This document shows, piece by piece, positions 1-38,828 of a stretch of 38,828 bases of DNA; the stretch's first letter is position 1, and every line of letters begins with the position of its first letter. Below the pieces are notes generated by a model. That model was not told the origin of the DNA, ran no database searches, and saw nothing but the letters and a program-made list of their open reading frames with translations. The stretch comes from Chlorobiota bacterium (lineage in GTDB: Bacteria; Bacteroidota; Bacteroidia; Bacteroidales; F082). The stretch spans positions 1-38,828 of the forward strand of contig JAADIS010000130.1 of the NCBI GenBank assembly GCA_013151215.1, read 5' to 3'. The translations under genes and the position numbers were made by a program.

Positions 1-1
1 G

Positions 2-1573
2 ACCGTTTGGGTTTTGGGATTTGATAATAAGTTTGCCCCTATGTTCAATAGTGGGATAGCACGGTTTAACTCGGCCTTGAAACCTGATTCGGTGATGTTT
101 GAAAACAAGAATATCCCAAAGAACGATAATAGTTTTGTTTTCACATTGGCCCGTCGCGCTAATCTTGACAAACAGGATATTTTTATTTCAATCGGAAACA
201 AGTATGCTGTTGACGGTCTTATTCGCAAGCTGCCGCATTACGGAAAATACAGTTACCTGGCCTTTTCGGCCGATGAGCCCACAAATATTGCCAAAGGACA
301 ATGGCCGGTCGTGAACTCACCTCTCGTAAAAGTTTTAAGCGATAGCGGATCAAAAGTTTCCATGATAGAGCCCAGGGAAGCCCTTGCAAGTCTAAAGCCC
401 GTATTCTCTGAAAACCGCATGATGGCAAGCATAAAATATCTGGCTTCCGACAAGCTGAAGGGTAGGGGGCTGGGCAGCCCGGAACTGGAGCTGGCCGCCG
501 ATTATATAAGCAGTGAATTTAAAAGTGCTGGCCTGCAGCCTGTTAACGATGATTATTTTCAGGAGCTTACCCGTAATTTTGATGGAAAAGGAGAATTGAA
601 GCTAAAAAACATTATTGGTATAATCCCCGGTATCGATCCCGAGCTAAAGGATGAGGTTGTTGTCCTTTCTGCCCATTACGACCATCTCGGTCTTGGTTGG
701 CCCGACCACCACGCCGGCGACGAGGGCAAAATACATCCTGGTGCCGACGATAACGCAAGTGGTGTGGCAATAATGCTGGAACTTGCCCGAAGCCTGGCAA
801 AAACTGCCAAGCCTGCCAGGACGATTGTTTTTCTTGCCGCTAGTGGCGAGGAAGCGGGTCTGATAGGCTCCCGTTATTTTGTTCAAAATGCCGAAAAGGA
901 ATTTGGCTGGAAGTTTTTTGCCGATGTAAACCTCGACACCGATGGTAGCTTATTCGACAAAAAACTCATGGTCTTGAATGCAAATACAGCCAAAGAATGG
1001 AAATTTATATTCATGGGAACGGATTATACAACAGGCGTATTGTCGGAGGTAGTTGAAAATGATTTGGACGCCAGCGATCAGTTAGCCTTTATTGAGAAAG
1101 GAATACCAGCAGTTCAGCTGTTTGCCGGTGCAACAATGAACTATCACCGTCCCGGCGACAGATATGATGCGATTGACGGAAAAGGACTGCTTAAGGTTGC
1201 AACTGTTGCCAAGGAAGTGATACTTTATCTCGCCGACAGGGAAGACCCCATGCTTTTTACCGGGAAAAATGCATCAGTAAGACCAGCAGCTGTTAAGAAA
1301 AGCCAGGGAAGGAGGGTTAGTACCGGTACTGTTCCCGATTTTGCCTTTAAAGGCGAAGGAGTAAAAGTAGGAAGCGTAATTCCGGGCTCGGCAGGTGAAA
1401 AAGCCGGATTAATGGCCGGTGATATAATTAGCAAGCTCGATGGCGTCGATGCCAAAGACCTCAGGACTTATTCCATTTTGCTTAAAAATTATCAACCCGG
1501 CGACCAGGTGGTCCTGACGGTTTTGCGCAATGGTGAAGAAGAAACTATTAATTTGGTTTTGGGCGAAAGATAG
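2..1573 (+). CDS. M28-family zinc peptidase with C-terminal PDZ domain (5' end cut by window)
   Basis: The reading frame is open to the left edge, so the N-terminus is missing. The middle is a peptidase M28 domain with two-zinc ligand motifs: AHYDHLG (codons from base 671), GADDNASG (near 740), GEEAGLIGS (near 845), NLDTDG (near 927) and YHRPGD (near 1142). Family knowledge: these supply His, Asp, Glu, Asp and His ligands plus the catalytic Glu, and members remove N-terminal amino acids from peptides, usually in the periplasm. The last 75 or so residues form a PDZ domain with the typical PGSAGEKAGLMAGD loop, which probably binds substrate C-termini. The first 120 visible residues belong to a further domain I do not recognise. 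The next gene, 102 bases downstream, has its own promoter-like site. The peptidase class is secure; the substrate is unknown. Confidence 0.88.
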   Translation, partial: TVWVLGFDNKFAPMFNSGIARFNSALKPDSVMFENKNIPKNDNSFVFTLARRANLDKQDIFISIGNKYAVDGLIRKLPHYGKYSYLAFSADEPTNIAKGQWPVVNSPLVKVLSDSGSKVSMIEPREALASLKPVFSENRMMASIKYLASDKLKGRGLGSPELELAADYISSEFKSAGLQPVNDDYFQELTRNFDGKGELKLKNIIGIIPGIDPELKDEVVVLSAHYDHLGLGWPDHHAGDEGKIHPGADDNASGVAIMLELARSLAKTAKPARTIVFLAASGEEAGLIGSRYFVQNAEKEFGWKFFADVNLDTDGSLFDKKLMVLNANTAKEWKFIFMGTDYTTGVLSEVVENDLDASDQLAFIEKGIPAVQLFAGATMNYHRPGDRYDAIDGKGLLKVATVAKEVILYLADREDPMLFTGKNASVRPAAVKKSQGRRVSTGTVPDFAFKGEGVKVGSVIPGSAGEKAGLMAGDIISKLDGVDAKDLRTYSILLKNYQPGDQVVLTVLRNGEEETINLVLGER

Positions 1574-1585
1574 AGGCTTGGAAAT

Positions 1586-1601
1586 CTTGTCGCTTGACAA
1601 G
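1586..1601 (+). terminator. Weak hairpin after the M28 peptidase
   Basis: CTTGTC-GCTT-GACAAG forms a 6-bp stem 12 bases after the stop codon, followed only by CTTTAT rather than a T-run. It may be a weak terminator. Confidence 0.25.
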
Positions 1602-1663
1602 CTTTATGCGAATTAAAGAAAATCCGCAAAACATTGTCGGATGATTTTTGAATTAAAAAAATT

Positions 1664-1671
1664 TATATTTG
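1664..1671 (+). promoter_or_regulatory. -7 promoter box of the Fic gene
   Basis: TATATTTG fits the Bacteroidota -7 consensus TAnnTTTG. It ends only 4 bases before the ATG, so transcription starting about 7 bases later would begin at or just inside the start codon. A TTG lies 13 bases upstream, closer than the usual 17-23. Confidence 0.45.
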
Positions 1672-1675
1672 CGCT

Positions 1676-2461
1676 ATGTGGGAAAAACTAAAAATATTGC
1701 ATCAAAACTACCTTGAGCTAAAACTAAATGAAGTGATAGATTATGAGAAGTTCTCTATGATCTCAATCATCTATAACTCAACAAAAATTGAGGGCTGCTC
1801 TCTTTCAGAGAATGACACTAAAGTTCTGTTGGAAAAAGATATAACAGCAAAAGGTAAACCGTTGACAGATCATTTGATGGTAAAAGACCACTATGCAGCC
1901 TTTAAGTTTGTTCAGCAGGAAGCCAGGAAAAAACGGAGGATATCAATTCCATTAATAAAGGAAGTTGCAGGACTTGTCATGAAAAATACAGGTGGAATTG
2001 TAAATACAATGTCCGGTACTTTTAATACGGCTGCCGGCGATATAAGATTAGCCCAGGTATATGTTGATAAAAAGTATTTTCCTGATTTCAATAAAGTAGA
2101 GCCTCTTTTGTCGAATCTTATTGAGCAAGTCAACAGTAAGATAGATACGGTAAAAAATGATGATATTTTGAAATTGTCTGCTGATATTCATTATAACTTA
2201 GTAAATATTCACCCCTTTGGCGATGGGAATGGTCGTACATCAAGATTAATGATGAACTATGTTCAAATATATTTAAATGAACCATTGATAAAAATTTTCA
2301 CGGAAGACAGGGCAGAATACCTTGAAGCATTAAACAATACAGAAAAAAATGATGATATTTCAATTTTTCGTGATTTTATTTGTAAGCAACAAATAAAGTT
2401 TTATGAAAATGAAATTGAAAAATATCGAAGCAGGGATAAGGGTTTTTCGTTGCTCTTCTAG
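1676..2461 (+). CDS. Fic domain protein (probable AMP-transferase, self-inhibited type)
   Basis: 261 residues. The catalytic loop NIHPFGDGNGRTSR matches the Fic signature HPFx(D/E)GNGRxxR; its His attacks the alpha-phosphate in AMP transfer to protein hydroxyls. Near residue 37 the stretch STKIEG matches the inhibitory (S/T)xxxE(G/N) motif, here N-terminal, as in class II Fic proteins that block their own ATP site. That fits the absence of a separate antitoxin gene alongside. The protein is soluble with no signal peptide. No partner gene is adjacent; the downstream DNA is a degraded stretch of gene scraps and repeats, so this may be an accessory locus. The target is unknown. The ATG at 1676 is the first in frame and follows a promoter-like box by 4 bases, so a leaderless message is possible. 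Confidence 0.9.
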   Translation: MWEKLKILHQNYLELKLNEVIDYEKFSMISIIYNSTKIEGCSLSENDTKVLLEKDITAKGKPLTDHLMVKDHYAAFKFVQQEARKKRRISIPLIKEVAGLVMKNTGGIVNTMSGTFNTAAGDIRLAQVYVDKKYFPDFNKVEPLLSNLIEQVNSKIDTVKNDDILKLSADIHYNLVNIHPFGDGNGRTSRLMMNYVQIYLNEPLIKIFTEDRAEYLEALNNTEKNDDISIFRDFICKQQIKFYENEIEKYRSRDKGFSLLF

Positions 2462-2608
2462 GAAACAATCAGGGAAAAGCTTGCGTAAATGTAAAAATGG
2501 CAAATAGGAAATGCTTAATTTGAAGTTTATAACGAGCAAATAAGCGGCAAGAACTAATTGGATATAGTATATACTTATAGTTCAGTATGTTAACTATTTA
2601 ACAAATAG

Positions 2609-2782
2609 TGGATTCGGGAGATATATAAAATTCCAACATATATTTTCAAGCCCGCGGAAAACAGTTTAGATTCATACATTGGAACCAAGAAATGGATTAA
2701 CAGATACCACAACAGCAACCATCAGGGCATAGAGAGGAAAAAACTAAAGAACATCTTTAAAATACTACTTGATTCCAAATGA
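2609..2782 (+). pseudogene. Short lysine-rich open frame, possible gene remnant
   Basis: 57 sense codons without a start codon before a stop at 2780. The translation contains SYIGTKKWINRYHNSNHQGI and a KRK-rich end, unlike random AT-rich sequence. The Trp, Tyr, His and basic residues recall the C-terminus of a transposase or integrase, but I cannot place it in a family. It could be chance. Confidence 0.25.
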
Positions 2783-2853
2783 ACAAACCAATATTTTGGA
2801 ACAATGATTCGAGGGTAGCATACCCCATGCTTTTGATGGTATAGCCTTAGTTT

Positions 2854-2878
2854 GTCCCGCCTGGGACTCAGGCGGGAC
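2854..2878. repeat. Perfect GC-rich palindrome, REP-like
   Basis: GTCCCGCCTG and CAGGCGGGAC form a perfect 10-bp stem around a 5-base loop (GGACT). There is no T-run on either side, so it is not a standard terminator. The GC-rich stem in an AT-rich gap suggests an interspersed palindromic repeat. Its sequence differs from the hairpins around the transposase gene near 33 kb. Confidence 0.55.
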
Positions 2879-2948
2879 TCCCCGGGATTATTTCTCCTAT
2901 TTCTACTTTGCCATCATCAGTTTCAAGCAATTCGAGACCGAGAGCCAT
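2868..2948 (-). pseudogene. 26-codon PDZ-like fragment ending inside the palindrome
   Basis: An ATG 25 bases after the CcsBA stop opens a 26-residue frame containing GLELLETDDG and EIIPGSPA, which closely resembles the first strands and PGSPA loop of a PDZ domain. Where a PDZ would continue with an AGL-type helix, the sequence enters the GC-rich palindrome and meets TGA. I infer a PDZ gene truncated by, or joined to, the repeat. Only the N-terminal third of such a domain remains, so it cannot be functional as a PDZ. Confidence 0.35.
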
Positions 2949-2973
2949 TGCTTTTTTTGTTATTTACTGATTA

Positions 2974-5900
2974 TTATCTCTTGTCGGAAAACTTTTTCTC
3001 GTTGATATAAGCTGCTATCGCCAATATAAAGATAGCGGCAACACTATAATAAACGAAGGTCGGTACTGGCACCGAATCGCCTTTGGCATACGAATGCAAT
3101 CCCGAAAGATAGTAGTTTACCCCGAAATATGTCATTAAGATCGAGAAAAACCCGACTACGGAGGCGAAGTTGAAACTGAAACGGCCTCTTAATCCCGGCA
3201 TCATGCGCATGTGCACAATAAATGAATAAACTAGCACGCTTATCAAGGCCCAAGTCTCCTTTGGGTCCCAGCCCCAGTATCGGCCCCAGCTTTCGTTGGC
3301 CCAAACGCCACCCAGGAAAGTACCAACGGTTAGCATATACAGCCCGGCAGTCATGGCCCGTTCGCTAATGGCTGTCAGCTCGCCAATATTATCGTTCAGA
3401 TGCGCGAGGTTTGTTTTATTGCGGAAAATCATGATAATGAGATTGATAAATCCTAAGAGCATCGACAGGGCAATAAAACCATAACTAGCAGTGATAACCG
3501 AAACGTGGATAGTCAGCCAATACGATTTTAGGACCGGAACCAGGTTGGTGATTTCAGGATTCATCCAGCTAAGGTGTGCAACCATCAGAATAATAGAGGC
3601 CAGTATTGTTGTCGCCGAGAGCGTCATGTCCGATTTTCTGGCAAACATCAATCCGGCGAGCATAGTTACCCACGCGATATAAATCATCGATTCGTAGCCG
3701 TCGCTCCAGGGGGCATGGTCCGAGATATACCAACGCATAGCCAGTCCGGCGGTTTGTGCCAGGAACCCTATTGCAATAAGTACCAAGAATACTTTAAGGA
3801 CAGCGGCAACCCATTTTGAGGGCTTGAACAATGCGACGAACGAAAATATTATCATTATAAAACCTAGCAATCCGTAAAGGCTTCCCAGGCGGTTGAAAAT
3901 GTCCATTTTATTATAGCTGATCTCCAAAGCCACCTTAGTTTTCGATGGGATGATGTCGGCTCCGTATTTCTCTTGGTAATCTCCCATGCCCTTTACCAAC
4001 TGATTGGCCAAGATCTTGTTGCCGTCGGCTAAGCTGTTTAAATAGGAAGGTATTACACTTGCTATGAAGTTGGAGTCGGCCGAAGGTAAGCCCTTGATTT
4101 TGTCGTTTGGCGCAAACCAGGGCGAATGTGAATCGCGGGGGTCGGGAAGAATCTTCAGGAACGATTGTGTAAATACCATATAAGCAACGTTCAGCCTCTC
4201 GTCGGCGGCGATCAGGTCTTTCTCGAAAGTTCCCCTTTCCCCGGGTTTTTTGGCATAGGCGGCATTCACCTCCTTGCTAAGCTTATATGTCCCCTGGCTT
4301 AAATTGATAAAGTCGAGATATGTTGCTTTTTTGCCTGTTATACCAAGAAGTTCTTTTACCTTATCGTGCTTTACTTTAATGATGGGTGCTTGTTGCCACT
4401 CCACGGGATTGGCCATCATACTAAGGATGACTTCATCGGAATTCATCCCGAAAAGGCGGCTCTTGCCCCCGCTTATCTTACGAAGATACTCGCTGCTGAT
4501 CGTGTTGAAGGGAGCCAGCCTGCCCTGTACCTGTATCAGGAGCTTGCCGAACTTTTCAGCCTGTTGCTTTTCAACACGGGGCAGGTTTTTCTCGTTGAAC
4601 TCATGAGTGTGCTGGGCAATGGCCTGCGAACCGAACAAAGTAAAAGCAATTGCGACGATCGCCGTCATTCCTTTTCTCTTAAGTGTGTTTTTTGCTATCA
4701 CTCTTCCCATAAAGGCGAATCGGGAGTTTTTGTTTAACAATGACAACACCATTCCCAAGGCCATCAATAAATAACCAATATAGGTTATTGTTGTCCCCCA
4801 ATAGTCGTGACTGACCGAAAGTATAGTTCCAAGCTCATCCTGGTCATAAGATGACTGATAGAATCTATAGCCCCTGTGGTTCAGTACGTTGTTCATAAAA
4901 ATCCTTTTTTGTTCTTTAATGCCCATTTCGTCGTCGATGAGGACAACTTCACTGGCATAGGATGAAGGGCTCATGGAGCCCGGATAACGATCCAATTGAA
5001 AATCAAGGCATTTGAGCGCAAATGGCAGCTCGATTTCTTTGGAGCCATAAGTTATATAAATGTTTTTCCCGTTGAGCATAAAAGCCGCCGCAGTTCCTTG
5101 ATAGCCTTTTCCTCCCTTAACGGGAATTTTAAGGGTCTTACCGCCCGAGCTGGCTTCGACTATAATGGCATCCTTGAAATTTATATCTTTTCCGCTGTAA
5201 TGCAGCAGGCGTATCTCGGCATTGGGATAATAGTTTTTGACTACCATGCTTAAGCCCTGCATCTTGTAAAGGAAGCCCTGGGAAAAATTACTCCATTCGC
5301 CGGGCATCAGATTTCCCTCTGCACCACCGGACATTGCCATGCTCGTGATGGTGTCGCCTGCATTTACCTGCATAAAACCATTGTTAAGCTTTATGTTGAC
5401 TGCGCCGGCGACGAATTCATCGCCAAAGTTGATGATATAAGGCCCAACGCGCTTATGCTCACCGTATTTAATAGTGTTGCTTGTGCGCCCGCTATTGCCG
5501 TATGATGTTACGAGTACTAGATATGGATCGCCTTCCCCGCTTGATTTTACAATCTTTTCCCTGGCATTCGGGATGAACTCCACCGATTTGAATTTATATT
5601 TCTCGCCGTCAACATCCATGCTCATATTGAAGTCGCCTTCGCTAAAGGCCGACATCAGAACTTTCTGCGATCTTGCGGTTTCTGTATTGCCGCTTACGAT
5701 CTTAACGTCAACATAGGTGTTGTCCGATAAAAATGTTGATGACGTGGCTCCTTCCCTGATGTGCATGCTGCCTTCGTAGCTTATGAATCGTGTAATCCCG
5801 GCACCTATCAGTACAACTATAAAAGATATGTGGAAAACAAAAAGCGTTATTTTCTTTTTGTTCCACATCTTAAACCGGATAATGTTGTTGACAAGGTTTG

Positions 5901-6075
5901 CCGCAAGGAGTATGAGCAATATATTGAACCATGTAGCATTATAAACCAAGGCTTTGGCCCCCGAAGTGCCGAAGTCGTTCTCCACGAATGTCGCTACTGC
6001 CAAGGAGCCGGCAAATATAAGGATGAAGTATCCCATCGCCTGCATCGAGAAGAATAATTTAGTTAAAGTTTTCAT
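2974..6075 (-). CDS. ccsBA: System II cytochrome c biogenesis protein, ResB-CcsA fusion
   Basis: 1033 residues, the length of fused CcsBA proteins. The N-terminal 480 residues are ResB-like: membrane segments, then a large periplasmic portion. A further hydrophobic segment near 490 leads into a second periplasmic stretch, and the C-terminal 300 residues are a multi-span CcsA domain with the tryptophan-rich haem-handling motif ESWGRYWGWDPKETWALIS near residue 930. Family knowledge: CcsBA carries haem across the inner membrane and ligates it to CxxCH motifs of apocytochromes c. The gene follows the DUF2027 gene by 48 bases on the same strand, so they are probably co-transcribed. No cytochrome gene sits next to it here, although the CxxCH sensor kinase near 15.4 kb would be a client. 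Confidence 0.93.
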   Translation of the reverse strand: MKTLTKLFFSMQAMGYFILIFAGSLAVATFVENDFGTSGAKALVYNATWFNILLILLAANLVNNIIRFKMWNKKKITLFVFHISFIVVLIGAGITRFISYEGSMHIREGATSSTFLSDNTYVDVKIVSGNTETARSQKVLMSAFSEGDFNMSMDVDGEKYKFKSVEFIPNAREKIVKSSGEGDPYLVLVTSYGNSGRTSNTIKYGEHKRVGPYIINFGDEFVAGAVNIKLNNGFMQVNAGDTITSMAMSGGAEGNLMPGEWSNFSQGFLYKMQGLSMVVKNYYPNAEIRLLHYSGKDINFKDAIIVEASSGGKTLKIPVKGGKGYQGTAAAFMLNGKNIYITYGSKEIELPFALKCLDFQLDRYPGSMSPSSYASEVVLIDDEMGIKEQKRIFMNNVLNHRGYRFYQSSYDQDELGTILSVSHDYWGTTITYIGYLLMALGMVLSLLNKNSRFAFMGRVIAKNTLKRKGMTAIVAIAFTLFGSQAIAQHTHEFNEKNLPRVEKQQAEKFGKLLIQVQGRLAPFNTISSEYLRKISGGKSRLFGMNSDEVILSMMANPVEWQQAPIIKVKHDKVKELLGITGKKATYLDFINLSQGTYKLSKEVNAAYAKKPGERGTFEKDLIAADERLNVAYMVFTQSFLKILPDPRDSHSPWFAPNDKIKGLPSADSNFIASVIPSYLNSLADGNKILANQLVKGMGDYQEKYGADIIPSKTKVALEISYNKMDIFNRLGSLYGLLGFIMIIFSFVALFKPSKWVAAVLKVFLVLIAIGFLAQTAGLAMRWYISDHAPWSDGYESMIYIAWVTMLAGLMFARKSDMTLSATTILASIILMVAHLSWMNPEITNLVPVLKSYWLTIHVSVITASYGFIALSMLLGFINLIIMIFRNKTNLAHLNDNIGELTAISERAMTAGLYMLTVGTFLGGVWANESWGRYWGWDPKETWALISVLVYSFIVHMRMMPGLRGRFSFNFASVVGFFSILMTYFGVNYYLSGLHSYAKGDSVPVPTFVYYSVAAIFILAIAAYINEKKFSDKR

Positions 6076-6123
6076 GTATTATGATTTTGATTATTATCTA
6101 TTAATATTTATAAAAGGGTTTTG

Positions 6124-7206
6124 TTATTCTTTATATTCTATTTTAACATCAAGGGCGCCAACTCCGAACTTGATTATCGAGGCCATTGTGTTTTCAGTGT
6201 TTTCATAATTGTCGAGTTCTTTCATGATCTCGTTTTTTAACACTCCGTTTCCGACGCCGTGTATATAAGTTACTTTGTGATATTCTGATTCAATGGCACT
6301 ATTTAATGTTTTTTTAAAATAATCTTTCTGGATTTGCAGCATATCGCGACTTGACAATCCTGTGATATTATCAACTAGCTCAGCAATATGTAAGTCAACT
6401 ATAGCCTCACCTACGCTGCTTTTGTGCTTTTCTATCAATGGTTTGGCTTTAATGGTCTCTGCCACGGACGCCTTTGACTTGAAGCCGTATTTTTTTTCGC
6501 TGTCAGTTCCCGACACGACTTCCAATGTGGATTCGGGAGCGATGTTCACAAGCAGGGCCTTGCCTTGCAGAAGAGTGTTCGACCGGTAACTTCCTTCTTT
6601 AAAGAACCGATTGACCTTTAGGTCGATGGATGCATGTAAAGGATAATATATCCTGTCTGGCAAATCCTTGTGGAATAAAACCTGTATGAAGCCCTTGCAC
6701 CAATTGTCGAGCTCGTCGCGGCCAATGGTTTCCATAACTATCTTGGAGTCGGGCGGCACCGAGCCGAAATCAATTCCTTCCATTGATTTGTCCACTTCGA
6801 GAAACAAGCTGTACAAAATATCGAGCGATGTGTTGTTGATCAAGATAACATCGATGTCCCCTGTCAATACCCATTGTTGCTCGTGGGGTTCGAAAGCAAG
6901 ATAGACTCCTTTTTCTTCCCTAATGGTTCCCCATGGGTTTATTTCGCTGACGTTGGAAGGCTCGGGCTCTTTTTCCTCTTTGTACTTTTCGGCCAAAGGG
7001 TTTGGTATGTTCCTGGTCGCAAATAGGTCTTCGGTGGCTTTGCTGTCCTCGAACCTGCGATCAATAATGAGTTCCGATGCCAATACGGGAACCTCGAAAC
7101 CATCACTTGTTTCTATGGAAACAAGTTTGCTGTCGATCACTTTAACAACTTTCCCCCCGCCATTTTCATTTAAATAATTAACCCTGTCGCCAACTTTAAA
7201 CTTCAT
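6124..7206 (-). CDS. DUF2027 protein with C-terminal Smr domain
   Basis: 360 residues. The N-terminus (MKFKVGDRVNYLNENGGGKV) resembles a KOW/Tudor-like small barrel as found at the start of DUF2027 proteins. The middle is the DUF2027 beta-rich part. The last 100 residues are an Smr domain with the conserved VDLHI (near 266) and IHGVGNGVLK (near 314) motifs. Smr domains in MutS2 and related proteins bind or cut nucleic acid, often at stalled ribosomes; whether this one is a nuclease is unknown. It is soluble and widespread in Bacteroidota. A -7 box lies 67 bases upstream and ccsBA follows after 48 bases. The family is clear; the function is not established. Confidence 0.88.
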   Translation of the reverse strand: MKFKVGDRVNYLNENGGGKVVKVIDSKLVSIETSDGFEVPVLASELIIDRRFEDSKATEDLFATRNIPNPLAEKYKEEKEPEPSNVSEINPWGTIREEKGVYLAFEPHEQQWVLTGDIDVILINNTSLDILYSLFLEVDKSMEGIDFGSVPPDSKIVMETIGRDELDNWCKGFIQVLFHKDLPDRIYYPLHASIDLKVNRFFKEGSYRSNTLLQGKALLVNIAPESTLEVVSGTDSEKKYGFKSKASVAETIKAKPLIEKHKSSVGEAIVDLHIAELVDNITGLSSRDMLQIQKDYFKKTLNSAIESEYHKVTYIHGVGNGVLKNEIMKELDNYENTENTMASIIKFGVGALDVKIEYKE

Positions 7207-7272
7207 CCTTACTGTTTTGGTCGAAAAGCAGCATTGTGTTAAATAAATGTGCTGCTTTCAAAAATTAGTCAG

Positions 7273-7280
7273 CAAATTTA
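7273..7280 (-). promoter_or_regulatory. -7 promoter box of the DUF2027-ccsBA unit
   Basis: TAAATTTG on the minus strand matches TAnnTTTG, 67 bases before the DUF2027 start. No clear TTG lies at the expected distance upstream. Confidence 0.5.
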
Positions 7281-7344
7281 CTGTTTATTTAATTAGGGGG
7301 GCTATTTTATATGCCGCATTGCTTGTTATTTAAATGATTTTTAA

Positions 7345-7380
7345 CACAAAAAAGCCCGCCTCGATTTCGAAGCAGGCTTT
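7345..7380 (-). terminator. Terminator after groES
   Basis: On the minus strand AAAGCCTGCTTCGA pairs with TCGAGGCGGGCTTT (two mismatches) around a tiny loop, followed by a T-run. It lies 27 bases beyond the groES stop. Confidence 0.75.
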
Positions 7381-7406
7381 GCGTTGACATATATCAATTA
7401 AAAAAT

Positions 7407-7694
7407 TTAAATAGACTCTGTTTCTACCACTTTGGCCAGTAGGTCCGCATAAGGGACAACCAGGAATTTCTTGCCCTCAAAATCAAATTCGTTTCCGGAA
7501 AACTTCTTGTAAAATACGATATCGCCAACAGAAACGGCAGGATTTTCAATGTTCCCTATCGCAGCTATCTTGGCAAATTGTGGTTTTTCTTTGGCCGTAT
7601 CCGGGATAATTATTCCGGAAGTAGTCTTCTGTACTGAATTGTCTTCTGTTATGTCCAGTAAAACATTTTCGTTTAATGGTTGTAACTCTTTCAT
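7407..7694 (-). CDS. groES: GroES-family co-chaperonin, not beside a groEL
   Basis: 95 residues from the ATG at 7694; an upstream in-frame TTG at 7700 adds two residues but is less likely. GroES hallmarks are present: PLNENVLLDI, SGIIIPDTAKEKPQ, VSVGDIVFYKKFSG and a final VVPYADLLAKV strand. GroES heptamers cap GroEL and help fold proteins. The mobile-loop region is retained, although the sequence diverges from the main GroES pattern (DFEGKKFLVVP). No groEL is adjacent. The gene starts 27 bases after the thioredoxin/glutaredoxin gene on the same strand and ends in a terminator, so the two form an operon. It may be a second, specialised GroES; I cannot tell whether another copy exists. Confidence 0.88.
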   Translation of the reverse strand: MKELQPLNENVLLDITEDNSVQKTTSGIIIPDTAKEKPQFAKIAAIGNIENPAVSVGDIVFYKKFSGNEFDFEGKKFLVVPYADLLAKVVETESI

Positions 7695-7721
7695 GATCAA
7701 TTATATATTTATTATTAACAT

Positions 7722-8306
7722 TTATTTTATCCCAAGCAGCGAATTTATGCGTTTTTTGTCGAACCCAACAATAATTTCGCCACCTATTTCTGTTTGTGGC
7801 ACTCCTTGCTGACCGCTTCTCCTTACCATTTCCTCGGCGGCCTTTTGATCTCTTGAAACATCAATGTCGGTATATTTTATCCCGTGCTGGTCGAAATGGC
7901 GTTTTATCGTTTTGCACCAGGTGCAAGTTGGGGTACTATAAACTTTTACCTGTTTTTGCGGCTTTCCCCCCATATTGCTTTGTGCCTTGAACAAACTGCT
8001 TTCTATAAGCGATGTGTAAAACGACTCGTTATTGCATCCTTTTTCGGCTTTATTGAATTTGCCGTCCTTGAATATCAAAAGCGAGGGCGCTGTGGTAATG
8101 CCATAGTTTTGATGTATGTCCTTTACTTTGTTTACGTCGGCTACCATAATCTCGAAACCGGTTTTTGCTTTCATCGCATTTTGCAGGCTATTATAGCTGC
8201 AATCGCTTATTTCGGAGCCTTTTTTGTATAAAAGCAAATAACTATTGCCCTTGTTCTCTATTTTCGAGAGTAATTGTTCATGCGTATTTATCTCTAAGAT
8301 TGCCAT
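7722..8306 (-). CDS. Thioredoxin-fold/glutaredoxin fusion protein
   Basis: 194 residues, two thioredoxin folds. Residues 1-105 resemble thioredoxin (TTAPSLLIFKDGK with the cis-Pro at 74), but the redox motif is lost: only Cys36 remains where CxxC is expected. Residues 118-194 are a glutaredoxin-like domain with Cys128-Thr-Trp-Cys131, the GVPQTEIGG cis-Pro loop and a GFDKKRI tail, most like the small NrdH/Uxx-star glutaredoxin-like group. The C-terminal half probably reduces disulfides while the N-terminal half acts as a binding or docking module (inference). It is cytoplasmic, with no signal peptide. It precedes groES by 27 bases, which suggests a shared role in redox stress or folding. Confidence 0.85.
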   Translation of the reverse strand: MAILEINTHEQLLSKIENKGNSYLLLYKKGSEISDCSYNSLQNAMKAKTGFEIMVADVNKVKDIHQNYGITTAPSLLIFKDGKFNKAEKGCNNESFYTSLIESSLFKAQSNMGGKPQKQVKVYSTPTCTWCKTIKRHFDQHGIKYTDIDVSRDQKAAEEMVRRSGQQGVPQTEIGGEIIVGFDKKRINSLLGIK

Positions 8307-8444
8307 ATCTAATGTTTTTCAATCCCAGCTCAAACCATATACCAATTATAAAATCACTGACATTTTATCCTTTGGGTGAAATGATGACATGTTTAAATTT
8401 GATTGTTTGCTCAAAAATGGCACAAATTTCTAAAAGCCCTTATT

Positions 8445-8891
8445 TTAATAAATAAACGGAATTAGTTTTTTGCTGGAGGCCTTATAGTTTTCATATTGGG
8501 AAAAGTGCTGCAAAAGCAGCTTTTCCTCAAACTCTATTTTTATCAATAAATCGACGACTAAAATAATGAGGACTCCTAAACGCCAATAACTGAACGATTC
8601 GGCAACAAGTGGTATTATGGCAACGACCTGGGCGGTGTACATAGGATGCCTGATCAATCTATAAGGGCCGGAGGTTATAAGGATGCCTCCGCTTTTTATC
8701 AAGGGCCTTATGTTGAAGTTGCCGGGCTTCATTACGTAGATCGAAAGTAAGCCGAGGAATATGCCGGCTGCTTCCATGAGGAAACCGCTAATGCTGTCGG
8801 CAATTACCGGTCCCGTTACCAAGATATACACCAGGCTGCCCAACTGTATCGTAGTCAGTATAGTAGGATAAATATGTTTTTTTTCAAGCAT
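8445..8891 (-). CDS. Isoprenylcysteine carboxyl methyltransferase-like membrane protein
   Basis: 148 residues from the ATG at 8891. Four or so hydrophobic segments and the C-terminal signature GPYRLIRHPMYTAQ, then a conserved acidic EFEEKLL and YENY, place it in the ICMT/PEMT-like integral membrane methyltransferase group, which uses S-adenosylmethionine. Bacterial members rarely have known substrates. The frame is open further upstream to a TTG at 8963, but that position lies inside a good -7 promoter box (8961-8968), so the shorter start is preferred. It stands as a single gene, 138 bases before the thioredoxin/glutaredoxin gene. Confidence 0.82.
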   Translation of the reverse strand: MLEKKHIYPTILTTIQLGSLVYILVTGPVIADSISGFLMEAAGIFLGLLSIYVMKPGNFNIRPLIKSGGILITSGPYRLIRHPMYTAQVVAIIPLVAESFSYWRLGVLIILVVDLLIKIEFEEKLLLQHFSQYENYKASSKKLIPFIY

Positions 8892-8960
8892 AAAAAAACC
8901 GGTTGCGGGAAAATTAATCTGTGCAAGTAGAGAGGAACCCTCAAACCGCATCCGGCAAGG

Positions 8961-8968
8961 CAAAGATA
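8961..8968 (-). promoter_or_regulatory. -7 promoter box of the methyltransferase gene
   Basis: TATCTTTG on the minus strand matches TAnnTTTG, 69 bases upstream of the chosen ATG. It argues against the longer start at 8963. Confidence 0.5.
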
Positions 8969-9072
8969 GTGATTTTAATTTTTTTGTCGTGTTTGTTTCC
9001 TCGGGTTTTGATTATTTTATCAAAAACCGTAAATTTAGAGGCTTTCAATGTAAAAGTTGTAAGTCTGCTTAG

Positions 9073-9080
9073 TAACTTTG
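9073..9080 (+). promoter_or_regulatory. -7 promoter box of the citrate lyase operon
   Basis: TAACTTTG matches TAnnTTTG, 38 bases before the CitD-CitE start. A TTG lies 13 bases upstream, a short spacing. Confidence 0.5.
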
Positions 9081-9118
9081 CCTTTTTATAATATCAGGAA
9101 TATAAAATTTATTATAAT

Positions 9119-10345
9119 ATGTCTGTGAAAAAAGCAATGGTTGGCAATCGCGGGAAAGGCACAAAGTCGGATTGTTATGTTGAACTGGAGCTAAAAGCTT
9201 CGGGCGGTGTCCAACTGGAACTTAAAAGCAAGGTGAATAGCTTGTATGGCAAGGCTATTTCCGGGCTGGCCCGTGAAATAATGTCCTTTTTTGAAGTCCG
9301 GGACGCTTATTTGCTGATCGAGGACTCCGGGGCTGTGGATTTTGTGCTGGCGGCTCGTATCGAGGCTGCCGTAAAAATGCTCGTTAGCACGAATAAGGAA
9401 TTTCTTTTGCCGCGGCTTGAAACGAATGTCGGAAGCACTAAACGCTCCACATTTAGGTTTTCCCGTCTTTATCTCCCTGGAAACAGCCCCAAGCTGATGT
9501 TGAATGCCGGCCTGCATAAACCCAACGGCTTGATCCTGGACCTTGAAGATGCCGTTGCGCCGGAAAAAAAGCATGAAGCCCGGTTTGTCGTCCGCAACGC
9601 ATTGAGGAACCTTGATTTTTATGGAGCCGAGCGCATGGTCAGGATAAACCAAGGGGATATGGGCATTGAGGATCTTGAATATATCGTTCCACAAAACGTG
9701 AACCTGATTTTAATTCCGAAATGCGAATCGGACGAAGATGTTTTAGCCGTTGACGCAGCTATCCAAAAGCTTAAAACCAAAAACAATCCTTCGAATGATA
9801 TATGGCTGATGCCGATTATTGAAAGTGCAAAAGGTGTGATAAATGCCTATAAAATCGCGGCAGCCTCCAAAAATATAAGTTCGATAGCCATAGGGCTCGA
9901 GGATTATACCGCCGACCTTGGGACTCATCGCACCCCTGAAGGCAACGAATCGTTTTTTGCAAGGAGCATGGTCGTAAACGCCGCAAGGGCAGCCGGGGTC
10001 CAGCCCATCGATTCTGTTTTCTCCGATGTGTCGGATATGGAAGCACTGGCAGAAAACGCAAGGAGGTCCAAAGGCCTGGGCTTCGACGGCATGGGTTGTA
10101 TCCACCCCCGTCAGATTAAAGTGATACATGAAAGCTTTGCTCCCTCAGCAACGGAAATCGAAAAGGCAAAGCGGATTTTCCTGGCGTTTAAGGAAGCCAA
10201 GGCCAAGGGGCTTGGCGTTGTTTCCTTGGGAACAAAAATGATTGATGCACCGGTGGTAAAAAGGGCGGTAAATACAATTACTGTCGCAGTAAACATAGGA
10301 GTGCTGGATAAAGATTGGGAAAGGCAGGCCGAATCGCAAGTATAA
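9119..10345 (+). CDS. citE: Citrate lyase CitD-CitE fusion (acyl carrier plus lyase subunit)
   Basis: 408 residues. Residues 1-90 are a CitD-like acyl carrier: GNRGKGTKSDCYVELE, then EDSGAVDFVLAARIEAA. By homology Ser17 in KSDC would carry the phosphoribosyl-dephospho-CoA arm. Residues 110-400 are the HpcH/HpaI aldolase-type CitE subunit (LYLPGNSPKLM, GLILDLEDAVAPEKK, PIIESAKGV, GLEDYTADLG), which cleaves citryl-ACP to oxaloacetate and acetyl-ACP with Mg2+. In classical cit operons citD and citE are separate genes, so the fusion is notable. citF follows after 20 bases. The ligase CitC and prosthetic-group enzymes CitX and CitG are not nearby. A citramalate or similar substrate cannot be excluded. 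Confidence 0.88.
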   Translation: MSVKKAMVGNRGKGTKSDCYVELELKASGGVQLELKSKVNSLYGKAISGLAREIMSFFEVRDAYLLIEDSGAVDFVLAARIEAAVKMLVSTNKEFLLPRLETNVGSTKRSTFRFSRLYLPGNSPKLMLNAGLHKPNGLILDLEDAVAPEKKHEARFVVRNALRNLDFYGAERMVRINQGDMGIEDLEYIVPQNVNLILIPKCESDEDVLAVDAAIQKLKTKNNPSNDIWLMPIIESAKGVINAYKIAAASKNISSIAIGLEDYTADLGTHRTPEGNESFFARSMVVNAARAAGVQPIDSVFSDVSDMEALAENARRSKGLGFDGMGCIHPRQIKVIHESFAPSATEIEKAKRIFLAFKEAKAKGLGVVSLGTKMIDAPVVKRAVNTITVAVNIGVLDKDWERQAESQV

Positions 10346-10365
10346 ATTACTGAAAATAAATAGCA

Positions 10366-11928
10366 ATGACAAAATACGACAAACTCGTTACCAACGCAGC
10401 CGGAAGGGTTGTCCCGACGATTATTAACGGCGAAGAACATACGCCCTTCATGGGAGTAGGAAAATACAAGCCCAGCGGAAGAAAATACGGGCCGAGAATT
10501 GCCAGTTGTGCCGATTATCCGGAAGATGGCAACAAGCTTGTGCCCGGATTGAAGGAAGCCCTCATGAAAAGCGGCCTGAAAGATGGGATGACGATTTCGA
10601 CACATCATCATTTCCGTAACGGGGATTTAATGGCCAACCAAGTATTTGATATCGCCAAAGAATTGGGAATTAAGGATTTGCGATGGTTCCCGTCGGCTTC
10701 GTTCCCTTGTCAGGAACATCTGATACAGTATCTTGAAGATGGCACCATAAACAGGATAGAGGGAAGTATGAACGGCCCTCTTGGCAGGTTCGCTTCTTTG
10801 GGGAAAATGAAAGGTGTTGGTGTCCTGCGCTCGCACGGAGGTCGTTATCAGGCTATTCAGGACGGTGAGGTAAAAATTGATATCGCCGTAATTGCAGCCC
10901 CGACAGCCGATGCTTTCGGAAATGCGAACGGTGTAAACGGCAACGCGGCCTGCGGTTTGCTGGGGTTTGCCCTGGGCGACTCACAATATGCTGATAAGGT
11001 GATTGTCGTAACCGATAACCTTGTTCCATTCCCTGCTATTCCCTGGCAGATACATGGAAATTATATCGATTATGTGGTTAAAGTTGATAAGGTGGGATTG
11101 CCCGAAAAAATTATTTCGGGCACGACACAAATAACAAAAAGCCCCGACAGGCTGCTGATCGCGGAGATTACCGCCGAGTTTTGCGAGAAAGCAGGCTTGA
11201 TCTATGATGGCTTTTCCTATCAGGCCGGTGCCGGGGGGACAGCGCTTTCAATAGGGAATTACTTTGGCGACATCCTTAGAAAAAACAATTGGAAGGCCGG
11301 TTTTATCCGTGCCGGGAGCAATAAATATCCGGTAGAGATGCTCGAAGAAGGTATTGTGGGCTATATCCTCGATGGTCAAACATTTGATTTGGAAGGTGTC
11401 AGGAGTATGCGTGAAAACGCTAATCATGTCGATACCTCGCCTTTTACATCCTATAACTACCATGGGAAAGGTAATTTCGCATCCTTGATTGATATAGTCG
11501 TCCTTGGGGCAACTGAGGTTGATGTTAACTTCAACGCCAATGTGGTTTCCCATTCCGACGGTTTCTTGCTGCATGGCATCGGCGGATGGCAAAATACTTT
11601 ATTCGGGAAAACAACCATAATGCCGATTCCCTTGTTCAGGGATAGGATTCCCGTTATAAGGGACGAGGTAACAACTCTTTGTGCCCCCGGTGAGATGATC
11701 GACGTAATTGTTACCGAAAGAGGTATAGCAATAAATCCGTTGAGGGCCGATCTGATAGAGAAGACCAAGGACTCGGGATTGCCGATAAAAACCATTCAAG
11801 AACTTAAGGCCGAGGCCGAGGCGATATGCGGAATACCTGAAAAACCTGATTTGGGTGATGAAATAATAGCCGTGATCAAATGGGTTGACGGCACTGTAAT
11901 CGACTCTGTCAGAAGAGTTATAGAATAG
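10366..11928 (+). CDS. citF: Citrate lyase alpha subunit (CoA-transferase type)
   Basis: 520 residues, the usual CitF length. Recognised by KYGPRIASCADYPEDGNK near the start, the MTISTHHHFRNGD region, NGPLGRFASLG, RSHGGRYQAI and AGAGGTALSIG. Family knowledge: CitF exchanges acetate for citrate on the acyl carrier, giving citryl-ACP, which CitE then cleaves; the result is citrate to oxaloacetate plus acetate without ATP. It sits 20 bases after the CitD-CitE fusion, surely the same operon. No citrate transporter or decarboxylase is in the window. The next gene is convergent, 43 bases away, with no strong terminator visible. Confidence 0.92.
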   Translation: MTKYDKLVTNAAGRVVPTIINGEEHTPFMGVGKYKPSGRKYGPRIASCADYPEDGNKLVPGLKEALMKSGLKDGMTISTHHHFRNGDLMANQVFDIAKELGIKDLRWFPSASFPCQEHLIQYLEDGTINRIEGSMNGPLGRFASLGKMKGVGVLRSHGGRYQAIQDGEVKIDIAVIAAPTADAFGNANGVNGNAACGLLGFALGDSQYADKVIVVTDNLVPFPAIPWQIHGNYIDYVVKVDKVGLPEKIISGTTQITKSPDRLLIAEITAEFCEKAGLIYDGFSYQAGAGGTALSIGNYFGDILRKNNWKAGFIRAGSNKYPVEMLEEGIVGYILDGQTFDLEGVRSMRENANHVDTSPFTSYNYHGKGNFASLIDIVVLGATEVDVNFNANVVSHSDGFLLHGIGGWQNTLFGKTTIMPIPLFRDRIPVIRDEVTTLCAPGEMIDVIVTERGIAINPLRADLIEKTKDSGLPIKTIQELKAEAEAICGIPEKPDLGDEIIAVIKWVDGTVIDSVRRVIE

Positions 11929-11971
11929 GAATCGAAGGAAAGCACGGAGGCTGCCGGGAATAAAAAATCCC

Positions 11972-12355
11972 TTAAGATATATTGGAAGCTATTGTTTTCT
12001 GCAAAACATCTATCGTTATCGGCTTGGTGATAAAATCATTTGCGCCAAGCTCATAGCTTGTTTCTTCCTCGCCTGAGAGCATATAAGCAGTCTGAACGAC
12101 AATCGGGATATCTTTATTGGTTTTTCTAATGTGCTTCAAAACCTCGAAGCCGTCAAAATCCGGGAGGTTAAGATCAAGGAAAACTAAATCAATATTGCGC
12201 GACGAATCGAAAACATCAACTGCGGTTTGTCCGTTCTCAACAAGAATAAGCTTGGCGTTAGTTGCTTTCAATGCGGCTTTGTAAAATCTACTGCTAGTGT
12301 CAATATCCTCTACTATCAGGATTACCTTATTTGTAAAATCGAATTCTGATCCCAT
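11972..12355 (-). CDS. Single-domain response regulator
   Basis: 127 residues from the ATG at 12355; an in-frame ATG at 12394 would add 13 residues with no receiver homology. One receiver domain only: acidic pair ED (16-17), phospho-acceptor Asp61 in VFLDLNLP, Thr in QTAY, and Lys in FITKPI. There is no DNA-binding output, so it probably works as a phosphate shuttle or by protein contact, like CheY or Spo0F. It is most similar in style to receiver domains cut from Bacteroidota hybrid kinases, and it lies divergent from such a kinase (next gene), likely a partner. Confidence 0.87.
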   Translation of the reverse strand: MGSEFDFTNKVILIVEDIDTSSRFYKAALKATNAKLILVENGQTAVDVFDSSRNIDLVFLDLNLPDFDGFEVLKHIRKTNKDIPIVVQTAYMLSGEEETSYELGANDFITKPITIDVLQKTIASNIS

Positions 12356-12543
12356 TCTTTTTGATTTTGGTTTTGTACTGTAATAATAGTGCAATATTAG
12401 TAATTTTTGTATCTAAATGGAAATGAATTCATATCTCTTTCAACAATATTTTGTTAATTCAGATAAAATTTGTAATTTTCCAAATTCATTGATAACAAGA
12501 TGGATAAAGCATAGTAATTCATAAAAAATTAAAACTTAGGCTT

Positions 12544-14889
12544 TTGGAGGATTTAATATTTGCGTTCGGTTTAAAAAAAGAAACGTCATCAATGCTCGAT
12601 GCAATAGCGAAAATCAACAATGCCAAAGTAATAATGTTTGAGAAGCTTGATGAATTCCTTCTTGCTTTTAACGATAAAGACCCGAAAATTGTACTGGCGG
12701 ATATTGATTCCATACTCACAAATAATGATTTGCTTAAAAGTCAAGGGTTCTCAGGCGGGGAAATGCCCGACTGCAGCATGCTTTTGATAAAACATCCCTA
12801 TACCACTAACGATGATATTATTAAAGCACTAAAACTCGGATTCTATAACTTTCTCGATGAGCCCTTTACTGATTTGATACTTTCCGAGAACATAAGGCTG
12901 CGCTTGGACAGGGATAAAAAAAATGAAAGCTTGGAATCAGGAAAGTTGGGTCATGACCTGATAAGGACGATATTCAGCAATAAGCTGCTTGCAAGCCAAA
13001 AAGATGTTTTAAAGGTAGTTGCTGCTGTTGAGCAGAGCAATTCATCGGTTGTCATCACTGATATCAACGGTGATATTGAATATGTGAATCCTTTTTTCAA
13101 GAAGTTGACCGGATATGACCTGGAAGAGGTAGTCGGCAAAAACCCCAGGGTGCTTAAATCGGGCAATACCACCAAAAGGGAGTATGAGGCTTTATGGAAA
13201 ACAATCTCCTCAGGCCGAAACTGGAAGGGCAAATTCCTGAACAAGAAAAAAAACGGGGAAGAATATTGGGAATCGGCAGTGATCGCCCCCGTAAAGGATA
13301 TTAATGGGGCAATAATAAACTATATCGGCATAAAGCAGGACATTACCTTACAGGTGTTGGCGGAAAAGCACCTTGAGCTAAGTGAGAAAAGATATAAAAG
13401 CCTTATTCATGACAGCGAGACCATCATGGTCGTTTTCGATCCGCTAAACGGAAATATCGTTGACGTAAACAAGGCGGCTTGTGATTTTTACGGATATACG
13501 AAAACTGAGTTCATGAACCTGTGCATGTTCGATTTCAATATTCTTTCCCGCGATGAAGTAAAGAAGATATTGCAATCGAACCTGGAGAACAAGAAACATA
13601 AATTTATCTTCAAACATATATTAAAGAGCGGCGAGATAAAAGATGTGGAAGTAAATACCACTACGATTAACTGGCAGGCCAGGGATGTGAGCTTCTCGAT
13701 AATCTACGATATTACCGATAAGATAAAGGCTGATAACGACCTAAACCTTGCGCTGGGCAAAGCTAAGGAGAGCGACAGGCTGAAGTCTGCTTTTCTGGCA
13801 AATATGAGCCATGAAATACGCACACCTATGAACGCGATACTTGGTTTTGCGCAATTGCTCAATAACAAGGATCTGTCGTTCGATGAGATGATGTCCTACA
13901 TAAGGGTGATCAATAATTCCGGAAACCAGCTTTTGACTATCATCGACGATATAATCAATGTGTCCAGGATCGAAGCGGGAATAATTGATATAAATATTTC
14001 TGAATTTAAAGTAAATACCGCTATAAGATATATTTACGAATCATTTATCTATAAAACCACCCAGAAAAAAATCGAATTTAAATACTCCCTCGGTTTGGCC
14101 GACGATAAATCCGGTGTTAGGGGCGACAAGGGTAAATTTATCCAGATTGTTTCCAACCTGGTAAACAATGCCATAAAATTCACGCCGGAGGGCGGAACTA
14201 TAAAAATGGGTTATGTAATTGATGACGGGATATATAAGTTCTATGTTCACGATACGGGAATCGGAATTGATAAAAAAGACCAAAAGCTGATATTTAACAG
14301 GTTCAGGCAAGTTGAACATATAGGCAAGGTTTATGGCGGCACCGGCATTGGATTAAGTATCGTAAGCGCATTTGTTGTTAAGATGGGCGGGAAAATATGG
14401 TTGTCGTCTAGATCTGGGAAGGGAAGTAGCTTTTATTTTATCATTCCGTTCAAGCCTGCCTTTATTAAACGTGAAGAGCAATGGCTCAGCAAGGGAAAAT
14501 ACGAAATATTAAAAGGTAAAACGATTTTGGTTGCAGAAGATGAGGACTTGAACTTCAGGCTTTTACAAGAAATACTTATTCCCCAGGGAGTTGATGTCGT
14601 ATTGGCCATAGATGGAAAAGAGGCTGTTGAGGCTGTAAGAAGCAATAAAAAAATAGACCTTGTCCTGATGGATATTAAGATGCCTCTCCTAGATGGATAT
14701 GAAGCTACGAGAATAATAAAAAGCTTTAATGATAAAATCCCCATAATAGCCGAGACAGCCTATGCGCTTTCAGCCGATAGGGCAAAAGCAATCGCCGCCG
14801 GATGCGACGACTATATAGCTAAACCGATTATGCCGGATGTATTGTTGAATATGTTGGTCAAACATTTTGAGTCGAGTGAAGGAGCTTAA
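12544..14889 (+). CDS. Hybrid histidine kinase: pseudo-receiver, PAS, PAS, kinase, receiver
   Basis: 781 residues, cytoplasmic, no membrane segments. Order: a receiver-like N-terminal domain (1-120, VLADIDS with Asp53, weak elsewhere); PAS 1 (about 160-267); PAS 2 (283-391); HisKA with His423 in NMSHEIRTPMNA; HATPase with VNNAIKFTPEGG and GGTGIGLS (527-636); a full receiver with Asp710 in VLMDIKMP. It would autophosphorylate on His and pass phosphate to its own Asp, then onward. No ATG begins this frame before residue 17; the TTG at 12544 is the likely start because a later ATG removes the first strand of the N-terminal domain. A GGAGG overlaps this TTG, so the start is uncertain. It overlaps the next kinase gene by about 14 bases. 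Confidence 0.88.
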   Translation: MEDLIFAFGLKKETSSMLDAIAKINNAKVIMFEKLDEFLLAFNDKDPKIVLADIDSILTNNDLLKSQGFSGGEMPDCSMLLIKHPYTTNDDIIKALKLGFYNFLDEPFTDLILSENIRLRLDRDKKNESLESGKLGHDLIRTIFSNKLLASQKDVLKVVAAVEQSNSSVVITDINGDIEYVNPFFKKLTGYDLEEVVGKNPRVLKSGNTTKREYEALWKTISSGRNWKGKFLNKKKNGEEYWESAVIAPVKDINGAIINYIGIKQDITLQVLAEKHLELSEKRYKSLIHDSETIMVVFDPLNGNIVDVNKAACDFYGYTKTEFMNLCMFDFNILSRDEVKKILQSNLENKKHKFIFKHILKSGEIKDVEVNTTTINWQARDVSFSIIYDITDKIKADNDLNLALGKAKESDRLKSAFLANMSHEIRTPMNAILGFAQLLNNKDLSFDEMMSYIRVINNSGNQLLTIIDDIINVSRIEAGIIDINISEFKVNTAIRYIYESFIYKTTQKKIEFKYSLGLADDKSGVRGDKGKFIQIVSNLVNNAIKFTPEGGTIKMGYVIDDGIYKFYVHDTGIGIDKKDQKLIFNRFRQVEHIGKVYGGTGIGLSIVSAFVVKMGGKIWLSSRSGKGSSFYFIIPFKPAFIKREEQWLSKGKYEILKGKTILVAEDEDLNFRLLQEILIPQGVDVVLAIDGKEAVEAVRSNKKIDLVLMDIKMPLLDGYEATRIIKSFNDKIPIIAETAYALSADRAKAIAAGCDDYIAKPIMPDVLLNMLVKHFESSEGA

Positions 14890-17800
14890 GTTTTTTTTGG
14901 TATTTTATATTACGCTAATAATTGTCTGGACTGTTTTTATGAGTCTTGTGTTCGTATATTATTATTATCAGGCACGGGGGCTGAAGAATGATAAAATCGA
15001 GCACCAGGCTAATATTGAATATCAGAAAGAGATTCAGGTCCGCAACTGGATAAACAGTCTTGGAGGTGTATATGCCCTAGTAGATGACAGCCTTATGCCT
15101 GCTTTAATGATGGACACGGTGGCGGATTCGATAATTATTTCGGGGAAAGGTGTTAAATATACAAGGTTTAGTCCGGATTATGCGATAAGGAGCATGTCAG
15201 GGTTCAATGACAGCACCTCCATAAACAAGGTCAGGCTGGTTTCCGAGGATTATAAAACCAAATACCATAAACCAGATGATTGGGAAAAAAAGGCATTGCG
15301 GCTATTGAAATCAGGCGAGACGGAGATTGAGGAATTTACCGTGAAGGACGATGTGCAGGTTTATCGGTTTATGAAACCAATGGTGCTAAAAACTGATTGC
15401 AGGAGATGCCACGTAAACGACAAATACCATATTGGTGATATCAGGGGAGGCATGTCCATACTGATATCCCTTACGGAGATCAATGAACAGTTTTATAGCA
15501 AAGTAAAACTATATTTGTTCACTTTCATTATTATCTGGCTTATCGGAATAACCGTATTTACCTTTACTTACAATAAAATCCGCCAAAGGGAGAAGGAAAG
15601 GGATGCGGCCATTAACGACCTCAACACCTTTAAGGACAGGCTGGAGGCTATCGTCGAGGAAAGGACAAGGGAAATTGTTAAAAGCAGGGAGAAACTTGAG
15701 AGAGGTGAAATAAGATATCGGAATATTGTTGAACATAGCACGAATTTGTTTTATTCCCATACGGCAGATCATGTTCTGACTTATGTAAGCCCCCAAGCCG
15801 ACAAGTTTTTTGATTGCAGCCAGAAGGAGGCTTTGCGCAATTGGACAGATTTTGTCTCCGACAACCCAATAAACAAGCTGGGCTTTGAGAAAACCCAAAA
15901 GGCAATTTCCACAGGTATGGCACAACCGCCTTATGAGTTAGAGCTCAAGACCCTGAAGGGAAGGAAGTTATGGGTGGAGGTCCATGAAGCACCGGTAGTC
16001 GTAAACGGCAAAACAGAGGCAATAGTAGGTGCGCTCGTGGATATTACGGAATGGAAGCTTGCCTCGGACGAGCTGAAGCTGAGCGAGTCAAAATTTAAGC
16101 AATTGTTTACAAGTGCCCCCGACGGGGTTTGTTTGTTGGACAAAGATGGCTTTGTGGTCGATTGCAATTATGCTTACGCATCCCTTTTGGGGTGTTCCAC
16201 CGAAGAAATTACGGGAACCCACATCACGGATTCGCTGACTGAAGAATTTAAAGACTTGTTCAAGGCCAAGTTTCCGAAACTTGCTCAAGATGGTGAGTTG
16301 CTCCTCAATGAAGTGCATTTGGTAAACAAATCCGGAGATTTAATAAAAGTCCGTAGGAATATTAAGGCCTTATATGACTCAGAAAACAACTTTAGTGGTG
16401 TTATAGTTCACACTCAGGATATTACGGAACTCATAAAGCGTAGGAACGTAATAATAGAAAGTGAGAGGATGCTTGCCCGAACTCAGGATATGGCTGGCAT
16501 TGGCAGTTTTAAATTTGACTTGCAAAACCAAAAGTGGGTGGGGTCGCAAGGACTTTTTAAGATATTCGAAGTTGATGAAGGTTATTTTGATTCCTATGAC
16601 GAATGGTTTGAGATTGTTCACCCAGATGATAAAAAATGGGTGGTAGGGAAATTTAAGGATTCCATTTTGCCTAATATGATAAAATATGATTTTAACCATA
16701 GAATTGTTACATATAGGTCAAAGCAAACAAAATGGGTGCGCTCCATAGGGGAAGTCCTTGAAGATGGCCAAGGGAACAAAACTTTTATTGTAGGTTTCGT
16801 GCAAGATATTACCGAAAAGTATCTTTCCGACCTTAAGCTTATGGAGCGCGAATCCCAGTTGAGGGCGATATTCGACGCTGCCACCGAGGTCTCATTCATC
16901 ACGACAACAATGGTAGGGCGCGATTCGATCATACTGAGCGTAAGTAAAGGGACGCTGAGAATGCTGGGATATACCGAGGAAGAGCTTGTGGGCAAGGCTG
17001 TTACCTTAATTCATACCGAAGAAGACATCAAGGATTTTGAGAAGAACCTTAAAAAGATGCAGAACGGTGAGCCGGGATTCGTTGGCGAAACAAAAATGAA
17101 AAAAAAATCAGGTGAATACATAAATGTTTTCCATAAGGCGTTTCCGCTCAAATTCGAAGATGGCGTATTGGTGCGCGGTTTGGCCGTTACCATTGATCTT
17201 AGCGAAGTTAAGAAGGTACAACAAGACCTGAAAAAAAGGGAGGGGCAGCTTACAACCCTTATTAACTCCACGCCTGACCTTATTTATTTCAAGGATGGCA
17301 GCGGAAAATGGATATTGGCAAATAATACCACTTTAAGATTACTTGGTTTAAGTGAAAAGGACTGTATTGGAAAAACAAATGAGCAACTTGCTGAATCAAG
17401 CAGTTTTCATAAGGAATTCCTGCTTGATGAAGCCGAGCACGATATAGATGTTTGGGATAGTGGCCGTTCGAAGCGGATCAATAGGACAATTCCCGTGCCA
17501 GGGGAAAAGGATAAAATCTTCGACATGATAAGGATACCCTTGTTTGAGGATGATGATTCCAGAAACGGCATATTGGTCTTCGGAAGGGATGTCAGTGATC
17601 GTAAAGAACTTGAAAACAGGTTAATCAACGCCAAAAAACTTGAGGCCGTAGGCTTTATGGCAAGCAGGCTGGCCCATGAGTTTAAAAATATCCTTCAAAG
17701 TATTACGGGATTTTCACATTTCGCACAAGAGGGCTTGGAAGAAGGCGACGGGCGGTATGAGGATATCCAGCAAATTGTTAAAGCTGCCGAAAAGGCAGAT

Positions 17801-18343
17801 ACAATAGTGAAGAACTTGCTTAACTCGGCTAAAACTTTCGACATAAGTCTGTTAAGGCATGATGTCAGGAAAATCATATTGAACTTCTTAAGCAGTGTGA
17901 GCAATTCGCTGGGCGAGAATGTTGAGATCCGTTTTGTTGATGATGACCAATCTACATGGATTGCACATTGCGACCTGGTGCATGTTGAGCTGGTTTTGCT
18001 GAACGTAACCCTCAATGCTGTTGATGCCATGCCGGATGGAGGTTTGATAAAGATTTGCTTGCAAAGAACAAAAATTGATGACGAACTAAAAAAAATTTAC
18101 GACTGGCTGGAAACGAATGATTTCCTTGTTGTTAAAATCCAAGATAATGGTTCTGGAATGGACGAGGATGTTAAAAATAATTTGTTCGAGCCGTTTTATA
18201 CCACAAAACTGCCCGGAAAGGGAACAGGCTTGGGGCTTTCATCTTCTTTTGACATCATAAAAGCCCATGGTGGGTTTATCGATGTGAGTAGTGAGGTAGG
18301 CCGGGGTTCTGAATTTTTTATTTACCTGCCTCTTGTGGAATAA
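14876..18343 (+). CDS. Membrane histidine kinase with periplasmic CxxCH haem-type sensor and five PAS domains
   Basis: 1155 residues from the GTG at 14876 (a TTG at 14867 is also possible). TM1 (4-28), then a periplasmic DUF3365/Tll0287-like domain with C175-RR-C178-H179, a c-type haem attachment motif, followed by HIGDIRGGMSILISL and TM2 (about 211-232). A coiled coil leads to five PAS domains (near 281, 408, 542, 663, 793), an H-box with His934 in LAHEFKNIL and an HATPase ending in GKGTGLGLS. The periplasmic haem suggests sensing of redox state, O2, NO or another ligand (inference). It overlaps the preceding hybrid kinase, and a receiver gene follows 50 bases later with its own promoter. 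It has no receiver of its own, so that regulator is the natural target. Confidence 0.9.
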   Translation: MKELKFFLVFYITLIIVWTVFMSLVFVYYYYQARGLKNDKIEHQANIEYQKEIQVRNWINSLGGVYALVDDSLMPALMMDTVADSIIISGKGVKYTRFSPDYAIRSMSGFNDSTSINKVRLVSEDYKTKYHKPDDWEKKALRLLKSGETEIEEFTVKDDVQVYRFMKPMVLKTDCRRCHVNDKYHIGDIRGGMSILISLTEINEQFYSKVKLYLFTFIIIWLIGITVFTFTYNKIRQREKERDAAINDLNTFKDRLEAIVEERTREIVKSREKLERGEIRYRNIVEHSTNLFYSHTADHVLTYVSPQADKFFDCSQKEALRNWTDFVSDNPINKLGFEKTQKAISTGMAQPPYELELKTLKGRKLWVEVHEAPVVVNGKTEAIVGALVDITEWKLASDELKLSESKFKQLFTSAPDGVCLLDKDGFVVDCNYAYASLLGCSTEEITGTHITDSLTEEFKDLFKAKFPKLAQDGELLLNEVHLVNKSGDLIKVRRNIKALYDSENNFSGVIVHTQDITELIKRRNVIIESERMLARTQDMAGIGSFKFDLQNQKWVGSQGLFKIFEVDEGYFDSYDEWFEIVHPDDKKWVVGKFKDSILPNMIKYDFNHRIVTYRSKQTKWVRSIGEVLEDGQGNKTFIVGFVQDITEKYLSDLKLMERESQLRAIFDAATEVSFITTTMVGRDSIILSVSKGTLRMLGYTEEELVGKAVTLIHTEEDIKDFEKNLKKMQNGEPGFVGETKMKKKSGEYINVFHKAFPLKFEDGVLVRGLAVTIDLSEVKKVQQDLKKREGQLTTLINSTPDLIYFKDGSGKWILANNTTLRLLGLSEKDCIGKTNEQLAESSSFHKEFLLDEAEHDIDVWDSGRSKRINRTIPVPGEKDKIFDMIRIPLFEDDDSRNGILVFGRDVSDRKELENRLINAKKLEAVGFMASRLAHEFKNILQSITGFSHFAQEGLEEGDGRYEDIQQIVKAAEKADTIVKNLLNSAKTFDISLLRHDVRKIILNFLSSVSNSLGENVEIRFVDDDQSTWIAHCDLVHVELVLLNVTLNAVDAMPDGGLIKICLQRTKIDDELKKIYDWLETNDFLVVKIQDNGSGMDEDVKNNLFEPFYTTKLPGKGTGLGLSSSFDIIKAHGGFIDVSSEVGRGSEFFIYLPLVE

Positions 18344-18362
18344 AACTTTTTTCCTAAATTTG
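18333..18362 (+). promoter_or_regulatory. Promoter of the second response regulator
   Basis: TTG (18333-18335), 19 bases, then TAAATTTG (18355-18362): a near-ideal match to the Bacteroidota TTG-N17-23-TAnnTTTG promoter. It overlaps the end of the sensor kinase and lies 31 bases before the regulator's ATG. Confidence 0.65.
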
Positions 18363-18393
18363 GAAAAATTCTAAAATAAAGCAATTGGGAATT

Positions 18394-18762
18394 ATGGCAA
18401 AGATACTTGTTATTGACGATGACGAACAAATCAGATATCTTTTTAAGCGAAAACTCGAGAGCAAAGGTCATCTGGTTCTGTTGGAGGATGACGGAGAACC
18501 GGGACTGGCATCTTTTAAGGAGAACAAACCTGATTTGATACTCCTTGACATTATAATGCCGCGAAAGGAAGGCTTGGAAGTGCTGCGAGAAATAATAGAA
18601 CTGGACCCAAAAGCGAAGGTTATCGCGATTTCGGCAGGCGGCAGGGGCAGGGCCAGTGATTATCTTGACTATGCCTGGAGGTTCGGAGCCAAGAAAGTTC
18701 TTGAGAAACCTGTTGATCTTGACTCCCTCGCAACAATTGTCGATGAAGTCTTAAATAACTAA
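18394..18762 (+). CDS. Single-domain response regulator
   Basis: 122 residues from the ATG at 18394 (an upstream TTG at 18385 is less likely). A receiver domain fills the whole protein: ILVIDDDE with the acidic pocket, phospho-acceptor Asp52 in LILLDIIMP, AISAGGRG as the switch Ser/Thr loop, and Lys in VLEKPVD. There is no output domain. Its place directly after the haem-type sensor kinase, which lacks a receiver, makes it that kinase's likely partner. The GGRGRASDYLDYA segment between the switch loop and the Lys is a feature of receivers paired with multi-PAS kinases, though that pairing is inference. It has its own promoter. Confidence 0.88.
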   Translation: MAKILVIDDDEQIRYLFKRKLESKGHLVLLEDDGEPGLASFKENKPDLILLDIIMPRKEGLEVLREIIELDPKAKVIAISAGGRGRASDYLDYAWRFGAKKVLEKPVDLDSLATIVDEVLNN

Positions 18763-18825
18763 AGCCAACTAGTGAATTTTAATATTTTGTTGTCTTTTAT
18801 CTATCTGTGACGAAACAAAAGCATT

Positions 18826-20046
18826 ATGGACTTTATGAATCTTTTTCTTTTTTATAGTGTTATTGCTGTTTTATTATTAATAATTGTTGTGCAGTCCGTT
18901 GTCTTGCGCAGGCTGTTTCTTCTCAAAAAAAAATCAAAGGAATCAGTATATCTGACCTTGTTCCAAAAATCCTTCGAGCCCGTTTTGCTTATTAAAGATG
19001 AGCTTTTCATCGATCTTAACCAATCAGCACTTAAATATCTTGGCTATAAATCGAAAAAGGATTTTCTAAACAAGCACCCCTCGGAAATATCGCCCGAATT
19101 TCAATCGGACGGGCAAAGCTCGAAAGCAAAGGCAGATAAGATAATGAAGATTGCCGAAAAAAACGGATATCACCGGTTTTATTGGGAGCATAAGAATAAA
19201 AATGGGGAATTGCTATACGTTGACGTTTCCCTGACTTTAATTGAAATTAACGGGGAAAAGCATTTTTATACGGTATGGCGCGATTTAAAAGAAAAAAAAC
19301 AGACCGAGATGGAGCTTATGCTGGCAAAGCAAAAAGCGGAGGAGAGCGACCGTTTGAAGTCTGCTTTCCTGGAGAGCATCTCGCATGAGATAAGGACGCC
19401 CATGAATGCTATTATCGGATTTTCGCAATTGCTGAACTATAAGGAGAATACGGAAGAGGACAGGGCTGAATTCATTAATTATATAAATAAATCCGGAAAC
19501 TCATTGCTTCTTATCATCGATAATATCCTGGATGTTTCAACTCTCAGGTCCGGTGTTCTTGAAGTAAGGCAGACAGAACTCAACCTAAACCGGTTGTTCG
19601 ACGAGCTTTGGGAATACTTTAATTTTGAGACTTCGGTTAAGGCGGTACGCTTAGAGGTGGATAATAGGCTAAGGGACAGCGGACTGCATATAGTTGTAGA
19701 TGGTTCGAGACTGCGAAAGACAATGTTTCAGCTTTTGAACAATGCGACCAAGTTTACAGAAAGGGGCACTGTTAAGCTTGGCTGCGACAAAAAGGGGGAT
19801 ATGCTCGAGTTTTTTGTTAAAGATACTGGTGTTGGAATTAATAAAAAGGAAATTGAATATGTATTCGATGTTTTCAGGAAGGGGAACCCAAGGGGCGAAA
19901 AACTTTATGGCGGGACCGGTTTGGGGCTAAGCATCGCCAAGGCCAGCGTTGAGGGCATGGGCGGCGAAATATGGCTCGAATCGGAAGCTGGCAAAGGAAC
20001 ATCCGTATTCTTTACTATCCCTTTACAAATTGTTAAAGTAAGATAA
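18826..20046 (+). CDS. Membrane-anchored PAS histidine kinase
   Basis: 406 residues. One N-terminal membrane helix (about 5-28) with almost no periplasmic part, a PAS domain (45-155), HisKA with His187 in SISHEIRTPMNA, and an HATPase (260-405) with LLNNATKFTERG and GGTGLGLSIA. The KQKAEESDRLKSAFLESISHE style matches the hybrid kinase upstream. It lacks a receiver, so it must signal to a separate regulator, perhaps one of the two single receivers in this cluster. The signal is probably cytoplasmic or membrane-derived since there is no external domain. The gene ends 5 bases before the convergent lipoprotein gene. Confidence 0.9.
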   Translation: MDFMNLFLFYSVIAVLLLIIVVQSVVLRRLFLLKKKSKESVYLTLFQKSFEPVLLIKDELFIDLNQSALKYLGYKSKKDFLNKHPSEISPEFQSDGQSSKAKADKIMKIAEKNGYHRFYWEHKNKNGELLYVDVSLTLIEINGEKHFYTVWRDLKEKKQTEMELMLAKQKAEESDRLKSAFLESISHEIRTPMNAIIGFSQLLNYKENTEEDRAEFINYINKSGNSLLLIIDNILDVSTLRSGVLEVRQTELNLNRLFDELWEYFNFETSVKAVRLEVDNRLRDSGLHIVVDGSRLRKTMFQLLNNATKFTERGTVKLGCDKKGDMLEFFVKDTGVGINKKEIEYVFDVFRKGNPRGEKLYGGTGLGLSIAKASVEGMGGEIWLESEAGKGTSVFFTIPLQIVKVR

Positions 20047-20051
20047 AACCA

Positions 20052-21509
20052 TTATTTCTCAATGCCAGGGACAAACTGATAAACCCCCAGGTCAGGAAGC
20101 GGCAGCCTTGAAATACCGTCAAGGTCGAACTGTAGGCCATTGGCGATGTTTGGGTCGCCCATGCCTATAGCAGGCGACAGGGTGTCGAGGTGGAAGTCAT
20201 GTTCGCTCGCATTTACGAACAAAGGGTCTTCATTCCTGATAATTGCGTTGTAAATAGTGTTGTCTGAGGTATTCATCCTCGTTTTCAACAAACAATGGTC
20301 CAAAAAGTATGATGAATCAGCATCACCACTCATATCTGTTTGAAACTCTTCGTTGTTATAGCCGTAAATTATACTGTTTCCAATATTGAAGTTAAAGGGA
20401 ATGGCTATGACGTTGTCAAGGGTGTCGAGGATATAGTTGTTCAAAAACAGGGACGGTGTGTTCCTGACGGAATAATTCCAGAAATTAACAAGAGTGGCAT
20501 GCTTGAAATCATAATCGCCCCCCGAAGTCAGCGCCAGGCAGTAGCCTCCGCAGTTTGCCAAAAGCGTATTTGTCGATGTGATGTTGTAAAGCCTTGAGAA
20601 CAAGCCTATTCCGCTCATATTCCGGATAATGACATTATGCAGGAGGAGCTGGTTGTCGGCTGCCCTCAAAAACGATTCGGCCTGAATGCCGATAAAGGCG
20701 TTTTCGATAACTGCATTTTGAATTTCATGGTCTTCGCCGGGCATGGCTTCCATTAGCCATATCCTGTCCCATTGACCCGGAATATCAGCATATTCCTGTT
20801 CCAGTCGGTCGCCCCTGAAATAAACTTTCTTGTCGGGGCTGCCATAAACTTTTAGAAGCCCATCGGCATAAGCCCATAAGCCCGAAGCCTCATGGAAATA
20901 AACCTTAGTGCCTTCGTCAATGATTAGTTTGCCGTACGAATTTATCACGGCATAGCCGTAAACGATATAGGGTTTTTCGGCTGTCCAATGGACGGTTTCC
21001 AGGCTGTCGGCAACAATTTTATATGGCGGGAATCCTGTGTTATAAGTATCGGCAAGTATATAATTCGCGTCCTGCCCCCAGGCAACCAGCTTAACCTCTT
21101 GTTCGTTGCCGTTTGTTAAAAACCGGAGCATGTCTTCCACAACAAAGGGTGAAGAAGCATCCTTTGGGTTTATGGTAACCTTGGCAAACAAAAACAAACT
21201 GTCGTTGCCTTCAATTTCAATGTCCGTAAACCCACTTCCTGATTCACCGTCAAGATTTACCCTAAAAGCCGATGAGCTACCGCCTTCAAGTTGGATATCC
21301 GATATTTTAATCTTGCTATTCGATTTGTTATATACCATCAGCCGGTGCGTGGCAGAGCCCAGGCTTGTGAAAACCGTATCGAAAATGATAGAGTCGTTCG
21401 AGAATTCAAGTTTTAACGAGCTGTCGGTACTGATTATATCCTTCTTACGGCATGAAAATCCCAAACCGATTAATATGGCAAAAACAAAATATAAAACTCT
21501 TTTATGCAT
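20052..21509 (-). CDS. Predicted lipoprotein with parallel beta-helix fold
   Basis: 485 residues from the ATG at 21509. A signal peptide MHKRVLYFVFAILIGLGFSC ends in Cys20, a loose lipobox as usual in Bacteroidota. Residues 35-130 resemble an Ig-like/abnormal-spindle type beta-sandwich (SIIFDTVFTSLGS), and the rest has repeated short strands with Asn/Gly turns and ends in SPAIGMGDPNIANGLQFDLD, as in right-handed parallel beta-helix surface proteins. The protein is probably anchored in the outer membrane. The frame continues upstream to 21596, but a -7 box at 21526 supports the shorter start. Function is unknown; carbohydrate binding is one possibility. It is divergent from a small barrel gene. 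Confidence 0.8.
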   Translation of the reverse strand: MHKRVLYFVFAILIGLGFSCRKKDIISTDSSLKLEFSNDSIIFDTVFTSLGSATHRLMVYNKSNSKIKISDIQLEGGSSSAFRVNLDGESGSGFTDIEIEGNDSLFLFAKVTINPKDASSPFVVEDMLRFLTNGNEQEVKLVAWGQDANYILADTYNTGFPPYKIVADSLETVHWTAEKPYIVYGYAVINSYGKLIIDEGTKVYFHEASGLWAYADGLLKVYGSPDKKVYFRGDRLEQEYADIPGQWDRIWLMEAMPGEDHEIQNAVIENAFIGIQAESFLRAADNQLLLHNVIIRNMSGIGLFSRLYNITSTNTLLANCGGYCLALTSGGDYDFKHATLVNFWNYSVRNTPSLFLNNYILDTLDNVIAIPFNFNIGNSIIYGYNNEEFQTDMSGDADSSYFLDHCLLKTRMNTSDNTIYNAIIRNEDPLFVNASEHDFHLDTLSPAIGMGDPNIANGLQFDLDGISRLPLPDLGVYQFVPGIEK

Positions 21510-21525
21510 AACTGAAAATGAGGGG

Positions 21526-21533
21526 CAAATATA
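21526..21533 (-). promoter_or_regulatory. -7 promoter box of the beta-helix lipoprotein
   Basis: TATATTTG on the minus strand, 16 bases upstream of the lipoprotein ATG; matches TAnnTTTG. Confidence 0.5.
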
Positions 21534-21571
21534 ATAATCATAAGCAATACGGGGATACGATGTTTTTATTG

Positions 21572-21579
21572 TATTTTTG
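21572..21579 (+). promoter_or_regulatory. -7 promoter box of the small barrel gene
   Basis: TATTTTTG matches TAnnTTTG, 16 bases before the ATG at 21596. With the minus-strand box at 21526 it forms a compact divergent promoter pair. Confidence 0.5.
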
Positions 21580-21595
21580 AAAAACAAAAGATTCA

Positions 21596-22159
21596 ATGAT
21601 GAAACATGGTATATTTATTTCCCTGTTGATTTTTCTTGCTATTTCAATTAGCTTAAGTGCTCAGTATCAAAACACAAGTGGAAAAAGGGATAGCGCTAGC
21701 GTTGTTAAGAAACGTGCCCCGCAACCTGACAGGTGGTTTGTGGGCGGAATGATCGGAGGTGGGTTTTCAGCATATAACTCCTATGTTGAGATTTCTCCTA
21801 TCATAGGTCGTCATCTTACCCCTGCACTGGATGTCGGGACGCGAATAACGTATATTTATCAGGGATATACGGATCCTTATGGTGCAAAGCACAACAACAA
21901 TATTTATGGTATGGGCATTTTTAGCAGATATCGTTTCTTGAAGTTCCTTATGGCACATATAGAGTATAGCGTCTTAAGTACTAAATGGTTTGACGACACC
22001 CGTTATTTTGTTAATAGTTTATATGTTGGCGGAGGATTGTATCAGAGTGTCGGAGGGACGGGTTTTGCAACAGTTACTATACTTTACGATGTATTCGAAG
22101 ATGAGCATTCGCCATACAACAACCCCATTGTCAGGGTTGGGTTTGGCGTGGGCTTTTAA
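21596..22159 (+). CDS. Small outer-membrane beta-barrel protein
   Basis: 187 residues. A signal peptide (about 1-23, ending SLSAQ) is followed by a short charged linker and about 140 residues of alternating strands with aromatic girdle residues (RWFVGGMIGGGFSAY, YSVLSTKWF). It ends in Phe (VRVGFGVGF), the usual beta-signal for outer-membrane insertion. Eight strands would fit this size, as in OmpX/OmpW-like barrels, but I recognise no family. ATG codons at 21596 and 21599 are both usable. It is divergent from the lipoprotein gene and followed by a strong terminator. Confidence 0.75.
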   Translation: MMKHGIFISLLIFLAISISLSAQYQNTSGKRDSASVVKKRAPQPDRWFVGGMIGGGFSAYNSYVEISPIIGRHLTPALDVGTRITYIYQGYTDPYGAKHNNNIYGMGIFSRYRFLKFLMAHIEYSVLSTKWFDDTRYFVNSLYVGGGLYQSVGGTGFATVTILYDVFEDEHSPYNNPIVRVGFGVGF

Positions 22160-22173
22160 AAAAAGATAAACAT

Positions 22174-22211
22174 AAAAAAACGGGCTCCCATAATTCGAAA
22201 CCCGTTTTTTT
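22174..22211 (+). terminator. Bidirectional-type terminator after the small barrel gene
   Basis: An 11-bp stem (AAAAAAACGGG/CCCGTTTTTTT) with a 16-base loop lies 15 bases after the stop codon. Confidence 0.8.
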
Positions 22212-22242
22212 GTGCTGTTGCGATAGATATCAGCTGTATTTA

Positions 22243-22476
22243 GGGTCTGCTGAAAAAGTCCGCAGTACATAATATACGAAGCCGCAAGGCGAAGCTGTAT
22301 AATAATACTGCGAGCCGCAGCAATGAAGTAGATGATGTGCTACGGGCTAGCAAATAAGATTTTTAGAAAAAATGCAAGCTTTTTTAATAGATCCTTGGAA
22401 AAAGTTCGCATTCGTAATTAACAAAAATCGTCTAACAATATATATCTCACGTTGTTAGACGTTTTTCAGCAGACCC
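22243..22476. mobile_element. MITE-like non-coding element
   Basis: 234 bases bordered by perfect 15-bp inverted repeats, GGGTCTGCTGAAAAA at 22243-22257 and its complement at 22462-22476. The 6-bp sequence TATTTA occurs immediately outside both ends (22237-22242 and 22477-22482), as expected of a target-site duplication; it also extends the inverted repeat by two bases. Inside the right end is a perfect 10-bp hairpin (22429-22438 with 22452-22461). No coding frame is present. This is the profile of a miniature element moved by a transposase encoded elsewhere. It sits between the barrel's terminator and the stop codon of pepD, breaking no gene. Confidence 0.7.
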
Positions 22477-22488
22477 TATTTACAGGCC

Positions 22489-23940
22489 CTAAATATTTTT
22501 AAGGATATCAAGTGTGAGCAACCAGAATTTCCGTACTGACTCAATTTCGATTTTCTCGTCGGGGGAATGCGCCCCGCGGATAGTGGGGCCAAAAGACGTC
22601 ATGTCCATTTCCGGGTATTTATGTCCGATCAGACCGCATTCAAGGCCTGCATGAATTGCCAGGACTTCAGGCTTGTTGCCAAACAAGCGCTCATAAGCCT
22701 TGGCAGTTTGAGCCACTATTTTTGAATCAGGATTTGGTTTCCATCCAGGGTAACCGTCGCTTTGCCCCACTTTGCCCCCGGCCAGCTTAAAAACCGATTC
22801 CACCATATTGCAAATATCATCTTTTGCAGATTCAATTGACGATCTTTGGGAGGTGGTAATCAAGATTTCCTCTTCCAAGAATTTTATTGAGGCAAGGTTT
22901 GTCGATGTTTCCACAAAATCATCTATGTCCTGCGACATGGCTATTACTCCATGAGGGCATGCATATACTGCATTTAAGAATTCCCTTGCAGATTCCTTGT
23001 CAATCACAAAATCAACTTCTTCTGTTTCCGAAATGCTCAAGGAAAGATTTGGTTCGCTTATATGAAGTTCTCTCTTTATATCATTCTCAAAATCAATTAG
23101 TTTATGTTTCAGCGAGTCTGTTCTTCCATCTGGAACCATGATAATGGCATAGGCTTCGCGAGCAATAGCGTTTCTTAAATTTCCACCATCGAACTTATGT
23201 ATTTGAATATTGAACTCATCAAAGTTTTCCCATAGGAACCTGTTGAGGATCTTATTTGCGTTGCCCCTGTTTTTATTGATGTCGTCGCCGCTATGCCCGC
23301 CTTTGAGGCCAGCGACCATGATCTTTAAGGTTGAAAAGCCTTCGGGGACGCCAACTTTGTCGAAAGGCAGCCATGCCTGGGAATCCTTGCCGCCTGCGCA
23401 ACCGATAAAAATCTGACCATCATCTTCGCTATCGAGATTGAGAAGGATATTGCTCTTCAGGAAACCCGGCTGTAAACCAAAGGCGCCCGTCAAGCCTGTT
23501 TCCTCATCAATGGTAAACAAGCACTCGATGGGGCCGTGCCGGATGTTGTCGGAAGCCAAAATCGCAAGCTGGGCGGCAACGCCTATACCATCGTCAGCGC
23601 CCAGGGTTGTTCCGTTTGCCCTGACCCAATCGCCATCAACAAAAGCATCGATGGGGTCGTTTTCGAAATCATGCGATTTGTCGCTGTTTTTTTCGCAGAC
23701 CATATCGATATGGCTTTGCATCACCACCCATGGGCGATCTTCCATCCCCTGGCTGGCGTTTTTTCTTATCAGAACGTTGCCAACATCATCCTGAAGGGTT
23801 TCCAGCTTGTGCTCTTTGCCGAAATCCAACAGGTAATTGACAATTTTCTCCTCCTTTTTCGAGGGCCTTGGTATTTGAAGTATCTCATTAAAATATTTCC
23901 AGACTATTCCTGGCTCCAGACTTGATATATCTTTGCTCAT
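22489..23940 (-). CDS. pepD: Aminoacyl-histidine dipeptidase (M20 family)
   Basis: 483 residues, typical PepD length. Two-metal M20 site visible: His77 and Asp79 in QSHIDMV, Asp116 in LGADDGIG, Glu146-Glu147 in TIDEETG, the NLDSEDDG ligand near 173, and a late His in RGAHSPDE. The insertion from about 205 to 370 is the lid/dimer domain. Family knowledge: it splits dipeptides, including X-His such as carnosine, in the cytoplasm. It has a -7 box 20 bases upstream, back to back with the promoter of the parvulin gene. The MITE-like element begins 12 bases beyond its stop. Confidence 0.93.
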   Translation of the reverse strand: MSKDISSLEPGIVWKYFNEILQIPRPSKKEEKIVNYLLDFGKEHKLETLQDDVGNVLIRKNASQGMEDRPWVVMQSHIDMVCEKNSDKSHDFENDPIDAFVDGDWVRANGTTLGADDGIGVAAQLAILASDNIRHGPIECLFTIDEETGLTGAFGLQPGFLKSNILLNLDSEDDGQIFIGCAGGKDSQAWLPFDKVGVPEGFSTLKIMVAGLKGGHSGDDINKNRGNANKILNRFLWENFDEFNIQIHKFDGGNLRNAIAREAYAIIMVPDGRTDSLKHKLIDFENDIKRELHISEPNLSLSISETEEVDFVIDKESAREFLNAVYACPHGVIAMSQDIDDFVETSTNLASIKFLEEEILITTSQRSSIESAKDDICNMVESVFKLAGGKVGQSDGYPGWKPNPDSKIVAQTAKAYERLFGNKPEVLAIHAGLECGLIGHKYPEMDMTSFGPTIRGAHSPDEKIEIESVRKFWLLTLDILKNI

Positions 23941-23960
23941 GCTAATTTATTTTAAATATG

Positions 23961-23968
23961 CAAAGGTA
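23961..23968 (-). promoter_or_regulatory. -7 promoter box of pepD
   Basis: TACCTTTG on the minus strand matches TAnnTTTG, 20 bases before the pepD ATG and only 8 bases from the opposing ppiC box. Confidence 0.5.
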
Positions 23969-23976
23969 AATAATTG

Positions 23977-23984
23977 TACTTTTG
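23977..23984 (+). promoter_or_regulatory. -7 promoter box of the parvulin gene
   Basis: TACTTTTG matches TAnnTTTG, 27 bases before the ATG at 24012. Confidence 0.5.
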
Positions 23985-24011
23985 CATGCGTTAATTAATA
24001 ATAAAATATAT

Positions 24012-24287
24012 ATGAAAGCACGTGCGCGACACATATTGGTTGCAACAGAAGAGAAATGCAACGAACTTAAAAATGAAATTATTGCCGGAGCGGATTTTGC
24101 CGATATTGCCCGTCAATATTCAAGTTGTCCTTCGAGCAGGCAAGGAGGCGATCTAGGGGAGTTTGGCCCCGGCATGATGGTGCCTGAGTTCGACAAGGTA
24201 GTCTTTAGTGCGCCCTTGAACGAAGTCCAGGGGCCGGTAAAGACTCAGTTTGGCTTTCACTTACTGGAAGTTACAAGCAGGGCTTGA
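24012..24287 (+). CDS. ppiC: Parvulin-type peptidyl-prolyl isomerase
   Basis: 91 residues, a stand-alone parvulin domain the size of E. coli PpiC. Conserved features: ARHILV at the start (catalytic His), FADIARQYSSCPSS, GGDLGEFGPGMMVPEFD, and FGFHLLEV at the end. It catalyses cis-trans isomerisation of prolyl bonds; with no signal peptide it is cytoplasmic. The ATG at 24012 directly precedes KARARHILV; a longer in-frame TTG start at 23982 lies within the promoter box. Monocistronic, divergent from pepD, with a strong terminator. Confidence 0.92.
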   Translation: MKARARHILVATEEKCNELKNEIIAGADFADIARQYSSCPSSRQGGDLGEFGPGMMVPEFDKVVFSAPLNEVQGPVKTQFGFHLLEVTSRA

Positions 24288-24312
24288 GAAAACCTTATTG
24301 CAAATTTATAGG

Positions 24313-24335
24313 AAACCCCGTTTACGGGGTTTTTT
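24313..24335 (+). terminator. Terminator after ppiC
   Basis: AAACCCCG-TTTA-CGGGGTTT hairpin followed by a T-run, 25 bases after the ppiC stop. It just overlaps the end of the convergent thioesterase gene. Confidence 0.85.
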
Positions 24336-24894
24336 ATTTGGGCTTCGCACTCTTCCTTTCTTGTTTCCCGGGATTGTCCCATGGCCGCATTTCCTCTGCG
24401 TCAGACCAGGCCTTTACCCAATCCGGCAGGGGCTGTATATCAATGTCCAATCCCATTTCTTTAATAACATCATTGATGTTTACTATTCCGGTTTTGGAAG
24501 TGACCACGGTTCGTACTAGTGCAGATGAATGTATTTTGCCCTTGCGGATAATCTCCTGATGGAAATAAAACCAACGCTTGTCGAAGCCGGCAAGCTTGGT
24601 ATGGAGCTCGAACTTGTCGAACAGATGTAAACGATGCCTATATCTTATACTAGCCCCGGCAACTGCGAAACCCCATCCTTTCTTCTTGGCAAGGCTGAGC
24701 AGTCCGTTGCGGGCTGCAATCTCGAATCGTCCAAAATCCATCATGGTCAAATGCCTTCCGTTGTTAAGTTCCTTGAAAATATCAATGTCGCCGGGCCAGA
24801 CGCGTAATTTTAATACGCTCTTGTCCATTATTTCCATCTTGGGTCTTTTTCTTGCTATGGCAAGAAGTTTTATCATTCGGAAATATGGATACAT
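24334..24894 (-). CDS. Hotdog-fold acyl thioesterase family protein
   Basis: 186 residues. Resembles the 4HBT/THEM6-like thioesterases: LRVWPGDIDIFKELNNGRHLTMMDFGR near the front (the Asn/His/Asp cluster of the hotdog active region), followed by VAGASIRYRHRLHLFDKFELHT and FYFHQEIIRKGK. Such proteins hydrolyse acyl-CoA or acyl-carrier thioesters; the substrate is unknown. The C-terminus is lysine/proline-rich. Its ATG overlaps the rpe stop by one base (TAATG), so the two are translationally coupled, an unusual pairing with the pentose phosphate pathway. An in-frame ATG six codons later is possible. Confidence 0.8.
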   Translation of the reverse strand: MYPYFRMIKLLAIARKRPKMEIMDKSVLKLRVWPGDIDIFKELNNGRHLTMMDFGRFEIAARNGLLSLAKKKGWGFAVAGASIRYRHRLHLFDKFELHTKLAGFDKRWFYFHQEIIRKGKIHSSALVRTVVTSKTGIVNINDVIKEMGLDIDIQPLPDWVKAWSDAEEMRPWDNPGKQERKSAKPK

Positions 24895-25547
24895 TATTTG
24901 ATGTTTTTGAGCTTCTCAATGGTTTCCTGTGGGTTTTCCGAAGAAAAAACCGTATTGCCGGCAACCAATATATCGGCCCCGGCGGAAAATAGCTTGCTGC
25001 TGTTTTCAAGGTTTACCCCACCATCGACCTCGATCAGCGTACTTGCGTTTTTATTGGTTATAAGCTCCTTAAGCCGGCTGATCTTCGAATAGGTGTTCTC
25101 GATGAAGGACTGTCCTCCGTATCCAGGGTTGACAGACATTAACAAAACCATATCAATCTCACTGATAGTGTCCTCCAATGCCATAACGTTGGTGTGCGGG
25201 TTTAATGCGACCCCGGCTTGCATGCTTAGTTTCTTGATTTCGTTGATGCTGCGGTGCAAATGGGGGGAGGCCTCGTAATGAATGCTTAATATATCGGCTC
25301 CGGCCTTTTTGAATTCTTCGAAATACCTCTCGGGCTCCACTATCATAAGATGGACGTCCAAGGGCTTTTTCGCAAATTTATTTATATAATTGACAACGGG
25401 AAAGCCAAACGAGATATTTGGGACGAAAACACCGTCCATGATGTCCAGGTGAAGCCAGTCGGCATGGCTTCGGTTTATCATTTCTATGTCGGTTTGCAGG
25501 TTTCCAAAATCAGCCGACAACATTGATGGTGCTATTAAATGACTCAT
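24894..25547 (-). CDS. rpe: Ribulose-phosphate 3-epimerase
   Basis: 217 residues from the ATG at 25547. TIM-barrel epimerase with all signature elements: IAPSMLSADFGNL, HLDIMDGVFVPNISFG (metal His/Asp), DVHLMIVEPE, ILSIHYEAS, MSVNPGYGGQSF and EVDGGVN. It interconverts ribulose 5-phosphate and xylulose 5-phosphate in the pentose phosphate pathway. Twelve extra N-terminal codons are possible but show no homology and lie between the promoter box and this ATG. It is followed by the thioesterase with a one-base overlap. Confidence 0.95.
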   Translation of the reverse strand: MSHLIAPSMLSADFGNLQTDIEMINRSHADWLHLDIMDGVFVPNISFGFPVVNYINKFAKKPLDVHLMIVEPERYFEEFKKAGADILSIHYEASPHLHRSINEIKKLSMQAGVALNPHTNVMALEDTISEIDMVLLMSVNPGYGGQSFIENTYSKISRLKELITNKNASTLIEVDGGVNLENSSKLFSAGADILVAGNTVFSSENPQETIEKLKNIK

Positions 25548-25562
25548 GAAACTATTTTTATG

Positions 25563-25595
25563 CAAATATATGTATTTGTGCAATGCTTTATCAAA
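25563..25595 (-). promoter_or_regulatory. Promoter of rpe
   Basis: On the minus strand TTTG (25592-25595), 21 bases, then TATATTTG (25563-25570), matching the Bacteroidota promoter pattern; the -7 box is 15 bases before the rpe ATG. Confidence 0.55.
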
Positions 25596-25614
25596 CCGGG
25601 CTTGAGAAAATCCT

Positions 25615-25647
25615 AAAAAAAATGTCCGCTTTTGGCGGACGTTTTTT
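25615..25647 (-). terminator. Terminator after rpoD
   Basis: GTCCGC/GCGGAC stem (25624-25629 with 25635-25640) flanked by A-rich and T-rich runs, so it can work on both strands. It lies just after the sigma factor stop and before the rpe promoter. Confidence 0.8.
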
Positions 25648-25652
25648 GTTAT

Positions 25653-26516
25653 TTAACCTAAATATGATTTAAGTATTTTGCTTCGCGAGGTATGTTTCAG
25701 CCGCCTGATAGCTTTTTCTTTTATCTGGCGGACGCGCTCACGGGTAAGGTCGAACTTTTCCCCAATTTCTTCAAGGGTCATTGGGTGTTTCGCGCCCAGG
25801 CCGAAATAATATTTGATAACTTCTGCTTCGCGCTGGGTGAGTGTTGAGATAGCCCTGTCAATTTCCTTTCTCAACGATTCATAGAGCAAATTAGTCTCGG
25901 GTGTTGGGGCATCGGCACTTTTCAAGACGTCGTACATATTATTGTCTTCGTCTTGTATTAAAGGGGCATCCATGGAAACATGGCGGCCTGCGTTCTTCAT
26001 CGATTCCTTGACCTCGGTTATGGTCATGTCGAGCTCAGTTGCGATTTCCTTGACGTTCGGCTCCCTTTCGTACAATTGCTCCAAACGTGCCGTGGCTTTG
26101 TTGATTTTGTTAATAGACCCGATCTTGTTCAAAGGAAGGCGAACGATTCTTGATTGCTCGGCGAGAGCCTGTAGTATCGACTGGCGAATCCACCATACTG
26201 CATACGAGATAAACTTGAAGCCACGGGTTTCGTCGAAGCGTTGTGCCGCTTTGATAAGTCCTAAGTTTCCTTCGTTTATAAGGTCCGGTAGGCTCAGGCC
26301 CTGATTTTGATATTGTTTTGAAACAGATACCACAAAACGGAGGTTTGCTTTGGTGAGTTTTTCCAATGCAATTCTGTCGCCCTGTTTTATCCTTCTGGCT
26401 AATTCAACTTCCTCCTCGGCTGTAATTAGTTCAACCTTGCCTATTTCTTGAAGATATTTATCGAGAGAAGCAGTTTCCCTGTTTGTAACCTGTTTGGTGA
26501 TTTTTAGTTGCCTCAT
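25653..26516 (-). CDS. rpoD: Primary RNA polymerase sigma factor (Bacteroidota RpoD/SigA type)
   Basis: 287 residues. Regions in order: 1.2 ([20 protein letters not shown]), 2 ([32 protein letters not shown]), 2.3-2.4 ([20 protein letters not shown]), 3 ([24 protein letters not shown]), 4.2 helix-turn-helix ([20 protein letters not shown]). There is no region 1.1 and no large non-conserved insert, so it is much shorter than E. coli RpoD, as is normal in Bacteroidota. Such sigma factors read TTG/TAnnTTTG promoters, which recur in this window. Convergent or divergent genes do not interrupt it: pnp ends 69 bases upstream on the same strand. Confidence 0.96.
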
Positions 26517-26560
26517 CCTAATTCAAAAAGTTTGTGTTGATAATGGTTTACGTAAATAGC

Positions 26561-26577
26561 ACCGAAAATGTTTCGGT
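26561..26577. repeat. Perfect 7-bp inverted repeat between pnp and rpoD
   Basis: ACCGAAA-ATG-TTTCGGT, 8 bases after the first intergenic base after pnp and 45 bases before rpoD. No T-run follows, so it may be a protein site or an RNA 3' stabiliser for pnp. Confidence 0.4.
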
Positions 26578-26585
26578 TTATTAAT

Positions 26586-28721
26586 TTATTTATTAGTTCT
26601 TTCGGGGCGGTCCAAAAGAACTTTTCTCGACAATTTTAACTTGCCCGATCTATCATCGATTCCTATCAGCTTAACTTTGATTATTTCACCTTCCTTAAGG
26701 ACATCCTCGACTTTCTCAAGCCTTCTCCATTCTATTTCGGAAATATGGAGCAGACCGTCTTTGCCCGGCAGTATTTCGACAAAGGCTCCAAAAGGAACTA
26801 TGCTTTTCACTTTTCCTTCGTAAATTTCGTTCAGTTCGGGCATGGCTGTAATGCCTTTGATCCACGATTTGGCTTTTTCTATCGATGGTTTGTTTTCCGA
26901 CATTATCGAGATTATACCGAAGTTGCCTTCTTCTTCAACGGTAATTGTAGTATTTGTTTCGGCCTGGATTTGCTGAATGATCTTTCCTCCGGGTCCAATA
27001 ACAGCGCCAATAAACTCCTTGTCGATCATAATCTGCTCAATTCTTGGAACGAATTCCTTGTAGTCTTCCCTTGGCTCGGCAATTGTCTTGGCCATTTCGC
27101 CCAAAATGTGCAAACGTCCCATACGGGCTTGTTCAAGGGCTTGTTCAAGAATCTCGTAAGGCAGTCCGTCAACTTTTATGTCCATCTGGCAAGCTGTAAT
27201 GCCATCTTTAGTGCCTGTAACCTTAAAGTCCATGTCGCCGAGGTGGTCTTCGTCGCCAAGAATATCGGACAGAACAGCATGATTACCTGCTTCAACATCC
27301 GAGATGAGCCCCATCGCAATGCCTGCCACAGGTTTTTTAAGTTTTACGCCTGCATCGAAAAGTGCCAGCGATCCGCCGCAGACACTTGCCATCGACGATG
27401 AGCCGTTTGATTCAAGAATGTCTGACATTATTCTTATCGTGTAAGGGTTGTCTTCCGGCATCATAATTTTCAATGCTCTTTCGGCCAGGTTGCCGTGTCC
27501 GATCTCCCTGCGCCCCGGGCTTCCGAAACGTCTTACTTCACCGGTGGAAAATCCCGGGAAATTGTAGTGTAGGTAGAATTTGTTGGTTCCTTCGTGAATG
27601 GGGCCGTCAATCGATTGCTCATTCATTTTGTTTCCGAGGGTAACAGAAACCAGGGCCTGTGTCTCGCCTCTGGTGAATATGGCCGAACCATGCGCCGATT
27701 TCAAATAGTCTATCTCGGTCCAAATGGGTCTTATTTCATCAAGTTTTCTGCCGTCAAGTCGAATCTTCTCGTTCAGGATTGCATTTCTTACAGCTTCTTT
27801 TTCAACGTCGTGATAGTATTTCTTTACAAGGCCTTCAACTTCTTCGCGTGTCTCTTCGTCAAAAGTCTCAAGGTATTCCTCGCAGATGGCCTTAAAGCTT
27901 TCCATGCGCTCATGCTTATTGGGGTTGCCTGTAAGTGCCAGTTTGTAAGTCTTGTCGTAGGTGGCTTCTTTGACTTTTATCTTTAACTCCTCGTCGTTCT
28001 TCTCATGGCAATATTCTCTTTTTTCTTTCGAGGACTCTACCATCTCGGCAAGTTCAATTTGTGCCTGGCACTGAACCTTGATGGCATCGTGTGCAACCTT
28101 GAGGGCTTCAAGCATCACCGATTCCGATACTTCCTGCATCTCGCCTTCAACCATCATGATGTTTTCCATGCTGGCTGCTACCATCAATTCGAGGTCGGCT
28201 TGTTCCAGTTGTTCAAATGTGGGGTTAATAACAAACTCGCCATTAAGCCTGGCAACACGGGCCTCTGATATCGGCCCGTTGAAAGGAATGTCGGAAACTG
28301 CCAGCGCTGCCGAAGCGGCAAGTGCTGCCAAGGCATCGGGGGCTTCGTTTTTGTCGCCCGAAATAAGCTGAATTATCATTTGTACCTCAGCATGAAAATC
28401 TGAAGGGAATAATGGGCGCAGCGCCCTGTCAACTAACCTCGAAGTTAATACTTCGTAATCTGATGGCCTTGCCTCACGTTTAAAAAAGCCACCTGGGAAT
28501 TTCCCGGTAGCGGAGTACTTTTCTCTGTAATCTACTGACAGCGGAAGGAAATCCACGTCTTCTCTTGCTTCTTGTGCTGCGACAACGGTGGCCAGCAACA
28601 TGGTGTTCCCCATGCTTACAACTACCGAACCGTCAGCTTGTTTGGCTAGTTTTCCGGTTTCGATACTTACTGATCTACCGTCGTTTAATTGAAATGTTTT
28701 TGTGATAGCTTCTATGGACAT
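26586..28721 (-). CDS. pnp: Polyribonucleotide nucleotidyltransferase (PNPase)
   Basis: 711 residues, full length. Two RNase PH domains (about 10-140 and 320-540; the second with [20 protein letters not shown] and [19 protein letters not shown], carrying catalytic acidic residues), a helical linker between them, then a KH domain ([16 protein letters not shown]) and an S1 domain ([26 protein letters not shown]). It degrades RNA 3' to 5' using phosphate. The order rpsO-pnp is the conserved bacterial arrangement; here a hairpin with a T-run separates them, so pnp may have its own promoter or depend on read-through. Confidence 0.97.
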
Positions 28722-28766
28722 AATCTAATCCCTCTGTTAATTAATTAATGTGTTTTACAAAAACAC

Positions 28767-28798
28767 AAAAAAAGGCAATCGCTATAATTGCCTTTTTT
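28767..28798 (-). terminator. Terminator between rpsO and pnp
   Basis: A-rich/T-rich flanked stem (GGCAAT/ATTGCC extended by A-T pairs) with a short loop and a minus-strand T-run, 23 bases after the rpsO stop. Confidence 0.8.
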
Positions 28799-28821
28799 CG
28801 TGTTTTCTCATATCCCCGATC

Positions 28822-29091
28822 TTACTTTCTTAATCCCAGGTCTTTTATGATCTCACGATATCTTAGGATATCTTTTTCTTTTAGATAATCAAGGAGTTTT
28901 CTTCTTTTACCAACCAGCCTAACTAATGATCTCTCGGTAAAAACATCTTTCCTGTTTTTCTTTAAATGACCTGAAAGATGCTTAATACGAAAAGTGAACA
29001 ATGCAATCTGTCCTTCTGCCGAACCGGTATCGGTTGAGCTGTTTCCGTATTTCTCAAAAATCTCTTTTTTAATTTCAGTTGTTAAATACAT
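28822..29091 (-). CDS. rpsO: 30S ribosomal protein S15
   Basis: 89 residues, the standard length. Recognised by TGSAEGQIALFTFRIKHLSGHLKKNRKD and the following LVRLVGKRRKLLDYLKEKD. S15 binds 16S rRNA early in assembly of the small subunit platform. A clear promoter lies upstream with correct spacing, and a terminator follows before pnp. Confidence 0.97.
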   Translation of the reverse strand: MYLTTEIKKEIFEKYGNSSTDTGSAEGQIALFTFRIKHLSGHLKKNRKDVFTERSLVRLVGKRRKLLDYLKEKDILRYREIIKDLGLRK

Positions 29092-29126
29092 ATTATATAT
29101 TCTTATTATCTCAAAATTTCGGGCTG

Positions 29127-29157
29127 CAAAAATATAAACTTTTAGTTAACTACGCAA
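29127..29157 (-). promoter_or_regulatory. Promoter of rpsO
   Basis: On the minus strand TTG (29155-29157), 20 bases, then TATTTTTG (29127-29134), 35 bases before the rpsO start. The spacing fits the Bacteroidota pattern. Confidence 0.6.
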
Positions 29158-29169
29158 TATTTTTATAAT

Positions 29170-30753
29170 TTATTTTTCTTTGATAAACCTCATTGCCCTC
29201 TCGGTCATCGCTGTTATTGTTAATGAGGGATTTACCCCGGGGTTGGCTGAGATGGCGGAGCCGTCGGCAACTACCAGGTTTTTATAGCCGAAAACATTGT
29301 GTTTGTGGTCGATTACGCCCTGCGATTTATCTTTCCCGATAACACATCCGCCAAGTATATGTGCCGTTGATGGAATGTTGAAAAGAGTCTCGGTTAAAAG
29401 CACAAATGATTTACCATTGATTTTAGTGCCGTATTCGTCGGCCAAGGTGTTTGCCAATGGAATGCTCGCAACAGGTTTTTCCCCTTCCGAAACGCTTGAT
29501 CTCATCCCGAACGCCCCTCTTCTAAACCTTAAAGTGCTGTCAAGGTGCTGCATGAAGAGCAATACTATGGAATGCTTGGCAAAATCTTTGACGGTGAGGC
29601 GTTTAAAATATGCAACTGGTGATGATAGTGTTTTTGCGGCTAGTTCGGCAAGACGTCTTAAGATATTTCCCGACGAAACGTTGGCGACTATGCCCAGCCT
29701 CCAAAACCCGCTGCCCCTACCGTATCTTACAGCTTCTAGGTGGGTGTTGTCGTCGGCTTGGTAAATAGAACCGATAGCAATCCCTTTGCTAAGATCTTTT
29801 TCTTTGTCGGGGCTGACGCTGAAGATCAAGCTCTCGTTGTTCGACCTGATATCCATCCCGACCTTATCGCTCAATAACGGGAGCGATTTCTCCTTTAGCT
29901 TGAGAAGCAATTTCACTGTTCCGAGAACGCCTCCGGCCAATATTACCCCTTTTGCATGAACAACCTTCTCTTTCTTAATAAATTTCGTCGAGTCGCGATA
30001 AAATATTTTATAGCCCACTGACCCGTCTGTTTTGCCGATGTACTGTATGTCAACGACTTCCTGTTCCGCAATTATCTCAACGCCCAGATCTTGTGCCAGA
30101 TGAAGATAATTCTTGTCGAGAGTGTTCTTAGCATTGTGCCTGCAGCCGGTCATGCATGCCCCACAGCTGGTGCAACCGCTGCGCTCGGGTCCCTTGCCCT
30201 TAAAATACGGGTCCGGGACGGTAGTGTCGGGTTCCCCGAAAAAAACAGCTACTTTGGTAGGGCTGAAATGTTGCGGCCTGTTTTGGGATTCTGCTAATTT
30301 CTTTAAAATATCATCGCCGTATTCCAGATATGGGTTTTCTGTCGCTCCCAACATCTCCCAGGCTGTCTCATAATGTGCTTCTAATTCTTTCTCCCAATCG
30401 GCCAGGCCGGCCCATGAGCCAGTATTATAAAATGCCTTTTTGGGTTTTGGCAAAGTATTGGCATAAACTAATGAGCCGCCTCCAACGCCTACGCCCGAAA
30501 TAATTCCTATATGCCTGAAAAAGGTCATCTTCATTATTCCGAAGAGCTTGAAAGAAGGTAGCCAGAGCCATTTCCTTAGGTTCCAGTTTGTTTTAGGGAA
30601 ATCATCGCTTTTATACCATTTTCCTTTTTCAACAACCAGCACCTTATATCCTTTTTCCGCAAGGCGAAGCGCCGAAACGGAACCGCCAAAACCGCTGCCG
30701 ACAATCACATAATCATAATTTGGTGTTTTATGTTCATTCAAAGGAGATTCCAT
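29170..30753 (-). CDS. GMC-family FAD oxidoreductase with ferredoxin-like cysteine cluster
   Basis: 527 residues. FAD-binding YDYVIVGSGFGGSVSALRL (from 14) and VVEKG (about 40), GVGVGGGSLVYAN, and the C-terminal NPGVNPSLTITAMTERAMRF typical of the glucose-methanol-choline family, cholesterol-oxidase-like branch. Residues 194-204 have C-x2-C-x2-C-x3-C (CTSCGACMTGC followed by RHNAKNTL), a pattern known in this branch and reminiscent of an iron-sulfur site; whether a cluster binds is not established. It would oxidise an alcohol, possibly a sterol or fatty alcohol. There is no signal peptide. It has its own -7 box and stands alone. Confidence 0.87.
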   Translation of the reverse strand: MESPLNEHKTPNYDYVIVGSGFGGSVSALRLAEKGYKVLVVEKGKWYKSDDFPKTNWNLRKWLWLPSFKLFGIMKMTFFRHIGIISGVGVGGGSLVYANTLPKPKKAFYNTGSWAGLADWEKELEAHYETAWEMLGATENPYLEYGDDILKKLAESQNRPQHFSPTKVAVFFGEPDTTVPDPYFKGKGPERSGCTSCGACMTGCRHNAKNTLDKNYLHLAQDLGVEIIAEQEVVDIQYIGKTDGSVGYKIFYRDSTKFIKKEKVVHAKGVILAGGVLGTVKLLLKLKEKSLPLLSDKVGMDIRSNNESLIFSVSPDKEKDLSKGIAIGSIYQADDNTHLEAVRYGRGSGFWRLGIVANVSSGNILRRLAELAAKTLSSPVAYFKRLTVKDFAKHSIVLLFMQHLDSTLRFRRGAFGMRSSVSEGEKPVASIPLANTLADEYGTKINGKSFVLLTETLFNIPSTAHILGGCVIGKDKSQGVIDHKHNVFGYKNLVVADGSAISANPGVNPSLTITAMTERAMRFIKEK

Positions 30754-30817
30754 ATTTCATTATCCCTGTTCGCATTTTGCCTTTAGTTGCAAAAGATATT
30801 CTTTCCAACTTTTCCCC

Positions 30818-30825
30818 CAAAGATA
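30818..30825 (-). promoter_or_regulatory. -7 promoter box of the GMC oxidoreductase
   Basis: TATCTTTG on the minus strand matches TAnnTTTG, 64 bases before the start. Confidence 0.4.
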
Positions 30826-30892
30826 TATTTTTTTGTTGTTGCTGAGGTTTGAATGTTCAAAAACAAGTTTGTATCGACCTTGTTCGTCATGA

Positions 30893-31405
30893 TTAATACA
30901 CATCGCGTTTTCTACGGTACATTAAGAAGAGGTTGGAACAAGAATAAATTATAAGGGCGAAACCTATCGCATATATTTCCAGGCCCATGCTTTCCTGATT
31001 GAAGTGCAATGGCATAAAACCGAATATCATCATTATTATACCCATAATGGTGTATTGTGAAATGTAATCTTTGTTGCTTTTGTCGATCAGTCCGCTGCTT
31101 AAGTAAAACAAACCATAGATAAACGACCAAAACGAAAATACGGTGAGGAAGAAACTCTCGTCGCTCATGCTATAGGTGAATATGATAATACCGGCAAAAC
31201 CATCGAGGAAAAGTTCCATCAGGACTTTCTCGTTCATGGGCTTGTCGAAATAAATAAAAAGGTGAAGTATGCCGATTAGTGCCGACACGACAAGGCTTAC
31301 GCCAAACAAGGTAGAATAACCGTCTAGGGTGTTTCCAAGCGAAACTGCGGCAATACCACTTAATAATAAAACAAACGAACGTGCTTTTCTATATATTAAC
31401 GACAT
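30893..31405 (-). CDS. HdeD/DUF308-like small membrane protein
   Basis: 170 residues, nearly all hydrophobic, with about six membrane segments in pairs (for example SFVLLLSGIAAVSLG, LFGVSLVVSALIGILHLFIYF, GIIMMIFGFM). The repeated pair pattern and length fit the HdeD/DUF308 group, whose E. coli founder is linked to acid stress. The C-terminus is basic (YRRKRD), inside the cell. Sequence identity to named members cannot be judged here. A -7 box lies 20 bases upstream. Confidence 0.65.
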   Translation of the reverse strand: MSLIYRKARSFVLLLSGIAAVSLGNTLDGYSTLFGVSLVVSALIGILHLFIYFDKPMNEKVLMELFLDGFAGIIIFTYSMSDESFFLTVFSFWSFIYGLFYLSSGLIDKSNKDYISQYTIMGIIMMIFGFMPLHFNQESMGLEIYAIGFALIIYSCSNLFLMYRRKRDVY

Positions 31406-31424
31406 AAGTACATTTTTTAATTAG

Positions 31425-31432
31425 CAAAAGTA
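31425..31432 (-). promoter_or_regulatory. -7 promoter box of the HdeD-like gene
   Basis: TACTTTTG on the minus strand, 19 bases before the start and 6 bases after the barrel gene's stop. Confidence 0.5.
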
Positions 31433-31437
31433 ATAAA

Positions 31438-32682
31438 TCAGAAAGACCATTTTAGATCGAGGAAGTACATTTGGCCAAAATCACCGAACTCTGTTAGCAT
31501 GTCCCCGGTAAATATTTGGCTAACAAGCATTAAACTGATGTTGTCGCTTAGGCTGAATGTTGCGGAAGGCCCAAGGTAAGCCGATTTGTCGAAGGGGTTG
31601 AGGATGGCTGAGAACGTTACATTTATCAAAGGGCTTGCAGGATACGATAGTTGCCCGAAAATGTCGAAACGCGATGGGGTCAGGTTCTTTACATTCAAAC
31701 TGCTTGAAAACATGGTGTTTAAAGATCCTAATCCAGCGTTTTGATTTTTATATGCGTAATCAGTACTGCCATTGCTGTTGTAAATACATGAAATGCTGAC
31801 CATTAACTGGTTCTTGAAGATGTAGTCGGCACTAAGCGAGGCAACAACTATTCCTGAGGTGTCGGAAAAATCATCTTTGTCCTTAAACCAGCTTAACTCC
31901 CCGGTGAAACCGGCACCACCAATATTTCCTGCCCACCCCATACCTGCAGTGATATCGGTCTGCATCATGCCGCCAAAGAATTGGAAATCGTAATTCCATT
32001 TATTGAATTTATACATTGCAGCAGCGGTGAGACTTAGTTTCTTTTTGGTGTTTAGGGAGTCAAGGAGTTCAATGCGATAGTTTAATTTAGCAGCAAATTG
32101 AACTGATGAAAAATCCCCTGTATAATATTGCATTAAGACGGCATCGCTGCCGGGTCGTTCTATATAGTTGAAATCGAAATAGTTAAGTGCATTAAAGATG
32201 TCGTTGGGATTCCATACGAGGTTTGTGCCCCAGTTTATCCTTTGCCGTCCCATGGTTATTTCAAACTTTTTATATGCAAACTTAGCATTAAGCCTGTCGA
32301 GGTTAGTGTAAAGAACATTGGAATCGTCGCCGGAGATTTTCCATGTTAAATCCATATAACCATCATCGTAGGTCAGGAATTTTGCATAATCGAAAAGATT
32401 GTTGTACGCAGCCACCAAAGGGCCGAAAGTGAAATTGTTGCGCATTCCTACATGAAACTCCAGTTTGTTGGAGGGGTTCCACCAAAAGTTGAACCTGTTG
32501 TAAATTGTACTTTGGCTTTGCCATGTGTTGAAGCCCAATGACTTATATGTTTGGCTGGGTATCCAGTTGTTGTTGAGGTATTCGGCAAATCCGGTCATCC
32601 GTAGGTTTTTTTGTGCTCTTGCATTAAGCCCGATAAGCATAAAAACCAGTACCAGTACTGAAATTCTCATAACTTTTTTCAT
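31438..32682 (-). CDS. Outer-membrane beta-barrel protein, DUF1302/porin-like
   Basis: 414 residues. Signal peptide (1-23, ending ARAQ), then about 16 or more amphipathic strands, ending in LKWSF, an outer-membrane beta-signal. GRQRINWGTNLVWNPNDIFNALN near 145 resembles the DUF1302/alginate-export style of porin (GRQ...WG..-NP.D.F). In other bacteria DUF1302 barrels are found with LolA-like proteins and membrane transporters. Here the same strand carries a LolA-like protein, two FtsX permeases and an ATPase upstream, separated from this gene by the transposase and its hairpins. It may be the outer-membrane end of that route (inference). Confidence 0.78.
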   Translation of the reverse strand: MKKVMRISVLVLVFMLIGLNARAQKNLRMTGFAEYLNNNWIPSQTYKSLGFNTWQSQSTIYNRFNFWWNPSNKLEFHVGMRNNFTFGPLVAAYNNLFDYAKFLTYDDGYMDLTWKISGDDSNVLYTNLDRLNAKFAYKKFEITMGRQRINWGTNLVWNPNDIFNALNYFDFNYIERPGSDAVLMQYYTGDFSSVQFAAKLNYRIELLDSLNTKKKLSLTAAAMYKFNKWNYDFQFFGGMMQTDITAGMGWAGNIGGAGFTGELSWFKDKDDFSDTSGIVVASLSADYIFKNQLMVSISCIYNSNGSTDYAYKNQNAGLGSLNTMFSSSLNVKNLTPSRFDIFGQLSYPASPLINVTFSAILNPFDKSAYLGPSATFSLSDNISLMLVSQIFTGDMLTEFGDFGQMYFLDLKWSF

Positions 32683-32750
32683 CTTCGTTATTTTTATCTT
32701 TTCCTTTCCGGGATTCCTAAGGTAACGGCAGACAGCAGCAATCCCGAAAC

Positions 32751-32840
32751 GTTGAACCCATCATGCCCTTCAGGATTTGTAATCCGGAAGTGTTGAACTA
32801 ATCATGCTCTTCCGGATTTGTAATCCGGAAGTGTTGACCC
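32751..32840. repeat. Two 41-bp tandem units plus a partial third, each with a hairpin
   Basis: Units begin at 32751, 32792 and 32833 with GTTGA; the first two agree at 37 of 41 positions, the third is only a stub. Each full unit has a hairpin GGATT-TGT-AATCC; in the second it is a perfect 10-bp stem, CTTCCGGATT/AATCCGGAAG (32809-32831). The stub runs into a third hairpin, GGGATT-CTT-AATCCC with a T-run (32842-32862, plus strand). These are related in core sequence to the double hairpins beside the transposase. Confidence 0.75.
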
Positions 32841-32867
32841 GGGGATTCTTAATCCCTTTTTTAAATT

Positions 32868-32920
32868 GCGGATTGCAAATCCGCAGGTCCAATACCTCCG
32901 GATTGCAAATCCGGACGAGC
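32868..32920. repeat. Double hairpin (BIME-like), copy downstream of the transposase
   Basis: Two perfect hairpins, GCGGATT-GCA-AATCCGC (32868-32884) and TCCGGATT-GCA-AATCCGGA (32897-32915), joined by AGGTCCAATACC and ending CGAGC. The same 53-base layout recurs in direct orientation at 33624-33676 on the other side of the transposase gene. Confidence 0.8.
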
Positions 32921-32977
32921 ACGGTTTTTTTATTTTAAACATTTCAAATTCAATCAGATTATTATGTGTTGTTAAAT

Positions 32978-32989
32978 GAACAGCTGTTC
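32978..32989. promoter_or_regulatory. 12-bp palindrome between transposase and barrel gene
   Basis: GAACAGCTGTTC is a perfect palindrome with GTTAA and TTAAC flanking it on either side. It lies 296 bases upstream of the barrel start and 27 bases from the transposase stop. It could be an operator, but the distance is long. Confidence 0.3.
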
Positions 32990-33015
32990 TTATTAACAGT
33001 GCTAAAATACGAAAA

Positions 33016-33561
33016 TCAGACAAGGATAATATCTAATAAACCCTTTCCCCCGGCATAATCTATTGCCGAGCTGTACCTATAATCCTCTGCATTGTTAACG
33101 ACTTCGGATTTTACGGGGTTTTGGTGTATATAGTTTAATTTCTGTTCCAGGAATTCTACCCTGACAATTTCCTTTGCCTCATTTCCATCCTGCCAAAACT
33201 TATAGTTTTTTATTTTCGGATTGTTTCTTCCAACAAATTCAAATTCATCCAGCATCCAGTGTTTTCGACTTTCGTGAGGATTTTCAATTATCTCATTTAC
33301 AATGGCTTTGCTTGTAAATTTCTTAAAATCCCTTAAAATACCAGAAAGGTTTGTCTTTTCATCCGCTTCAGCAATAAGGTGGAGATGGTTTGTCATCAAA
33401 CACCATGAATAGAGAACAAGCCCTTTGTTCTCTTGATTGTACTTCAATGAATCTATCAGGATATTCTTATAAACCGGACGGGTGAAAACATCAATCCAAT
33501 TGACAACTGTCATTGTTAGAAAATAGATATGGCCAGTTGATATTTTGTTTTTTAACCCCAT
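33016..33561 (-). CDS. REP-associated tyrosine transposase (RAYT, Y1/HUH family)
   Basis: 181 residues from the ATG at 33561; the frame extends upstream through hairpin repeats, which are not coding. The Y1 transposase signature is complete: His59 and His61 in MTNHLHLI (HUH metal site) and Tyr144 in LNYIHQNPVKSEVV, the nucleophile that cuts single-stranded DNA. Such single-copy proteins are thought to spread REP/BIME hairpins, which they cut next to the stem. Double hairpins flank this gene on both sides, as expected. It sits between the ABC ATPase gene and the barrel gene. The gene looks intact. Confidence 0.92.
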   Translation of the reverse strand: MGLKNKISTGHIYFLTMTVVNWIDVFTRPVYKNILIDSLKYNQENKGLVLYSWCLMTNHLHLIAEADEKTNLSGILRDFKKFTSKAIVNEIIENPHESRKHWMLDEFEFVGRNNPKIKNYKFWQDGNEAKEIVRVEFLEQKLNYIHQNPVKSEVVNNAEDYRYSSAIDYAGGKGLLDIILV

Positions 33562-33623
33562 TGTGTTATTTCTTTGTCGTATTTTGTAAATCGGTTCTAT
33601 TTCAATAGTTGTGAAAGGATGTT

Positions 33624-33676
33624 GCGGATTAAAAAATCCGCTGGTCCAGGCATCCGGATTGCAAATCCGGATGAGC
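33624..33676. repeat. Double hairpin (BIME-like), copy upstream of the transposase
   Basis: GCGGATT-AAAA-AATCCGC (33624-33641) and CATCCGGATT-GCA-AATCCGGATG (33651-33673, perfect 10-bp stem), joined by TGGTCC and AGG and ending TGAGC. Same length and order as the copy at 32868-32920. A smaller hairpin TCTGCC-TTC-GGCAGA (33687-33701) and a partial repeat AAATCCGGATGAGC (33705-33718) follow toward the ATPase gene. Confidence 0.8.
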
Positions 33677-33744
33677 TGCAGGTTTATCTGCCTTCGGCAG
33701 AAAGAAATCCGGATGAGCGTTACGAGCAATTAAGCCCGATTTTA

Positions 33745-34437
33745 TCAATCTCTCTCAAAATATTCATCGCTCAGTATTTTCCCGTCTTCTATGGTAACTA
33801 TCCGATGAGCTTTGTCCATGACTCTTTGGTCGTGGGTGGCAAATATGAAGGTGGTATTGTATTTTTTATTCATTTGCGACATCAATTCCAATAAACTGTT
33901 AGTAGCCTTTGAGTCGAGATTGGCCGTAGGTTCATCTGCTAGGATGAATTCGGGTTTTGAGGCAAGGGCACGTGCCACTGCCACCCTTTGTTGCTGGCCG
34001 CCTGATAATTTTGAAGGGCGGGCATTTATTCTATTGCCAATCCCAACAGCTTCAAGAAGGTCTTTTGTTCTTTTTTCGCGTTCTTTTTTCGGTTTTCCCT
34101 GCAGGTGCATAATGAATTCCACGTTTTCGCCTGCCGTTAAAACCGGGATTAAATTATACGACTGGAACACGAAACCTATATTGTTCATCCTGAAGTCGAT
34201 AAGTTGTCGCGAGCTCAATTTCCATACGTCAATACCACTAATTATCACCTTGCCTGAAGTAGGCTTGTCGAGCCCGCCCAGCATATTGAGGAATGTTGTT
34301 TTTCCCGATCCCGAAGGTCCCACTATGGCGGTGAACTCACCTTCTTCAAAATTTATATCTATCCCGTTAACGGCTTTGACTATCACCTCGCTGGTTTTAT
34401 AAATCTTTGTAAGGCCTTTTATCTCAATAACATTCAT
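33745..34437 (-). CDS. ABC transporter ATPase, LolD/MacB type
   Basis: 230 residues. Walker [10 protein letters not shown] (40-48), Q-loop in [18 protein letters not shown], signature LSGGQQQR (144-151), Walker [12 protein letters not shown] with Glu169, and the H-loop ATHDQ. The FNMLGGLD-like region after Walker A ([14 protein letters not shown]) and short length fit the LolD/MacB/FtsE group, which power FtsX-type permeases that act by mechanotransmission rather than by a substrate channel. It follows permease 1 after 79 bases on the same strand and precedes the transposase region, so it is the last gene of the core operon. Confidence 0.94.
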
Positions 34438-34512
34438 TGTTGTATGTTTTTTTATTAACGTTTTTTTTCAAGTTTCTTTGAATAATTTCCACGGTTTCAC
34501 CTGCATTTAGTT

Positions 34513-35733
34513 TCATTCAATCCTCAATGCATCAGCAGGGTCGTTTCTAAGAGCCTTATAGGCCGGATAAATGGCGGCGATAACTCCTGTGAGGATAACC
34601 AGCAATGTTATATCGACCAACATTGATGGATCGAGTTGAGTATAGACGAAGGCGTCATAACCAAGTTGTTGATACCCTTGTGCCCACGCACTAAGGTCTA
34701 TGGGGTGGGTCTCGCCATACTTGGAGGTGATTGCCCCTATCACGATTCCAACAATGCCGCCGGTAAGTGAAAGCATTACCGATTCCAAGACTATCATGGA
34801 GAATATCTTGGCTTTATTCATTCCTATCGCCATGAGCATCCCAATTTCCTTGGTTCTTTCCATAACAACCATTAGCATGGTGTTTATAATGCCGAAGAGC
34901 AGAGCGAGCAATATAATAACAATGAAGATATACATATATAAGTCCATTGCCTCGGTAAGATAATTCATCTCCGGGCGAAGTTCTTTCCATATTTTGACCG
35001 ACATCTTATCACCTGCAACTTTCTTTACCGCCTGGGTTATAGCAGGAAGTTCTTCCTTATTGCTAATGTTGATAGCAATCTCGTGAGCTCCTCCCACAGG
35101 GAAGTTAGTTAGTTTTTGCAGGTCGGAATAGCGCACGAACACATTTGCTTCGTCGAACATATTATTGTCGGTGGAATAAATTCCTGCCACCCTGAAAGCC
35201 CCTGAGGTGATATTGTTTTGCAAGTCCTGAACAGTAATTACGAATTTGGACCTTATTCTCAGGTTTAATTTTTCGGCAAGTTTTTTCCCGATTACAGCAG
35301 GGTTTCTTTTTATGCCCTTGAAATATGCACCATCAACGATTTTGTTGCTTATGCTCGTAACCGACTTTTCCTGTTCGGGGTTTATCCCCGAAATCAGCAC
35401 TCCGCTGGCAGTTTCGGCCGACGCTGCCATCGACTGTATAACTATCCGTTTGCTAACACCAGCTACGCCATCGATATTGTTGATGGATTTTAGCAGTTCC
35501 GCCGCATTCGGAATATAATCGGTGATGTCATTGGTTTCCTCGAAGCCGGCCTTGTGTATCTGGATATAGGATATCTCGGTATTGATAACCTTTTGTATCC
35601 TTTGATCGGCCATCCCCTTGAAGAAGGCAGTTGCCAGAACACCGGCAAAGATGCCCATGGCCACCGACAAAATAATGACCATGCTCCGGACTTTGTTCCG
35701 CCAAATGTTCCGCCATGATATTGATAATAACAT
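34513..35733 (-). CDS. FtsX-type ABC permease (first of two)
   Basis: 406 residues. One membrane helix after the start (MLLSISWRNIWRNKVRSM then AMGIFAGVLATAFF), a periplasmic MacB-like domain (about 45-260), then three helices (IFIVIILLALLFGIINTMLMVV, SLTGGIVGIVIGAI, and near the end) with MERTKEIGMLMAIGMNKAKIF between, the FtsX consensus. Known relatives (LolC/E, MacB) move lipoproteins, toxins or lipids from the inner membrane. It lies 50 bases after permease 2 and before the ATPase. The C-terminus ALRIE is the usual FtsX-family end. Substrate unknown. Confidence 0.9.
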   Translation of the reverse strand: MLLSISWRNIWRNKVRSMVIILSVAMGIFAGVLATAFFKGMADQRIQKVINTEISYIQIHKAGFEETNDITDYIPNAAELLKSINNIDGVAGVSKRIVIQSMAASAETASGVLISGINPEQEKSVTSISNKIVDGAYFKGIKRNPAVIGKKLAEKLNLRIRSKFVITVQDLQNNITSGAFRVAGIYSTDNNMFDEANVFVRYSDLQKLTNFPVGGAHEIAINISNKEELPAITQAVKKVAGDKMSVKIWKELRPEMNYLTEAMDLYMYIFIVIILLALLFGIINTMLMVVMERTKEIGMLMAIGMNKAKIFSMIVLESVMLSLTGGIVGIVIGAITSKYGETHPIDLSAWAQGYQQLGYDAFVYTQLDPSMLVDITLLVILTGVIAAIYPAYKALRNDPADALRIE

Positions 35734-35783
35734 TGTATATTTTTTTAAGTTTTTATTCTTTGATTTTCCCTTAACAGATCAAA

Positions 35784-37001
35784 TCAGCTTCTCAGGGCCG
35801 ATGTTAAGCTTAAGGTATATGCTTTTATAACCGGGTAAACAGCTATAAACAAGGTGATGATGAAAACCACTATTGCCTGTACATAATAAATATCGGGTTG
35901 AATAGAAAAGTACATATACGGCTCAATTCCCATGTCGATCATTGTTTTGGCAGCATCGCCCTCCAGCGGCATGGGATTTAAATAATAATAATATGTAAGA
36001 GGGATGCTCGCTGCTATTCCTGCGGCCGCGCCTAAAAGACCTATGAAGAAAGTTTCTATAAACAGTATCCTGCTAAGCAAATATCTCTGCATCCCAATTG
36101 CTATCATAACACCGAGCTCGCGCTTCCTTTCGGAAACCATCATAAGTATGGTGCCAAGTATGCCGAAGGTGATTATTAAATATAGTATCGACTTCATAAA
36201 CAATCCGCCGGCTTTGTCCCCTTCTATCATCTGTACGAGCCCGGGTTGTAATTCCTCCCAGGACCTGATCATGAATGGTGGTTTAATCTTGCTTTTCAGG
36301 TGGCTTAGAGCCGATGGTAATTGGTAGTTGTCGTGGAGCATCAACACCAACGAGCTGAGACGGTTAGGAGCCGAGAATAATTGCTGGCAGCTATTAAGCG
36401 GCATATATATGAACTGTTTGTTGAGTTCCGGCGACGGGAATTTCAGTATCCCCTTTACCGGATAAATGCCGGCAGCCAGCACCCCGTGATAACCTTGTCC
36501 GTAAAGAACTATAGTATCTCCAACGCCTACTTTCAAATATTTTGCCAGATCTGTGGCAATAAGCACGGCATTGTCGTCCTTGCTTAAGTATTGACCTTTC
36601 TCCACCCATTTTTTAAGACCGGTTACCATGTTTTCCCGTTTAGGGTCTATCCCTATGATTACGCTGCCTTTGGTGAGATTTTCTGACGAGGCCAGAGAGA
36701 AATATTCCAAACGCGAAGTGTAATTTGTAAGCTTTGGCTCATCTTCGATTATTTGTCTTATAGAATCATTGAAGACGAAAGTGTTGTTGATGGTTTTGTT
36801 CTCGTGATAGTCCTGGGTAAATATCTGCATATATCCGGAGTAGAATTTTACTACGTTGTTTATCATCGACTCGTATGAACCATATTGCATAGATGTCATG
36901 AAAGTTGATAACAATACACCGAAAAATATAGAACCCGAGGTGATTACTGTCCGCCACGGTTTGCGCCATAAGTTCCGCCATGCTATTGTAATTATTCTCA
37001 T
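35784..37001 (-). CDS. FtsX-type ABC permease (second of two)
   Basis: 405 residues with the same architecture as its neighbour: start MRIITIAWRNLWRKPWRTV, a helix, a periplasmic domain, then three helices around SERKRELGVMIAIGMQRYLLS, ending ALRS. The two differ through most of the periplasmic domain, so they probably form a heterodimer as in LolC/LolE. It begins 29 bases after the LolA-like gene. One odd piece is a longer loop near 330-360 (YYYYLNPMPLEGDAAK) between the last helices, also present in the other permease in different sequence (LSAWAQGYQQLGYDAF). Confidence 0.9.
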   Translation of the reverse strand: MRIITIAWRNLWRKPWRTVITSGSIFFGVLLSTFMTSMQYGSYESMINNVVKFYSGYMQIFTQDYHENKTINNTFVFNDSIRQIIEDEPKLTNYTSRLEYFSLASSENLTKGSVIIGIDPKRENMVTGLKKWVEKGQYLSKDDNAVLIATDLAKYLKVGVGDTIVLYGQGYHGVLAAGIYPVKGILKFPSPELNKQFIYMPLNSCQQLFSAPNRLSSLVLMLHDNYQLPSALSHLKSKIKPPFMIRSWEELQPGLVQMIEGDKAGGLFMKSILYLIITFGILGTILMMVSERKRELGVMIAIGMQRYLLSRILFIETFFIGLLGAAAGIAASIPLTYYYYLNPMPLEGDAAKTMIDMGIEPYMYFSIQPDIYYVQAIVVFIITLFIAVYPVIKAYTLSLTSALRS

Positions 37002-37030
37002 TTTATTTTAATTATCAGATAATCAATAGT

Positions 37031-37792
37031 TTACTTAATTTTTTTCATGTTCTGCTTACTGAAAAAACTATCTTCCAGCTTAATATTGTATTCAATGTCC
37101 TTTATTTCCAAAATAGTTTTCTTGTTTGGTTCGTCAACCGGAATCATTTCAATTTTGGTAGGTATTGACCTGTCGCCCATCTGTTTGATATTGTATGCGT
37201 TCTCAATGTTTTGTAAAAACCCGTCCTCATCATAATATTCGGTCTTCCAGATGTTAAACCCGTCCTTGGTAACCCACGACTTTATTTTGCCCCAAACAAC
37301 GGGGGCGTCAGGATGTGGTACCAGCTCTATAACATAGCAAAGCTGGCCACGAACATCTTCTTCTCCAACTAGAGTGTGGGTATAGTCAACAACTATTGAT
37401 GATTGTTTTACGAGATCGTCGTTGGTGAAGTCGCTGCCCATCCACGACTGCATCATCATCGAGGGAGGTATTTTTATCATCCGTGATATCGTAGGGACAT
37501 AATTCCACATTTCTTTACCAACCTTTAGGAATACCTGTCCTTTTTCCTTGGCTGGCTTGGTTATGTATAGGAGGAACAGATCATCGCCTTTCGACCAATT
37601 TTTCATTTCTATCGTTCTTTCCCATCTCGGGCGCACTATGGTCATCGACATTAGCCCACGGCTCGAGTTGCCGCGGTTTTTCTTGTCGGCCTTGTCAATT
37701 ATTTCTCTTGCACTTAATTCCTGGGCAATTATGCTTCCCATCGGAACGAGTATTGCTGCCAAAATCAAGGCTGATATTCTTAATGTTTTCAT
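37031..37792 (-). CDS. LolA-like periplasmic outer-membrane lipoprotein-sorting family protein
   Basis: 253 residues from the ATG at 37792 (an in-frame TTG-led extension to 37822 would run into the TetR gene). Signal peptide (1-24, ending IIAQ). The body is the LolA-like fold of the lipoprotein-sorting family (PF17131 type): TIVRPRWERTIEMKNWSKGDD, KVGKEMWNYVPTISRMIKIPP, then SWMGSDFTNDDLV, a hallmark. Family knowledge: the open hydrophobic half-barrel carries lipid or lipid tails across the periplasm. The gene sits between the TetR regulator (13 bases) and permease 2 (29 bases), so it is surely part of the transport operon. Confidence 0.88.
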   Translation of the reverse strand: MKTLRISALILAAILVPMGSIIAQELSAREIIDKADKKNRGNSSRGLMSMTIVRPRWERTIEMKNWSKGDDLFLLYITKPAKEKGQVFLKVGKEMWNYVPTISRMIKIPPSMMMQSWMGSDFTNDDLVKQSSIVVDYTHTLVGEEDVRGQLCYVIELVPHPDAPVVWGKIKSWVTKDGFNIWKTEYYDEDGFLQNIENAYNIKQMGDRSIPTKIEMIPVDEPNKKTILEIKDIEYNIKLEDSFFSKQNMKKIK

Positions 37793-37805
37793 CCTGAAAA
37801 TGTTA

Positions 37806-38378
37806 TTATAAAAATTTATCAATTATTAATTTCTTTATGTCATCGATAGGAAATGAAACAGGGTCGACAATGTAATTAAGGCTTACCCCGTCTAATATGG
37901 CGCCCAGCAAACGTGCATGAGCCATGGGGTTTTCAAAACCTCTGCTTTCAAAATAATTGCTCAAAGCGTCTAAAAAGGGGAGCAAATATTCCATAAGCTT
38001 GTTTTCAACCAGCTTCATTACTTCGGGCTGCATCATGACCAGGAAGTATAACTTCCAAAAATCCAGGTTCTGTTTTAAAATCTCAAAAGTCTGATCAATG
38101 AAGTACTTGAATTTTGCTTCGCTAATGGCCTCTTCGGTTTTGGGGTCGTAAACGCTCATAAACTCATCGATCCCTTCGAGCATTATTTTTCCAATTAAAT
38201 CTTCTTTATTAGTGAAATAATTGTAAATCAACCCCTTAGAGATGCCTGCTTTTTTTGCTATGGCACTGATAGGAGTAGAGCTAAAACCCTTTTCCGCAAA
38301 AAGCCCAAGGGCTGTTTCCTTTATGAGCGCAATTTTCTGCCCCCTGATATCCTTGTATTGTTCCTCTGTCCGCGGCAT
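37806..38378 (-). CDS. TetR/AcrR-family transcriptional regulator
   Basis: 190 residues. The N-terminal helix-turn-helix is typical (ALGLFAEKGFSSTPISAIAKKAGISKGLIYNYFTNKEDL, residues 23-61), followed by an all-helical ligand domain with no recognisable ligand motif. It is first in the operon, 13 bases before the LolA-like gene. An operator-like palindrome overlaps its own promoter, so it probably represses itself and the transport genes until a ligand, perhaps the transported lipid or a toxic amphiphile, binds. Confidence 0.92.
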   Translation of the reverse strand: MPRTEEQYKDIRGQKIALIKETALGLFAEKGFSSTPISAIAKKAGISKGLIYNYFTNKEDLIGKIMLEGIDEFMSVYDPKTEEAISEAKFKYFIDQTFEILKQNLDFWKLYFLVMMQPEVMKLVENKLMEYLLPFLDALSNYFESRGFENPMAHARLLGAILDGVSLNYIVDPVSFPIDDIKKLIIDKFL

Positions 38379-38389
38379 CGTTTAATGTC

Positions 38390-38420
38390 CAAATTTATTT
38401 ATGACTGAACGGTCGGTCAA
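38390..38420 (-). promoter_or_regulatory. TetR promoter with embedded operator palindrome
   Basis: On the minus strand TTG (38418-38420), 20 bases, then TAAATTTG (38390-38397), a good Bacteroidota promoter 12 bases before the ATG. The 18-bp sequence TGACTGAACGGTCGGTCA (38402-38419, plus strand) is symmetrical at 7 of 9 base pairs and fills the spacer, so a bound TetR dimer would block polymerase. GAACGGTCGGTC resembles known TetR-family sites. Confidence 0.6.
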
Positions 38421-38544
38421 AAATACTGCATAATTTTCAAAAGTCAAGTGTTTTGTGATTTTTTTTAAACAGGGGGCCTTTTTATATTATATAATTCGTT
38501 TTCATTCTGTTTGTTTAATGAAGTTAGTCGAAGCCATTTGATAG

Positions 38545-38790
38545 GGCGGTGCGCTGCACCTTAACCTTCTGCTTTCGAACGTGCTACAATTATTTCGGTG
38601 CTCTGCACCTCTTTGTTTGGCGTTGTTGTTTTTTGGATGATATGTTTTGTTGTATTTCCGTGATTTGTTATTCTGTGCAGCAAGGATGTTGATGCCCGTA
38701 ATAAAAAAAGTTCCACACAAAACAAGGTGCAGCGCACCGCCATCTTTGTAGGGCATGCGGCTTCCAAACGGAAAGAGGTGCAGCGCAGCC
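38545..38790. repeat. Interspersed GGTGC/GCACC repeat cluster
   Basis: GGCGGTGCGCTGCACCTT (38545-38562) and its exact complement (38724-38741) form a perfect 18-bp inverted repeat about 160 bases apart. Each half is itself a small palindrome (GGTGC-GCT-GCACC). Related pieces occur at 38597-38609 (GGTGCTCTGCACC) and 38776-38790 (AGGTGCAGCGCAGCC). Short open frames cover this stretch but they are translations of the repeat, with no homology or start signals. From 38421 to 38544 and after 38790 nothing else is recognised. Confidence 0.65.
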
Positions 38791-38828
38791 TTCCCTGTAT
38801 TGGCAAAAACAAAATGATGTTTTATCGC

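Follow-up and report, generated by a model that had tools for sequence, protein, structure and literature searches.

In the usual description, RAYTs are domesticated and immobile, and mobilize nothing but short REPINs. One of their branches, subclass 2.6 of the TnpA-Y1 transposases, has been little described so far. In the accessible part of PMC6006769, subclass 2.6 is equated with RAYT group 5, is placed mostly in Bacteroidetes, and is characterized by the motifs NH[LIV]H, WQ, YIH[QN]NP and SS, by an insertion of ~21 residues between helix C and strand 4, and by flanking 'atypical secondary structures' that have no GT[AG]G and have copies elsewhere in the genome. In TIRtrons/TIRYTs, a GGGGWSAS motif is a feature, according to the accessible text of PMC3733652. 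A literature search on RAYT mobility found one further report from Bacteroidota, PMC11194056, in which, according to its accessible part, RayT genes of Chryseobacterium lie close to a resistance gene.

Here we examine a RAYT gene within a bacterial transport operon; the window is the whole stretch of 38,828 nucleotides that was analyzed. A sequence-only reading of this DNA had described a transposase bracketed by directly repeated double hairpins and had proposed that the block may be a mobile unit. The RAYT unit that it described is genuine and does lie in an operon, but that reading took a long-resident copy for a mobile one.

A group 5 RAYT between the ATPase and barrel genes

The identification as a RAYT was confirmed by a score of 101.5 bits against NF047646 (cut-off 80) and a PF01797 score above cut-off; the IS200 model NF033573 gave 20.1 bits (cut-off 55). 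Across a profile of 23 sequences, H59, H61, W123, Q124, Y144, S164 and S165 are invariant. Y144, in YIHQNP, is a catalytic-type Tyr, and the catalytic residues appear intact. The sole PDB match of the profile was 4er8 (E. coli TnpA-REP), with E 1.1e-5 and over positions 37-82 only. All four motifs of subclass 2.6 (NH[LIV]H, WQ, YIH[QN]NP, SS) are present, and the flanking structures have copies in the genome, no GT[AG]G and GCT/AGC feet. The 5' GTAG/GTGG foot of canonical REPs is absent, the feet here being GCTC/GAGC. By these features, the predicted protein bears the published signature of RAYT group 5/TnpA-Y1 subclass 2.6.

A search of genome contigs yielded at least 559 relatives of this RAYT, of which 80 were kept; among the matches listed, the relatives belong to Bacteroidota, plus a few MAGs labelled Chlorobiota. 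PADLOC gave no match, no phage matched the RAYT, and 8 of 72,556 plasmid records contained matches, the best at 52% identity. The phage result and the sparse plasmid matches thus do not suggest a phage or plasmid route. The genome itself (G000) contains only this one RAYT of its kind. Two further Y1 transposases of the same genome, at C56:1542-1793 and C107:641-985, are likely of IS200 type, with Y1_Tnp scores of ~91-93 bits, much above that of the RAYT.

The minus-strand operon runs in the order TetR, LolA-like, FtsX, FtsX, LolD-like ATPase, [RAYT], barrel and a 170-aa protein (Table 1). The product of the barrel-type gene had no family match in Pfam or NCBIfam at E 0.001. The placement of the RAYT between the ATPase and barrel genes, all three on the minus strand, was correctly read. 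The suggestion that the operon had been split holds in part: the insertion widens the gap between two co-directional genes, but no gene is broken.

Table 1 Features of the RAYT unit and its operon, in window coordinates
Feature	Position	Strand	Details
Barrel-type gene, downstream neighbour	31438-32682	minus	
41-base tandem pair	32740-32821		holds a second, degenerate inverted right-end hairpin; family D2, 83%
Inverted double hairpin (REPIN right arm and outer unit end)	32806-32857	plus	
REPIN, GCTC...GAGC	32806-32920		115 bases; fold z -9.0 (116 nt folded)
Downstream double hairpin (REPIN left arm)	32868-32921 (approx.)	minus	same orientation as upstream copy
RAYT gene	33016-33561	minus	181 aa; HUH motif NHLH, WQ, YIHQNP, SS
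Upstream double hairpin (unit start)	33622-33676	minus	foot GCTC, H1, GGACC, H2
Partial hairpin foot AAATCCGGATGAGC (33705-33718) beside nested palindrome TCTGCCTTCGGCAGA	33688-33718		
LolD-like ABC ATPase gene, upstream neighbour	33745-34437	minus	
Operon remainder upstream: two FtsX/MacB permeases, LolA-like protein, TetR regulator	34513-38378	minus	

Read along the operon, the arrangement is GCTC-H1-GGACC-H2, RAYT, GCTC-H1-GGACC-H2 again, and then H2'-GGGTC-H1'-GAGC, the last being the minus-strand reading of 32806-32857 (H2', GGGTC, H1', foot GAGC). In the upstream copy, H1 is a 10-pair stem with the loop TGC and H2 a 7-pair stem with a 4-base loop; the stems, GGTCC spacer, GAGC end and loops of 3 and 4 bases are as originally reported. 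In single-stranded DNA folding, 33622-33676 forms two hairpins (z -5.8) and 32868-32921 reaches z -4.9, and none of 200 shuffles was as stable as either double hairpin. The two directly oriented double hairpins on either side of the RAYT are both present, as had been claimed, but they do not simply bracket it. Because 32806-32857 and 32868-32920 together form a REPIN, the unit has inverted outer feet (GCTC...GAGC) and extends over ~32806-33676. The inverted hairpin at 32806-32857 had been overlooked, together with the 41-base tandem copy and the partial foot at 33705-33718. Palindromes (TCTGCCTTCGGCAGA and similar) enlarge hairpin loops at 33688-33702 and at the L160 and L201 junctions, so that one palindrome family sits inside another.

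Mirror-image ends across the subclass

A local alignment of the flanks, tried as a test of inverted versus direct arrangement, placed 54 versus 38 of 94 loci above the 95% point of the control (Wilcoxon p 0.63). Since the hairpins are self-complementary, such an alignment cannot separate the two arrangements, and we counted the strand of the loops instead, using 94 of 108 loci after dropping 7 duplicates and 7 loci with less than 250 nt of flank. In the gene-nearest hairpin upstream, TGC/TGT loops outnumber GCA/ACA loops by 46 to 4, and downstream the counts are 6 and 49, respectively (p 2e-18). Among stems of at least 8 pairs, the most frequent outer-foot triplet is GCT upstream (27/53; next 15) and AGC downstream (29/56; next 20), a ranking that is not a blind test because these feet had been spotted by eye before counting. 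An earlier count of feet used 101 of the 108 loci, duplicates included. Taken together, the loop-strand bias and the feet indicate that the ends of subclass units are mirror images. The proposal that the hairpins are recognition ends is therefore supported by the loops and feet across the subclass, but not in its original form with directly oriented copies as ends, because the downstream direct copy belongs to a REPIN, as one of its arms, and the true outer feet are inverted.

In orthologues at the same site, stem changes are paired on both sides; at pair 2, for instance, G-C becomes A-T, and at pair 4 C-G becomes T-A. The H1-type hairpins of these orthologues form 7-8 of 8 outer pairs, the exceptions being G003 (upstream, 4) and G013. 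For comparison, among the background ATTNNNAAT cores of the window, 30 form 1-4 pairs and one forms 6.

Alleles of the ATPase-barrel junction in relatives

Within the family, 173 genomes were searched; 55 gave a RAYT match at a threshold of 1e-40 and 45 contained the barrel gene at 1e-50. We fetched 37 of these 45 genomes and resolved the junction in 34, G000 included; G006, where the genes lie 5.6 kb apart, and G063 and G178, where the ATPase is absent from the stretch, were left out. Nine of the 34 genomes carry the RAYT at the junction (G000, G003, G021, G028, G033, G064, G072, G179 and G184, from genera g1, g2, g3, g10 and g12), one carries a broken RAYT with a stop and an insert (G013), five carry hairpins without a RAYT (G005, G019, G067, G183 and G187), and 19 carry neither. 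The G184 junction is spread over two contigs, and G015, which may hold a hairpin remnant, was counted as empty. The order TetR-LolA-FtsX-FtsX-ATPase-[RAYT]-barrel is shared among relatives.

An empty site was expected in relatives, and in at least 12 genomes the ATPase gene is indeed close to the barrel gene and the RAYT is missing. The gaps in these are 3-207 bases, with other sequence in the rest of the 19, and the empty junctions are too diverged for a target-site duplication to be read. RAYT-less junctions are also found within RAYT-bearing genera. In G187, a sister of G028, nothing is left of the unit but the final RAYT codons and the hairpins of the right end, and this species pair directly demonstrates loss by deletion. 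According to the sequence-only reading, the same arrangement in all relatives would mean that the block is old and immobile; the relatives go halfway toward this, with a RAYT in 10 of 34 genomes, the broken one included.

The same gap in a more distant operon copy (L176; genome G027, C71:2061-3009) holds another small transposase-like ORF, which is IS200-like, shows an NHVH motif by eye and is flanked by short palindromes. Perhaps the ATPase-barrel gap is favoured by HUH elements. At three loci of genus g15 (L172, L173 and L208, in G031, G018 and G196), a different conserved ORF fills the gap.

Arrival, exchange and retention of the RAYT

In a tree of 100 RAYT rows, obtained by dropping 7 duplicate loci and one short row from 108, nine site RAYTs and L028, which lies at another place in genome G027, form one clade (96/97). 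A quick tree of 88 rows, with 13 distant rows removed from the 100-row set and G072 added, placed all ten site RAYTs and L028 in one clade with an SH-aLRT of 93. The six top-scoring relatives among the matches listed are all at the ATPase-barrel site. RAYT distances correlate with operon protein distances for five genes (Pearson 0.53-0.66, Mantel p <= 0.0004). The RAYT and operon trees share 4 of 7 splits and disagree in 3, and only 12 of 20,000 random trees do equally well. These results suggest that the RAYT arrived once, long ago, was lost repeatedly and was to some extent exchanged between species. With a single gain, about 11 losses would be needed by hand count.

The alternative with the best prospects, which we nevertheless regard as unlikely, is that related RAYT units entered the gap several times, through homologous exchange by way of leftover hairpins or through targeting of the hairpins (homing). 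In its favour, the operon tree requires at least 6 RAYT changes, and the hairpin-only alleles of G019, G005, G067, G183 and G187 could be landing sites. Within genus g3, RAYT dS is 0.33-0.66 in three pairs, compared with 1.09-3.08 for the ATPase and FtsX1, and lies three- to six-fold below ATPase dS in 2 of the 3 pairs. The g3 RAYT is thus younger than its neighbours, indicating that at least some copies at the site were replaced across species. Between G021 and G184, identity jumps from ~75-80% in the ATPase to 90-96% in the RAYT, and the RAYTs of G000 and G003 are mosaic, with 58-78% identity in the first ~240 nt and 91-96% in most of the rest. However, the RAYT dS of the G000/G003 pair is 0.88, not lower than the 0.48-0.66 of its neighbours, the clade that unites the site RAYTs includes a single member from elsewhere, and the G187 allele is a deletion rather than a landing site. 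We infer a single insertion rather than several.

Judging from dN/dS, the RAYT is kept at the site under purifying selection: the ratio is 0.035-0.111 in the six pairs with finite dS, one of which involves the broken G013, and is similar to that of the neighbours.

A recently mobile unit in this genome, as originally proposed, is highly improbable and largely refuted for this copy: the catalytic residues appear intact, other hairpins exist in the genome and subclass units look mobile in other genomes, but the RAYT is the sole one of its kind in the genome and one RAYT clade fills the same site in other species of the genus and in four further genera.

We give equally little credence to the hairpins being kept as an attenuator or mRNA stabilizer of the operon transcript with the RAYT as a passenger: strong hairpins do lie between two operon genes, and REPs act on mRNA according to the accessible part of PMC6006769, but the operon (minus) strand showed no terminator-like site, the two on the plus strand are within chance (2 versus 1.1 +/- 1.1), 19 of 34 genomes have neither RAYT nor hairpins, and no Rfam family reached its gathering score. 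Promoter and terminator scans of the locus were at chance. The Rfam matches were plant and animal microRNA models far below their gathering scores and were rejected.

Hairpin copies accompany the RAYT

Further copies of the hairpin were predicted to occur in the genome, and CGGATT-N2-4-AATCCG is indeed found at 10 places in its 3.72 Mb, compared with 0 for a reversed-pattern control. Five of these perfect hairpins lie within 900 bases at window positions 32813-33669 and five away from the locus. The looser GGATT-N2-4-AATCC occurs 43 times, versus 7 in the control. Tagged hairpins number five in this genome, three at the locus and only 2 elsewhere.

Searching 61 genomes, we counted 5, 6, 6, 10, 37 and 42 tagged hairpins in the six with an intact site-clade RAYT, 0-15 in 22 with other RAYTs and 0-3 in 33 without a RAYT; the site-clade counts were compiled by hand, with the on-site copies of G028 and G033 counted by eye. 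The 13 genomes of the same family without a RAYT have 0-2 (p 1e-4 against those six, using off-site counts only). G005 and G032 have 15 and 13 tagged hairpins despite more distant RAYTs, indicating that the tag is not private to the site clade. REPINs occur at several places in G021 as inverted pairs about 70 nt apart, with feet about 90 bases apart. As in REPIN/RAYT systems, therefore, inverted REP pairs are dispersed (G021) and copy number tracks the presence of the RAYT.

Mobile-looking units elsewhere in Bacteroidota

Subclass 2.6 units elsewhere in Bacteroidota look mobile from the extent of their sequence identity. The Bacteroidales MAG G197 (locus L073) contains four intact RAYT copies and one truncated copy, and its RAYT has a match at 1e-60 in only 1 of 20 relatives (59% identity). 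All six pairs of the four copies are 91-98% alike over 694-707 bases. Beyond this, the loci match one another only in pieces of hairpin size, in the truncated copy and in a single 123-base repeat, and their flanks are not collinear. Misassembly is a caveat for a MAG, yet the copies are contig-internal and show differences of 2-9%. The unit ends are CCGTCG...CGACGG, and the unit measures 695 bases in two copies; matched with that end pattern, a third copy measures 720, since it continues into a second hairpin. In addition, G197 carries, at different places, two gene-less elements of 174 bases that have the same ends, are 96.6% alike and are similar to the unit over its first ~64 and last ~70 bases, suggesting derivatives that arose by internal deletion. 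CGTC-bearing ends are present on the RAYT units and gene-less derivatives of this genome (L073, L215-L225). The accessible text of PMC3733652 states that CGTC repeats flank no RAYT; the likeness to the ends seen here is in the tag only.

Identity is likewise confined to ~640-680 bases between L076 and L079, in one genome, and between L052 and L059, in two genomes; counter-examples are L060/L070 and the site loci, which share flanks. By eye, the RAYT unit at L076 (Chitinophagaceae MAG, ~4920-5605) lies inside a larger inverted repeat, as if it had inserted in an older palindrome.

Discussion

We consider it probable that the locus is a RAYT unit (REPtron) of group 5/subclass 2.6 that arose by one old insertion and was then resident, exchanged and lost. 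Under this account, the unit would have the plan foot-H1-H2-[RAYT]-...-H2'-H1'-foot with mirror-image ends, and the HUH/Y1 enzyme would recognize the hairpins in single-stranded form on one strand, with TTTGC versus GCAAA loops distinguishing the two strands. The enzyme would cut by the GCT/AGC foot and copy or move the entire unit or, alternatively, short REPINs that share its ends but lack the RAYT; for the RAYT at 33016-33561, both cutting at the foot and movement of REPINs are predictions. The one insertion between the ATPase and barrel genes would predate the divergence of the five genera that still carry the RAYT. Afterwards the gene would have stayed resident, been occasionally exchanged or made mosaic between species, been broken once and been lost in many.

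A broader proposition, to which we assign even chances, is that the subclass 2.6 units of Bacteroidota are autonomous single-strand transposons with mirror-image double-hairpin ends and gene-less derivatives, and that the family switches between mobility (G197, G198) and long, fixed residence in an operon (this locus), the leftover hairpins letting the gene be exchanged or return. The locus offers a phylogeny-dated site with full, broken, scarred and empty alleles. Together with the candidate active units of G197 and G198, this allele series makes self-movement of a RAYT directly testable.

Several known systems share parts of this anatomy. IS200/IS605 elements (TnpA-IS200) have the same HUH/Y1 chemistry and subterminal hairpins, but the RAYT reaches only 20.1 of the 55 bits required by NF033573, and the ends here are mirror-image double hairpins. 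TIRtrons/TIRYTs, as presented in the accessible text of PMC3733652, are similar in having a RAYT-like gene between long inverted repeats, which can be double palindromes. The REPIN/RAYT systems of Pseudomonas and enterobacteria (accessible parts of PMC8049555 and PMC3116915) likewise combine a long-kept resident RAYT with dispersed inverted REP pairs. Their tag is GTAG/GTGG, however, whereas the present system has another tag and a double hairpin per arm, and its copy number is far lower (2-42 tagged hairpins). Subclass 2.6/RAYT group 5, as described in the accessible part of PMC6006769, agrees in its motifs, its occurrence in Bacteroidetes and its atypical flanking structures. The class is therefore known, and the GCT/AGC feet may already be listed in Table S1 of that paper. 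The additions made here are the resolved ends, which are mirror-image double hairpins with GCT/AGC feet and loops that tell the strands apart, the allele series at one old shared site, and the multi-copy units of other genomes, whose near-identity is limited to the unit; these extend the description given in the accessible part of PMC6006769.
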